From an uncultured Prochlorococcus sp. (GTDB lineage Bacteria > Cyanobacteriota > Cyanobacteriia > PCC-6307 > Cyanobiaceae), in NCBI GenBank assembly GCA_902594875.1, contig CACJNU010000005.1:1-64000 (forward strand): DNA of 64,000 bases. The letters run 5' to 3'. Positions 1-64,000 of the stretch are shown piece by piece (position 1 is the stretch's first letter; the number at the start of each line of letters is the position of its first letter). The position numbers and the translations under genes were made by a program. Under the pieces are notes generated by a model. The model saw only the letters and a program-made list of their open reading frames with translations, searched no databases and was not told the DNA's origin.

Positions 1-117
1 TTTCTCATTAAAAATATTTTAAAAATATCAAATGAAGAATCGCTAGAAATCATAAGTCAATCTATTCCTGAAAAAAATCCAATTATTTATAAAGAAACAA
101 TATTAAAAATTCTTTAA
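1..117 (+). CDS. C-terminal fragment of a CDS truncated by the window edge (...ESLEIISQSIPEKNPIIYKETILKIL*)
   Basis: Open frame 1 from base 1 to TAA at 115-117; product not identifiable. Confidence 0.5.
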   Translation, partial: FLIKNILKISNEESLEIISQSIPEKNPIIYKETILKIL

Positions 118-243
118 ATTAAATTTATTCAAACAGGCTTCAAACACAATCATTTTAATTTTTTGTGAAGTTAATATCTTGTGGTTAATTAAAAATTATT
201 TGACTATCTTTAATCTATAAGTATTTGATATTGAATTAAGCAA

Positions 244-1389
244 TTGGATAGCAAAAAACTAATTTTAAAACCAGGATTAGAGGGTGTCCCAGTTACTAAT
301 TCATCTATATGTGATATTGATGGGAAGAAAGGTAAATTATTGTACAGAGGCTATTCCATTGAAGAACTATCCAAAAAAAGCAGTTTTTTAGAAACTGCTT
401 ACCTATTAATTTGGGGTGAATTGCCCACAGCTATTCAACTAAGAGATTTCGAACAAGAAGTTCAGATGCATCGAAGGTTAAGTTTTAGAGTTAGAGATAT
501 GATGAAATGCTTCCCTGCAACAGGCCATCCTATGGATGCTCTTCAATCTAGTGCAGCTTCTTTGGGACTCTTCTATTCACGTAGAGCAATAGATGATCCT
601 AATTACATCTACAACGCAGTGATAAGACTAATAGCAAAGATACCCACAATGATTGCTGCGTTTCAACTAATTAGAAAAGGACAAGACCCAATTCAACCTA
701 GAGATGATTTAACTTACTCATCAAATTTTCTCTACATGCTGACTGAAAAAGAACAAGATCCTATAGCTGCAAAAGTTTTTGATAGGTGTTTAATTCTACA
801 TGCCGAACATAGTTTAAACGCAAGTACATTTAGCGCTAGAGTGACTGCAAGTACTCTTACAGACCCATATGCTGTCATCGCATCTGCAGTAGGGACCTTG
901 GCTGGCCCATTGCATGGAGGAGCAAATGAAGATGTAATTGCAATGTTAGAAGAGATTAAAACCTCAGAAAATGCTGGATCTTTTTTAGATAATGCAATAA
1001 AAAAGAAAAGCAAAATAATGGGATTCGGCCACAGAGAATATAAAGTCAAAGATCCAAGAGCAATAATTCTCCAAAAACTGGCAGAAGAGCTTTTTATTAG
1101 ATTTGGAGCAGATGAAATGTATGAAGTTGCTAAATCACTTGAGGCAGAGGCAATACCAAGACTTGGACCTAAGGGTATATTCCCTAACGTGGACTTTTAT
1201 TCTGGTCTTGTCTATAGAAAACTTGGTATTCCTCGTGATTTATTTACTCCAATTTTTGCCATATCTAGAGTGGCAGGTTGGTTAGCTCATTGGAGAGAGC
1301 AACTTGGAGCAAATAGAATTTTCAGACCATCGCAAATCTACACGGGTTCAGAACCAAGAGATTGGATCAGCCTAGAAAATAGGGAATAA
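244..1389 (+). CDS. gltA: Citrate synthase
   Basis: Citrate synthase motifs (GPLHGGANEDVIAMLEEI, MGFGHREYKVKDPRA, PNVDFYSGLVYRKLGIP); TTG start. Confidence 0.96.
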   Translation: MDSKKLILKPGLEGVPVTNSSICDIDGKKGKLLYRGYSIEELSKKSSFLETAYLLIWGELPTAIQLRDFEQEVQMHRRLSFRVRDMMKCFPATGHPMDALQSSAASLGLFYSRRAIDDPNYIYNAVIRLIAKIPTMIAAFQLIRKGQDPIQPRDDLTYSSNFLYMLTEKEQDPIAAKVFDRCLILHAEHSLNASTFSARVTASTLTDPYAVIASAVGTLAGPLHGGANEDVIAMLEEIKTSENAGSFLDNAIKKKSKIMGFGHREYKVKDPRAIILQKLAEELFIRFGADEMYEVAKSLEAEAIPRLGPKGIFPNVDFYSGLVYRKLGIPRDLFTPIFAISRVAGWLAHWREQLGANRIFRPSQIYTGSEPRDWISLENRE

Positions 1390-1464
1390 TATTTGCAGCT
1401 TTTCATAAAAAACACACATATTGTTTGTGAAGAGTTAATCTATTAAGTAAATAACTTAAAAATT

Positions 1465-2583
1465 TTGGAATACGGATTAGATCTCGAATATAGTTTTAAT
1501 GAATTCTTGAAAGGCTTTGGCCTGTCCAGCGAAATCGCTCATATAATTTGGCTCCCTCTCCCTATGCTTTTGGTTTTGGTAGCGGCAGTTGTTGGGGTTT
1601 TAGTAACAGTTTGGCTTGAAAGAAAAATATCTGCTGCTGCTCAACAAAGAATAGGCCCTGAATATGCAGGAGCGCTTGGTGTCCTTCAACCAATTGCAGA
1701 TGGTCTTAAGTTACTTGTCAAAGAGGATATTATTCCTGCTAAAGCGGATGGAATTCTCTTCACTGCAGGACCAATATTAGTTCTTGTTCCAGTGATTCTG
1801 TCCTGGCTAATTGTTCCTTTTGGACAAAACCTCTTAATAAGTAACGTTGGTATTGGAATTTTCCTATGGATCGCTTTAAGCAGTATCCAACCAATTGGAC
1901 TTCTTATGAGCGGATATGCATCAAATAATAAATATTCTTTATTGGGAGGCTTAAGAGCAGCAGCTCAATCAATAAGTTATGAAATTCCTTTAGCTTTATC
2001 TGTACTGGCTGTGGTACTAATGACAAATTCTCTAAGTACTATTGACATCGTCAACCAACAAAGTGGTGCTGGAATCCTAAGTTGGAATATATGGAGACAA
2101 CCAGTTGGTTTTATAGTCTTTTGGATTTGTGCTCTTGCAGAATGTGAGAGACTTCCATTTGACTTGCCTGAAGCTGAAGAAGAATTAGTGGCGGGATATC
2201 AAACTGAATATGCAGGGATGAAATTCGCATTGTTCTACCTTGGTAGTTACATTAATTTAATCCTCTCAGCTTTATTGGTATCAATACTTTATTTGGGAGG
2301 TTGGGGTTTTCCCATTCCAGTTGAAATAATAGCTAAGTTTCTGAACTTGCCAATTAATGCACCCTTCATACAAGTTTTCACTGCATCAATAGGAATTGTA
2401 ATGACTGTATTGAAAGCATATCTTTTAGTTTTCATTGCAATATTATTGCGTTGGACAACTCCTAGAGTAAGAATAGATCAACTATTAGATCTTGGATGGA
2501 AGTTTCTTCTTCCAATTTCTCTTGCTAATCTTTTGATAACTGCAGGATTAAAACTTGCTTTTCCGCAATTCTTTGGTGGTTAA
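1465..2583 (+). CDS. ndhA: NAD(P)H-quinone oxidoreductase subunit 1
   Basis: NuoH/NdhA signatures ([40 protein letters not shown]); TTG start; followed by ndhI-G-E. Confidence 0.97.
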
Positions 2584-2607
2584 ATTTAAGTAAAAATACT
2601 TAAATTT
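2582..2607. repeat. Perfect 11-bp inverted repeat between ndhA and ndhI
   Basis: AAATTTAAGTA-AAAA-TACTTAAATTT starting inside the ndhA stop codon. Confidence 0.75.
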
Positions 2608-2651
2608 AAAATTAATCCACTAAAATAAAGTAACTAAGTAAATTCTTCAAA

Positions 2652-3278
2652 ATGAAAAATTTTCTTCAACAAATAAATAGCTATATCAAAGAAGCGTTTA
2701 ATGCTGGTAAATATTTATATAATGGCTTATCAGTAACTTTTGATCATCTTCGAAGAAGACCTGTTACTGTCCAATATCCATATGAAAAATTAATACCTTC
2801 TGAGAGATATAGAGGAAGAATACATTATGAATTCGATAAATGTATTGCTTGTGAAGTGTGCGTGAGAGTTTGCCCCATAAATCTACCAGTAGTTGATTGG
2901 GTAATGAATAAAGAAACTAAAAAAAAGGAACTTAGAAATTACTCTATAGATTTTGGAGTTTGTATATTTTGCGGAAATTGCGTGGAATATTGCCCAACTA
3001 ATTGTCTTTCGATGACAGAAGAATATGAATTAGCTACTTTTGACAGACATAATCTAAACTTTGATAATGTTGCACTTGGTAGATTACCTACGAACGTCAC
3101 AACAGATCCTTCAGTTAAACCTTTGAGAGAACTTGCCTATCTTCCTAAAGGTGTTATGGACCCTCATGAAATACCAGCTTCAGATACTAGAGTTGGTAAA
3201 TTACCTGAAGAAGTCTATGATTGGATGAGACCAGAATCCAACGAGAATAAAGATAAAGTTTCTAATCCAGACAATTAA
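2652..3278 (+). CDS. ndhI: NAD(P)H-quinone oxidoreductase subunit I (2x[4Fe-4S])
   Basis: Two CxxCxxCxxxCP ferredoxin motifs; operon context. Confidence 0.97.
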
Positions 3279-3291
3279 ATTCGATTAATTT

Positions 3292-3891
3292 ATGTCCATT
3301 GCAATAACAACTCAAATTATCTGTTTTTCAGTGTTATCACTAGTGATCCTTATTGGAGCACTTGGTGTGGTACTGCTAGAAAGTATTGTTTATTCAGCTT
3401 TTCTTCTAGGAGGAGTTTTCATGAGTGTTGCCGGATTATATCTTCTATTGAATGCAAGTTTTGTCGCTGCAGCACAAGTTTTAGTTTATGTTGGTGCAGT
3501 CAATGTATTAATAATCTTTGCCATAATGTTAGTCAATAAAAAAGAAGATTTAAAGCCCATCAGTGACATTAAATCGAGAAGAATCATTTCAACATCAATA
3601 TGTTTAACCCTACTAAGCCTTTTAATAAGAGTTGACTTAACTAATGCATGGAGCCTTTCTAATCCTCAAAACTCTATAGGAGAAGAATCAACTATCAGAA
3701 TTGGTGAACATCTTTTTAGTGATTATTTACTCCCATTTGAAGTAGCATCAGTTTTACTGTTAATGGCAATGATTGGAGCTATTGTTTTAGCGAGAAGAGA
3801 TGTAATGAGCAAGGATATTTCCACCGGATTGCCTGTTGATCAAGAGTTAATTGAAAAATCATCAGAACCATTACTTACAAACAAAAATTAA
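3292..3891 (+). CDS. ndhG: NAD(P)H-quinone oxidoreductase subunit 6
   Basis: NuoJ-like membrane protein (AAAQVLVYVGAVNVLIIFAIMLV); operon context. Confidence 0.96.
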   Translation: MSIAITTQIICFSVLSLVILIGALGVVLLESIVYSAFLLGGVFMSVAGLYLLLNASFVAAAQVLVYVGAVNVLIIFAIMLVNKKEDLKPISDIKSRRIISTSICLTLLSLLIRVDLTNAWSLSNPQNSIGEESTIRIGEHLFSDYLLPFEVASVLLLMAMIGAIVLARRDVMSKDISTGLPVDQELIEKSSEPLLTNKN

Positions 3892-3906
3892 CCTTTCACT
3901 TTTCCT

Positions 3907-4230
3907 ATGATGAATTTAGAATCAATTCCTATCCAAGCATTTTTAATAGTATCTTCAGCACTATTCTGTATTGGAATTTGGGGATTATTAAATAGCAGAA
4001 ATGCAGTAAGAGTTCTTATGAGTATTGAGTTAATGCTCAATGCAGTAAATATCAACTTAATGGCTTTTTCTTCCTATGTTGATAATAATTTAATTCAAGG
4101 ACAAGTTTTTACAATTTTTGTGATTACTGTTGCTGCTGCAGAAGCAGCAGTTGGATTAGCAATCTTATTATCTCTTTATAGGAATAGGGTTACTGTAGAT
4201 ATGGAAAGTTTTAATTTATTAAAATGGTAA
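3907..4230 (+). CDS. ndhE: NAD(P)H-quinone oxidoreductase subunit 4L
   Basis: NuoK-like 107 aa (SIELMLNAVNINLMAFS, AAAEAAVGLAILL). Confidence 0.96.
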   Translation: MMNLESIPIQAFLIVSSALFCIGIWGLLNSRNAVRVLMSIELMLNAVNINLMAFSSYVDNNLIQGQVFTIFVITVAAAEAAVGLAILLSLYRNRVTVDMESFNLLKW

Positions 4231-4239
4231 AACCATTAA

Positions 4240-5151
4240 ATGAAACTTTCGTTAGTGCTCATTGTATATCGTTCAAATAGTCCTATAGCTGAAGAGGCTT
4301 CTAAATTCTGTGAACAAGTCCTCAAAGCTAAAAATATTAAATCGAAGAGAATCGAAAGTGATTTTTATAAAGAAGAAATTGAAAAATATTTTTGCAATCT
4401 AGAATTACAACCAAATATTGGCATAGTTCTTGGTGGAGATGGAACCTTTCTAAAATGTGCAAATGCTTTAGCTGATTATAATATTCCTTTGTTGAGTATT
4501 AATATTGGTGGTAATCTGGGTTTTCTTACGCAAGAAAAAGATTTTTTGTTCGATAAATCTTTTATTGAAATTCTTGAAAACGAAGAATATAAAATTGACT
4601 TTCGTAATAGATTAAATTGTAAAGTTTGTATTAATGGGACAAGTTCTGAGAAAAAAATTATAAAAAGCTATGATGCCTTAAATGATTTTTATTTTAAATC
4701 TGTTGAAGAAGACATTTCTCCAACCAACCAAATACAAATTGAAATAGATAATGAGAAAGTAAATGAATACAAGGGTGATGGATTAATCATATCTACATCT
4801 ACTGGTTCAACAGCCTACTCTATGGCTGCAGGGGGGCCAATAGTTCACCCTAGCATTGATGCAATGGTAATAAACCCTATATGCCCGATGAGCTTGGCTA
4901 GTAGACCAATAGTTATACCTAATACAAGTAAGGTAATCATAAAACCTGTAAAAAAAAGTAAAGGGGAAATTAAATTATGGAGAGACGGGTCAAAATGTAT
5001 AACCATTAAGGAAAATTATTATTGTGAGATCAAAAAAGGGCAATCGCCCTGCAAAATAATAAAATTTAAAAAAAGCACAAGCTACTATAGAACCTTAATA
5101 AAAAAACTAGATTGGAAAGGTGATTTATCTCAAAAAAATTTTAAAAATTAA
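4240..5151 (+). CDS. nadK: NAD kinase
   Basis: [10 protein letters not shown] and [17 protein letters not shown] motifs. Confidence 0.95.
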
Positions 5152-5649
5152 ATGGCCTTAGAGATAGAAAGAAGATTTCTTATAAAAAATGATAATTGGA
5201 AAAAATTCATAAATAAAAAAATTTATATTGAACAAGGATATTTATCCAAAAGTTTAGATGGTTGGATTGTTAGAGTAAGGCTTATAGGCAAAAAATCTAA
5301 AATTACACTTAAAAAACATATCAAAGGCTTTACCAACTTTGAATTTGAATACTCCATTCCACGAAGCGATGCTAAAACAATAATGTCAAATCTTTCAAGT
5401 ACAATAAAAAAAGATAGATTTTTTCTAGAAATTGAAAAAAAATCTTGGATTATAGATTGCTTTAAAGAAAAAAATTATCCACTTGAAATTGCAGAAATTG
5501 AACTTTCTAATGAAGAGGAAGATTTATCTATTCCATCTTTCATTTCAAAAGAGATTACTGGACTGAACCATTACTCAAACTTCAGTTTATCTAACAATCC
5601 TTTTTCAGAGTGGAAAGAAGACTATCTAACAACTTTCAAAAGTAACTAG
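5152..5649 (+). CDS. CYTH-domain protein (adenylate cyclase/triphosphatase family)
   Basis: MALEIERRFL N-terminus (EIERKFL-type CYTH motif); abuts nadK. Confidence 0.85.
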   Translation: MALEIERRFLIKNDNWKKFINKKIYIEQGYLSKSLDGWIVRVRLIGKKSKITLKKHIKGFTNFEFEYSIPRSDAKTIMSNLSSTIKKDRFFLEIEKKSWIIDCFKEKNYPLEIAEIELSNEEEDLSIPSFISKEITGLNHYSNFSLSNNPFSEWKEDYLTTFKSN

Positions 5650-5711
5650 TCACAAGAGGCACTTATCCTTTATATTTTCTTTATATTTAAACAAAGTATT
5701 TTTTTCTTCAG

Positions 5712-5858
5712 ATGTATGGTCTTTACGACAAAGAAGGAATATTGAGATTTGTTGATTCTGACAAGGATGCATGTATTGCATATGCTGAACTCTTCGAATT
5801 AGGTTCTGCAAATTATTGTCTAATTGAATTAGCTAATGATAAAAAAAATAAAGGTTAA
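5712..5858 (+). CDS. Small conserved-looking hypothetical protein (48 aa)
   Basis: ATG...TAA read directly: MYGLYDKEGILRFVDSDKDACIAYAELFELGSANYCLIELANDKKNKG; fills the gap before the convergent regulator. Confidence 0.6.
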   Translation: MYGLYDKEGILRFVDSDKDACIAYAELFELGSANYCLIELANDKKNKG

Positions 5859-5860
5859 TA

Positions 5861-6139
5861 CTAATCTTGATCAGAGTCTGGGAGTGTACAACAATTAAAG
5901 CCATCTCTACAAATCTTGCCGTTGTCCATTGCCCAATTCAAAAGTGCAACTCGGTTTTTAGAACCAGTTTTTGTAAACATATTACTTACATGGTTATCAA
6001 CAGTTCTTTTACTAATAGTTAGTTTTACTGCAATCTCTTGATTAGTAAGACCATCAGCTACTAGATCAATGATTTCCATCTCTCTTGCTGAGAGACCCAT
6101 CATATCAATGTTGTTTACTTCTTCTTCAACCATTTGCAT
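5861..6139 (-). CDS. pedR: Small LuxR-type HTH transcriptional regulator, PedR-like
   Basis: 92 aa, essentially only a LuxR HTH (LSAREMEIIDLVADGLTNQEIAVKLTISKRTVDNHVSNMFTKTGSKNRVALLNWA), resembling cyanobacterial PedR (Ssl0564). Confidence 0.75.
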   Translation of the reverse strand: MQMVEEEVNNIDMMGLSAREMEIIDLVADGLTNQEIAVKLTISKRTVDNHVSNMFTKTGSKNRVALLNWAMDNGKICRDGFNCCTLPDSDQD

Positions 6140-6216
6140 TTAAACAGTTCCTTTTTTATATTAATTAAGTTTAGCAATCTCAGTACACTTGTTAACCAAC
6201 TAGGAAACAAAAGCAA

Positions 6217-7107
6217 TTGAAATCGAAACTTCAGCAGACTTTAGAAAAAAGATCTAAGGTAATAACGGCAGAGTTAATGCCGCCAAGAGGTGGAAGCCCC
6301 ATAAGATCTCTTAAGATAGCACAACTTTTGAAAGATAAGGTACATGCTGTTAACATTACCGATGGAAGCAGAGCTGTAATGAGAATGTGCAGCTTGGCAA
6401 TGTCCAAACTATTACTGGAAAATGGGATAGAACCAGTAATGCAAATTTCTTGCAGAGATCGTAATAAAATTGCTTTACAATCAGACATTCTGGGAGCAAA
6501 TGCTTTAGGAATAAGAAACATCTTATGCATTACCGGTGATTCGGTAAAAGCTGGGGATCAACAAGATGCCAGGGCCGTACATGAGTTTGAGTCAGTAAGG
6601 TTGCTTCAACAAATTCAGGCTTTCAATAAAGGAATTGATCCTACTCTAGGAGAACTTTCCGATAAAAAAACATTGATTTTTGCAGGTGCTGCAGCTGATC
6701 CAAATTGCAGAAATAAAAGAAGTCTAGAAAATAGAATGAGAAAGAAAAAAGAGGCTGGAGCTGGATTTATACAAACTCAAATGGTTATGGAAAAAGAAAA
6801 TTTGATAGAATTTTGTGAAAAAATCAGCAAGCCTCTTGAAATTCCTGTGATTGCAGGTGTATTCCTTTTAAAGTCTTATAAAAACGCTCTTTTTATAAAC
6901 AAATACGTTCCAGGCGCAAACATTCCTGAAAAAATCTTAAATCGTCTTAAAGATGCTAAAGACCCATTACAAGAGGGTATTAAAATTGCAGCTGAACAAG
7001 CTCATGATTTTATTAACATCGCAGATGGTATTCATTTAATGGCCGTAAAAACAGAGCATTTAATTCCTGAGATTATTGAAAAAGCTAATCTTATTCTGGA
7101 ATATTAA
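6217..7107 (+). CDS. metF: Methylenetetrahydrofolate reductase family protein
   Basis: MTHFR-like TIM-barrel motifs (ITAELMPPRGG, NILCITGD, FIQTQMVM); TTG start. Confidence 0.85.
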   Translation: MKSKLQQTLEKRSKVITAELMPPRGGSPIRSLKIAQLLKDKVHAVNITDGSRAVMRMCSLAMSKLLLENGIEPVMQISCRDRNKIALQSDILGANALGIRNILCITGDSVKAGDQQDARAVHEFESVRLLQQIQAFNKGIDPTLGELSDKKTLIFAGAAADPNCRNKRSLENRMRKKKEAGAGFIQTQMVMEKENLIEFCEKISKPLEIPVIAGVFLLKSYKNALFINKYVPGANIPEKILNRLKDAKDPLQEGIKIAAEQAHDFINIADGIHLMAVKTEHLIPEIIEKANLILEY

Positions 7108-8269
7108 CCAAATCAGTACCTAATAATTCTGCCATAGCTTTCTGCTGAGGAGAAGGCTCAGTTAAGTCAGATCTTCTTGAATCTGCTATTAACCAGTCTA
7201 AAGATGCATCTTGCAGATCAAAGTGATCTCCATTTTTCCCAACACAATATTTACCAAACACTAACTTATCCATAAGTCTTACACCTTTACCAATTTTAGA
7301 ATAATCAAAAATAATTGAGTTATCTATAGTTGCGCCCTCGCAAATGCAACAACTTGGTCCAATCATGGAAGGGCCAATAATAGTTGCTCCATCCTCGATC
7401 CTAGTCATGCCTCCTATATAAACCGGCCCAGTAATATTAACCTTTTCCCAGTTAGCAGCTACATTCAAACCGGTAAAAACTCCTGGTTTTATTTCCTTAC
7501 CTGGTATTTGCACTTGTCTTACCTTACCTTGCAATACATTTCTAATAGCACTCCAATAATCAGGAACTTTTCCAATATCTACCCATTCAAAATCCATTGG
7601 TAATGCAAAAAATGGTAAGTCCATTTCAACAAGTTTAGGGAAAAGATCGGCACCGATATCAAATTTCTCTGCTGAAGGTATGTAATTAAAAATTTCGGGT
7701 TCGAAAAGATAAATTCCTGTATTTATAGAGTCACTTAAAGCTTGATCAACTGTTGGTTTTTCCTGAAAAGCCTTTATTCGACCATTTTCATCAGAAACTA
7801 CGACACCGTAACTTGATACTTGATCCTTAGTTACCTTCTTTGTAATTAAGCTCGCAATAGCTCCTTTCTGCTTATGTTTTTTAACAGCTTGAGTTAAATC
7901 TAAATCAACTAAAGCATCACCACATAAAACAACAAAAGTTTCATCAAAGAAATTTTGAAAATCCTGAATTTTTTTTAATCCTCCTGCGGATCCTAAAGCA
8001 TCACCTATTAATTCTCCATCTTCAATTCTCCCCTCGAAACTATAGGCAATTTCTACTCCAAATCTTTGTCCATCCCTAAAATAATTTTCAATTTCCTCGG
8101 CCAGATGAGAAACATTTACCATTATTTCCTTAAAATTATGTTCTCTTAACAGTTCCAATAAAAACTCCATAACAGGTTTTTGCAAAATTGGAATCATCGG
8201 TTTTGGAATAACATGTGTAATAGGCTGAACACGTGTACCTTTACCTGCCGCAAGTATCATTGCCTTCAT
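7091..8269 (-). CDS. Nucleotidyltransferase / NDP-sugar pyrophosphorylase with hexapeptide-type C-terminal region
   Basis: MKAMILAAGKGTRVQPITHVIPKPMIPILQKPVMEF motif; start moved to internal ATG from the ORF-track start at 8350. Confidence 0.9.
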   Translation of the reverse strand: MKAMILAAGKGTRVQPITHVIPKPMIPILQKPVMEFLLELLREHNFKEIMVNVSHLAEEIENYFRDGQRFGVEIAYSFEGRIEDGELIGDALGSAGGLKKIQDFQNFFDETFVVLCGDALVDLDLTQAVKKHKQKGAIASLITKKVTKDQVSSYGVVVSDENGRIKAFQEKPTVDQALSDSINTGIYLFEPEIFNYIPSAEKFDIGADLFPKLVEMDLPFFALPMDFEWVDIGKVPDYWSAIRNVLQGKVRQVQIPGKEIKPGVFTGLNVAANWEKVNITGPVYIGGMTRIEDGATIIGPSMIGPSCCICEGATIDNSIIFDYSKIGKGVRLMDKLVFGKYCVGKNGDHFDLQDASLDWLIADSRRSDLTEPSPQQKAMAELLGTDLVNIPE

Positions 8270-8315
8270 AAATTCAAAACCATTTTTATAATTATACGTT
8301 ATTACTTTGAAGCTT

Positions 8316-9137
8316 CTATGCAGCCGAGGAAGAAGCATTACTAATCTCAAGGTTTTCTATAGGCAATTGAGCTAAGCCACCATCAGGTATTATTCTTTTA
8401 ATGTGAATTGGGCCATATAAGGAATTAATTTGTTTTATTTCAATTTTGTTTTCAGATGATAAAAATAACAACGCCCAAAAAACTCCTAAACGATCTTTAT
8501 CTAAATCATTTTTTACTACTGTTTGCCATTTCTTAACTAAATATTCAAAATCTGTCCACTGCAATGCTTTTTCCCATCCTTCAATAAATTTCCCTAATGC
8601 TTTTGTTGTTTCTGGAAGTTTCTCGCGATGCGCTAATGACTTTACTTGAGAAATTAAAGCCTTATCAGAATATTTTTTATTTCTTTTTCTCTTCATGAGA
8701 AGAAGATCTTGGGTTTCTATAACTTCTGCTATGGACTCTAACTGACTTATAAGTTCTCCCAATGTTGTTGTACGTTTAAGAATTGGTTGCGCAATTGATC
8801 TTCTCCTTAGGTATTTTTCAGGATATTTTGGAATATCAAATTCTTTATCGATCCAATCTTGATCATCCAAATCAAATACATCTTCAAAATCGGAAGAATT
8901 TTCTTTAAAAACATCAGATTCTAAAACCTGAGCCTTAAGATTAACTAGTACGGAAGCTGCAAAAAATGCTTCGCTGGTCTCAGCTAAATCCTTATGATAT
9001 GAGATTTGACTATTAGAAGATTGATTAAAAGTATATGAGTATTGCTCTAAAAAACTATCAATTACACTTATTACATCAATATCCCATGGATCAAGCTCAC
9101 CTTTACCTGCGGCGTCTTGAAGAAACTTAATCAACAA
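8316..9137 (-). CDS. scpA: Segregation and condensation protein A
   Basis: ScpA N-terminus (FLQDAAGKGELDPWDIDVISVIDSFLEQ) and C-terminal winged helix; start uncertain (TTG). Confidence 0.85.
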   Translation of the reverse strand: MLIKFLQDAAGKGELDPWDIDVISVIDSFLEQYSYTFNQSSNSQISYHKDLAETSEAFFAASVLVNLKAQVLESDVFKENSSDFEDVFDLDDQDWIDKEFDIPKYPEKYLRRRSIAQPILKRTTTLGELISQLESIAEVIETQDLLLMKRKRNKKYSDKALISQVKSLAHREKLPETTKALGKFIEGWEKALQWTDFEYLVKKWQTVVKNDLDKDRLGVFWALLFLSSENKIEIKQINSLYGPIHIKRIIPDGGLAQLPIENLEISNASSSAA

Positions 9138-9260
9138 TCTAGGGCCTAGTTGTTGCCTATCAATAGGATTGAAATAAGAGATCTTAAGATATATAAAATC
9201 TACTCACAAGATATCTTTAAATTTATTTAATGCCAAACAATATTGCATTAATTTAAAAAA

Positions 9261-10901
9261 TTATATTCTTGGAGCTTGTAGGATTTCACTTGTTTTAATT
9301 CCGGAAAAAATATTTGTTTTCACAGCACCTTTAACTGCAGTTAAATCTCGATCGACCAAATTATTGATAGATGCAATATAACTTTCAGTAACTAATCTTG
9401 GGTACAAACCGATTCCAATAATGGGTAAAAGTAAACATGCAATAATATAAACTTCCCTTGGCTCTGCATCTATAAGTTTTCGTTCTTCGATTAATTTAGG
9501 ATTTTCTTTACCAAAGAAAATTTCTCGTAACATTGAAAGTAGATAAATAGGTGTAAGAATTACACCGATAGCAGCTAAAGAGGCCATAACTACCCTAAAT
9601 GGAAGTGTATATACTTCATCAGTAACAAATCCTGTAAATACCATCAATTCGGAAACAAATCCACTCATACCAGGTAAAGCCAGTGAAGCCAGGGAGCAAG
9701 CAGTCCATAGGGCAAACATAATTCTCATTTTTTGTCCTACACCACTCATTTCATCAAGTTTAAGAGTCTTTGTTCTGTCATAGGTGGCACCAACAAGAAA
9801 AAATAAACTTGCACCTATTAATCCATGACTAACCATTTGCAGCATAGCTCCGCTTGTTCCAAGGCTACTAAAGCTGCCTATACCAATAAGAACAAAACCC
9901 ATATGACTTATCGAACTGTATGCAATTTTTCTTTTAAGATTTCTTTGAGCAAAAGAAGTTAAGGCAGCATAAATTATATTGACTACCCCAAGGACTATTA
10001 ATAATGGGGCAAATTGAGCATGTGCAACAGGTAATAATTGTGCGTTAAATCTTAAAAGAGCATATCCTCCCATCTTTAATAAAATTCCTGCAAGAAGCAT
10101 GTGAACAGGAGCCGTTGCCTCTCCATGAGCGTCTGGAAGCCAAGTATGAAGAGGTACAATAGGTAGCTTTACACCAAATGCAATTAAAAGCCCTACATAA
10201 CATAATATTTGGAATTTTTGACTAAAATCTTGAGCTGCCAAGTGAGAAAACTGAAAGTTAGGAATTTCAGTACCATAGAAACCCATTGCTAACGCTGCCA
10301 GAAGAATGAAAATAGAACTTCCAGCTGTATAAATAATGAATTTTGTTGCTGCATATTGTCGATTTTTGCCACCCCATATAGCCAGTAATAAATAAACAGG
10401 AATTAACTCAAGTTCCCAAGTTAGAAAGAATAAAAGCATATCTTGTACAGCAAACACAGCTATTTGCCCACCATCCATAACTAATATCAAAAAGAAAAAT
10501 AACTTAGGTTTGAACTTGACTGGCCATGCAGCAAGAACTGCTAAAGCAGTTATAAAACTAGTTAATAAAATTAAAGGCATAGACATGCCATCAGCGCCAA
10601 CAGACCAAGTAAGACCTAAATCAGGGAGCCAACTAATATTTTCTTTAAGTTGAACATTTTCATTACTAATATCAAAGCCATTTATATACGAACCTACAGT
10701 TATTAAAAAAGTAATTAATGCAATAGACAATGCAAACCATCTCACCTCTTTACCATCCCCTTTATCTGGGAAAAAAGGTATCACAAATGCACTACCAATT
10801 GGGAATAAAATTGAAGCAGATAACCAAGGAAAATTAGACAATCCAGCTCCCAAAGTTCCCAACATTTGTGTCGAAAAATGTGTATAAAAATAAGTACTCA
10901 A
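9261..10901 (-). CDS. ndhD: NAD(P)H-quinone oxidoreductase chain 4
   Basis: NuoM/NdhD antiporter-like protein ([56 protein letters not shown]). Confidence 0.96.
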
Positions 10902-10986
10902 TTTAATAAGAAATTTATCTTAAATAGAGTCTAGAAATTTTCTGTATTTTTTCACCCCAATGGACAGTGAAGACACACAATTGTAA

Positions 10987-13008
10987 TTAAGAAACTTGAG
11001 GAGATTGAAAACCAAATATAGCAACTAGTAAAATTACACCTCCAAAAACAATAAGCGCATAAAATTGAGCCCTACCGGTCTCAAAATATTTTAAACCTTC
11101 TCCACTACCTAAAGTTACAAGTCCAGTAAGATTTACAACGCCATCTACAACCTTAGAATCAACCTCTAAAACTTCTTTAGCAAGTTTTCTACTACCCTTA
11201 ACAAAAAGTTTTTCATTAATATCATCTAGGTACCATTTATTGGATAAAAATCGGTTGATACTAGGAAACTTTTCGGCAAATAAAACTGATAAATTAATTT
11301 TTTTCACAAAATATGCTTGATAAGCAATAATGATTCCAGCTGATGCAATAAATACTGAAGCAAGTGCTAAAGGCAAAAATTCTTTTAATTCGAAGGCTTT
11401 TGCAGCAGTCTCTGCTTCTTCAGGATCTAGTAAATTTGCAATTTTACTATCCCATGGAAGTCCCATAAAACCTATTATTACAGACGGTACAGCTAGAAAT
11501 ACCAAAGGAAATGTCATTGACCAAGGTGACTCATGGATAGATCCATGTTCTTCATGCTCTTCTTCATTTTCTTCATCTAGGTTTGTTTTAGAGGCTATTA
11601 GAAGCTGTTTTTGCAATTCTTTATTCTCCCCTCTGAAATCTCCTTCAAATGTTAAGAAATAAAGCCTAAACATATAAAAAGCAGTCATACCAGCTGTTAG
11701 AAGTCCTACGAACCAAAAAGCTGGAAATGATATAAAAGCATTTCCGAGTATCTCATCTTTACTCCAAAAACCTGCCAATGGAGGAATTCCACTAATTGCT
11801 ACACAACCTATTAAAAATGTTGTTGATGTATATGGCATTTTTTTTCTTAATCCGCCCATCAATCTCATATCTTGAGCTAATACAGGCTGATGGCCAACTA
11901 CTTCTTCCATTGCATGTATTACTGAACCAGATCCCAAAAATAGCATTGCTTTAAAGCAAGCATGAGTTACTAAATGAAAAATTCCTGCAACTGGTGCTCC
12001 ACAACCCATTGCGAGCATCATATACCCAAGCTGAGAGACTGTGCTATATGCTAAACCTTTTTTTAAGTCCATTTGCGTCAAAGCTATAGAGGCTCCTAAA
12101 AAACAAGTAATGGTACCAACTAAAGCAATAATGAACTGAATAGAGGGGAATATTGAATATAAGGGTTGAAGTCTTGCTACAAGAAAGATTCCTGCTGCAA
12201 CCATTGTTGCAGCATGTATAAGTGCAGAAATTGGTGTAGGACCTTCCATCGCATCAGGCAACCACACATGAAGGGGAAACTGAGCGGATTTAGCCATTGG
12301 CCCTAGAAAAACTAAAAAACAAAGTAATAAAGCAGCCCAAATGGGTATCGTATGGTCAGATATCGATTGAGAAATTCCAGTAGCTATTTCATTAAAATCA
12401 AAACTATTTGTTGCCCAAAATAGGCCAAGAATTCCTAGTAATAAACCAAAATCTCCAACTCTATTAACAACAAATGCTTTTTGTGCAGCGTGTGCAGCGC
12501 CATCCCTGTCATACCAAAAACCAACTAATAAATAAGAACACATCCCAACTAATTCCCAAAAAACATAAATTTCTAATAAATTCGGACTAACTATTAATCC
12601 CATCATTGAACTACTAAATAATGCTAAATATGTAAAAAATCTGACATATCCTTTGTCATGCACCATGTAACCATGAGAGTAAATCATTACCAGCAAAGTT
12701 ATTGTAGTTACTAACGCAAGCATTACACTCCCCAAAGGATCAAGGACAAATCCCATTGGTATTGTGAAATCCCCTGCATTGGCCCATACAAATAATTTTT
12801 CTACTGATTGATAACCATTAACTTGTTCAATTAAAGCTTTATAACTAATTACCGCAGAAATTCCAACGAAAGATATCAGACCTACAGAAACAATTTCTCT
12901 TGAATTATTGATTTTCTTATTAATGCTTATTAGTCCTAAGCCAGAAAGCACTGCTCCAATAAGAGGGAAAACAGGAATTAACCAGGCAATTTCTGAAGCT
13001 TGTGGCAT
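10987..13008 (-). CDS. ndhF: NAD(P)H-quinone oxidoreductase chain 5
   Basis: NuoL/NdhF motifs (FWELVGMCSYLLVGFWYDR, FPLHVWLPDAMEGPTPISALIHAATMVAAG). Confidence 0.97.
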   Translation of the reverse strand: MPQASEIAWLIPVFPLIGAVLSGLGLISINKKINNSREIVSVGLISFVGISAVISYKALIEQVNGYQSVEKLFVWANAGDFTIPMGFVLDPLGSVMLALVTTITLLVMIYSHGYMVHDKGYVRFFTYLALFSSSMMGLIVSPNLLEIYVFWELVGMCSYLLVGFWYDRDGAAHAAQKAFVVNRVGDFGLLLGILGLFWATNSFDFNEIATGISQSISDHTIPIWAALLLCFLVFLGPMAKSAQFPLHVWLPDAMEGPTPISALIHAATMVAAGIFLVARLQPLYSIFPSIQFIIALVGTITCFLGASIALTQMDLKKGLAYSTVSQLGYMMLAMGCGAPVAGIFHLVTHACFKAMLFLGSGSVIHAMEEVVGHQPVLAQDMRLMGGLRKKMPYTSTTFLIGCVAISGIPPLAGFWSKDEILGNAFISFPAFWFVGLLTAGMTAFYMFRLYFLTFEGDFRGENKELQKQLLIASKTNLDEENEEEHEEHGSIHESPWSMTFPLVFLAVPSVIIGFMGLPWDSKIANLLDPEEAETAAKAFELKEFLPLALASVFIASAGIIIAYQAYFVKKINLSVLFAEKFPSINRFLSNKWYLDDINEKLFVKGSRKLAKEVLEVDSKVVDGVVNLTGLVTLGSGEGLKYFETGRAQFYALIVFGGVILLVAIFGFQSPQVS

Positions 13009-13041
13009 TTTTTAAAGAACTGATAATTTGATTTTAAACTG

Positions 13042-13770
13042 TCAATTGAAAAATTCAGACAAAAATGATGAATTAAATGTTTTTACAGCAATATTTATAT
13101 ATTGATGAGACCACCAAAGTACGCCTATTGCGATTAATATGCCAACTTGAGATAACCTAAAAAATTCTTTAATCTTAAATTCTTGCCTCCCCTCAAGTAT
13201 CGCCAAGAAAGGGATTATGGAAGTATTTTTTTTAAAATTTTCAAATTCTTCTCCAAATCTATTTGATAATCTTTTATCACCATGCCAGATTGCAAAAAGA
13301 TGATGCAAAACTAAGCCAATAGAAGTTATTAATGTGAATGATGTACCAATCCATAAAGTATGAGCAAAGCACCAAATTATCTGACCAAATGCTTGCGGAT
13401 GTCTTGTGATTCGCATTATCCCAGTTCCATAGATTCGTACTTTAGGTTTTAAAACCGAAGGAATTTCTAGCAAATTGTAAGTAGCGGGATATAAAAACAA
13501 AAAACTTATTGCAGTTAAGAACCAAACGACCACAAAAACAAAATTATTGCCCTGTAAATTCCATAATCTGATTCCGTCATATCTATGAGCTAAAAAATAA
13601 CTAATCAAGATAATTGCAGATGGCAAACTTAAAAAAACAAAACATAACCGCCATAATCTTGGACCCATAATAGATTCTGCTTTGATTCTTAAAGCAGCTC
13701 CCCCACTATGAATGACCGCAAAAATCATAATCAAAATTAAGATGATTAGCGAAGTTTTATGAGTCTCCAT
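13042..13770 (-). CDS. NnrU-family membrane protein, probable 15-cis-zeta-carotene isomerase (Z-ISO)
   Basis: DGIRLWNLQG...LFLYPATYNLLEIP...GTGIMRITRHPQAFGQIIWCFAHTLWIGTS...HHLFAIWHGDKRL resembles plant Z-ISO as I recall it. Confidence 0.8.
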   Translation of the reverse strand: METHKTSLIILILIMIFAVIHSGGAALRIKAESIMGPRLWRLCFVFLSLPSAIILISYFLAHRYDGIRLWNLQGNNFVFVVVWFLTAISFLFLYPATYNLLEIPSVLKPKVRIYGTGIMRITRHPQAFGQIIWCFAHTLWIGTSFTLITSIGLVLHHLFAIWHGDKRLSNRFGEEFENFKKNTSIIPFLAILEGRQEFKIKEFFRLSQVGILIAIGVLWWSHQYINIAVKTFNSSFLSEFFN

Positions 13771-13853
13771 ATATTTAAATTGTTCAAATAATTTTTGTTC
13801 TTAACAAGGATGCTTCTAAGCATTAGAATTATAAGTAATTGTAGGCATAATAG

Positions 13854-14798
13854 ATGCCAGAATTACCATTTACACTCGACCAATTAAGAATATTAAAAGC
13901 TATAGCAGCTCAAGGAAGTTTTAAAAAAGCTGCAGATCTCTTGTATGTAACCCAACCTGCCGTAAGTTTACAAATACAAAATTTAGAAAAACAACTTGAA
14001 ATAACAATTTTCGACAGAGGTGGTAGGAAGGCTTTATTGACTGAAGCAGGGAGATTATTACTTGAGTATTGCGAACGAATTTTGAATCAATGCGACGAAG
14101 CTTGTAAAGCTATTGAAGATTTAAATAGCCTAAAAGGTGGAACTCTTGTCATTGGAGCGAGCCAAACAACGGGTACATATTTAATGCCGAGAATGATAGG
14201 ACTTTTCAGACAAAAATATCCTGATGTATCCGTTCAACTCCAAGTTCATAGTACGAGAAGAACTGGTTGGAGTGTGGCCAATGGACAAATTGACTTAGCC
14301 ATTATTGGCGGGCAATTACCTGGAGATTTGGAAAATTTGCTACAAGTAATTCCATATGCCACTGATGAATTGGCATTAGTTTTACCATCTAAACATCCAC
14401 TTTCGACCAAAAAAGAGCTTCTAAAAGAAGACTTATACAAATTAAATTTCGTAACATTAGACTCACAATCTACAACAAGAAAAGTTGTTGATAAACTTCT
14501 CCAAGATTCTGGGCTTGATATTCAAAGATTAAAAATTGAGATGGAACTCAACTCTCTTGAAGCAATCAAGAATGCAGTTCAATCAGGTTTAGGAGCTTCC
14601 TTTTTGCCTGTTGTTTCTATTGAAAGAGAATTATCGGCTGGAACAATCCACAAAGCATTCGTTGCTGATTTAGAGGTAAAAAGAGAACTTAAATTAATTA
14701 CTAATCCGTCAAGATATACCTCAAGAGCATCAGAAGTATTTAAGAAAAACATTCTCCCACAATTTGCTAGTTTAGAAAGCCCTTTGAGGCATATATAA
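13854..14798 (+). CDS. rbcR: LysR-family transcriptional regulator, RbcR/CmpR/NdhR type
   Basis: LysR HTH ([45 protein letters not shown]); near ndhF. Confidence 0.8.
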
Positions 14799-14804
14799 TT
14801 TCGA

Positions 14805-15428
14805 TCAAAACTGAATTGCTTCTTTGTTGATACCTACCCCGCCGTCTTCAGCTTGTCCATCACCTTTGATTATAAATTTATTTTCATTTACATCAGTCTG
14901 ATAAACACACTTAACTATTGGCTTATCTCTTATAGAACCAATATAAGCAAAAGTATTCATCCTTTGCTTACATTCTCTTACATCTTCATTACTAATTGCG
15001 CCCTGTTTTTGTAACACTGTCCAATTCTCTCTTCTAATAACACACCCTGGCTGAAGAGCTGGTTGGGTTACAAAACTCGTAGATGGATTTAGAGTGGTAT
15101 ACATTTCAACATCAATTACAAAAGCACTAGCTCCCCATTGTCTACAAAATTCAGGATCTGGAACAGCCATATCTAATTGTTGTTGACTTGCTATATTTCC
15201 CTGCCCGCCATCAGTAGTACTGGTAATAGCGCTCCCGATACCAACTCCTAAAATTAATACTCCAGCAAGTACGGCAATAGTTCCTGTACTAAAGTTGATC
15301 TTTTGTTCAGAAGAAGCAGGCAATCTATTGCTTCTTTGACCGTACGGATCTATATCCTTTGGATTTGGCGGATAATAACTTCTATTTGAGCCTCTTCTTG
15401 GCCTTCTATTTGAGGATGATCTATTCAC
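14805..15428 (-). CDS. DUF3172-like conserved cyanobacterial membrane-anchored protein
   Basis: Arg-rich N-terminus, one TM segment, [25 protein letters not shown]... region; overlaps ndhM by 4 nt. Confidence 0.7.
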
Positions 15429-15772
15429 AGCACTTCATTTGTTTTTGGTAAACCCATTGAATAATTCATTACTCTACAATCAGGGTTATAGCTAAGCTGA
15501 CCATTTTGAAGCAAAAATTTAATCAAACCTTCAATTTCTGATCCTATTTTTCGAAGTTCATAATCATCTAAATCTTTTCCTGCTCTCTCTTTTATTAATT
15601 CATTGAATTTTTCATTTATTTTGTTTAGAGAATCTTCGTTCCAAATAAATTCGTTATCGGGATCTAAATCAAGAGTTAGTTTATTAGGATGAAACTTTAA
15701 CTCCTCATTTACCACTTCGGCAGTAAAAATTCTTACATGCCTAGTAGTCGATTTTAAAAGCATTTTTTCCAT
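15425..15772 (-). CDS. ndhM: NAD(P)H-quinone oxidoreductase subunit M
   Basis: [42 protein letters not shown]... NdhM pattern. Confidence 0.92.
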
Positions 15773-15820
15773 AATTTTACGAAATAATCAACGAAAAAAA
15801 CTATTATGTTCTAACTTTAA

Positions 15821-17263
<1,443 letters not shown>

Positions 17264-17303
17264 GATTTACATTCCAGTAATATAAAAATTCATCTAAAAC
17301 TTT

Positions 17304-18212
17304 TTGACAAATTCAATTTCTCAACTAGATCAAGCATACGAGATATGCCGAAAAGAAACCCAAAAATGGGCTAAAACCTTTTACTTGGGAACCCTTCTTC
17401 TACCTGTAGAGAAAAGAAAAGCTATTTGGGCTATTTATGTTTGGTGTAGAAGAACAGATGAAATAATGGATAGCTTAGAAGCTTCAACGAAATCGCAAGA
17501 TGAACTTGCAGAAAATTTAAATGCATGGGAAGAAAATACAAAGAATGTTTTTAAAGGCAATATTAAATCGGAATTAGATGCCGTTCTACTAGACACCATT
17601 GAAAAATATCCACAAAGTATTCAACCTTATCTAGATATGATAGATGGCCAGAGAATGGATCTTAATAAATTTAGATACAAAGATTTTGATGAATTAAAAC
17701 TCTATTGTTATAGAGTCGCAGGGACTGTTGGTTTAATGACTCAGAATGTCATGGGGATTGATAGTGCTTACACATCCGCTCCATGGAGTGCCAAACCTGA
17801 CCCCTCAGAAGCCGCTATAGCTTTAGGTATAGCTAATCAATTAACAAATATATTAAGAGATGTCGGCGAAGATAGACAAAGAGGTAGAATTTACCTTCCT
17901 CAAGAAGATATTGAAAAATTTAATTATTCTGAAGAAGAACTTTTAAAAGGGAAAATAAACAAGCAGTGGAAGGAATTAATGAACTTTCAATTAACAAGGG
18001 CTCGCGAATGGTTCAAAAAGTCTGAGGATGGTATCAAGTGGCTATCATCTGACGCAAGATGGCCAGTATGGACTTCTTTACGTCTTTACAGGGGAATATT
18101 AGATTCTATTGAAAAATTAGATTATGATGTTTTTAATAATAGGGCTTTTGTAAAAAATTCAGTAAAAGCACTTGAAATACCAATATCTTTTTTGATTTCT
18201 CGAATTAAATAA
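17304..18212 (+). CDS. crtB: Phytoene synthase
   Basis: Squalene/phytoene synthase motifs (YVWCRRTDEIMD, NQLTNILRDVGEDRQRGRIYLPQED); TTG start. Confidence 0.95.
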   Translation: MTNSISQLDQAYEICRKETQKWAKTFYLGTLLLPVEKRKAIWAIYVWCRRTDEIMDSLEASTKSQDELAENLNAWEENTKNVFKGNIKSELDAVLLDTIEKYPQSIQPYLDMIDGQRMDLNKFRYKDFDELKLYCYRVAGTVGLMTQNVMGIDSAYTSAPWSAKPDPSEAAIALGIANQLTNILRDVGEDRQRGRIYLPQEDIEKFNYSEEELLKGKINKQWKELMNFQLTRAREWFKKSEDGIKWLSSDARWPVWTSLRLYRGILDSIEKLDYDVFNNRAFVKNSVKALEIPISFLISRIK

Positions 18213-18632
18213 TTAAGCAGGGGTCTTCTGATTAGCTAACAAATCCTTTAATTTAGACAGTTCACCAGCCCATCTTGGGTCAGGAGCTTCAAGGTTAGGA
18301 GCATCACTGTGAACAATTTTCTTAAAGTCTTTCCTCTTCTTATTCTTGTTTAATTTTCCACTATTTCTTTTGTTTGACGCAGAATCTTTCTTTTCTGAAA
18401 ACTCTACTCTTAATTTAGAACCATTAAATTCAAAACCGTTCAACTTTTGAATTAATAAATTAGCACTATCTTCATTATTAGTTGTCGCAAAACCAAACCC
18501 CCTGCATTCCTTAGTTTCCTTATCAAGAACTGCTTTAAATTTTATCGAATCAGAAACTGATTTTAAAATTGTATCAAATTCTTTTGGATTAAATCCTTGT
18601 GGTAAGTTGCCAATGTAAATGCGAATGCTCAT
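18213..18632 (-). CDS. RRM-type RNA-binding protein
   Basis: RNP2 (IYIGNLP) and RNP1-like (CRGFGFAT) motifs; basic C-terminal tail. Confidence 0.9.
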   Translation of the reverse strand: MSIRIYIGNLPQGFNPKEFDTILKSVSDSIKFKAVLDKETKECRGFGFATTNNEDSANLLIQKLNGFEFNGSKLRVEFSEKKDSASNKRNSGKLNKNKKRKDFKKIVHSDAPNLEAPDPRWAGELSKLKDLLANQKTPA

Positions 18633-18690
18633 AAATTTTTAAAAATGATTTTGAAGTCTGAACTTCTAAACAAAACTAAGCTATGTGTAT

Positions 18691-19908
18691 TTAATCACAT
18701 TTTGGCGCATTTTGTTCAATCCATCGCTTTGCTTTATAAATAGCTTCATCAAAATTACTTAATCTTTTATACGCAAGTTCCCTAGAAAGGTACTCTAAAA
18801 GCTCTCCTAAGATAGGCCCATCCTTTATTTTTAAATTTTTTTTGATTACGTCACCATTAAGTAAGTTTGAAGGATGAAATAATTTATCATCGTTATCGCG
18901 CCATCTATGAAGCCAATCTAATTGTAAGTTTTGAGGTAAATAAAAAATAAAAGATGGCAGAAACATTTCTAATTCTTGATGTAATTTAAATCTGTCAAAT
19001 TCATTTAACTGAGCGATATTTTTGTTTTTCAAGAAAAGGTGCCACTTTCGCAATAACTTAGTTTTTGCAATATCAGCTTTACTAAATTTCAGTTTCTCTA
19101 AAGTTACAACATCTAAGATTTGAGAAATAAAAAATGATGGTAAATATTTATCTTTTTCTTCCTGATCAAGTGCTCCATAATTAATTTTCTCTAAATCCAA
19201 AAAAAAAGAATCTTCAAATAAATTTTCAATATCAAATATATTTAATTTTTTTATCAACAATACTGCATCAAGAGCATTTGCTCCATTTACTATTTTCTGT
19301 ATTTCATAAGTAATTCTCTCTTTTGCGACAAGATATAAGTTACCTTTATTTTTTTTTATAAATTTTACTAATCTATAATCAATTTTAAAATTCAATTCTG
19401 AAACAAATCGAAAACATCTTAAAATTCGTAAAGGATCATTTAATAAATTATTTTCAGAATGAGTTCTAAGCAAAGAAATCTCAAGATCTTTAAGACCATT
19501 TAATGGATCAAACAAACTCTTCTTATCAAATAAAAAAGCAATTGAATTAATCGAAAAGTCTCTAGAACTTAAATCTCCTTCTATGGAAGATGAAACTTGA
19601 TTAGCAATATCAATATAAATATAATTAAGAATAATTCTTACTACTTCTCTTTTTTTATCTAAAATTATAAATTTTGATCCAATATTATCTGCAATCTTTT
19701 TACCAATTTCAATTGCATTTAAAGGAACAACAATATCAACATCTAACTTTTCAGTTTTTCTTCCCAAAATAATGTCTCTTACATAACCACCAACCAAATA
19801 TGACCCTTTAGGTAAAAAACCTAAGATTAAATTCAAATTATGAAATTTTATACTTGTTTCTAATTCATCAATTATTAGTGTATGATCTGTGTGAAAGCTA
19901 TTTTTCAT
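18691..19908 (-). CDS. tRNA nucleotidyltransferase / poly(A) polymerase family protein
   Basis: GSYLVGGYVRDIILGR, DFSINSIAF, DPLRILRCFRF motifs; internal ATG chosen to avoid overlap with ycf34. Confidence 0.88.
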   Translation of the reverse strand: MKNSFHTDHTLIIDELETSIKFHNLNLILGFLPKGSYLVGGYVRDIILGRKTEKLDVDIVVPLNAIEIGKKIADNIGSKFIILDKKREVVRIILNYIYIDIANQVSSSIEGDLSSRDFSINSIAFLFDKKSLFDPLNGLKDLEISLLRTHSENNLLNDPLRILRCFRFVSELNFKIDYRLVKFIKKNKGNLYLVAKERITYEIQKIVNGANALDAVLLIKKLNIFDIENLFEDSFFLDLEKINYGALDQEEKDKYLPSFFISQILDVVTLEKLKFSKADIAKTKLLRKWHLFLKNKNIAQLNEFDRFKLHQELEMFLPSFIFYLPQNLQLDWLHRWRDNDDKLFHPSNLLNGDVIKKNLKIKDGPILGELLEYLSRELAYKRLSNFDEAIYKAKRWIEQNAPKCD

Positions 19909-19918
19909 ATTATTTATT

Positions 19919-20170
19919 ATGTGCATTTGCATCAACTGTAAATGGGTTGATAGATGTATCACATATCATGATGTTGAGAATAATCATGGTGTTGCTCATA
20001 TTTGTGATCTACCTGATTTTAAAGCAAAAAAACCATTCATTCATGTCAATATAGTTAAAGATAAAAATGGTGATTATAAAACTGATTGGGATGTTCAATC
20101 TTGTGAAAGTTTTGAAAATGAATTTGGTAAATGGTCTAAGTTTAATCCAGGTATGGAATTACCTGTTTAA
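19919..20170 (+). CDS. ycf34: Ycf34 family protein (Fe-S, Cys-rich)
   Basis: MCICINCKWVDRCITYHDVENNHGVAH...WDVQSCESF...GKWSKFNPG matches Ycf34 pattern. Confidence 0.88.
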   Translation: MCICINCKWVDRCITYHDVENNHGVAHICDLPDFKAKKPFIHVNIVKDKNGDYKTDWDVQSCESFENEFGKWSKFNPGMELPV

Positions 20171-20179
20171 AGGTTATAG

Positions 20180-20833
20180 ATGACAAATAAACTTAATCAA
20201 GGAGAAAATTACTCTACATTAGTGATTCATAGCACAGATAATTCTTTTGGCTTTGGGTATAGAAAAAACTACGACCTAGAATCTGATCAATTATTTATCA
20301 AGAAATTTGATAATGATCTTTGCAACAACTTAATAAATGATCTTAAAAAATTCATTTCCAAAGAAAATTTGCAAAAAATAAATAAGTTATCTGTCAGTAT
20401 AGGGCCAGCAAATTTTAATGCTTCCCGACTAATTGTAGTTTTAGCAAGAACTATCTCACAACAAATAAATTGCCCTCTAGACAGTTTTAGTTCATTTGAA
20501 ATAATGGCAAAAAGAATTGCATCACAAAATAATATCTTAAAAAACAAAAAATCATTCTGGATTTTCAAAAATTTAAAACGTAAGGGTTTTATTGCAGGTA
20601 AATATGAAATTTGTTGTAACGAAAAAAACTCCTCGGATCTAATCATTCGAGAAACAATTTTACCAAAAGTTGTCAAAGAACTTGATAGTAAAGAACTTTC
20701 TTTTGAAGCTACTTATGATGATAAAAAAGATTTGAAAGAACTATTATATTTATCAAATAAAAATTTATTAAATTTAAATATAGATTCCTGGAGAAAAGTT
20801 TTGCCTCTTTACCCTATTTCTCCAATTAACTAA
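20180..20833 (+). CDS. tsaB: TsaB-like glycoprotease-family protein (tRNA t6A biosynthesis)
   Basis: Divergent; SVSIGPANFNASRLIVVLARTISQQINCPLDSFSSFEIMA resembles the TsaB core. Confidence 0.65.
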   Translation: MTNKLNQGENYSTLVIHSTDNSFGFGYRKNYDLESDQLFIKKFDNDLCNNLINDLKKFISKENLQKINKLSVSIGPANFNASRLIVVLARTISQQINCPLDSFSSFEIMAKRIASQNNILKNKKSFWIFKNLKRKGFIAGKYEICCNEKNSSDLIIRETILPKVVKELDSKELSFEATYDDKKDLKELLYLSNKNLLNLNIDSWRKVLPLYPISPIN

Positions 20834-20837
20834 ATAT

Positions 20838-21458
20838 TCATCCAATCAAATTATTAATTTTATCTTGAAGGTGCATTGTTACAGAATTTAGATCATGTCT
20901 TGATGAACTTTGTGGAGGTTGAACAGGTTTCCCCACTTTAATAACTATTTTTGAAAACAAAGGAATAAAGCATCTAAATCTTATTAGTCTATGTGAATTA
21001 ACTATTGCAACAGGCAATAATAATTTTTGATTTTTAAAGGCTAATAATGCTGCACCTTGTTTGGGCTTATTCACTCGACCATTTTTTTGACGAGTGCCAT
21101 CAATAAAAATTCCAATACAATTATCATCTGATAATTTCTTACATGCTGTTTTAATTGTGTTTTTATCAGCAATTCCTCTATTTACAGGATATGCTCCACA
21201 AGCCTTGATAATAAAGCCGAGGAAAGGGATTCTAAAAAGCTCTGCCTTGGCCATAAAAGATATATTACGTCCAAGGGCATGTCCTAATAAAGGAGGGTCA
21301 AGTAAAGAACCATGATTAGAGACCATGATAAAGGAATCTTTTTGCGGAATATTGTCTCTACCTATTAAGTGACCTTTAAATACAAATTTATAAATAGGAA
21401 AAACAAAAAGCTTACTAACTAATTCATAGATTAATTTTTGAATAGTATGATTTTTCAT
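20838..21458 (-). CDS. plsC: 1-acyl-sn-glycerol-3-phosphate acyltransferase
   Basis: NHGSLLDPPLLG (NHxxxxD) and FIDGTRQKNGRVNKPKQGAALLA motifs. Confidence 0.92.
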   Translation of the reverse strand: MKNHTIQKLIYELVSKLFVFPIYKFVFKGHLIGRDNIPQKDSFIMVSNHGSLLDPPLLGHALGRNISFMAKAELFRIPFLGFIIKACGAYPVNRGIADKNTIKTACKKLSDDNCIGIFIDGTRQKNGRVNKPKQGAALLAFKNQKLLLPVAIVNSHRLIRFRCFIPLFSKIVIKVGKPVQPPQSSSRHDLNSVTMHLQDKINNLIG

Positions 21459-21463
21459 ACAAA

Positions 21464-22360
21464 TTAATAAGATAGTTGATCAGAAGATGAAACTTGAGAA
21501 ATTTTTACATCTTTAAGATGTCTTTTTCCTAAACCGCTTAGTACATTAGAAGGGCCAATTTCGACAATATGAAGATCACTATCTTTTGCCATTAAATCCA
21601 TAGTTTCTCGCCATCTCACTCCATTACACATTTGCTTTTCTAATCTAATTTTAAGCTCGTTTGGATCGCTACACAGTGAAGGTTCATAATTACTTATTAC
21701 GGGGAAAGAGGGATTATTAAATTTAATCTTTTTTAAATACTCACAAAATTTTGATGAAGGTTCATTCATAAATGGCGAATGAAATGCTCCTGAAACATTT
21801 AATTTCAAGAATCTTTTACAAGCAAGTTCTCTCGATAAATTATCTAAAGCTTCAGTAGATCCTGATAAGACAACTTGGGAAGAGCTATTATCATTAGCAA
21901 TGACAATATCATCGATTTTTTGCACTAATAAATCAAGTTGATTTCTATCAAAACCAATTACTGCTGCCATAGATCCTTGCCCAGCATTTACCATTAATTG
22001 AGATCTTACTTTTATTAGTGATACGCATTCTTCGAACGAAAATACATCCGCAGAATATAATGCAGTTATTTCTCCCAGACTATGCCCAGCAACATAAGTT
22101 GGTTTTAAACCATTTTCTTTTAAGGCATCTAATAGAATTGATTCAACCAAAAAAAGACAGATTTGTGTATTTCTTGTATTATTCAAATCACTAAGAGGAT
22201 TTGTTGGATCAGAATTTAACTCGCAAATTTCAAATAAATTTCTCTCAAATATCTTAGAAGCATAACTAAACCTCTCTTTTGTGCTCGGCAAATTTTCAAT
22301 TTGTTTTGCCATTCCAATTTTTTGCGATCCCTGTCCCGGGAATACCCATGCAACTGTCAT
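21464..22360 (-). CDS. fabD: Malonyl-CoA:ACP transacylase
   Basis: FPGQGSQKIGM, AGHSLGEITAL, AFHSPFM motifs. Confidence 0.95.
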   Translation of the reverse strand: MTVAWVFPGQGSQKIGMAKQIENLPSTKERFSYASKIFERNLFEICELNSDPTNPLSDLNNTRNTQICLFLVESILLDALKENGLKPTYVAGHSLGEITALYSADVFSFEECVSLIKVRSQLMVNAGQGSMAAVIGFDRNQLDLLVQKIDDIVIANDNSSSQVVLSGSTEALDNLSRELACKRFLKLNVSGAFHSPFMNEPSSKFCEYLKKIKFNNPSFPVISNYEPSLCSDPNELKIRLEKQMCNGVRWRETMDLMAKDSDLHIVEIGPSNVLSGLGKRHLKDVKISQVSSSDQLSY

Positions 22361-22378
22361 AATGTTCCTATTTTGTTT

Positions 22379-23386
22379 TTAACCCCATTTAATTAGGGCT
22401 GCACCCCAACTTAACCCAGCACCAAAACCACTTGTAGCAATAATATCATTTTGTTTAATTCTACAATCTCTTACAGCCTCATCCATCATTAATGGAATTG
22501 TTGCTGCTGATGTATTGCCATATTTTTCTAAATTGCTAAGAATCTTTTCTCTGGGAATTTTTAACCTTTCTCCTACAGAATCCAATATTCTTTGATTAGC
22601 TTGATGTAGCAAGAGCCAATCAACTTGATCAGAATTATATTTCATTTTTTTCAACAACTTTTCAAGAATTAAGGGAACTTCTTTAACTGCGAATTTATAA
22701 ACTTCCTGACCATTCATTTGAATTGGAGAAAAACCGCCACTTAAAAAGTCAATTTCATCAACTATTGAATCTTCATTTTTTTTTGATGGAAGATTAAGAA
22801 AAGAGCCCCTTCCCCCATCTGTTCTCATATCAAAACCTATAAAATTATCAAATTCATTTGTGGCTTCAATTGCTAATGCACCGGCACCATCACCAAAGAG
22901 AATACAACTTCTTCTATCGTTCCAATCAACAAAACTTGATAATTGATCTGCTCCAATAACAATAGCCCTTTTAAAACTACCCCCTTTTAAAAATTGTGAG
23001 GCTGTTATTAAAGCAAATAAAAAACCACTACAAGCTGCAGTTAAATCGAAAGCTACAGCATTTACTGCCCCTAATTTGGCTTGAATGGATGGGGCGGATC
23101 CAAATAAATCATGTGGAGTAGAAGTCGCTAAAACAATCAAATCAATCGTTTTAATATCCCAATTAGCCATTTCTATAGCAGTTAGAGCAGCCTTATAACC
23201 CATCTCAGTAACATTATCTTCTACGCTTGAGATTCTTCTCTCAGAAATACCAGTTCTAGATTGTATCCATTCATTGCTTGTATCAACCTTTTGACTAATT
23301 TTTTGATTGGTTAGGATTTGATCAGGTACATAACTTCCGCTTCCCTTGAATGACACTCCAATCTGATTCAAATTTATTCCTTCCAA
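22379..23386 (-). CDS. fabH: 3-oxoacyl-ACP synthase III
   Basis: DLTAACSGFLFAL, LLLHQANQRILD, GNTSAATIPL motifs. Confidence 0.96.
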   Translation of the reverse strand: MEGINLNQIGVSFKGSGSYVPDQILTNQKISQKVDTSNEWIQSRTGISERRISSVEDNVTEMGYKAALTAIEMANWDIKTIDLIVLATSTPHDLFGSAPSIQAKLGAVNAVAFDLTAACSGFLFALITASQFLKGGSFKRAIVIGADQLSSFVDWNDRRSCILFGDGAGALAIEATNEFDNFIGFDMRTDGGRGSFLNLPSKKNEDSIVDEIDFLSGGFSPIQMNGQEVYKFAVKEVPLILEKLLKKMKYNSDQVDWLLLHQANQRILDSVGERLKIPREKILSNLEKYGNTSAATIPLMMDEAVRDCRIKQNDIIATSGFGAGLSWGAALIKWG

Positions 23387-23439
23387 AAGAGTTTTTTAAT
23401 TGCTTATATTAGTCAAACATAAATTTGACTCAATATGTT

Positions 23440-24858
23440 TTATGAATTTAAAACTTGAAGCTTTTGCAGTTGATTTAAATTGTCCATAACACCATGATTC
23501 ACTGCAGAATGAGCCAAACGAAGAGCACTAACTACTGATAAAGATTTGCTACTTCCATGACCAATTACGCAAATACCATTCACCCCAAGTAACAAAGCTC
23601 CTCCATGTTCGGCATGATCTAACCTTTTCTTAATTCTAAGTAGATTACTTCTTAAAAAAGCTGAACCAACTTTCCCCCGCCTTCCACGTGGCAGCTCAGA
23701 TCTCAAAATATCTAATAAAACTCCTCCCACAGATTCAAGAAATTTCAATAATATATTTCCAGTAAATCCATCACAGACTACTACGTCGAAACTACCTGAT
23801 AATACATCTCGCCCTTCACAATTGCCTCCAAAATCAAAACTTTTTTCAGAAGATAATAATTCAAATGTTTTTAGGGATAAATCATTACCTTTACATTCTT
23901 CTTCTCCAATATTTAAAAGGCCAATTCTTGGTTTTTGTACTTGTAGAACATCTTTTGCATAAATATTACCTAGAAGAGCAAATTGATGCAGATAAGATGG
24001 CTTACAATCAGTATTTGCACCGACATCTAAAACCAATACCGGACGAGTTTGATCCCTTGTTGGAAACAATGCTCCTATAGCTGGTCTATCAATCCCTTTC
24101 AATCTTCCAATTCTAAATATGGCAGAAGCCATCATGGCGCCTGAATTACCTGCTGAGTAGACAGCTTCAGCTTTATTATTTCTCACTAAATCCATTGCTA
24201 CGTTTATACTTGCATTTTTCCTTTTTCTAACTGCGGTAGCTTCTTCATTCATCCCAATAGGCTCTCCACTATCGATTAATTCAAGACGATTATTATCTAT
24301 TTCATTTTCTAATAATTCTGATAAACCAGTTTTTTCTGCTGCATCTTTAACTTTTTCAATTTTGCCGACAAACTTTATATTTATTGGGAATCTGCTTATT
24401 GCTTCAAGGCAACCTTCTAGAATTGGACCGGGAGCATAATCTCCACCCATACCATCAACTGCGATCCAAATTCTTTTAGATTGAATGTCTTCTTCCTTAT
24501 CTAAAATATTATCGCTATTTTGTAATCTTTTTAATGGGTCAAAAACTAATGGCTGTAATGTATTTTTCGCTATTGAGCTAGCATTTGAAACAACACTACT
24601 GGCAGTATTCACAACAGATTCAGCGCTTGAAACTACATTACCTGCAACATTACCTGCGACATTACTCGCAACATTACTAGCAGTGGTCACAACAGAACCA
24701 GCACCAGAAACTACATTACCCGCAACATTACTAGCCGTTGCCGCAGAACTAGCAGCAGTATCTACTATTGAAGTGACAGCCGAATTTCTTTTGTACCAAA
24801 TAACTAATCTTCTAATAGCTCTGGACTTGTTAATTTTTTGCGCTGTTTCTTTCCCCAT
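23440..24858 (-). CDS. plsX: Phosphate acyltransferase PlsX with about 128-residue N-terminal extension containing repeats
   Basis: Canonical PlsX start IAVDGMGGDYAPGPILEG lies at about residue 131; upstream is Ala/Ser/Val/Asn repeat sequence in frame. Confidence 0.93.
   Translation of the reverse strand: MGKETAQKINKSRAIRRLVIWYKRNSAVTSIVDTAASSAATASNVAGNVVSGAGSVVTTASNVASNVAGNVAGNVVSSAESVVNTASSVVSNASSIAKNTLQPLVFDPLKRLQNSDNILDKEEDIQSKRIWIAVDGMGGDYAPGPILEGCLEAISRFPINIKFVGKIEKVKDAAEKTGLSELLENEIDNNRLELIDSGEPIGMNEEATAVRKRKNASINVAMDLVRNNKAEAVYSAGNSGAMMASAIFRIGRLKGIDRPAIGALFPTRDQTRPVLVLDVGANTDCKPSYLHQFALLGNIYAKDVLQVQKPRIGLLNIGEEECKGNDLSLKTFELLSSEKSFDFGGNCEGRDVLSGSFDVVVCDGFTGNILLKFLESVGGVLLDILRSELPRGRRGKVGSAFLRSNLLRIKKRLDHAEHGGALLLGVNGICVIGHGSSKSLSVVSALRLAHSAVNHGVMDNLNQLQKLQVLNS
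24565..24753 (-). repeat. Repeat-encoding part of plsX N-terminal extension (12-nt units acattacctgca / acattactagca; 11-residue protein periodicity)
   Basis: Four near-identical 12-mers at 24635-24682, two more at 24713-24736; protein TASNVAGNVVS/GAGSVVTTASN/VASNVAGNVAG/NVVSSAESVVN/TASSVVSNASS. Confidence 0.85.
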
Positions 24859-25605
24859 TTATTTACCGTCAAAAGGAGCAATATCAACAATCCGTTGAAA
24901 AAGATATCCTGTACCCCTTGCTGTCAAAATTAATTCAGGATTTGCTGGATCAGCCTCAAGTTTTGATCTTAATCTTGATATATGAACATCTACGACTCTC
25001 GTGTCTACATGTCTCTCGGGGGTATATCCCCAAACTTCTTTCAAGATCTCTCCTCTACTAAAGGGCTCTCCTGACCTACTTACCAAAAGCTCTAAGAGAC
25101 TAAATTCCATTCCAGTTAATCTTATTCTTTCATCACTTTTAAAAACTTGTCTTCGATTTGTATCAATTTTTATATCCGTTACCAAAATTAATCCTGAATT
25201 AGGCATTCCAGGAATCTGTTCTTTGTCGATTCTTCTAAGAACACACCTAATTCTAGCTTCTAATTCCTTTGGGCTGAATGGTTTTACTACATAATCATCA
25301 GCCCCTAATTCTAAACCTGTTATCCTATCTGCGACATCTCCTAATGCAGTTAACATAACGATTGGGACATCAGAATCTTTCCTTAATTCTTGACAAACTC
25401 CATAACCATCTAGCTTTGGCATCATGACGTCAAGCACTACTAAATCAGGTTCATAATCCTTAAATAACTTAAGTGCTTCTTTACCATCACTTGCAGTTAC
25501 AACTTTGTAGCCAATCATGGAGAGACGTGTCTCCAGAATTCTTCTAATACTTGCCTCGTCATCTGCGACCAGTATAGTTTCTTTAGTTTGACTAGATAGA
25601 GCCAT
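24859..25605 (-). CDS. rpaB: OmpR-family response regulator RpaB (Ycf27)
   Basis: VADDEASIRRILETRLSMIGYKVVTASDGKEAL receiver and winged-helix C-terminus; RpaB-like. Confidence 0.9.
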   Translation of the reverse strand: MALSSQTKETILVADDEASIRRILETRLSMIGYKVVTASDGKEALKLFKDYEPDLVVLDVMMPKLDGYGVCQELRKDSDVPIVMLTALGDVADRITGLELGADDYVVKPFSPKELEARIRCVLRRIDKEQIPGMPNSGLILVTDIKIDTNRRQVFKSDERIRLTGMEFSLLELLVSRSGEPFSRGEILKEVWGYTPERHVDTRVVDVHISRLRSKLEADPANPELILTARGTGYLFQRIVDIAPFDGK

Positions 25606-25712
25606 TTGTTTCTATTAGCTAATCAGTAAGAGAATTTATTATTAACCTAATCTAACTTGTAGAGGGGCAATATCCCAAACATTCTAGTTCCATTACTTCA
25701 TTCAGAAACTTA

Positions 25713-27074
25713 ATGTCTAGCAAATTATCGACTTTTATTTGTCAGAATTGTGGATCTGAAACTTCTCAATACTTTGGGAAATGCCTTAATTGCAACTCAT
25801 GGAATTCCATTGTTGAAGAAATAAAAAGTAAGAGCTCTAAATATCAAGAAATAAACGATATCAAAAACATTAAAAAATCTATACCATTTAATGAGATCTC
25901 ATCAAAAAAAATATCAAGATTTACGACTGGTTTTAAGGAATTTGATCGAGTTCTTGGAGGTGGAATAGTACCTGGATCTGTTGTTTTACTTGGAGGAGAA
26001 CCAGGGATAGGTAAAAGCACAATAGTTCTTCAATCAGCAGGAAAAATATCTCTTAAAGAGAAAGTTTTATACATAACTGCAGAAGAATCTTTAGAACAAG
26101 TAAAAATTAGATGGGAAAGATTACATCAAAACAGTGTTGATTTAAAAATTTTTGCAGAAACTAATTTATCCCAAATTATTGAAGAGATCAAACGTGTCAA
26201 TCCAAGTTTCGCAATTATTGATAGTATTCAAGCTATCCATAATCATGAAATGCAAAGTTCTCCAGGATCGGTTTCTCAAGTTAGAGCATGTTCATCTGAA
26301 TTGCAAAATCTTGCCAAAGAAAATAATATTGCGCTTCTAATAATTGGTCATGTAACCAAAGATGGTGCTTTAGCTGGCCCAAAAACTTTAGAGCATTTAG
26401 TTGATACAGTAATAAACTTTGAAGGCGATAATATTTCCTCACATAGATTACTAAGAAGTATAAAAAATCGATTTGGATCGACCTTCGAGATTGGAATTTT
26501 TGAAATGCTTGAAGAGGGTTTACGAGAGATAAAAAACCCAAGTTCAATTTTTACAAATAAAGAAAACATTTCTGGTGTAACAACTACGATTACAAATGAA
26601 GGCACTCGACCATTAGCAGTTGATATACAAGCACTGGTAAATAAAACTTTCTACAGTAACCCAAGACGGACTACAACTGGAATAAGCATAAATAGATTGC
26701 ATCAAATCCTAGCTGTTATTGAAAAACACGTAGGGATTAAATTATCTGAATTTGATTGTTATGTAGCTACTGGTGGGGGTTTTGAGATTAATGATCCTTC
26801 ATCTGATTTAGGTGTTGCAATATCAATTTTATCAAGTTTGAAAAATATTCCTCCTTTGGCCAGTAGCTCATTTATTGGGGAATTGGGTTTAAGCGGTCAG
26901 GTTAGAAAATCAAATAACCTTCGAACAAAGATAGAAGAAGCTGTAAGACTAGGGATCAAAAATATCGTAGTGCCAAAACTAGAGGAGGAACTAAATAAAA
27001 ATTTTCAAAATTTAATAAATATCAAAGAGATATCAAATATTAGAGAAGCAGTTGACTATTCTTTATCAGTTTAA
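25713..27074 (+). CDS. radA: DNA repair protein RadA
   Basis: N-terminal CxxC zinc motif (CQNCG...CLNCNSW), GEPGIGKST Walker A, KNRFGS motif, Lon-like C-terminus. Confidence 0.95.
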   Translation: MSSKLSTFICQNCGSETSQYFGKCLNCNSWNSIVEEIKSKSSKYQEINDIKNIKKSIPFNEISSKKISRFTTGFKEFDRVLGGGIVPGSVVLLGGEPGIGKSTIVLQSAGKISLKEKVLYITAEESLEQVKIRWERLHQNSVDLKIFAETNLSQIIEEIKRVNPSFAIIDSIQAIHNHEMQSSPGSVSQVRACSSELQNLAKENNIALLIIGHVTKDGALAGPKTLEHLVDTVINFEGDNISSHRLLRSIKNRFGSTFEIGIFEMLEEGLREIKNPSSIFTNKENISGVTTTITNEGTRPLAVDIQALVNKTFYSNPRRTTTGISINRLHQILAVIEKHVGIKLSEFDCYVATGGGFEINDPSSDLGVAISILSSLKNIPPLASSSFIGELGLSGQVRKSNNLRTKIEEAVRLGIKNIVVPKLEEELNKNFQNLINIKEISNIREAVDYSLSV

Positions 27075-27080
27075 AAAAAA

Positions 27081-27602
27081 TTAGAGATACATATCGATTG
27101 AACTTCTTCCTGAGTTTTTCAACCAATTTTCAATATCTAGATAACCACCTGGATATAATCTAACTGCTTTAGACCAGACTTCTGCAGCTTTATCAAACCA
27201 AATATCTCTCTGATCTAAATCACCATTTTGCTCAGCATATCTTCCCCTTTTTTCATAAATCAAACCTATATTTTTCAAGCATGATGGCTGTTTGGGATTT
27301 TCTACTAATGCTTTTTCATAAGTTTCAATAGACAGATCCTCTTCACCATTACTCATATATATAATTGCCATATTTTTTAAAGTCTCACCCCTATCAATTT
27401 TATTTTCTTCAAGTAGTAAACTCTCTTTGTAATACTCTAATGCTTCCGAATAATCCCCATTATTTTGAGCAGCTAGGCCATCTCTATAATAGATATATGC
27501 TTTTTTTTCTTTCTCTGCAATAGGCATTATTTTTACAATAGATTCAGCAATTACAGTAAAAGCTTTATCGATAAAATTGTCTCTGTTTTGATTACTAGGC
27601 AC
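27081..27602 (-). CDS. ycf3: Photosystem I assembly protein Ycf3 (TPR)
   Basis: GTG start at 27600-27602 gives [27 protein letters not shown]... 173 aa, matching Ycf3; ORF-track start is too long. Confidence 0.9.
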
Positions 27603-27711
27603 CAGTCTAAAACCAATAAAATTAATATAGTAATTTAAAAAATAACTATTTAAAAAGTCTATTACATTTATTATTATAGTTAAAAAATAGGTCAAGCATT
27701 AATTTGCTTCA

Positions 27712-30018
27712 ATGGTGAAAAATATGGAAAGCATTCAATTAAGCGTTGCAGGAATGAAGTGCGGAGGTTGTGTTAGTACTGTTGAAAAAATATTGAATAA
27801 TTCCGATGGTATTGAAAATGTTTCTGTTAACTTACTTACAGAAAGTGCTTATTTTGAAATCACCCAGAAACATATAGAAATAGAATCAGTTCTCGAAAAT
27901 CTAAAAGAAAATGGTTTCCCATCAAAGATTTACTTAAATGATTTTTCAAAAAAAATAAATAAAGCAGAATTAGAAAAAAAAAAGAAGTGGAATGATCAAT
28001 GGAAAAAACTAACTTTTGCCCTATTACTTTTATTATTTTCAGGATTAGGTCATCTGGCAGAAGGAAGATATATAAATTCTCCAATTTTAGGTAATATATT
28101 TTTTCACGCTTCATTAGCAACGTTAGCTCTATTATTTCCTGGCAGAGGAATAATTATTAATGGATTTAAATCATTTATTAAAAACCATCCCGATATGGAT
28201 TCTTTAGTAGCTCTTGGAGTTATTAGTGCATATACAACAAGTCTTCTATCTATAATATTTCCTGCTACAGGTTTTCCCTGTTTTTTTAATGAACCAGTTA
28301 TGCTGTTAGGCTTCATAATGATTGGGCGTTACTTAGAGGAAAGAGCAAGATATCAAACTGGTTCATCCATTGGAGAATTATTAGATCTTCAACCAGAAAT
28401 GGCAAATATCTACACAGAAGACAATCACATAAAGTCAATAAGAGTGAACACTTTAAGACCTGATCAAGAAATTCAAGTTTTAGCAGGAGACAGAGTACCT
28501 GCTGACTGCATTGTTACCCGAGGTAATTCATATATTGATGTTTCACATATTACTGGAGAATCCAAACCTATTGAAGTAAAAGAAGGAGAAAATATATCTA
28601 ATGGATCCTTAAATCTTAATTCAACTCTTAGACTTAAAGTACAAAAGGTCGGAGGAGATTCTTCTCTTGCAAAACTAGTAAATCTTATTGAGTCTGTAAA
28701 CGCTAGAAAACCGCGCATTCAAAGCATTGCTGATGAAATTGCAGGTAAATTTACTTACTTTGTACTTATTTTTGCTACTTTAACCTTCTTCTTTTGGTGG
28801 AAGGGGGCAAAAAACATATGGCCTGACTTATTAAGTCACAATCCTGCATTAATCACTCACTCAAGCCATACACTGCATAGTTCGCTTGGTAGTAATGCTG
28901 AGAATTTCCTGAGTTTAGCAATTCAATTATCAATAGCTGTTTTAGTGATAGCTTGTCCTTGCGCATTAGGTTTAGCCACCCCAACCGTTATCACTGTCGC
29001 ATCAGGTAAAGCAGCAAAAAAAGGGGTTTTATTTAAAGGCGGGGATAAAATAGAGATGGCTTCAAAAATTAATCACATTATTTTTGACAAGACAGGTACT
29101 CTAACAAAAGGTAAGCCTTTCATTGTTGATTACAAAAATAATGAAGATCATTCATTTTTATTAAAAATAGCTGCCAGTTTAGAAAAGGAAAGCAGACATC
29201 CAATTGCAGATGCCTTAATTCAAGAGGCAAAAAAGCAAAATTTAAGTTTATTTCCAATAAAAAAAATTTATACACATTCAGGGCGAGGTATTTCTGGTGA
29301 ACTTGAGTCAATTGATGGGCTTATTAATATTGGAAATATTGAATGGCTACTAAGCAAAGGAATAATTATTGATAATGATGCAAAAACAGTAATTGAAAAT
29401 GAAGAAACAAAAACGAACACAATCATTGGAGTAAGTATCAAAGATAAGTTATTAGGCTTTATTTTGCTTGGAGATTTACTCAGAGATGATTCAATTAAAA
29501 CAGTTCAAAATTTGAGAGAAAACAAATTTAAAATTAACATTTTAAGTGGCGATAGAAAACAAGCAGTTTTATCTTTGGCAAAAAAAATTGGTTGTAAAGA
29601 AACAGACGTAAAATGGGATCTTCTTCCTGAAATGAAGCTAAAGACTATAGAAAATTTAAAAATCAATAATAAAGTGGCAATGATTGGTGATGGTATTAAT
29701 GATGTCCCAGCCTTAGCATCCTCAGACTTAGGAATTGCGGTAGGATCAGGGACTCAAATAGCCAAGGCAAATGCAGATGTAGTATTAATGGGAGATCAAC
29801 TAAATGGATTACCCTACGCCTTAAAACTTGCAAAAAAAACTATTAGAAAAATAAACCAAAATCTAGCATGGGCTTTTGGTTACAACTTACTAGCTATACC
29901 TTTAGCCGCCGGCATTTTATTCCCTAAATACGGTATTCTTCTTACTCCCTCAATAGCAGCATTATTAATGGCTATTAGCTCTATTACAGTTGTAATTAAT
30001 GCTTTATCTTTGGATTAA
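27712..30018 (+). CDS. Copper-translocating P-type ATPase (CtaA/PacS type)
   Basis: HMA motif GMKCGGC, CPCALG (CPx), DKTGTLTKGK, GDGINDVPAL. Confidence 0.95.
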   Translation: MVKNMESIQLSVAGMKCGGCVSTVEKILNNSDGIENVSVNLLTESAYFEITQKHIEIESVLENLKENGFPSKIYLNDFSKKINKAELEKKKKWNDQWKKLTFALLLLLFSGLGHLAEGRYINSPILGNIFFHASLATLALLFPGRGIIINGFKSFIKNHPDMDSLVALGVISAYTTSLLSIIFPATGFPCFFNEPVMLLGFIMIGRYLEERARYQTGSSIGELLDLQPEMANIYTEDNHIKSIRVNTLRPDQEIQVLAGDRVPADCIVTRGNSYIDVSHITGESKPIEVKEGENISNGSLNLNSTLRLKVQKVGGDSSLAKLVNLIESVNARKPRIQSIADEIAGKFTYFVLIFATLTFFFWWKGAKNIWPDLLSHNPALITHSSHTLHSSLGSNAENFLSLAIQLSIAVLVIACPCALGLATPTVITVASGKAAKKGVLFKGGDKIEMASKINHIIFDKTGTLTKGKPFIVDYKNNEDHSFLLKIAASLEKESRHPIADALIQEAKKQNLSLFPIKKIYTHSGRGISGELESIDGLINIGNIEWLLSKGIIIDNDAKTVIENEETKTNTIIGVSIKDKLLGFILLGDLLRDDSIKTVQNLRENKFKINILSGDRKQAVLSLAKKIGCKETDVKWDLLPEMKLKTIENLKINNKVAMIGDGINDVPALASSDLGIAVGSGTQIAKANADVVLMGDQLNGLPYALKLAKKTIRKINQNLAWAFGYNLLAIPLAAGILFPKYGILLTPSIAALLMAISSITVVINALSLD

Positions 30019-30657
30019 ATGAAGGGAAAATTTATCGTTATAGAGGGTATTGATGGATGTGGTAAAACTACCCAAATAGATGAACTATCTAAATGGCTTC
30101 CTAATAGTGGTTTAATAAAGAAAGGGTCAAAATTAATCACAACTAGAGAACCTGGAGGCAGTCTTTTAGGAAAAAAACTTAGAGGACTGATTCTTGATAA
30201 TAATGAAAATAACAAGCCTTCATCTCTCGCAGAATTATTACTTTATTCAGCGGATAGAGCTGAACACGTTTCCAAAATTATTTCACCTGCTTTAAATAAT
30301 AATGATTGGGTAATAAGTGATAGATTTTCTGATTCCACACTGGCTTATCAAGGTTATGGAAGAAATATAAATTTAGAAGTAATTAAAAATATTGAATCTA
30401 TTGTTTGTCAAGGAACATCTCCAGATCACACTTTCTTCTTAGAAATTTCTCCAGAAGAGAGCATATTCCGAAGAAAAAATGAAATTCCAGACAGAATCGA
30501 ATCAGAAGGTATTAGATTTTTAGAAAAAGTAAATGAAGGGTTCAAACTAATTGCCAAACAAAAAAACTGGACAGTAATATCTGCTTCACAAAATATTAGA
30601 ACTATTTCTAATCAAATTAAAGAGACTTTACTAAACAATTTTTCTAATAACAAATGA
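30019..30657 (+). CDS. tmk: Thymidylate kinase
   Basis: [45 protein letters not shown]. Confidence 0.96.
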
Positions 30658-31616
30658 TTGAGGTTAAAAAAAATAATACTTTCTTGAATGAGGAAGTCGA
30701 TACCTTTCTCAAAAACATAATTAAAAACAAATCATTAGCTAATGGTTATATATTTTATGGTGCTGAAGGATTAGGCAAAAAGCAAACTGCTCTTCAATTT
30801 ATAAAAGAGATTTTCAAACAGTCTTCACCAAGCGAAAATATTGAAGAGAGAATTACAAACAATAACCATCCTGATTTTTTAATTATTGAACCTGATTCTC
30901 TTTTGGCAAAAAAAAGTTCAGGAAGTTTCGATCTTGAAAAAACAATAAAAAGTGGATCTGAGATTATTAAAATTGCTCAAATACGAAATATCAAAACTTT
31001 TCTTAGTCAAAAATCAATCAACTCAGAAAAAAAAATTGTTTTGATTATTGATGCACACCTCTTAAACGAAGCAGCCTCAAATTGCCTTTTAAAAACCTTA
31101 GAAGAACCTAGTAACGGCATTTTTATTTTACTAACATCTAAATTAAACCTTCTCTTAGATACGATTATCTCAAGATGTCAAATCATCAGATTTCGATCTT
31201 TTTCTAGTGAACAAATAAAGTCAATTTTAAAAGAATATTTAGATACTTCTAAATTAAAGATAAATACAAAATTTCAACTTGAAGATTTAATAAACTCTGC
31301 AAATGGATCTCCAAATCAATTATTGAAAAATATTGAAATTTGGAATAATTTTTCAGATGAAATTATGAGTAAATTGGATTCACCAATTAAAAATAGTCTG
31401 GAAATATTAGAAATATCCAAATCAATATCTGAAAAATTAGAAATTTTTCAACAGATTTGTTTAGTTAATTTAATACAAACAATTTGGTGGAGAAAAACAA
31501 AAAATATCGGTTTAGTTAAAAAACTTGAAAATTTAAAATATCTCTTAAAAAAAAACATTCAACCAAGGTTGGCATGGGAAATAGCTTTTTTAAAAATTTC
31601 GATGGAAGATATATGA
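30654..31616 (+). CDS. holB: DNA polymerase III delta' subunit
   Basis: [34 protein letters not shown]; 4-nt overlap with tmk. Confidence 0.88.
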
Positions 31617-31618
31617 GA

Positions 31619-32410
31619 TTAATCTATTGAAGAATTTATCAAGTCAGGATTTCTTGCTTGAATAAACTCTTGCCTAGCAGTTTCTACTTGAGAACCGATA
31701 GGTAACTCAAGACAATATCCAGCACCGTATACCGTTTTTATATAAATAGGTTTCCGAGGATCGGGTTCAAGTTTAGTGCGCAAGTGTCTAATATGGACTC
31801 TTATCGTTTCAATATCATCATCAGGTTCATATCCCCATACTTCTTTAAGGATTAATGCTGGCGATACGGTTTGACCATGTCTCTGCAAAAGACAATGAAG
31901 AAGTTCAAATTCAAGATGCGTTAACCTAACAGGAGATTCAAACCATATAGCTTCAAATCTTTCCGGAACAAGAGTTAAAGGACCATAATTTAATATTTCT
32001 TGCTGGTTACTAGAATTCAATTGTGCTCTGTTGGTTCTTCGTAATAGAGCTTTTATGCGTACATGTAATTCTTCTAAATCGAATGGTTTAGTAATGTAGT
32101 CATCTGCTCCAGAATTAAATCCTGTAACTTTATCTTTAAGACCGCCTAACGCAGTTATCATCAAAATTGGTATATTTGATGTTCTTTCATCTCTTCTTAG
32201 TCGCTGGCATAAAGTTAAACCATCAACACTTGGTAACATCAAATCCAAAAGTATTAAATCTGGTGAATATTGAAGAGCTAGTGCTTGTCCTTTAATTCCA
32301 TCTTCAGCTTTTTGAACATCGAAACCAGAATGTTCTAAATGCCTAGCAACTAAATCACGCATATCACGATCATCTTCAATTAAAAGGATTGAAATTTTCA
32401 TATTTATCAA
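31619..32410 (-). CDS. rpaA: OmpR-family response regulator RpaA
   Basis: [88 protein letters not shown], very RpaA-like. Confidence 0.9.
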
Positions 32411-32802
32411 CTATTAAATTAAAATTAAGTTTTGGTACTATGATTCTCTCAAGAATTTATAAAGATTGCTGAATTACTGTAAACAATTTTATCAATTAGA
32501 TTTATCAATTAACTTACTGATAGCAATGGATTATGCAGAAATTACAGATTTTAAAAAAGTTTAAATTTTAGAATTTCTTTCGATTCTATTTACTTTTCCT
32601 TAATAATCAAAGGATTACTCGAAACAAATAATGGGTTAAATTGAAAAAATTTCTAATTCAGATTGTCACTATAAGGTTTAGAAAAATTGAATTAAATGTA
32701 GATTTTAAGTTTTCAAATAGGATTAAACTAGGTTTAAATGTTGAATTTCTCCAAAATGTTTAAAATCATAATTTTGTCTATATTAAAAAAATTTAAGTAT
32801 CT

Positions 32803-33162
32803 ATGAAAAAGAAGTCCATTATCTATTCTGATTTATCAAAAAAACAACTAGAAACTCTTAAAGAACTTTACATTCAAAAAAAAGTTGAATCGATGAGTCA
32901 TCAAGAACTTAAACAATATGTATTAGAAATTATTTCTCATCAGATAAACGATACTATTGGCAAAGAAGAGGAAATGGAAGCTTGGAGAGAAATGTCAGAT
33001 TTTTTTGGAGAGCAATTTGAAATAAATATCTTAGAAATACAAGCAAAATACATTGACGATAAAAACGTAATAGAAACAGAAATAGATTCTCAGAAGCAAA
33101 GAATAGAATTACTTGAAAGGAATAATTTGAATCAAGAGAAAAAAGATATGTGGGATGACTAG
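32803..33162 (+). CDS. Hypothetical protein (119 aa, acidic, helical)
   Basis: Isolated ORF between two long non-coding stretches; EIISHQINDTIGKEEEMEAWREMSDFFGEQFE resembles a small picocyanobacterial family I recall. Confidence 0.7.
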   Translation: MKKKSIIYSDLSKKQLETLKELYIQKKVESMSHQELKQYVLEIISHQINDTIGKEEEMEAWREMSDFFGEQFEINILEIQAKYIDDKNVIETEIDSQKQRIELLERNNLNQEKKDMWDD

Positions 33163-33431
33163 AATTTTTTTTTGGTGTAGTAATTCAAATAATATAAACA
33201 AAAATATGTCTTAATTTCTAAAAATCAAAATCCAGCAAAGAGATTTTTTGTAGAACTTAGCAAATGTTCTAGTTACTGTTCTGAAAAAACAATTTTTTAG
33301 TTTATAAAAAATAGTTTATAACTTTAAAATTAATTCTTAATAATGTTCTATATACTAATTTTATTAGTACATCAAATATACTCGATTATATCTTCGGCTA
33401 ACCACTATTTGACAAAAAAGGTCAATAAATT

Positions 33432-33460
33432 AAAAAAGTCACCTTTTTATGGGCGACTTT
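33432..33460 (-). terminator. Rho-independent terminator downstream of tRNA-Asn
   Basis: On minus strand: AAAGTCGCC-cataaaaa-GGTGACTTT (9 bp with one G-T) followed by a run of T. Confidence 0.8.
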
Positions 33461-33484
33461 GGATAGTTTTTTGGAAATTATAAA

Positions 33485-33556
<72 letters not shown>

Positions 33557-33605
33557 ATATAAAGTGAATTTAGCTCTTTAAAGTACCTTATGACAAGTAC
33601 AAGAG

Positions 33606-34292
33606 TTAATTATATTGAAATTTTGATGGTTCTTGCCAATTAGATAAAAAACCATTTTTCAACTCTGCTACTGCATCAGCATAAGTAAATTCTTCACAAC
33701 GATGAGTAATCCACAAAGCTGTTAAAGGTTTTTTATTGTTGCTGGTGAGATTTTTAATAGTTTTTAAAACTTTTAATTGACTGGTTTGATCAAGTAACGC
33801 TGTAGGCTCATCCAAAAGAATAAAATTTCTATTACTTATAAGAGCGCATGCAATAGTTAAGCGTTGTTTTTGTCCACCGCTTAAAGTATGAACTGGCCTT
33901 TTTTCAAAACCTGTCAATCCTACCTGATCTAGCACATATTCAATTTTTTTATTAATTTCATTTTGACTTATATTTTGATTTATATTAATCAGAAGTTCAC
34001 TCCTACAATTTGGCATCAATATTTGATGATCAGGATTTTGAAACACCATACCAATATTTGCATTTGAATCAATAACACCATTGTTAGGTTTGATTATTCC
34101 ATTAATTAATTTTAAAAGAGTACTTTTTCCGCTACCGTTTTTACCTACAACCATCCAAAATCCAGGTTTTTTTATTGAGAAGTTGCATTTAAAAATTAAA
34201 TTTTCTTTTTCTCCAGGATATGAAAAAGAAACATCTTTAAATTTAATATAAGGTATTTCATTTTCAAGGGAATCACGCATTAATTCTATCAA
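33606..34292 (-). CDS. ABC transporter ATP-binding protein (CbiO/ECF-like)
   Basis: GKNGSGKSTLLKLI, MVFQNPDHQ, LSGGQKQRLTIA, LLDEPTALLD. Confidence 0.92.
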   Translation of the reverse strand: MIELMRDSLENEIPYIKFKDVSFSYPGEKENLIFKCNFSIKKPGFWMVVGKNGSGKSTLLKLINGIIKPNNGVIDSNANIGMVFQNPDHQILMPNCRSELLININQNISQNEINKKIEYVLDQVGLTGFEKRPVHTLSGGQKQRLTIACALISNRNFILLDEPTALLDQTSQLKVLKTIKNLTSNNKKPLTALWITHRCEEFTYADAVAELKNGFLSNWQEPSKFQYN

Positions 34293-34567
34293 TCTATATT
34301 GAGAGAAAATCCTGGTCTTTTAGCTCCTCCTGCTACTGACGATTTTTCATATATCTGAACAGAAATGATTTCTTTTGCTCTTACAGAAATTAATTTATCT
34401 TGTACTTTGTCACATCTTAATTCGATCAGGTTTGATGTTTCTAAAGTTTCATTCATAGAGCTTTTTATCTTGTCATAAATTTGTTTAACATCATCAAATT
34501 CTTTCTTCTGAATTGAAAGTGGAAAAGGTGAATATCTCAGACTTAATTCCAACGAATACATGATCAT
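34289..34567 (-). CDS. Hypothetical protein (92 aa), coupled to ABC ATPase gene
   Basis: 4-nt overlap with downstream ATPase; no recognised domain. Confidence 0.65.
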   Translation of the reverse strand: MIMYSLELSLRYSPFPLSIQKKEFDDVKQIYDKIKSSMNETLETSNLIELRCDKVQDKLISVRAKEIISVQIYEKSSVAGGAKRPGFSLNID

Positions 34568-34713
34568 AATTAAAACTACCTTTTATACTACTAAATATTT
34601 TTCCGCAGGAAGTTATTTAAATTAAATTCTTTTGAGAAAATTATATAAAAGATCTTTAAATACAATTATCATGAGTATAGGAAATATTATTTTGCATTTT
34701 AAAAAATCATTTC

Positions 34714-35682
34714 ATGGAAATAGCAAATGATATAACTTCTCTAGTTGGAAATACCCCATTAGTTAAATTAAATCGAATCAGAAAGTATTTTGATTGTTAT
34801 CCAGAAATAATAGCCAAACTAGAAAGTTTCAATCCATCAGCATCCGTCAAGGATAGGATCGCTTATTCAATGTTGTCTAAAGCTGAAGAAGAGGGATTGA
34901 TAACGCCAGAGAAAACAACGTTAATTGAAGCAACTAGTGGGAATACTGGCATCGCATTAGCAATGGTTGCTGCAGCAAAAGGATATAAGTTGATATTAAC
35001 TATGCCGGATACGATGAGTATTGAGAGAAGGGCAATGTTGAGAGCATATGGAGCTGAATTACAACTAACACCAGGGAAAGATGGAATGAAAGGAGCTTTA
35101 GATTTAGCTAATGAGTTGTCTTCAACCATAGCAAATAGCTATCAATTTAATCAGTTTGAAAACTTTGCTAATCCAGATATTCATGAAAGAACAACAGCTA
35201 AAGAAATATGGTCCCAATCCAATAACAATTTAGATGGACTAGTTACAGGAGTAGGCACAGGAGGAACAATTACTGGTTGTGCACGTTTTTTGAAAAAAGT
35301 TAATCCAAATTGCAAAATTTATGCAGTAGAGCCCAAAAAAAGTGCTGTGATTTCCGGAGAAAAAGCAGGATCTCATTCAATTCAAGGAATTGGAGCGGGT
35401 TTCATACCGAAAGTACTTAATACTAAATTAATTGATGAAATTATAAAAATAGATGACGATGAAGCATTTTACTATGGGCGTTTATTAGCTCGATTGGAAG
35501 GTCTTTTATCTGGCATCAGCAGCGGCGCAGCTTTAGCTGCAACTATAAAAATCGGTAAAAGAAAAGAACTAATGAATAAAAGATTGATAGTTATTCTTCC
35601 TAGTTTTGGAGAAAGATATTTATCAACAGCAATGTTTGAATCTAATTCATCAATTCAAGCCAGAAAAGATGGTTATCTTTAA
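34714..35682 (+). CDS. cysK: Cysteine synthase A
   Basis: LVGNTPLVKLNRI, NPSASVKDRIA, EATSGNTGIALA, GVGTGGTITG. Confidence 0.96.
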   Translation: MEIANDITSLVGNTPLVKLNRIRKYFDCYPEIIAKLESFNPSASVKDRIAYSMLSKAEEEGLITPEKTTLIEATSGNTGIALAMVAAAKGYKLILTMPDTMSIERRAMLRAYGAELQLTPGKDGMKGALDLANELSSTIANSYQFNQFENFANPDIHERTTAKEIWSQSNNNLDGLVTGVGTGGTITGCARFLKKVNPNCKIYAVEPKKSAVISGEKAGSHSIQGIGAGFIPKVLNTKLIDEIIKIDDDEAFYYGRLLARLEGLLSGISSGAALAATIKIGKRKELMNKRLIVILPSFGERYLSTAMFESNSSIQARKDGYL

Positions 35683-35698
35683 TGCATAATTTATAAAC

Positions 35699-36376
35699 AT
35701 GAGAAAAAATTTATATGAAGAATTAGGCCTCAAAAAAAATGCAACCAAAAGTGAAATTAAATCTTCATATCGCTCTTTAGTTAAGCAACATCATCCTGAT
35801 GCAGGCGGTAAGAAAGAACGATTTCTTGCAATACAAAATGCCTGGGAAACTCTAAATGACCCTATCAAAAAGAAACAATACGATAGAAGTTTTCTCTCTT
35901 CCAGTTCATCAATTGATTCATTAAACGAAAATTGGGAAGAGAAATTTAATTCTAAAAAATATAATTCTTCAATTAAGGACAAAGAAGTTGAAACATGGAT
36001 TAAAGAAATTTATAGTCCGATAAATAGATTAATTAGTCAAATCATTAAACCTTTGAATAACGAAATAAAAAAACTATCTGCGGATCCATATGATGACCAA
36101 CTAATGGAAAATTTCTGCAGTTACATAATGCTTTCACAAAAGAAAATGGAAAAAGTAGAAAAAATTTATAAAAAAAAATTAGTTCCAAAGTCTATTTCAG
36201 CTTTAGGCCTCGATCTATATCATTGTTTTTCACAAGTTAAAGATGCGCTATCAGAATTTGATAGATATACACAAGGATACGTAGATAATTACCTATTTGA
36301 TGGCAAAGAAATGATCAAAGAAGCAAAAAGAATCCAATCAAAGATGTCTGCTGAGAAAAAAAATAAAAACTTTTAG
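35699..36376 (+). CDS. DnaJ-domain protein
   Basis: J-domain LYEELGLKKNATKSEIKSSYRSLVKQHHPDAGG (HPD motif). Confidence 0.92.
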   Translation: MRKNLYEELGLKKNATKSEIKSSYRSLVKQHHPDAGGKKERFLAIQNAWETLNDPIKKKQYDRSFLSSSSSIDSLNENWEEKFNSKKYNSSIKDKEVETWIKEIYSPINRLISQIIKPLNNEIKKLSADPYDDQLMENFCSYIMLSQKKMEKVEKIYKKKLVPKSISALGLDLYHCFSQVKDALSEFDRYTQGYVDNYLFDGKEMIKEAKRIQSKMSAEKKNKNF

Positions 36377-36387
36377 ATATAAAAATT

Positions 36388-36624
36388 TTATTGAGTATAT
36401 TCTTTAAGTTGATTTAATTTCAACCAAACATCGGGAACAGGTCTGCGCCATCGAACCTGAGCATATTCGTCTTTGAGTGAAAGAATCTCTCCAGGTCCTT
36501 CAAAGACATAATTAGGTAAATCATTATCACTGGCTTGCGCTTCGATACTTTTTATGTAATTTTCTCTATCGACAAAAACTAAGCTTCCTTTCTTGAGAGG
36601 TTTCTTTGGAATAGAATCTGTCAT
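36388..36624 (-). CDS. ndhO: NAD(P)H-quinone oxidoreductase subunit O
   Basis: LKKGSLVFVDRENYIKSIEAQASDNDLPNYVFEGPGEIL...VRWRRPVPDVWL, NdhO pattern. Confidence 0.92.
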   Translation of the reverse strand: MTDSIPKKPLKKGSLVFVDRENYIKSIEAQASDNDLPNYVFEGPGEILSLKDEYAQVRWRRPVPDVWLKLNQLKEYTQ

Positions 36625-36761
36625 AATAAATTCAAGAAAGATATTTGAGATTAATTATACAAAAACTTGTTTAAAAATTATTGAAAAAAAATTTATACCG
36701 GAATAATAATTACAAACGTCTTAAAAATTTAATAGCCTTAAATGATAAACATTAATATGAC

Positions 36762-37688
36762 ATGCGTCTTTTACTACTTGGCTGTACTGGATTTGTTGGG
36801 AAAGAATTAGTTCCAACACTACACAATGAAAATCACGAAATATACATTGTAAGTAGAAAACCAATTAGTAAATTAAAGGTTGATCTAGATTTCAATAAGT
36901 TTAATTTTTTTCAAATAGATTTATCAAAAGAAAAAAACTGGAATAACGAAAATTTTCTAAATATTTTAAGAGAGAGCGATGGAATTATTAACCTGATGGG
37001 AGAACCAATAGCAGAAAAAAAATGGACTTCTGAACAAAAACAGGAGATTGAAAATAGTCGTATTAACACCACAAAATTTATGATGAAGACCCTTAAAAAT
37101 TTTAAAATAAACCCAAAAGTCATTATAAATGGATCAGCGATAGGTTATTACGGTACAAGTTTATCTGGTGAATTTACTGAAAATAGTATGGGCGGAAAAG
37201 ACTTTTTAGCTAATCTTTGCAAAAAATGGGAAGTGGTCGCTGCTGAAAAACCATTTTTCTCAAGATTAGTTATTTTTCGAATTGGAATAGTTATAGAGGC
37301 AGATGGAGGAGCATTAGGGAAAATGCTCCCTATATTTAAAGTTGGATTAGGTGGACCAATTGGAGATGGTAAGCAATGGATGAGTTGGATTCATAGAACT
37401 GATTTATGTGGATTAATTACTCAAGCATTAGTTGATAAAAAGTATTCGGGAGTATTTAATGCTGTTGCTCCAAATCCAGTATTAATGAGAGAATTTTCTC
37501 AGATTTTAGGCAAATGTCTGAATAGACCTAATTTACTTCCTGTACCTGGAGCGGTTTTAAAAATTTTGTTAGGAGATGGAGCGAAAGTTGTTTTAGAAGG
37601 ACAAAAAGTAATTAGTAGTAAACTCAAAAATTATCCTTTTAAATATCCTCTTCTTGAGAAAGCAATTTACGCCTCAACCAAGAATTAA
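36762..37688 (+). CDS. TIGR01777-family NAD-dependent epimerase (SulA-like)
   Basis: LLLGCTGFVGKELVPTL, GSAIGYYG, IGIVIEADGGALGKMLPIFKVGLGGPIGDGKQWMSWIH. Confidence 0.92.
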   Translation: MRLLLLGCTGFVGKELVPTLHNENHEIYIVSRKPISKLKVDLDFNKFNFFQIDLSKEKNWNNENFLNILRESDGIINLMGEPIAEKKWTSEQKQEIENSRINTTKFMMKTLKNFKINPKVIINGSAIGYYGTSLSGEFTENSMGGKDFLANLCKKWEVVAAEKPFFSRLVIFRIGIVIEADGGALGKMLPIFKVGLGGPIGDGKQWMSWIHRTDLCGLITQALVDKKYSGVFNAVAPNPVLMREFSQILGKCLNRPNLLPVPGAVLKILLGDGAKVVLEGQKVISSKLKNYPFKYPLLEKAIYASTKN

Positions 37689-37908
37689 TACCGTTTACTA
37701 ATGCACCAATAATAAGAATTGTTATCAATGGAACTACAACAGGATTCCAAACTATCTGAATAAAATTAATAAAAATAAATATGCCATTTAATTGCATGAT
37801 GATTGCAAAAATAAAAAATATTGCAAAAAAAATGACTATAAATAAATTTATTAATAACAAATTATCAATAAATTGTTTTAACTTTTTATGATTATTCTCC
37901 TTAGTCAT
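37639..37908 (-). CDS. Small hydrophobic membrane protein, hypothetical
   Basis: 89 aa with two or more predicted TM stretches; 50-nt tail-to-tail overlap with the epimerase gene. Confidence 0.6.
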   Translation of the reverse strand: MTKENNHKKLKQFIDNLLLINLFIVIFFAIFFIFAIIMQLNGIFIFINFIQIVWNPVVVPLITILIIGALVNGINSWLRRKLLSQEEDI

Positions 37909-39103
37909 TTTTTATAACAATATTCATATCATCAACCATCTTAAGACAAACTTTGTTTTCACCCAGTCTTTTTTTAGCATTTTCATTACATGAGATCATA
38001 AACTTTTTATTTAGCTGTATAAGGTATATTATTTTTATGATCAATTTAATTGTCTGATTGATTTGATCATTCTTATCTTTATAATTAGTGGCACAAAAAA
38101 CATATTTTCCAAGCAAACGTCTTTGCGCTTCTGCAAAAGTTTTTGTGAATTGTGGACCTTTACCTTCAATTTGGATAACTGGTTTTCCTAATCCAATTGC
38201 TTGCTCTGCTGCTGTTCCTGCCATGCTGATACAACATCTACTTTTCAATAATATTTTGTCAAAATTGTTCCAATATATATTCACTTCTAGAAATCTATAT
38301 TTGAATTTCAAAAGATTATTATCTTTTATATTTTCTATTTTTAACCATCCTCTTTTTAGCAATATCTCCTTTATTTTTAATGAAGATAGAGCATTAACTA
38401 TTGCAAAATTAAACTGAATTTTTTGAAAATATCTTAAATCTGATAATGCCTCTAATACCTCTAAAATAAAAACAAAATTATCTAAAATCTCAGGGAATCT
38501 ACTTCCTGGGAATAATCCAATACTAAATTTAGCTTTATTTAATTCTTTGTTTCTAGGAAAAAACTTATCCATAAAGGGGTTGCCTAAAAAAGACACTTTC
38601 TTTTTTAATTGCAATGTTAAATCATTAGCTGTAAGGGAATCTCTCGTATATATTTTTTTTGCTTTTTGTGAGAGCAAGAAAAATTTAGAAGGCCATGGTA
38701 ATTTCAACTTCCCTTCATAATGGCTGGAATAAGCAACTAGATATATAAAAAAATCTTTCTTACAAAACCATGCAAAAAAAACTGGCACAATATCTCCAAC
38801 TACAAAAAAATAATCATATTTTTTTCTTATTTTAAAAGTTAAATATAATCTTTTTAAAAGATAAAATATTTCTCCTCCAAATATCTCAGTAAGTCTTCCC
38901 TTAAAGGAATTATAGCCAATTCCTCCAGTTCTAAATTCTTTAGTTTTACCGATAATCTTAATTTTTTCTTTTTCGTAATGGTTTCCCATACCAACAATTG
39001 GCAAAGCATGAACAGAATAACCACTTTTTACGAATTGTTTAGCTATTAAACTGCCAGATAGATCTTCTCCATGCCCATTACTTAATATTAAAATCTTAAA
39101 CAA
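37901..39103 (-). CDS. Lipid-A-disaccharide synthase-related protein
   Basis: ILILSNGHGEDLSGSLIAKQFVKSGYSVHALPIVGMG; GTAAEQAIGLGKPVIQIEGKGPQFT. Confidence 0.78.
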   Translation of the reverse strand: MFKILILSNGHGEDLSGSLIAKQFVKSGYSVHALPIVGMGNHYEKEKIKIIGKTKEFRTGGIGYNSFKGRLTEIFGGEIFYLLKRLYLTFKIRKKYDYFFVVGDIVPVFFAWFCKKDFFIYLVAYSSHYEGKLKLPWPSKFFLLSQKAKKIYTRDSLTANDLTLQLKKKVSFLGNPFMDKFFPRNKELNKAKFSIGLFPGSRFPEILDNFVFILEVLEALSDLRYFQKIQFNFAIVNALSSLKIKEILLKRGWLKIENIKDNNLLKFKYRFLEVNIYWNNFDKILLKSRCCISMAGTAAEQAIGLGKPVIQIEGKGPQFTKTFAEAQRRLLGKYVFCATNYKDKNDQINQTIKLIIKIIYLIQLNKKFMISCNENAKKRLGENKVCLKMVDDMNIVIKND

Positions 39104-39104
39104 T

Positions 39105-39533
39105 TTAAAATTCCAACCATTTTTTTACTTTGGTTAACTCAGGCCAATCTGGATATCTACTTAAGCCGTCTTCAACAGATTCTTTCAACTCACTTTTCAC
39201 ATCTGGCATCATCATAGACATTTTTTTTATTAACTCGATATGATCCCTAACACCTTTATTATTAGTAGCCAAAAGAGCTAAGGACAAATTCATTCTTGCT
39301 TGTGGATCTTGCTGATTTAATCGAACAGCTTGTCTAGCAGCTGACAAAGCTTCTTCATTATTTTTCAAAAGTAATTGAAGCCACGATAAACAAGTCCAAG
39401 CAGCAAAATGATTTGGAATTTGCTGTATAATTTTTTGAAAATCTTCAACAATTGGAATTAAATCTTGCCCTGCTTTGTATCTTGATAAAGCTGCATTAAA
39501 ATCCTCTTCGATGGGATTAATTTCGTTATTCAT
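39105..39533 (-). CDS. TPR-repeat protein
   Basis: NHFAAWTCLSWLQLLLKNNEEALSAARQAVRLNQQDPQARMNLSLAL. Confidence 0.8.
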   Translation of the reverse strand: MNNEINPIEEDFNAALSRYKAGQDLIPIVEDFQKIIQQIPNHFAAWTCLSWLQLLLKNNEEALSAARQAVRLNQQDPQARMNLSLALLATNNKGVRDHIELIKKMSMMMPDVKSELKESVEDGLSRYPDWPELTKVKKWLEF

Positions 39534-39539
39534 TATTTA

Positions 39540-39932
39540 TTAAACTGCAAAAGAACTTCCACAACCGCAAGTTTGAGAAGCATTGGGATTTACAAAATTA
39601 AAGCCACCTCCAATTAATTCCTTACTAAAATCTAACTGCATTCCATAAATATATAAAAGACTTTTAGGATCACAAACAACTTGAAAGCTTTGATCAACTT
39701 TTAATGAATAATCATAAACTTTATCATCGGGATTTATTTCATCAGTTCCTATAAAATCCATCGTATAACTCATCCCACTACAACCGCCAGATCTTACTCC
39801 TACCCTTAGTGCTTTTTTATCACTTTGGCCCTTCAATAAATTTGAAATTTGTTCGATAGCATCATTTGTAATTAAGATACCTTTGCCATCATCAGAATTT
39901 TTAATTTCCTGTTTAACTACTACATTTTCCAT
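39540..39932 (-). CDS. Iron-sulfur cluster assembly A-type protein (IscA/SufA)
   Basis: LRVGVRSGGCSGMSYTMDF and CGCGSSF; start set to MENVVVKQE (alternative upstream ATG at 39956). Confidence 0.92.
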   Translation of the reverse strand: MENVVVKQEIKNSDDGKGILITNDAIEQISNLLKGQSDKKALRVGVRSGGCSGMSYTMDFIGTDEINPDDKVYDYSLKVDQSFQVVCDPKSLLYIYGMQLDFSKELIGGGFNFVNPNASQTCGCGSSFAV

Positions 39933-40031
39933 AAACAAAGGATTTCTACTATTCATAATATAAAAACTTAATCGATAGGATGCATAGAACAAACGTTATC
40001 CAAACTTGATTTGTTATAATTTTAAGAAAAA

Positions 40032-41486
40032 GTGAAAATTGCAATAGTCGGTTCTGGATTAGCTGGTCTTACAGCAGCAGTCAATTTAGTTGATGAAGGT
40101 CACGAAGTAGAAATTTATGAGAGCAGGTCATTTTGGGGAGGTAAAGTTGGGAGTTGGGAAGATAAGGATGGGAACCACATAGAAATGGGTTTACATGTAT
40201 TTTTTTACAATTATGCAAATCTTTTTAAATTAATGAAAAAAGTGGGGGCTTTAGACAACTTACTCCCTAAAGACCATACTCATCTATTTATCAATAATGG
40301 CGGCAATTTAAAATCTTTAGACTTCAGATTCCCTTTAGGTGCTCCATTCAACGGACTTAAAGCTTTTTTTACTACTGAACAACTCACTTGGGTAGATAAA
40401 TTCAGAAATGCCTTAGCTTTAGGGACAAGCCCAATAGTTAGAGGATTGATAGACTATGAAGGCGCAATGAAAATAATTAGAGATCTAGATAAAATTAGTT
40501 TTAAAGAATGGTTTTTAAACCATGGCGGAAGTGAAAAAAGCTTAGAAAGAATGTGGGATCCTATCGCATATGCTTTAGGTTTTATTAATTGCAAAGATAT
40601 TTCAGCAAGATGCATGCTAACTATATTTATGATGTTTGCTTCAAAAACAGAAGCCTCAAAACTTAATCTTTTAAAAGGTTCTCCGCATAAGTGGTTAACT
40701 CAACCTATTGTCGACTACATCACAAACAAAGGAGCAAAAATACATCTTAACCATAAGGTAGACGAAATAATTTATGAAAAGGCATCTTCCTCTTATTCAG
40801 TAAATCAATTAAAAATATCTTCTCCTGAAGGAATTAAGGCAGTGTTTGCAGATAAATTTCTAGCTGCCTGTGATGTTCCTGGAATAAAAAAAATAATTCC
40901 AAAAGAATGGTATCAATTTAAAGAATTTGAAGGTTTAAAAAAACTTAGAGCTGTAGCTGTTGCCACAATCCAACTAAGATATGACGGTTGGGTTACTGAA
41001 TTACAAAAAGATAATACTGGAAATGAACCAATTGGACTAGATAACCTTCTTTATTCTGCTGATGCCTCTTTCAGTTGTTTTGCTGATTTAGCACTGGCAA
41101 GTCCAGCAGACTATAGAAAAAAAGATATGGGATCACTTCTCCAATGTGTTTTAACTCCTGGCGATAGATGGATGGGAAGATCCACAGAAAGAATTACAAA
41201 AGAAATAGATAAAGAAGTTCGCCGTCTATTTCCATCTTCAAAAAATCTTAAATTGCTTTGGAGTAACGTAGTACAAATTCCACAATCACTTTATAGAGAA
41301 GCTCCCGGTATGGAACCTTTCAGACCCGATCAAAAAACATCTATATCTAATTTCTTCATGGCTGGTAGTTATACAAAACAAGATTATATAGATTCTATGG
41401 AGGGAGCTACAATGAGTGGTCATTTAGCTGCCGCCGCAATTTTAGAGAAGAAAGCCGAATTAGCAAAAAATCTTGCAGTAAGTTAA
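40032..41486 (+). CDS. zds: Zeta-carotene desaturase
   Basis: [66 protein letters not shown] start. Confidence 0.95.
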
Positions 41487-41489
41487 TTA

Positions 41490-41960
41490 ATGGGTACTTG
41501 GCTAAAACATGACGTAATAACAGTAGTTAATGCGCCTCTTGAAAATGTATGGGACACATGGAGCGATTTAGACTCAATGTCACTTTGGATGAGCTGGATT
41601 GAATCTGTAAAAACAGTTGACGAAGAAACTAATACGTTACCAGATTTAACAGAATGGACTTTAGCTGCTAATGGCTTTAGGTTTAAATGGAAAGCTCAAA
41701 TTACAGAAAGGGTTGAAAAAAGCAAACTTAAATGGAAATCAATAGGAGGTTTACCAACTGAAGGATCAGTAGTTTTCGAAAGTAAAACTGATCAAATCAC
41801 AACAGTAAATTTAGCAATAACTTATGAACTACCAAAAATGATTGCTCGGTTTATGGAAGAAAATATTTTAGGAAAAATGGTTACAAACGAATTGCAGGCC
41901 AATATTGATAGGTTCAAAGATTTAGTTGAAAAGAACTATACAAAAAATTTTTCTAATTAA
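41490..41960 (+). CDS. SRPBCC (START/polyketide cyclase-like) protein
   Basis: APLENVWDTWSDLDSMSLWMSWIESV...; immediately follows zds. Confidence 0.85.
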   Translation: MGTWLKHDVITVVNAPLENVWDTWSDLDSMSLWMSWIESVKTVDEETNTLPDLTEWTLAANGFRFKWKAQITERVEKSKLKWKSIGGLPTEGSVVFESKTDQITTVNLAITYELPKMIARFMEENILGKMVTNELQANIDRFKDLVEKNYTKNFSN

Positions 41961-42765
41961 AAATATTAATTGCTACATCTAGTAGTCCTTCAAAAGTATA
42001 TTTTTGTGCCTGACAATCAACTCTTCCAAAAATCCTATTACATATTTTTGTTGTCTGAGGTCCAATAGTTAATAACTTAATTTGATCAAAATATTCTAAC
42101 CATTGTTTACCAAGGTTTTTTTCTAGTAAAAAAGCAGCATTTACAACGGTTTTACCGCTTGAGAACATAATTGCATCGACTTTTCGATTAGAAATAATAT
42201 CAATTGTTTCTTCCGGTATTGAGTCAGGACATCTAGTTTCATATGCAGCAACCTCAAATACACGAGAACCAGCCTTTCTAAATTGATCTGCTATTAAATC
42301 CCTACCACCTGTTTGAACTCTTGGTACAAAAACTCGAAGTCCATAACCAGATACTGGGAAATTATCAATTAAACTTTCAGCAACAAATTCTGGAGGTATG
42401 AAATCAGCCTTAATCCCAAAATCATCAAGAGTTCTTGAGGTTTTTTCTCCGACTACGGCAATTTTTGTTTTTTTAGAACATTCTTTTAATGAACTATTAA
42501 AGTATTTAAGTCTTTTATCGACAAATTTGATCCCATTACTACTGGAAAAAATAATCCAATGAAAATCATTTATTTGATTTAATGCTTCATCAAGAGGATT
42601 CAAATCATCAGGATCAGCAATGCTTAATGCAGGTAAATCAAATACATTAGCGCCCTTGCTTATGAATATCTTTTTTATATCCAATATCCCTTCTTTTGAT
42701 CGAGTAATAATTATATTTCTTTGATCAAGGGGTAGATCAACTTTTGGCATCCTTGTCCTCAACAT
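41953..42765 (-). CDS. hemD: Uroporphyrinogen-III synthase
   Basis: HemD fold motifs (IIITRSKEG, WIIFSSSNGIKF, VVGEKTSRTLDDFGI, AIMFSSGKTV). Confidence 0.88.
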   Translation of the reverse strand: MLRTRMPKVDLPLDQRNIIITRSKEGILDIKKIFISKGANVFDLPALSIADPDDLNPLDEALNQINDFHWIIFSSSNGIKFVDKRLKYFNSSLKECSKKTKIAVVGEKTSRTLDDFGIKADFIPPEFVAESLIDNFPVSGYGLRVFVPRVQTGGRDLIADQFRKAGSRVFEVAAYETRCPDSIPEETIDIISNRKVDAIMFSSGKTVVNAAFLLEKNLGKQWLEYFDQIKLLTIGPQTTKICNRIFGRVDCQAQKYTFEGLLDVAINIFN

Positions 42766-43129
42766 TATGATTTTGATTTTTATTTTTTAATTCATCGAGA
42801 AGTTTCAAGACTGATAATCCTTTATCAAGAACAACATCGTCTTTAAAAATTATCTCTGGAACTCTTCTCATCTCAATTCTTTTTCCTAAACTATGCCTTA
42901 TAGAGCTTTTAGCAGTATTCAAGTTTGATACAATTTCTTTCCTCACTTTCTCTTGAGCAGTTGAAGTTATATAAATTTTACAGTGTTGCAAATCACCTGA
43001 TAAATCAATCTTAGAAATATTGACGAAATGATCTCTAATAAGATCATTTTCTAAATCATTCTGCAAAATAAGGGTTATTTCTTTCTTCAAAAGAGAAGAA
43101 ACTTTTGCAAGACGGTAATTATTTGGCAT
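42737..43129 (-). CDS. rbfA: Ribosome-binding factor A
   Basis: RLAKVSSLLKKEITLILQ...SSIRHSLGKRIEMRRVPEIIFKDD. Confidence 0.93.
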   Translation of the reverse strand: MPNNYRLAKVSSLLKKEITLILQNDLENDLIRDHFVNISKIDLSGDLQHCKIYITSTAQEKVRKEIVSNLNTAKSSIRHSLGKRIEMRRVPEIIFKDDVVLDKGLSVLKLLDELKNKNQNHNVEDKDAKS

Positions 43130-43347
43130 TATGGTTGTAAATTTATTGGGTTTGTCATCGCTTGCAAGACAAAATAAACAGTTATGAAAGCACTTAAAAC
43201 AGAAGATATCAAACCTACTATTGTGAGTGGATTTGATCTATTCTTGAATAAAGGTTCAAGCAAAGCAACAAGTCCTCCAACAATGATAGATATCAAATAC
43301 TTTGGATATCTCGCAACATTAGAGAAAAATTCGCCCATCAGCTCCAC
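43129..43347 (-). CDS. DUF751-like small membrane protein
   Basis: 72 aa, FFSNVARYPKYLISIIVGGLVALLEPLFKNRSNPLT; next to rbfA. Confidence 0.75.
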   Translation of the reverse strand: MELMGEFFSNVARYPKYLISIIVGGLVALLEPLFKNRSNPLTIVGLISSVLSAFITVYFVLQAMTNPINLQP

Positions 43348-43392
43348 AAATAGATTACTTTTTTAGCTAAGTTTTAACAAACATTAAACAGC

Positions 43393-44118
43393 ATGATTAC
43401 ATTATATCAATTTAGGCATAGTGCTTTTTGTTTAAAAACAAGAATGGCCCTGCATGCAAAAAAACTACAATATCGAGTTGAAGAAGTAACACCTGGAATA
43501 GGCCAATTTGAAATCTTTAAATTATCAGGTCAAAAACAAGTACCTGTAATAGTCGATAGTAATGATCAAGTTATTAATGACTCTTCAACTATTTGCGAAT
43601 ATATAGATAAAAAAAATGAAAACAATCCACTTTTTCCGGAGGATCCAATATTATTTGCACAATGCAAACTAATTGAAGACTGGGCAGATACTACAATGGC
43701 TACAACTTGCAGAAAAGCTTTAATAAAATCTGCAATAGAAAATCCACAGCTAAGAACTGCATTACTTCCAGATGAAATACCTTCTTCAGTTAAAAGTATT
43801 GTTGATAAATTACCTTTTGAAAATCTTAGTAAAATTTCTAATGTAGTTTTGTCTAATAAAGATAATTTAGAACTCCAAAAATTACTGGAAGCTTTATCAA
43901 AATCCTTGATCAACAAGAAATATTTAGTTGGAGATAATTTATCAATTGCAGATATTTCAATTGCTGCTCAATTATCCCTTATTAAATTTCCAAAGTCTGC
44001 AGGACCAATTCTTTCAGGAGAGGGGAGCCAAGAATACATAAACAACCCCTATTTAGAAAATCTTTTCATTTGGAGGAACAACTTAGAAGAATATCTTTTT
44101 AGTGCTAGCTCTCAATAA
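43393..44118 (+). CDS. Glutathione S-transferase family protein
   Basis: LYQFRHSAFCLKTRMALHAKKLQYRVEEV, QKQVPVIVDSNDQVINDSSTICEYID. Confidence 0.92.
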   Translation: MITLYQFRHSAFCLKTRMALHAKKLQYRVEEVTPGIGQFEIFKLSGQKQVPVIVDSNDQVINDSSTICEYIDKKNENNPLFPEDPILFAQCKLIEDWADTTMATTCRKALIKSAIENPQLRTALLPDEIPSSVKSIVDKLPFENLSKISNVVLSNKDNLELQKLLEALSKSLINKKYLVGDNLSIADISIAAQLSLIKFPKSAGPILSGEGSQEYINNPYLENLFIWRNNLEEYLFSASSQ

Positions 44119-44812
44119 ATTCAAACTTCAATTTATATTTATTTGTTTTGATAGCATGAATAGAAGGATCACCAACTTTTGAACCATAAGAAGCAACATA
44201 TTGCACTCCACAAATTGATGGTTTGATTGAATTATCAACTTCCAATATTTCTTCAGAACATTTTTGAAATTTACTAATGGTCTCTACCTGATTAATCCTT
44301 GAAGCACCTGGCTTATGTGCTGTTTGTATAACTAGCTCATCTGCGAAAAAAGTATCATTATCTTGAATTTGATTTCTCCCTGTAATTCTTGAATCAATAT
44401 AAAAATCATCTTTTAAATAAGTAATTTGATTATTAATAGATTGAGGATCATTTACAACCTTGATTAAGGTTTCACCAAATATTGCTTTTCCAATAGACTC
44501 AGAATTTTTTGCACGATTACCAACAATTAAATCTGAATCATTCTTAAAGAAATTTACTTTATAAATAACTGGCTCTTCTGAATCATTAACTATATCTTGA
44601 GAAGTAACCAGCCAATTCCCCTCAAACCATTTAGGATAAATTAAGTCCTTGGAAGTATCCGATAATTTAAAATTTGGCATATATAATTCTGGCCATTGAT
44701 TTACACGATTTTCCAAAAACTCTCGTACGTTAGAATCAACTAGAGCAAAAGAACTTTCTAAAAAAATTCCTTGAAAAATCAAGCAAATAATTAATCCAAG
44801 AAGAATTTTCAT
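44105..44812 (-). CDS. Conserved hypothetical, signal-peptide-bearing protein
   Basis: N-terminal signal peptide-like segment (LLGLIICLIFQGIFLESSFA); WFEGNWLVTSQ; possible DUF6816. Confidence 0.7.
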   Translation of the reverse strand: MKILLGLIICLIFQGIFLESSFALVDSNVREFLENRVNQWPELYMPNFKLSDTSKDLIYPKWFEGNWLVTSQDIVNDSEEPVIYKVNFFKNDSDLIVGNRAKNSESIGKAIFGETLIKVVNDPQSINNQITYLKDDFYIDSRITGRNQIQDNDTFFADELVIQTAHKPGASRINQVETISKFQKCSEEILEVDNSIKPSICGVQYVASYGSKVGDPSIHAIKTNKYKLKFEFIES

Positions 44813-44813
44813 T

Positions 44814-45071
44814 ATGTCAAATCCACTAATAAGAGCAACAGATCATTATGTATTATTAGAGCCAGATTCAAAGGAAAAAATTGTATCAAAGCAAGAAGCA
44901 ATTTTATGGTTGAAGAATTGGCTTAATAAGATAGAAACACAAACAATATATCAGAATATAGAAGATCCTGATCAGGATTTTTTTGAAGAATTATTGGAAA
45001 GTACTTATGAATTAGAAATAAAATTAGGATACATTATCAAATGGTTTGCAGTAAGAATTGAACCAGATTAA
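44814..45071 (+). CDS. CRR7-like (chlororespiratory reduction 7) small protein
   Basis: 85 aa; NPLIRATDHYVLLEPDSKEKIVSKQEAILWLKNWL...YELEIKLGYIIKWFAVRIE resembles CRR7 domain from memory. Confidence 0.5.
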   Translation: MSNPLIRATDHYVLLEPDSKEKIVSKQEAILWLKNWLNKIETQTIYQNIEDPDQDFFEELLESTYELEIKLGYIIKWFAVRIEPD

Positions 45072-45625
45072 ATGATTATTTCTTTATGAATCGCATTAAT
45101 TATTTTCATAGCAACTTCTTCAATATTTTCTTTTTTTACTTGAATTCTTAAATCTGCTTGAGAATACAAATTTTCTCTAGATTGAAAAATGCTCATATAT
45201 AGATCATCTAGATTCTTTCCCTGAAGAAGTGGCCTATTTTCAATTTCATTTTTCAATCTTTCAATTGCTATATCTTTGTCGAGATCTATCCAAGCAATTA
45301 TTCCTTGTCTTAAGATGCCCCAGTTTTCCGATTTGGTAACTATTCCTCCCCCAGTTGAGATTACTAATGAAGGAATTTTGATAGTTTCTTTAAGGCAGTT
45401 AGCTTCTAATTCGCGAAAATTATCTTCTCCTTCATCCTTAAAAATTTGATTGATAGATTTTTTTGCCAACTTCTCTATTAATGAATCTAAATCAATGTAT
45501 TTATACTTCAATAATTCAGCCAGCTTCAAACCAGTTTGTGACTTGCCAGAACCCATCATTCCTATTAAAAAAATGCTTCTACCTTTAATAGCATGAACTG
45601 TTTTTTTGATAATGGATTGTTCCAT
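45068..45625 (-). CDS. aroK: Shikimate kinase
   Basis: LIGMMGSGKSQTGLKLAE, YIDLDSLIE, STGGGIV. Confidence 0.95.
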   Translation of the reverse strand: MEQSIIKKTVHAIKGRSIFLIGMMGSGKSQTGLKLAELLKYKYIDLDSLIEKLAKKSINQIFKDEGEDNFRELEANCLKETIKIPSLVISTGGGIVTKSENWGILRQGIIAWIDLDKDIAIERLKNEIENRPLLQGKNLDDLYMSIFQSRENLYSQADLRIQVKKENIEEVAMKIINAIHKEIII

Positions 45626-45675
45626 AAAGACAAAAGCGTATTTAAAACCTTAAGATAGTATTATCGCAGACAGGT

Positions 45676-46602
45676 ATGACTTCTACACAACCCAAACCAT
45701 CTCATGGAAAAGGACGTGAATGCGTCATAACTCGACGTGCCTGCTTTAGTTCTAGTCACCGTTATTGGCTTCCTGAAAAAAGCCCAGAAGAAAATTTATC
45801 TCTTTTTGGAAAGTGCAGTATTGCACCAGGTCATGGTCATAATTATGAACTTATTGTTTCAATGGGTGGAGAACTAGACTCTGATGGAATGGTACTTAAT
45901 CTCTCTGATGTAAAACACTCCATTAAAGATAAGGTTACTGGACAATTAGATTTTTGTTTTTTAAATGATGTCTGGCCTGAATTTAATGTTAATAATCAAG
46001 AAGGTATACTTCCCACAACTGAAGCATTAGTAAAGGTCATTTGGAGTCGTCTGAAGGATGATTTACCTCTTACAAGTCTAAGACTTTATGAAAACCCCAA
46101 TTTATGGGCAGATTATTTTGGAAAAAACATGGAAGCATTTTTAACAGTACAAACTCATTTTGCAGCCGCTCATAGACTTGCAAAAGAAGAGATATCCTTT
46201 GATGAAAACAAAAAAATCTATGGGAAATGTGCCAGAGTTAATGGACATGGTCATAACTATCTTGTCGATATAACTGTAAAAGGAGACATTGATAAAAGAA
46301 CAGGAGTGGTTTGCGACTTATCTGCCCTCCAAGAGATAATCAACGATTTAGTTGTTGAACAACTTGATCATACTTTTCTAAATAAAGACATCGAATTTTT
46401 CCAAAATTGTGTTCCAACTGCTGAAAATATAGCTTTATATATTTCTGATATTCTTAAAAATCCAATACATGAACTTGGTGCAACATTACACAAAATAAGA
46501 CTCCAAGAGAGCCCAAATAATGCTGCAGAAATTTATGTTGATCAAAAGCTAACCAATTCATTGAAGTTGAAATTTGAAAATAGTTTAGTCTCACAAACTT
46601 GA
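45676..46602 (+). CDS. Tandem-domain 6-pyruvoyl-tetrahydropterin synthase family protein
   Basis: Two PTPS/QueD units: FSSSHRY...GKCSIAPGHGHNYEL and FAAAHRL...GKCARVNGHGHNYLV. Confidence 0.92.
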   Translation: MTSTQPKPSHGKGRECVITRRACFSSSHRYWLPEKSPEENLSLFGKCSIAPGHGHNYELIVSMGGELDSDGMVLNLSDVKHSIKDKVTGQLDFCFLNDVWPEFNVNNQEGILPTTEALVKVIWSRLKDDLPLTSLRLYENPNLWADYFGKNMEAFLTVQTHFAAAHRLAKEEISFDENKKIYGKCARVNGHGHNYLVDITVKGDIDKRTGVVCDLSALQEIINDLVVEQLDHTFLNKDIEFFQNCVPTAENIALYISDILKNPIHELGATLHKIRLQESPNNAAEIYVDQKLTNSLKLKFENSLVSQT

Positions 46603-47249
46603 GTATCCCAAGAGTAATAATTGTTATAGCATCTAGTCTTGATGGGAGAATTGCATTTCCTGGAGGTGGAGAATCGCATCTTGGAAGCGAAGAAGATAAG
46701 AAAATGTTAAATCAACACTTATCAATAGTGGACGCCACCATTTTTGGTTTAGGTACTTTAATAGCTCATCAATCAACTTATCTAATTAAAAATCTCAATG
46801 GTAATGACGATGTAACAATATCAAAAAAACAACCAATTTCTATAGTTGCTTCAAATAGCAAAAAATTTAACAGTAATTGGAAATACTTTCGTCAACCAAT
46901 TAGAAGATGGCTAATAAGCTCAAGCAAAGTTGATAATTCTTCAAATAATGACTTCGAGAAACAACTCTTTTTCGAAGATTCATGGAGTAAAACTTTAATT
47001 TCACTTAAAAAACAAGGGATAAATGATCTAGCTCTTTTAGGAGGTGCAAAACTTATAAATTCATTCATAAAAGAGGATCTAATAACAGATATAAAAATTA
47101 CAATAATTCCACAAATTATTGGAGGTAAATATACATGGATCCCTCCAGAAAAAACAAATGAGATTTTTAATCTCAAAAGACTATGGGAAATAAAATCAGT
47201 TAAAAATTTAATGAATAATGAAATCCATATTCATTACAAAAAAATTTGA
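46599..47249 (+). CDS. RibD C-terminal / DHFR-like reductase domain protein
   Basis: VIIVIASSLDGRIAFPGGGESHLGSEEDKKMLN; LALLGGAKLINSFIKEDLITDIKITIIPQIIGGK; TTG start overlapping previous stop (TTGA). Confidence 0.88.
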   Translation: MSIPRVIIVIASSLDGRIAFPGGGESHLGSEEDKKMLNQHLSIVDATIFGLGTLIAHQSTYLIKNLNGNDDVTISKKQPISIVASNSKKFNSNWKYFRQPIRRWLISSSKVDNSSNNDFEKQLFFEDSWSKTLISLKKQGINDLALLGGAKLINSFIKEDLITDIKITIIPQIIGGKYTWIPPEKTNEIFNLKRLWEIKSVKNLMNNEIHIHYKKI

Positions 47250-47266
47250 AATAGATTAAATATTAA

Positions 47267-48421
47267 ATGAACCAAAAAATACATAAAGTTGAAGTCAAAT
47301 TATCAATTAAGGAAATCTCCAAGGAGATATGGAATGAATTAACAAATGAAATCAATAATCCATTCTATGAATGGACTTGGCTTAAAAATCTTGAAATATC
47401 AAAAAGTGTCTCAAGAGAAACTGGTTGGCAATCTCTATATTTTGTTGCTTATAAAAATGAAGAAATATTAGGAATTGCTCCACTTTTTTTAAAAAATCAT
47501 AGCTATGGAGAATTCATTTTTGATCAATCATTTGCAAGATTGGCTCAAGAGCTGAATTTAAATTATTACCCTAAATTAATTGGAATGAGTCCTTATAGTC
47601 CCGTAAATGGATATCAATTTCTTTATAAAAAAAATGAAGATAAGAAAGAAATTACAAATTTACTCATAAACCATATCGAAAGCTTCGCAATTACAAACAA
47701 AATTTTAAGTTGTAATTTTTTATATATTGATGAAAGCTGGGGCGACCATCTTAAATCTTTGGGATACCATGAATGGATAAATTCCAGCAGTGAATGGAGG
47801 AGTAATGGAGAAAAAACGTTTGATGATTTTCTTTCAAGATTTAACTCTAATCAGAGAAAAAATATAAAAAAAGAGAGGAAATCAATTACTAAACAAGATA
47901 TTAAAATAAAAATTTTTAATGAAATTGATATCAACCAAGAAATACTCGAAAAAATGCATGATTTTTATGAACAGCATTGTTCGAGGTGGGGAGTCTGGGG
48001 AAGTAAATATTTAACTCCTACATTTTTCGAAAAAATTCTTGATAATAAAAAAAATCTTTTACTTTTTAGCGCATCAAAAAATGATTCGAATGAAATTTTT
48101 GCTATGTCTATGTGCGTTAAAAATAAAAACAACTTATGGGGTAGATATTGGGGTAGTCAAGAAGAAATATCTAATTTACATTTTGAATTATGCTACTACC
48201 AGCCAATTGAATGGGCAATAAAAAATAGTATCCATTTGTTTGATCCTGGAGCAGGCGGGAAACATAAAAGAAGGAGGGGGTTTTTTGCGAAAAGCACCAT
48301 TAGCTTGCATAAGTGGTTTGATAAAAATATGGAAAATATAATTTATCCTTGGCTAAATGAAGTTAATAAACAAACTAAGATGGAAATTGATATTGAAAAT
48401 AAATCTATACCCTTTAAATAA
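47267..48421 (+). CDS. GNAT/FemAB-like family protein (DUF482)
   Basis: FLSRFNSNQRKNIKKERKSI, FYEQHCSRWG, LFDPGAGGKHKRRRGF. Confidence 0.85.
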   Translation: MNQKIHKVEVKLSIKEISKEIWNELTNEINNPFYEWTWLKNLEISKSVSRETGWQSLYFVAYKNEEILGIAPLFLKNHSYGEFIFDQSFARLAQELNLNYYPKLIGMSPYSPVNGYQFLYKKNEDKKEITNLLINHIESFAITNKILSCNFLYIDESWGDHLKSLGYHEWINSSSEWRSNGEKTFDDFLSRFNSNQRKNIKKERKSITKQDIKIKIFNEIDINQEILEKMHDFYEQHCSRWGVWGSKYLTPTFFEKILDNKKNLLLFSASKNDSNEIFAMSMCVKNKNNLWGRYWGSQEEISNLHFELCYYQPIEWAIKNSIHLFDPGAGGKHKRRRGFFAKSTISLHKWFDKNMENIIYPWLNEVNKQTKMEIDIENKSIPFK

Positions 48422-48481
48422 AAAATTATTTAGCTTTACCAAAGATTATATTAGTAATATAGTTTTTATTAACTTCTAAGA

Positions 48482-48868
48482 ATGGATTCTAGTAAAAGTT
48501 TCGATGAAAAAATAAATATTGATGATAATCTATCCAACCGATATATAGACTTAGATCCAAACGGTTATTTTATTATAAAAGTAGATTTAGAAGAAAATAA
48601 AATAATTTTAGAGCACTTTTTAAATAACATCGATGAGGAAGGCTATGCGCTTGACCCAGAAACAAATGAACCAATCAAATGCGACTCTCAAAATAAAAGA
48701 GTTAGTAATGAAGTTTTTAAAGGTATTAGCGCGAAACAACTTGGAATATTGATCACTGAAGAAAGAAATGACTTAATAACCAGATTCGACCATGCTCTAT
48801 ATTTAGGCCGGGAACTACAAAAAGCAGAAGAATGTTTATACAAAAAATTACCCTATATCCAAGATTAA
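48482..48868 (+). CDS. DUF4346-like conserved hypothetical protein
   Basis: YIDLDPNGYFIIKVDLEENKIILEHF...GISAKQLGILITEERNDLITRFDHALYLGRELQKAE. Confidence 0.65.
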   Translation: MDSSKSFDEKINIDDNLSNRYIDLDPNGYFIIKVDLEENKIILEHFLNNIDEEGYALDPETNEPIKCDSQNKRVSNEVFKGISAKQLGILITEERNDLITRFDHALYLGRELQKAEECLYKKLPYIQD

Positions 48869-48932
48869 GAAATTAAACGAAAAAATCTAATCTTTTCATC
48901 TGATGTTAAATTAATTAAAAATAAAAAAATTA

Positions 48933-49025
48933 ATGAACATCATTTTCTATTTTGCATTTATTGGTTTTGGTTTTGGAGCTGCTTTCGCATTAGATAAGCT
49001 CTTAAGAGCAGTTAAATTAATTTAA
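48933..49025 (+). CDS. petL: Cytochrome b6f subunit PetL-like 30 aa membrane peptide
   Basis: MNIIFYFAFIGFGFGAAFALDKLLRAVKLI; single TM helix ending in KLI as in cyanobacterial PetL; missing from the ORF track. Confidence 0.65.
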   Translation: MNIIFYFAFIGFGFGAAFALDKLLRAVKLI

Positions 49026-49029
49026 AAAA

Positions 49030-50394
49030 CTACAAAATTTTAATAGTCTCTCCATACAAGTCATATTCATCCGCAAAGGAAATATTTGCTTCAACAAATT
49101 TACCAATATAATTTTTCAAATCAATTTTATCTCTAACAGATAAAATTACAGTTCCATCAATTTCAGGAGCGAAATTGTAAGACCGACCTATTAATTCGTT
49201 ATTGTCTGATATTTTTTCTACCAAAATCTTCATTTTGGAACCAACATATATCTGATTTTTATCTTTAGAAATATTTTGTTGCACTGAAATAACGTTATCT
49301 TTTCTTGCCTCTGCAACCTCTGGAGATACCTTATTTGGCAAGTGAAAAGCTGCAGTTCCTTCCTCAGGAGAAAAAATAAACACTCCCACATGATCAAATT
49401 TGTGCCTATCCAAAAATTCGAGAAGATTTTCAAAATGTTCTTTTTTTTCTCCTGGGAAACCAACAATGAGACTAGTTCTTAATACAGCAGATGGAATTTC
49501 TTCTCTAATTTTCTCTAAAATTGAATCATTCAAAGAAGCTTGCCAAGGTCTGTTCATACTCTTCAACACATCTGGATGACTATGCTGCAGTGGCAAATCA
49601 AAGTAAGGAACAATATTCTTTGAATCTTTGAAAGCTCTAATAACTTCATCAGTTAAACCTGTTGGATAAGCATAATGTATCCTTATCCAAGGAATTGGAA
49701 CTTTAGAAAGCTCATTCAAAAGTTTGGCTAATGATGGTTTTCCATAAATATCTTGACCATAATTAGTTGTTATTTGACTAATTAATATGATTTCTTGAAT
49801 ACCCTTTTTTGCAAGACTTTTGGCTTCTGAAACTATAGATTCTATTGTTCTACTTCTTTGAGGACCTCTCAACTTAGGAATAATACAAAAAGCGCAATTA
49901 TAGTTGCAGCCTTCAGCAATGCGAAGATAAGCAACAAATTTATTTTTTTCTACAAAACGAGGCATTTCCTCATCCGCAATAAATTCAGGTATTTTTGAAA
50001 CTTCATTAACGATTTCCCCTTTTTCTACTCTTTCTAAAACATTTGCTATCTTTTGATAATCTCCTGTTCCAACCAAACCTTTTATTTCAGGGATTTCTTT
50101 TATCAGCTCATCTTTAAAATGCTGAGCCATACAGCCTGCAACTATTACTTCCTTTCCTTGATTTGTATATTCTAGAATTTTTCTAATAGATTCTTCTCTA
50201 GCTGTTTCAATAAAACTGCAAGTATTTACAACAACAACATTTGCATTATTTATATTGGTGTCAACTTCATAACCCGCTTTATCTAATAAGCCTTGCATAT
50301 GTTCAGTATCAACAAGATTTTTCTCACAACCAACATGACTGAATGCAATCTTAGATAGTTTTTTTTCTTTTACATTGAGACTATTTTTTTTCAC
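49030..50394 (-). CDS. rimO: Ribosomal protein S12 methylthiotransferase
   Basis: MiaB/RimO family: [33 protein letters not shown]-terminal TRAM. Confidence 0.95.
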
Positions 50395-50498
50395 AACTTG
50401 AAAAATAAGAATTAAAAAATTTAAATAGCATTTCGTATATAACTCTCATGCCAAGATAATATTAGGATAGATAATGTAAATGACAAACTTTATTTTTT

Positions 50499-51434
50499 AT
50501 GGCCCTTAAGACTTTGAACAGAAGAAATAAAAAAGATTTGAAATGGCCAAAAATCATAATCGCAATTCTTAGCACCATAGGCATAGTTGATACAGGTTCG
50601 ATTACTTTAAAAAACTGGGGATTATTTACATCGCTTTCATGCCCAGGGATACAAAATGGTTGTGAAACAGTTTTAAATAGTCCTTGGGGTACTTTATTTG
50701 AAAACAATCAAGTTAATATTCCTCTCTCATTAGCTGGATTTATAACATATTTATCAATATTAGTTATCACAATAATACTCTCGCTTAATTTAATTTCCCC
50801 AAAAGAAAAACTAAATCAGTTTTTATGGTGGTTGGTCTTTCTAATATCTTGTGCGTCATCAACATTTAGCTTTTTATTAATAAATATAATGTTTTTTAAG
50901 ATTCAAGCATATTGCTTTTTTTGTATACTTTCAGCAATTTTATCGTTTTCTATCTTTATAATTTCTATGATTGGAGCAAAGTTCGAAAGTAGAGAACCTA
51001 TGATTTTTAGAGGTTTCATTGTAGCCATTAGTGTCCTGCTAGGGGGCCTAATTTGGTCAACAAACGTTGACCCCTCTAATGCAATTGATGTTTCAAAACC
51101 CACTGAAAATGTATCGCCAATAATTACCACTTCAAGTTCTCCCCAGAAGGTAAAGTTTGCAAAATTTTTAAGTGAAAACAATATTGTTATGTATAGTGCA
51201 TACTGGTGCCCGCATTGCCACGATCAAAAACAATTATTTGGTAAACAAGCAGTTAAAGAATTAAAAGTAGTTGAGTGTGCTAAAGATGGTAAAGATAATG
51301 AGTATGAGCTATGCCAAACTAAGGGAATCAGTGGATTTCCTTCTTGGGAAATAAATGGGGAAATTATTAGTGGTACGCGTGACTTAAATGAATTAGCAAC
51401 AAAAACCGACTATCAAGGAGATCTTAATTTTTAA
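50499..51434 (+). CDS. VKOR-thioredoxin-like fusion protein (disulfide bond formation)
   Basis: Four-TM VKOR region with AYCFFCILSA (CxxC), then Trx-like SAYWCPHCHDQKQLF. Confidence 0.92.
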   Translation: MALKTLNRRNKKDLKWPKIIIAILSTIGIVDTGSITLKNWGLFTSLSCPGIQNGCETVLNSPWGTLFENNQVNIPLSLAGFITYLSILVITIILSLNLISPKEKLNQFLWWLVFLISCASSTFSFLLINIMFFKIQAYCFFCILSAILSFSIFIISMIGAKFESREPMIFRGFIVAISVLLGGLIWSTNVDPSNAIDVSKPTENVSPIITTSSSPQKVKFAKFLSENNIVMYSAYWCPHCHDQKQLFGKQAVKELKVVECAKDGKDNEYELCQTKGISGFPSWEINGEIISGTRDLNELATKTDYQGDLNF

Positions 51435-53091
51435 TAAATCTTTTTTGAATTTTTTGATCTAACTGTTGTCTAGTATGGCATTCCCAATTTTTATCTTTAT
51501 CAGGGAAATCATCTCTATAATGCCCTCCTCTACTTTCTTCTCTAAATAAACAAGCTTTTAATAAAGTTATGGTGGTTATTTGTCTATTCTTTAAATCTAG
51601 TAAAAGATTTAACGCTCTTCTATTACGTTCACTAAGTTTTATTTTTTGATCAAATTTTATTTTTTCAAGACTATTTAGTAAATCATTTTTATTTAATTTA
51701 TCTATATCATTTTGAATATAATTTAAAAATTTACTCATATTTACCTTATTTCGAGATACACCTAAATTTAACCAACATAGTTTTCTTAGTTCATCAATTT
51801 TTTCAGCAATTATAGAAATTTGATCTTCTCTAGGATCTTCAATATCAAAATCTTGAAATGATCTATCAAATTTTTCAACTTTAGAAAGGTCATTCAAAAC
51901 AATTAAAGACATTTTTCTTGCGAAAACAAGACACTCCATCAGTGAATTACTTGCCAGTCTATTAGCACCATGTACACCTGTAGAAGCCACTTCTCCAACG
52001 GCATATAATCCTTTTCTTGTTGAAGATGCATTCAGATCGGTTTTAACACCTCCCATCCAATAATGAGCTGCAGGAGCTACGGGAATAACCTCATTTAAAG
52101 GGTTAACGCCATATTCCTGACATCGACTTAAGATCGTGGGGAAGCGCTCTACAATTTTTTCAGGATCAATATACCGAAGATCTAAGCCAACATGTTCTAC
52201 ATTATTATCATGCATATTTTTCATAATTGCTCTACTTACCTGATCCCTAGTAGCTAGATCACGATTTTCAAGATTTTTAACTGGACTTTCACCATTTTTA
52301 TCAACTAATATCGCTCCTTCCCCTCTAAGCGCCTCAGATATTAAGAAGCAAGGTGCACCGTAAAATTTTAAAGCTGTTGGATGAAATTGCACAAACTCTA
52401 AATCTTCAATAGCAGCTCCTGCTTTCCATGCAAGAGCAATGCCTTCACCAGAGGATTGAGCAGGATTTGTTGTATTTGTAAATAAGTGCCCACCCCCACC
52501 TGTAGCCAAAACAACAGCTCTAGATTTAATCCAATATAAATTTGCTCCATCAAGAACCTGAACTCCTCTACATTCTTTATTGTCAATGAGAAGTTCGGTT
52601 ACTCTTACACCCCTGCAGTGAAGAATATTTTTTTGATTCTCGATATGATCTTCTAGAACTTCAACTAATGCTCGTCCAGTACGATCCTTAACATGTAAGA
52701 CTCTTCTTCGTGAATGGGCTGCTTCCAAGGTAGTAGCTAGTTGATCGGAACTTTGATCAAAAATCATCCCTAAATTCTGCAACCTTTCTACACAACCTGG
52801 AGCTTCTTTAACTAGCATTTCAACAGCTTGAAAATCACATAGTCCATCACCTGCTTTTAAAGTATCCTCAGCATGAAGATCAAATGAATCATCTTGTCTA
52901 ACAACAGATGCAATTCCGCCTTGAGCCCATCTACTGGAAGATACCTTACTAGTATTTCTATTTAAAAGAAGTACTTTTAAATTTGAGGGTAATTCAAGAC
53001 AAGTCATAAGGCCAGCAGCTCCAGCACCTATAACGATTACATCCCAATTATTTATTGGTATCGGTTCTTGCGAAAATGGAGGCCTTAACAT
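51424..53091 (-). CDS. nadB: L-aspartate oxidase
   Basis: FAD motif (VIVIGAGAAGLMTCLELP), SSRWAQGGIASV, HSRRRVLHVKDRTG. Confidence 0.96.
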   Translation of the reverse strand: MLRPPFSQEPIPINNWDVIVIGAGAAGLMTCLELPSNLKVLLLNRNTSKVSSSRWAQGGIASVVRQDDSFDLHAEDTLKAGDGLCDFQAVEMLVKEAPGCVERLQNLGMIFDQSSDQLATTLEAAHSRRRVLHVKDRTGRALVEVLEDHIENQKNILHCRGVRVTELLIDNKECRGVQVLDGANLYWIKSRAVVLATGGGGHLFTNTTNPAQSSGEGIALAWKAGAAIEDLEFVQFHPTALKFYGAPCFLISEALRGEGAILVDKNGESPVKNLENRDLATRDQVSRAIMKNMHDNNVEHVGLDLRYIDPEKIVERFPTILSRCQEYGVNPLNEVIPVAPAAHYWMGGVKTDLNASSTRKGLYAVGEVASTGVHGANRLASNSLMECLVFARKMSLIVLNDLSKVEKFDRSFQDFDIEDPREDQISIIAEKIDELRKLCWLNLGVSRNKVNMSKFLNYIQNDIDKLNKNDLLNSLEKIKFDQKIKLSERNRRALNLLLDLKNRQITTITLLKACLFREESRGGHYRDDFPDKDKNWECHTRQQLDQKIQKRFIKN

Positions 53092-53858
53092 TAAACCAAT
53101 CCACTAAAAGTTGGTTGCAGAATTGCTAAAACAATAAAAATACCATCAACAATTAATGTCGTTTGAATTACGTAACCAGAAACTAAGAGTGCCTTACCAC
53201 TAGTAGTATTAATTGTGCCAGAATCTAAAATTTCTTTTGAAATAAACCAAAGTATAAGAGCAACAAAAACGATAATAGATAATGATTTTATTTGAATAAG
53301 ATTCTCTGAAGTTTTTTGAAGAATCATGGGTGCATTTTCAGAATCTGCTGTAATTACCTGCCTCCATTGATCCATAACTCCGATTAAAAATATTGTAATG
53401 TCTGTAACTGCGGTTCCAAATAAAGAAGAGATATAAAAACTTGAACCTATTTTCCAGTTAGTACCAAATCCAATTAAAGCTAATGGGAGAACTACAGCTT
53501 CAACAGGTATGTGTAGGATAGGAAATGGGCTTAACCATCCCCAGAACAAGCATCCACCAAGCCAACTACCTGATATACCAAGTAATAATGAACTGACAAT
53601 AAACCATTTATTTGATCCTTTCTGATTCAAAACAATTGCCACTAAAACAATAGCAAAAGTAAAACAAAGAGCACTTATTGGTTCTAATCTAACCCAAGGG
53701 GCTTGAACAAAAATAGGTAAAATAATAAAAAAAGAAGACCACAATCTTAAAGATATAGGATTTGATAAAAAACTATTTTCATATGAATCAACTGTCTTGT
53801 GAGATTCATAGTTGAACTTATCTTTTACTTCTAAATTTTTTGTAATTAATTCTTTCAA
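53091..53858 (-). CDS. DUF3120-like multi-TM protein
   Basis: FVQAPWVRLEPISAL, GCLFWGWLSPFPILHIPVEAVVLPLALIG. Confidence 0.75.
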   Translation of the reverse strand: MKELITKNLEVKDKFNYESHKTVDSYENSFLSNPISLRLWSSFFIILPIFVQAPWVRLEPISALCFTFAIVLVAIVLNQKGSNKWFIVSSLLLGISGSWLGGCLFWGWLSPFPILHIPVEAVVLPLALIGFGTNWKIGSSFYISSLFGTAVTDITIFLIGVMDQWRQVITADSENAPMILQKTSENLIQIKSLSIIVFVALILWFISKEILDSGTINTTSGKALLVSGYVIQTTLIVDGIFIVLAILQPTFSGLV

Positions 53859-54034
53859 TGAAAAAGGTTATTTTAATTAATCTAAATCGTGTTTTAGAAA
53901 ACTGCGAATGCCTTATTTTAATAAATCAAAGGCCATTAATTTCACAACTGTATTTGGAATTTTAAAGGTATTTAATACACTTTGAGACACATATGAGTTT
54001 AGAATAAAAAAAGAATAATATTTAGAATCTAATT

Positions 54035-55432
54035 GTGTGGCAAGAAATTAATTACAAAGAAGATTCTAATGATTTAATTCCTAACATTACTTATAAAATA
54101 AATCCTGCAAAAATTGAGAGTATCGAAGCTAATTCCATTGCTCAAGAAATAGGATTTGAATCAGGTGATTCAATAATTAGTATTAATGGAAAAAAACCTA
54201 GAGATTTAATTGATTATCAGATTCTCATTAGTGAAGAAATTTTAGATATATCAGTTTTAGATAAAAATCATCAAGTTCATAATATAAGTATTGAAAAAGA
54301 TCAAGACCTTAATTTAGGTATTAATTTTAAAGATGCATTATTTGATTCAATCAAGCAATGTAATAATAGATGTCCATTTTGTTTTATAGATCAACAACCA
54401 AGCGGGAAAAGAACAAGCCTTTACGTCAAAGATGATGATTATAGATTAAGTTTTCTTTATGGTTCTTATCTAACTCTTACTAATTTAAAAAAAGAAGACT
54501 GGAAAAGAATATCTACGCAAAAACTTTCCCCGCTTTTTATTTCGGTTCATGCGACTGATCCTGATACACGAAAAAAATTATTAAAAAATAAAAATGCAGG
54601 CGCAATTCTTGATCAAATTTCTTGGTTTGAAAAAAACTCTATTCAAATACATGCTCAAATTGTTGTATGTCCAGATATAAATGACGGGGAGATTTTGGTA
54701 AAGTCAATTTTAGAACTTGCAAAATTTTACAAAAAAACTTCTCAAACAGTCCTTTCAGTTGCAATAGTTCCTGTAGGACTTACAAAATTTAGACCTGAAA
54801 ATGATGGATTGAAATCAATTACCAAAGAATATGCAATAAAAACCATCAAGCAAGTAGAACAAATTCAAGCTTCTTTACAAAAAAAAATTGGAACTCGTTT
54901 TTGCTGGCTTGCAGATGAGTGGTATTTGATTGCAGGTTTAGAATTACCTAGCTACCAAACTTATGAAAATATGCCTCAAGAATCTAATGGGGTTGGGTCC
55001 ATCAGAAACTTTCTAAAAAAATTAACTTATAAAACTAAAAATCTTCCTAAAAAAATAAAAAAACACAGGAAAGTTAGTTGGATAGTGGGCAAATTAGTCT
55101 ATGAATCACTTATACCGACAGTTGATAAATTAAATAAAATTGATGGATTAACAATAAATTTATATGGTTTACCTAGTATTTATTGGGGGCAAGAACAAGT
55201 AGTGACTGGGCTTTTAACTGGAGAAGATTTAATCTCTGGACTGAGATATCAAGATCTTGGAGAGGGGATTTTTGTTCCATCCATAATGCTAAAACTCAAT
55301 AGTGATTTATTCTTAGATGATAAAAAAATAAGTGAAGTTGAAGAACGCCTGAAAACTAAAATTCACGTTCTTGATGATGCAGATGATATTATTAATAGTC
55401 TAATTGGAATATCTAGTAGTAAAAAATTCTAA
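54035..55432 (+). CDS. PDZ and radical-SAM DUF512-family protein (TIGR03279-like)
   Basis: N-terminal PDZ-like segment, QCNNRCPFCFIDQQPSGKRTSLYVKDDDYRLSFLYGSYLTLTNL; GTG start. Confidence 0.9.
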   Translation: MWQEINYKEDSNDLIPNITYKINPAKIESIEANSIAQEIGFESGDSIISINGKKPRDLIDYQILISEEILDISVLDKNHQVHNISIEKDQDLNLGINFKDALFDSIKQCNNRCPFCFIDQQPSGKRTSLYVKDDDYRLSFLYGSYLTLTNLKKEDWKRISTQKLSPLFISVHATDPDTRKKLLKNKNAGAILDQISWFEKNSIQIHAQIVVCPDINDGEILVKSILELAKFYKKTSQTVLSVAIVPVGLTKFRPENDGLKSITKEYAIKTIKQVEQIQASLQKKIGTRFCWLADEWYLIAGLELPSYQTYENMPQESNGVGSIRNFLKKLTYKTKNLPKKIKKHRKVSWIVGKLVYESLIPTVDKLNKIDGLTINLYGLPSIYWGQEQVVTGLLTGEDLISGLRYQDLGEGIFVPSIMLKLNSDLFLDDKKISEVEERLKTKIHVLDDADDIINSLIGISSSKKF

Positions 55433-55435
55433 ATT

Positions 55436-56869
55436 ATGCTTAGAAAGATAGTAAATTCAACTTTATTTTTACCACTTGGCTTTTTAGTTACTTTTCAGCA
55501 ATCCTCACTTAGCGAAAACAAAAATTTTATTGATGAAGTTATAGAAGAAAATGAAGGTAAAATATTCATAGATCATAAGGAAATAAAAAATATTATTCTA
55601 AATAATAACGATGAACTTAAATCTTTAAAAGAATTAATAGAAGCTGCTAGTTTTAATCTTTCAAGTAAAATTGCCAAAAGGTATCCTTCAATAAACTTAC
55701 AAGCAAATGGATTACCTAAATATGTAGCTGGTCGAAATTATAGTAATAATTCAAGTACTACAAAAACTTCCCAACTTTCTGCTAACCCCTCACTTAATAT
55801 CAGATGGGATTTAATTGATCCGCTTAGAGGTCCAGAAATTAAAATAGCAAGAGAAAACTTAAAAGTTGCAAACAATAATTATGAAATCAAAAGAAAAGAC
55901 TTAATTCAAGAAGCGAGTACAAGATTTCATAAATACCAGAAGTCATCTCAAGATATTATAAATAAGAAATTTGCTCTTGATTTATCAATTACAAGTCTTA
56001 AAAATGCACAAGCCAAACTAGACGCTGGTATCGGAACAAAATTTGAAGTACTTGAAGCAGATGCTCAACTATCAAGAGACAAGCAATCACTTAATGAAAA
56101 AAAAATTGAGCATCAAATTAACAAAATATCACTGAAAGAAATAATGAATCTTAAAGGGGATTTTGAAATTAAAAAAGGGCAAAAATTATCGGGTTATTGG
56201 AATTACAAATTAAATAAAAATATAAATAATGGCCTTGAAAATAATCTTTCCTTAAAAAACATTTCTCTTCAGAAATCGATCAAAGATAATGAGGCAATTA
56301 GTTTCATGAACTTAAATAAACCAAATATATATATCAGTAACTCATTATCCGGTACATTCACCAAAGGTGACTCTTTGGCCCTTGAAATAGACCCTAGCGA
56401 ATACGGATCTTCTTTTAGTAATACAATAAGTTTGAACTTTTCATGGAATATTTTTAATGGTGGACAAAACAAGAATTCATACAAATCACGTAAAGCTCAA
56501 GCAAGGGGGGAAGAATATTCTTATAACAATCTTAGTAATATTTTGAAAACAAACATTACTAAGGCTTACCTAAATTTAAAACTAAATGAAGAAAAAATAT
56601 TATCCACTTCAAAAGAAATATCATCTACACAAGAGTCTTTGAGGCTATCAAGATTAAGATACGATGTTGGAATATCAACTTTAAAGGACGTACTAGTAAG
56701 ACAAAAAGAATTAAGTGATGCAAAATCAAAGAAAATTAATGCCATTTATAATTACAATTTAAATTTAGATGAATTAGAAAGATTAACTTTTCTGGAAATA
56801 AATAATAACTGTTTAGATAACGATAATACGATTAACCAAAATGAATCTATCTGCAATATTCCAATATGA
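55436..56869 (+). CDS. TolC-like outer membrane efflux protein
   Basis: Signal-like N-terminus, coiled-coil OEP repeats, RLSRLRYDVGISTLKDVLVRQKELSDAKS. Confidence 0.85.
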   Translation: MLRKIVNSTLFLPLGFLVTFQQSSLSENKNFIDEVIEENEGKIFIDHKEIKNIILNNNDELKSLKELIEAASFNLSSKIAKRYPSINLQANGLPKYVAGRNYSNNSSTTKTSQLSANPSLNIRWDLIDPLRGPEIKIARENLKVANNNYEIKRKDLIQEASTRFHKYQKSSQDIINKKFALDLSITSLKNAQAKLDAGIGTKFEVLEADAQLSRDKQSLNEKKIEHQINKISLKEIMNLKGDFEIKKGQKLSGYWNYKLNKNINNGLENNLSLKNISLQKSIKDNEAISFMNLNKPNIYISNSLSGTFTKGDSLALEIDPSEYGSSFSNTISLNFSWNIFNGGQNKNSYKSRKAQARGEEYSYNNLSNILKTNITKAYLNLKLNEEKILSTSKEISSTQESLRLSRLRYDVGISTLKDVLVRQKELSDAKSKKINAIYNYNLNLDELERLTFLEINNNCLDNDNTINQNESICNIPI

Positions 56870-57666
56870 ATCCACCAAATTTAAGTAATAAGCAACTAAG
56901 TGAATTAGATTCTTTGTTTGAATTAGTTAGTCATCGACAAAAAAAAGATTTTGGAAATATTAGCGCCAGTAATAAAGCAGACGGATCATTATTAACAAGT
57001 TGTGATTTATGGAGTGATAAAACAATCGTAGATGGCTTATCATCAATTGCTCCAGGTGAGGGCGTCCTTAGTGAAGAAGGGCAAAAGTTCATTCCCAACT
57101 CAAAAGCTTATTGGGTGGTCGATCCACTCGATGGGACAACAAATTTTGCTGCGGGTATTCCCTACTGGTCTATATCAGTGGCAAGGTTTGTTGATGGCAA
57201 ACCCCAATCTTCTTTTTTAATAATTCCTACATTGAAAAAAAAGTTTGTATCCATTAAAGGTAAAGGGGTTTGGTTAAATAACAAGAAAATAGACCCTAGA
57301 CAAAATAATCGTCAAAGTGAATGCATTTCTTTGTGTAGTAGATCTATAAAAATTTTGCAAAAAAAACCAAACTCATTATTTCCTGGCAAAATCAGACTCT
57401 TAGGTGTATCGAGTTTAAATCTCACGAGTGTAGCGATGGGGCAAACTTTTGGAGCAATAGAATCAACCCCCAAGATATGGGATATTGCAGCAGCCTGGCT
57501 GCTATTAGAAGAACTCAATTGTTCTATAGAATGGTTAGATAAAGATCCTTTAAATTTAGTTTCGGGAGAAAACTTGAGCGATGTTAATTTTCCATTAATT
57601 GCTTGTAGATCTATCGAAAAAATTGAAATTTTAAAGCCATGGGGCAATCTATTATTGGAAAAATAG
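56866..57666 (+). CDS. Inositol monophosphatase family protein
   Basis: WVVDPLDGTTNFAAGIPYWSISVA; WDIAAAWLLLEE; ATGA overlap with previous gene. Confidence 0.93.
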   Translation: MNPPNLSNKQLSELDSLFELVSHRQKKDFGNISASNKADGSLLTSCDLWSDKTIVDGLSSIAPGEGVLSEEGQKFIPNSKAYWVVDPLDGTTNFAAGIPYWSISVARFVDGKPQSSFLIIPTLKKKFVSIKGKGVWLNNKKIDPRQNNRQSECISLCSRSIKILQKKPNSLFPGKIRLLGVSSLNLTSVAMGQTFGAIESTPKIWDIAAAWLLLEELNCSIEWLDKDPLNLVSGENLSDVNFPLIACRSIEKIEILKPWGNLLLEK

Positions 57667-57738
57667 TTGCATCATAAAAAAAAAATGGCTTGAAAAATTT
57701 CTTAATCAGATACAATAAAAAATAAATAAAGTAAATAT

Positions 57739-58662
57739 TTGAAGAAAATTAATATGCAGCGAAGTTCAACATGGATACTGAAAAGTTTATGGGGAGCTTG
57801 TGAGCGATGGAGCAAATCTGATTGTGTTGATTTAAGCGCTGCATTTGCATACTACACACTTCAATCATTTTTTCCTATTCTTCTAATTTCTCTTTCTATA
57901 GCTTCATGGTTCTTAGGAAAACAAGAGGGGTTAGATCAACAAATAATTTCTATTGCTGCGCAACTTTTACCTCCTTCAGTAGTTGATTTAGTAGAAACTA
58001 CATTATTTAATTTGATAGATCAAGGTTTTGGGGCAGGTATTCTAGGTGCTATGTTTTTGCTTTTTACAGCAGGCAATGCATATCTATCTCTTCAAAGAGG
58101 TTCAGATAGGCTTTGGGAAGACGAAATTCCTTCTAAGAAAGTAAATGCTGCGTGGAGAGTACAAGCTTCTAAGTTTCTCAGAAATAGAGTTGAAGCCTTT
58201 TTAATAGTATTCATTATTGGTTTTTTAATGGTATTAGATCAGATTAGTGCAAATCTTAGAATGATCCCAAGTAATGTTTTAGAAAATCTTTCAAAATCTA
58301 ATAATCTTTTTTCTGATTTATTATTAAAGTTGCCGCTGTTACAAGTTGGTCAGTTTGCAATACCACTAATGGGATTTTCTTTAATGGCTCTTTTATTACA
58401 AGCTCTATTACCTAGTAGAAAAGTTCCTTTAAAACCTCTTTTACCTGGATCTTTTCTTATTGGAATTGGTCTAACCACTTTAAACCTAGCAGTAAGTAAA
58501 AGTATTTTGTCACTTGGAGCAAGATTTCAAGCATATGGTTTTATTGGAGGTTTTCTTGTACTTACTTTGTGGGTATGGCTATTAGGAGTGATTTTATATT
58601 TTGGACAGTGCTGGAGCGTAGTTATTGCTAATATGACTTTAGTTAATAAAAAAAGATATTAG
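57739..58662 (+). CDS. YihY/BrkB family membrane protein
   Basis: DLSAAFAYYTLQSFFPILLISLSIA; TTG or ATG (57754) start. Confidence 0.92.
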   Translation: MKKINMQRSSTWILKSLWGACERWSKSDCVDLSAAFAYYTLQSFFPILLISLSIASWFLGKQEGLDQQIISIAAQLLPPSVVDLVETTLFNLIDQGFGAGILGAMFLLFTAGNAYLSLQRGSDRLWEDEIPSKKVNAAWRVQASKFLRNRVEAFLIVFIIGFLMVLDQISANLRMIPSNVLENLSKSNNLFSDLLLKLPLLQVGQFAIPLMGFSLMALLLQALLPSRKVPLKPLLPGSFLIGIGLTTLNLAVSKSILSLGARFQAYGFIGGFLVLTLWVWLLGVILYFGQCWSVVIANMTLVNKKRY

Positions 58663-58679
58663 ATATAAATAAAATTAAG

Positions 58680-59021
58680 ATGTATTATTTTCTTAAGACT
58701 AATAAGAATTTTTTCATATATTCATTATTGATACTTATTGTTATTCCAGTTTTTGGATTAAACTTTCTCATAAGCTTTCTTGGTAATATCCTACTCTTAT
58801 TATTTTTAATTACTCTACTTTTAATAATTTTAGTATTTATGGGTTTTAACTATTACAAATCAAAAATTAATACATGTAAAAGTTGTGGATCAATATCATT
58901 AGGATTAAGTGAAACCTGCATGAATTGTGGAGCAAATCTAGAAAGTATCAAAAATAATAATCAACTTAATAAAAAGCCTAGTGAAAGTACCATTGAAGTG
59001 AAAGCAGAAGAAGTAAATTAA
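58680..59021 (+). CDS. Small membrane protein with C-terminal zinc-ribbon (CKSCGS...CMNCGA)
   Basis: Hydrophobic N-terminal half and two CxxC pairs. Confidence 0.7.
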   Translation: MYYFLKTNKNFFIYSLLILIVIPVFGLNFLISFLGNILLLLFLITLLLIILVFMGFNYYKSKINTCKSCGSISLGLSETCMNCGANLESIKNNNQLNKKPSESTIEVKAEEVN

Positions 59022-59025
59022 AATA

Positions 59026-59172
59026 CTAACCTATTCCAATTTGTCGAAGAATACTTTGTCCAGTTATTAATTCAGTTCCAAGACCAATCAAAATACCCAT
59101 CATTGCCATACGGCCATTCCAGGTTTCAGCAAAGTTTACAAAGCCAAATCTTGGTTGATTGTCATTATTCAT
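59026..59172 (-). CDS. hli: High-light-inducible protein (single-helix chlorophyll-binding-like)
   Basis: MNNDNQPRFGFVNFAETWNGRMAMMGILIGLGTELITGQSILRQIGIG; Hli motif AExWNGRxAMxG; missing from the ORF track. Confidence 0.93.
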   Translation of the reverse strand: MNNDNQPRFGFVNFAETWNGRMAMMGILIGLGTELITGQSILRQIGIG

Positions 59173-59240
59173 AATTAACTAATTTACACATCAAATATTT
59201 TAACGTTTTAAGGAAGAATTTATGATAAATAATAAATTAT

Positions 59241-59624
59241 TTATTTAACATGTCTTGCACCATCAACAGGACGATACACATCTCCAGTTAATTCCTCATA
59301 GACAATAGCTGGCAATCCTGTATCAAACATTGTTTGCAATGCCTCTTTTAACATAGGATTCCAACCGCCAGTACTAACTTTTCCATGTCTTACAGTCCAG
59401 TCCCAAGTCCCGTGAAGATCTCTGGGTAATCTACCTTCTCTATCTCTTCGAGCGACTAAGTCTAAAGATTCAATTAAACCAACAATAACTGGATTTTTAC
59501 CGTAAGAAGGAGTAAGGCTTAGTTCAAGTCTAACTGGATCTTCTTTTACCATCTTTAAACGAAATCTTGGTGGCAACTTAAGGGATCTGATTACCGCTGA
59601 GACAATTTTTGTTCTTAATTCCAA
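59241..59624 (-). CDS. Conserved hypothetical protein
   Basis: 127 aa ORF with well-formed, non-low-complexity sequence; no domain recognised. Confidence 0.7.
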   Translation of the reverse strand: MELRTKIVSAVIRSLKLPPRFRLKMVKEDPVRLELSLTPSYGKNPVIVGLIESLDLVARRDREGRLPRDLHGTWDWTVRHGKVSTGGWNPMLKEALQTMFDTGLPAIVYEELTGDVYRPVDGARHVK

Positions 59625-59647
59625 TTTTTTTCCTAAATGTAATTTGA

Positions 59648-59911
59648 TTAATCAGTTGTCGAACCTTTTTCTTCTAATGTAGGATCATTGTCATTTGAAA
59701 ATCTAACTGTTAAGAGTTCCTCTTCTGTTATATTTCCTGATTTATCTAAAAGTTCTGGGTGGATTGTGTACTTTTTTTGTTTAAAACTGGAAGTACTGAA
59801 ACGTTTATTTTTATTATCAGATATACCCCAACCATTAGACATTACTTTAAATGCTTTCCAAACTAAATAAGTTAAGGCCGCAGAATATATGATTGGAAAT
59901 AGAATAGACAT
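59648..59911 (-). CDS. DUF2973-like protein
   Basis: N-terminal TM then IHPELLDKSGNITEEELLTVRFS. Confidence 0.7.
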   Translation of the reverse strand: MSILFPIIYSAALTYLVWKAFKVMSNGWGISDNKNKRFSTSSFKQKKYTIHPELLDKSGNITEEELLTVRFSNDNDPTLEEKGSTTD

Positions 59912-60046
59912 CGAACTTATAAATTAAGTTGTTATATGTTTAATATAATAGCCCGAAAAAAAGAAATTTAGCTATTTTCACTTATTAAATTATTCTCTAG
60001 ATTCAAATTATTTGGATAGTGGTTATATTTAAATTACACTTATACT

Positions 60047-61204
60047 ATGTTTACATCTTTCGAGGAACATAAAAAATCAAAATTGAAAAGATACATTCAA
60101 AAGCTGTTAATAATCTCATCATTTATTACAGTGGGCTTTACTTGTAATGCAAAAGTCATATCCCAACCATTAATTAAACCAAAAATTAATGAAGTTGATT
60201 TATATTCAAACAAATCTTTTATAACTAAAGCTGTAGAAAGAACCGGTGCAGCTGTAGTGACAATTGATACTCAAAGATATATTAAAAAAAGAAAATTTCC
60301 TAGAAATTCTCAACCATTGCTAGACCCATATTTTGAAAGATTTTTTGGATTAGATTTACCTGATGACAATCGACCAAGAATAGAGCAAAGCCAAGGCAGT
60401 GGATTTATATTTGCTGATGGACTGATAATGACCAATGCTCATGTTGTGAATGAATCAGATAAGGTGATTGTAGGTTTAACCAATGGCAAAAAAGTAGAGG
60501 CAAAACTTATAGGACAAGACTTTTTTACTGATTTAGCTGTGCTAAAAATTGAAGGGAAAGGACCTTGGCCAAAAGCAAAATTAGGCAATTCGGCAAAGAT
60601 TAAAGTCGGTGATTGGGCAATAGCAGTTGGAAATCCATTCGGATTGGAAAACACAGTTACCCTTGGAATTATTAGTAATTTAAATAGAAACGTCACTCAA
60701 TTAGGAATATATGATAAAAAACTTGAATTGATTCAAACAGACGCTGCTATTAATCCTGGCAATTCTGGAGGTCCACTATTGAATAGCGAAGGAGAAGTAA
60801 TTGGAATTAATACCTTGATAAGATCTGGCCCAGGAGCTGGTTTGAGTTTTGCAATCCCAATTAATAAAGCTAAGGAAATTGCCTATCAACTTATAAAAAA
60901 TGGAAAAGTGATACATCCTATGATTGGGATTAGCTTAATAGAAGAAAGTAATTCTAAGAGAAAAAATAATTTCGTTAAAGTTGGATATGTAGTACCTAAT
61001 AGTCCAGCTGAAAAGAGTGGAATAATGATAGAAGATATTATATTAAAAGTCGGTAATAAAGATATTGAAACAGCGTCTGACGTCATAGATCAAATAAGTA
61101 AAAATGGTATTAATAAAAAAATAGATATTTTATTAAAGCGTAGAAATAAATTGATTAAATTAAAAGTAATACCAACTGATATAACTAATCTAGAAAATAA
61201 CTAA
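60047..61204 (+). CDS. HtrA/Deg-family serine protease with PDZ domain
   Basis: MTNAHVV, TDLAVLKI, QTDAAINPGNSGGPL catalytic motifs; C-terminal PDZ. Confidence 0.95.
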   Translation: MFTSFEEHKKSKLKRYIQKLLIISSFITVGFTCNAKVISQPLIKPKINEVDLYSNKSFITKAVERTGAAVVTIDTQRYIKKRKFPRNSQPLLDPYFERFFGLDLPDDNRPRIEQSQGSGFIFADGLIMTNAHVVNESDKVIVGLTNGKKVEAKLIGQDFFTDLAVLKIEGKGPWPKAKLGNSAKIKVGDWAIAVGNPFGLENTVTLGIISNLNRNVTQLGIYDKKLELIQTDAAINPGNSGGPLLNSEGEVIGINTLIRSGPGAGLSFAIPINKAKEIAYQLIKNGKVIHPMIGISLIEESNSKRKNNFVKVGYVVPNSPAEKSGIMIEDIILKVGNKDIETASDVIDQISKNGINKKIDILLKRRNKLIKLKVIPTDITNLENN

Positions 61205-61209
61205 AAGAT

Positions 61210-61353
61210 TTAATTATCATTCTGTTTAAGTATTTCCACACACCTAGAAATACATCTACCATCCCTTATATCACAGGTAGTAATGCATTCAAAATAACTT
61301 TCAATAGGATCAGAAATTCGAAAATTTTTTTCTTGAAAATCGTAATTTTTCAT
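61210..61353 (-). CDS. 47 aa Cys-rich mini-protein (twin CX3C)
   Basis: Read directly: MKNYDFQEKNFRISDPIESYFECITTCDIRDGRCISRCVEILKQNDN; missing from the ORF track. Confidence 0.6.
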   Translation of the reverse strand: MKNYDFQEKNFRISDPIESYFECITTCDIRDGRCISRCVEILKQNDN

Positions 61354-61463
61354 TTAAATTATTAAAACTTATTTTTGTATTTTAAGATTAATCAAGAAAG
61401 GTGAAGTATGTAAAGATAAATGAGTGATCTTACTTAGCCAAATGTAAATTTTATTAAAAGTAG

Positions 61464-63092
61464 TCAAATCTTTTTATGGCTTTGAGTTTTTTCTAAAAAA
61501 TATTCGTAATTACCATCGTATGAAAATAACTTTGAATCTTTAATTTCGACAATTCTATTTGCAATCTTTGAAATAAAATACCTATCATGAGAAATAATTA
61601 ATAATGAACCTTTATAATTTTTAATTGCTAATTCTAAGTTTTCCTTAGATTGCAGATCTAAATGATTAGTTGGCTCATCCAAAAGAAGAAAATTACTAGG
61701 ATTAATAATCATGAGCGCCAATGCTAATCTTGCTTTTTCTCCCCCACTGAGTTGTTTAATATATTTAAAAACAGTTTCATTTTGAAAGCCAAACCCCCCT
61801 AAAAATGTTCTAACTTTTTTTTGGGACCACTCTGGAGACTTATTAAATATTAAATCAATAACCCTTTCGTCAAGTGAAAGTGCTTCAGCCTGATTCTGTT
61901 CATAATAGCTAGTAATTATATTATGTTTACCAAGATTAATTTCTCCAATTTCAGGAGATATTTTTTTCATAATAATTTTAAGCAATGTAGATTTGCCGCA
62001 GCCATTAGGTCCCAAAATTGCTATTTTCTCACCAGAAGAAATCTTTAAATTAATATCTAAAAAAAGAATTTTATCCTCGAAACTATGAGATAAATTTTTG
62101 ATATTTAGAACTAATTTTCCTGAGCGAGGGCACTCTGGAAAATTAAAAACAGGACTTTTTGATTTTGCTATAGGAGCCTCAATTTTAGAAATCTTTTTTA
62201 ATTGTTTTTCTCTACTCTTTGCTTGAGAACTTCTAGTTGCACTAGCTCTAAATCTATCTATATACCTCTTCTGTAACTCAATTTCTTTTTGTTGTAATTG
62301 ATATGCCTTATTTTGTGATTCTTCATTCAAAGATTTCTGTTCGACAAAAAAAGAATAGTTCCCATTGTATGTTTCAGATGTTCCTCTATCTACAAAAATT
62401 ATTTTTTTACATAATTTATCTAAAAAATATCTATCATGGCTGATTATTATGACTGCAATTTTAAGCGATGATAGATATTCTTCCAACCAAAAAATAGTTT
62501 CTAAATCTAAATGATTGGTTGGTTCATCCAGTAAAAGTAAATCAGGTTTTTGTAAGATTATTTTTCCAAGTGCAACTTTCATCTGCCAACCACCTGAAAA
62601 ATTGCCAACTAATTTATCAGCATCTTCTATAGAAAAGCCTAATTTTGGTAATATCTTTTCTACATCAGATTGCATTTTATAACCACCTAATGCTTCAAAT
62701 TTTGCTTGATATTTTGCAAGTTGATTTACAAATATTTCAAGTTCATCGGAATTTCTTTTTATATCCAACAATTTCATTTTATTCTCAATTTCTAAAAGTT
62801 TAATAGCAACAATTTGTATATCTTTAAAAGAACTTTCTAATTCTTGTCTCACTGAAAAATTCAAATTACAATCAAACTCTTGCTTTAAATGGGCAATTTT
62901 GGGATTTCCCTCTTTGATGATCGTTCCACTTGTTTGCTCTTCCTCTCCAATTAAAATCTTAAATTGGGTTGATTTACCTGCACCATTAGAACCAACTAAA
63001 CCAACTTTTTCTCCTTTCTTAATCTCCCAACTGATATTTTTTAAAACAACATCTGTAGAATAAATTTTGCTTACACCTTCAAATCTAATCAC
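61464..63092 (-). CDS. ABC-F family ATPase
   Basis: Two Walker A (GSNGAGKST, GPNGCGKST), two LSGG-type signatures, LLDEPTNHLD twice. Confidence 0.95.
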   Translation of the reverse strand: MIRFEGVSKIYSTDVVLKNISWEIKKGEKVGLVGSNGAGKSTQFKILIGEEEQTSGTIIKEGNPKIAHLKQEFDCNLNFSVRQELESSFKDIQIVAIKLLEIENKMKLLDIKRNSDELEIFVNQLAKYQAKFEALGGYKMQSDVEKILPKLGFSIEDADKLVGNFSGGWQMKVALGKIILQKPDLLLLDEPTNHLDLETIFWLEEYLSSLKIAVIIISHDRYFLDKLCKKIIFVDRGTSETYNGNYSFFVEQKSLNEESQNKAYQLQQKEIELQKRYIDRFRASATRSSQAKSREKQLKKISKIEAPIAKSKSPVFNFPECPRSGKLVLNIKNLSHSFEDKILFLDINLKISSGEKIAILGPNGCGKSTLLKIIMKKISPEIGEINLGKHNIITSYYEQNQAEALSLDERVIDLIFNKSPEWSQKKVRTFLGGFGFQNETVFKYIKQLSGGEKARLALALMIINPSNFLLLDEPTNHLDLQSKENLELAIKNYKGSLLIISHDRYFISKIANRIVEIKDSKLFSYDGNYEYFLEKTQSHKKI

Positions 63093-63164
63093 TGTTTTAA
63101 AAATAGAATTAACAAAATCTTTGGCTTATTTACTAAAAAATATTTTGTGGAATAAAATTAAATC

Positions 63165-63347
63165 ATGAAAAGAATAGAACAAATTGTAGTGATTTTCATA
63201 GCTGCAGCTCTTGCAATTCCAAGTTATTGGTTTTTTTGGACTTTGGCTGGTGGAGGCGGCTATAACAAAAGAATAAAACCTACTCCTAATCCTAATCCAA
63301 ATAATAATTATTCGAAACCTTTTCCTAAAGGCCTCCTCGAGCCTTAA
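63165..63347 (+). CDS. Hypothetical single-TM peptide with Pro/Asn-rich tail
   Basis: MKRIEQIVVIFIAAALAIPSYWFFWTLAGGGGYNKRIKPTPNPNPNNNYSKPFPKGLLEP. Confidence 0.6.
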   Translation: MKRIEQIVVIFIAAALAIPSYWFFWTLAGGGGYNKRIKPTPNPNPNNNYSKPFPKGLLEP

Positions 63348-63555
63348 TTAACCACATTTTAGTTGCCTCATCATCAATAGTACTCAAATATTCAATAACC
63401 TCTTCTTTAGTCACAGAAATATTTAACTCGTTGCCAATATCGCATATTTTATCTAAGGCTTTTTTGGGATTAGTTAAAGCTGTCATAAAAAGACTTTTTT
63501 TCTTTTTGGAATCGTTCGCTATTAACTTATAGAGCTTTTCAGCATTACTGGACAT
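63325..63555 (-). CDS. Hypothetical small protein, possibly Nif11-leader-like
   Basis: 76 aa: ALDKICDIGNELNISVTKEEVIEYLSTIDDEATKMWLIKARGGL; Nif11-type helix pattern suspected. Confidence 0.55.
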   Translation of the reverse strand: MSSNAEKLYKLIANDSKKKKSLFMTALTNPKKALDKICDIGNELNISVTKEEVIEYLSTIDDEATKMWLIKARGGL

Positions 63556-63589
63556 GTTTTTAAAATCTATTTATTAATAGATTATTACT

Positions 63590-63928
63590 TCAAGCTACAT
63601 TTTGTTCACTATATTTATTATTAGATAAATCATTATCTACATCTTTTATCTCTTTTGCAGAAGCATCTGCCATACTTCTTGCATCTAAACATAAAACTTT
63701 TCTTAGTTTCGCAAAATTAGCTGCGTGAGATTTTCTACCATCTTTTTGAGCATAATACTCAGACTGCTGAAGAATATGGTGAAGATGAGTTAACAAATAT
63801 GGACTAATTACCGCTGATACCAAAACGTCACTATTTTCATTATCTTGAGAATCAGAATTGACTAATCTTTTTTTCGGTTTATCAATTATCGACCTTTTAG
63901 GAGAATCAATTTTTCTTGAATTTTTCAT
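63590..63928 (-). CDS. Hypothetical protein
   Basis: PYLLTHLHHILQQSEYYAQKDGRKSHAANFAKLRKVLCLDARSMADASAKEI; start set to MKNSRK. Confidence 0.6.
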   Translation of the reverse strand: MKNSRKIDSPKRSIIDKPKKRLVNSDSQDNENSDVLVSAVISPYLLTHLHHILQQSEYYAQKDGRKSHAANFAKLRKVLCLDARSMADASAKEIKDVDNDLSNNKYSEQNVA

Positions 63929-64000
63929 GGGACAATAAAACAATTAATTGATACGGATATAAATTTCCTTACTAATAATATACACAAAGATAGTATCCTT

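Follow-up and report, generated by a model that had tools for sequence, protein, structure and literature searches.

The window analysed here, a 64,000-nucleotide stretch of DNA from an uncultured Prochlorococcus sp., contains on its minus strand an ORF (23440-24858, 472 aa) encoding a PlsX protein in which the catalytic core is preceded by a long N-terminal sequence. What is this additional sequence, and what might it do? Identification of the protein is based on matches to Pfam FA_synthesis (E 9e-102, residues 132-458) and NCBIfam plsX (E 6e-109); TIGR00182 (364 bits, curated cut-off 243) and PF02504 (341 bits, curated cut-off 29) are matched over their whole length. The solved PlsX structures 1U7N, 1VI1 and 6A1K match the core (residues 129-472, 23440..24474 on the minus strand, stop codon included) with E values of about 1e-67 to 1e-66. 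The IAVDGMGGD motif starts at residue 132. As the PlsX start codon of other cyanobacteria usually lies about 10 codons upstream of the D in DAMGGD, about 128 N-terminal residues are extra. A previous sequence-only reading had located the canonical start at about that distance into the ORF, which the position of the motif bears out, and the basic head and repeat sequence that it quoted are both present as given.

The plsX locus and distribution of the extension

From its N-terminus the protein consists of a basic head (RAIRRLVIWYKR), a 66-residue repeat of A, V, S, N, G and T, the segment LQPLVFDPLKRLQ, a loose linker and the ordinary core. A response regulator, judged by eye from its sequence to be RpaB-like (24859..25605, minus strand), abuts plsX upstream, the plsX ATG being immediately 3′ of its TAA stop (TAAATG). 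Downstream lies an ORF (22379..23386, minus strand; TTG as start in the ORF list) which we take to be a FabH-like ketoacyl-ACP synthase III. Within 22379-25605 the genes thus lie in the order RpaB-like regulator, PlsX and FabH-like, with no gap between the first two, an arrangement that might link a stress regulator with lipid synthesis. A mechanically called ORF of 137 aa runs antisense to the extension (24485-24898, plus strand) and is probably a by-product of the codons of the repeat.

PlsX was found in 374 of 400 genomes of the family Cyanobiaceae, and in 247 of the 248 of good quality. Direct reading showed the head in 263 loci and the head together with the tail in 257, some of these loci being duplicates; with the exception of genus g33, all full-length Cyanobiaceae PlsX loci that were read have the extension. 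The sequence-only reading had named a lack of conservation in sister strains as refuting its proposal; this check was run and did not refute it. Outside the family, a profile of the extension gave no match in about 256 other cyanobacteria (from a class sample of 292 genomes), and the extension is absent from the 20 of 20 non-Cyanobiaceae cyanobacterial PlsX loci read. In the core tree, four basal sequences (genera g48, g56 and g68) have the head without the repeat; three of them carry a clear tail-like segment of proline and basic residues, and just a few residues separate it from the head. Most simply, head and tail are the older parts, and the repeat expanded between them later. In genus g33 (L162 and L163), placed with branch support 94/67 and on long branches, PlsX has an Arg-rich N-terminus (RRAIRRIRRIRRLSRQ) without a clear LVIWY motif, possibly a diverged head.

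The protein of the window also matches NF010419 / PRK13845, "putative glycerol-3-phosphate acyltransferase PlsX", in two stretches (890 bits, equivalog cut-off 729). As this model has 440 positions, about 100 more than the plain plsX model (337), the extension is already included in databases; the entry gives no function for it, and no description of a PlsX "N-terminal extension" was found in the open-access literature. No standalone paralogue of the extension was detected in its own genome at E 10. Second plsX-extension fragments occur in three assemblies that are 4-7% contaminated (G178:C5:10736-11005, G212:C132:9896-10267 and G252:C7:319-483), the first with a frame of 120 aa only; they are probably contig-end pieces of second plsX copies and, less probably, a standalone gene.

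Sequence pattern of head, repeat and tail

The head (residues 13-34, RAIRRLVIWYKRNSAVTSIVDT; 24757..24822, minus strand) and the tail segment (residues 101-113; 24520..24558, minus strand) contain residues that are invariant among 50 Cyanobiaceae PlsX: R17, L18, V19, W21, Y22, R24, V28 and V32 in the head, and P108, R111 and L112 in the tail. Residues 13-24 have a hydrophobic moment of about 0.55, and the head places W and Y among five arginine/lysine residues. A signal peptide or transmembrane helix was rejected by reasoning, the hydrophobic run being just five residues long and flanked by basic residues, and the mean hydrophobicity of 18-residue windows reaching at most about 0.47.

The repeat (residues 35-100; 24559..24756, minus strand) is built mainly of small residues (A15 S15 V14 N9 T5 G5), with one E and one K as its sole charges and neither proline nor aromatic residues; 45% of it is hydrophobic and 3% charged. 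This composition holds for 148 distinct repeats, which show zero proline, 2.4% charged, 0.06% aromatic and 47% hydrophobic residues. The maximum moment of the window repeat at 94-104 degrees is 0.257, against 0.108 ± 0.033 for composition-matched shuffles (p 0.0005), and along the resulting helix A, V or I occupy 21 of 23 residues of one face while polar residues occupy 23 of 25 on the opposite face. The averaged spectrum of the 148 repeats peaks at 99 degrees with a power of 8.0 (shuffled maximum 1.2), and individual peaks, from 136 sequences, average 99.4 ± 1.5 degrees per residue. A beta repeat was discarded, power at 160-180 degrees being 1.39, near background; the class correlation of -0.77 at lag 2 also argues against it. 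A type I antifreeze-like 11-mer was set aside on account of habitat and the lack of regular Thr spacing.

The sequence-only reading had described the repeat as consecutive 11-mers. This stands for the hydrophobic/polar pattern, whose correlation is 0.49 at lag 11 (0.51 at lag 4, 0.59 at lag 7, and recurring at lags 18, 22 and 26), and fails for the residues themselves, since identity at lag 11 is at background level (0.16). Identity in the window repeat is instead 0.34 at lag 4, 0.32 at lag 7, 0.35 at lag 18, 0.32 at lag 22 and 0.47 at lag 26, and identities and indels run in units of 4, 7, 11, 18 and 22. Therefore, the 11-mer is a fair register, not the unit of repetition. Repetition at the DNA level is weak, with a single 12-bp array of 3.6 copies. 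As judged from these patterns, the repeat has an alpha-helical 3-4 spacing into which an 11/3 register fits. On 11/3 geometry its moment is 0.23-0.31, near the values published for perilipin 4 (0.257) and alpha-synuclein (0.30); that of an ALPS helix is 0.48 (PMC5889406). The proposal of a long amphipathic helix is upheld for a weak pattern of 3.6-3.67 residues per turn, and the extension bears every sequence sign that would be expected of a long, weakly amphipathic helix on a membrane surface.

Across the family the repeat ranges from none to about 84 residues. The head-to-tail distance takes 24 distinct values. These keep phase with a period of 3.64 residues (R 0.60; p 5e-5 when compared with random lengths), while periods of 3.0, 3.5 and 4.0 give no signal, and the length step of about 3.64 residues equals one turn of a helix. 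As the duplicated units are 4, 7 and 11 residues long, slippage may explain part of this phase-keeping, and such lengths could follow from duplicating units of these sizes.

Placed on one ideal helix, head and repeat have hydrophobic faces that differ in direction by about 130 degrees; a hinge between them is therefore expected. A cap for the second helix could be provided by N25, which hardly varies in the alignment. For the full protein, AlphaFold2 predicted no confident structure in the extension (pLDDT 26-39), and for the isolated extension a low-confidence helix at 5-50, with pLDDT 78 at residues 11-20. Such low confidence would be expected for a conditional helix, and also for a disordered linker. 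The weak tendency of V, T, G, N and S to form helices counts against a helix. Searching solved structures with the extension profile gave chance hits only (best E 0.025).

Competing readings and selection on the extension

Taking the patterns together, we regard it as rather probable that the extension serves as a peripheral membrane anchor of PlsX. An alternative that we consider unlikely retains the head as the sole membrane element and makes the repeat an inter-protein packing helix, of the glycine-zipper or Alacoil-like type, pairing two PlsX subunits or docking on PlsY, ACP or FabH. A face of small A and V residues with AxxxG/AxxxA spacing suits close helix-helix packing, the repeat is almost free of charges, and its strongest hydrophobic correlation is the one at lag 7. 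However, the spectral peak corresponds to 3.62 residues per turn, and the length phase to 3.64, whereas a canonical coiled coil has 3.5, where the length signal is 0.23; the flanking E/K positions of ordinary coiled coils are missing, and a copy number differing so greatly among species would be odd for a fixed docking site.

The remaining readings depend on how the extension is selected, for which pN/pS was calculated from 59 distinct 472-residue Prochlorococcus PlsX genes. It is 0.029 in the head, 0.092 in the repeat, 0.018 in the tail and 0.066 in the core; the linker (residues 114-128; 24475..24519, minus strand) reaches 0.42 and the variable residues 1-12 (24823..24858, minus strand) 0.27, their ATG start codon being present in 59 of 59 sequences. 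Head, repeat and tail are under purifying selection of a strength comparable to that on the core, or greater. Replacements within the repeat stay in the hydrophobic or polar class in 15 of 17 cases (59% expected, p 0.01).

The repeat being less constrained than head and tail, and highly variable in length, it might be mainly a spacer from a membrane-bound head to the core, with slippage setting its length and composition and with amphipathy of little function; the basal genera with a head and no repeat fit this as well. We nevertheless consider it quite unlikely, as helical periodicity exceeds that of shuffles in every repeat-bearing member tested, replacements conserve class, proline is entirely missing from the 148 repeats and length stays in helical phase.

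The codon-level pattern indicates that the extension is translated and selected as protein. In Prochlorococcus the start codon, chosen by rule, is ATG; other relatives have TTG or GTG in most cases. That translation starts near the core in vivo, leaving the extension as an upstream frame that is untranslated or rarely translated, is a reading consistent with the start site usual in other cyanobacteria and with an ATG that directly follows the upstream stop without an obvious Shine-Dalgarno sequence, but we consider it very improbable and largely refuted already, given pN/pS of 0.02-0.09 in head, repeat and tail, the absence of ATG, GTG and TTG in the window from residue 84 to the core motif, the fact that no internal start codon is conserved across the family (ATG in just 7 of 187 loci) and the conservation of the extension peptide across genera.

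Proposed membrane attachment and known systems

In the anchor reading, an anchoring module would have been added to PlsX in the picocyanobacterial ancestor. Each PlsX dimer would make strong contact, through its two short basic, aromatic heads, with anionic lipids of thylakoid or plasma membranes. The helix that follows, which is long, uncharged and weakly hydrophobic, would lie along the surface as a low-affinity "Velcro" strip whose length can be adjusted, and the dimer would double both elements. The LQPLVFDPLKRLQ segment and the linker would connect this helix to the enzyme, so that the anchor would hold acyl-phosphate production beside the membrane enzyme PlsY, which is encoded in the genome; the product of PlsX thus has its usual acceptor. 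We infer that the extension folds on the membrane, with the head as its main anchor, and that flux is affected. The head is the more likely anchor because the repeat helix is weak and because two 33-mers of perilipin 4 alone stayed cytosolic (PMC5889406); by analogy with these data, 66 residues of so weak a helix alone would stay cytosolic too. PlsX of Synechocystis, whose lineage lacks the extension, has been localised to thylakoids (PMC6878006), which, along with the 20 loci without it, implies that other cyanobacteria do not require the extension for membrane association.

In B. subtilis, PlsX is held to the fluid membrane by a nine-residue tip peptide (residues 253-261), and mislocalisation slows growth (PMC6702220). 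The tip is likewise a short amphipathic element of the same enzyme, whose peripheral localisation is important for growth, but it lies inside the core stem tip and is not an N-terminal extension; by the paper's own account it is not well conserved outside Bacillus (PMC6702220). The corresponding segment in the window (GRRGKVGSA, residues 392-400; 23659..23685, minus strand), aligned to T253-A261, shows G/R/R/K/V/A in place of the pattern T253/L254/T255/K257/L258/A261. At the position equivalent to Leu254, all 212 Cyanobiaceae sequences read have Arg, as part of an Arg-Arg tip, and 18 of the 20 other cyanobacteria have a hydrophobic residue. A hydrophobic stem tip may have been replaced by the extension. 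L254E is tolerated in B. subtilis PlsX, so the tip arginine may be tolerated too.

CTP:phosphocholine cytidylyltransferase (CCT-alpha) is a eukaryotic, unrelated enzyme whose much more charged helix regulates catalysis. We consider it improbable that the extension is its convergent, amphitropic counterpart, in which a nearly uncharged 11/3-type helix would sense how lipids are packed in the thylakoid or plasma membrane, set phospholipid precursor supply, have replaced the core tip and be tuned by repeat length in whole turns. CCT-alpha likewise acts in phospholipid synthesis and has an 11-mer amphipathic helix (PMC5889406), which provides a works-like analogy only.

The extension is a lineage-specific addition to PlsX, selected as protein, with a variable-length alpha-amphipathic repeat; most likely it serves as a membrane anchor, which would make it a further form of PlsX membrane targeting. 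As part of an early enzyme of phospholipid synthesis, it bears on the matching of phospholipid supply to the state of the membrane in bacteria, in a family that includes, with Prochlorococcus and Synechococcus, some of the most abundant photosynthetic cells. Its length differs naturally between species, the repeat ranging from none to 84 residues, and this provides a ready series for studying recruitment or regulation by a weak helix.

Kinship with perilipins or synucleins, to which the repeat had been likened, found no backing, as 45 extension sequences gave neither a perilipin nor a synuclein match in Pfam at E 0.1; the extension appears analogous to their helices, without homology. Like perilipin 4, the repeat is long, repetitive, rich in small residues, almost devoid of aromatics, weak in moment and 11/3-compatible (PMC5889406). 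Perilipin 4, however, is 15% charged, consists of exact 33-mers over 968 residues and coats oil droplets (PMC5889406), whereas the PlsX repeats are 2-3% charged, with irregular 4/7/11 units, at most 84 residues and a strong basic head. Synuclein 11-mers are rich in lysine and glutamate, unlike a repeat with one of each charge sign in 66 residues. ALPS-type lipid-packing sensors are similarly poor in charges, but their bulky hydrophobics are nearly absent from the PlsX repeats, which use mainly A and V. Weak helices of small residues are best known in eukaryotic lipid-droplet proteins, and their use by a bacterial enzyme would, if true, be a case of convergence.
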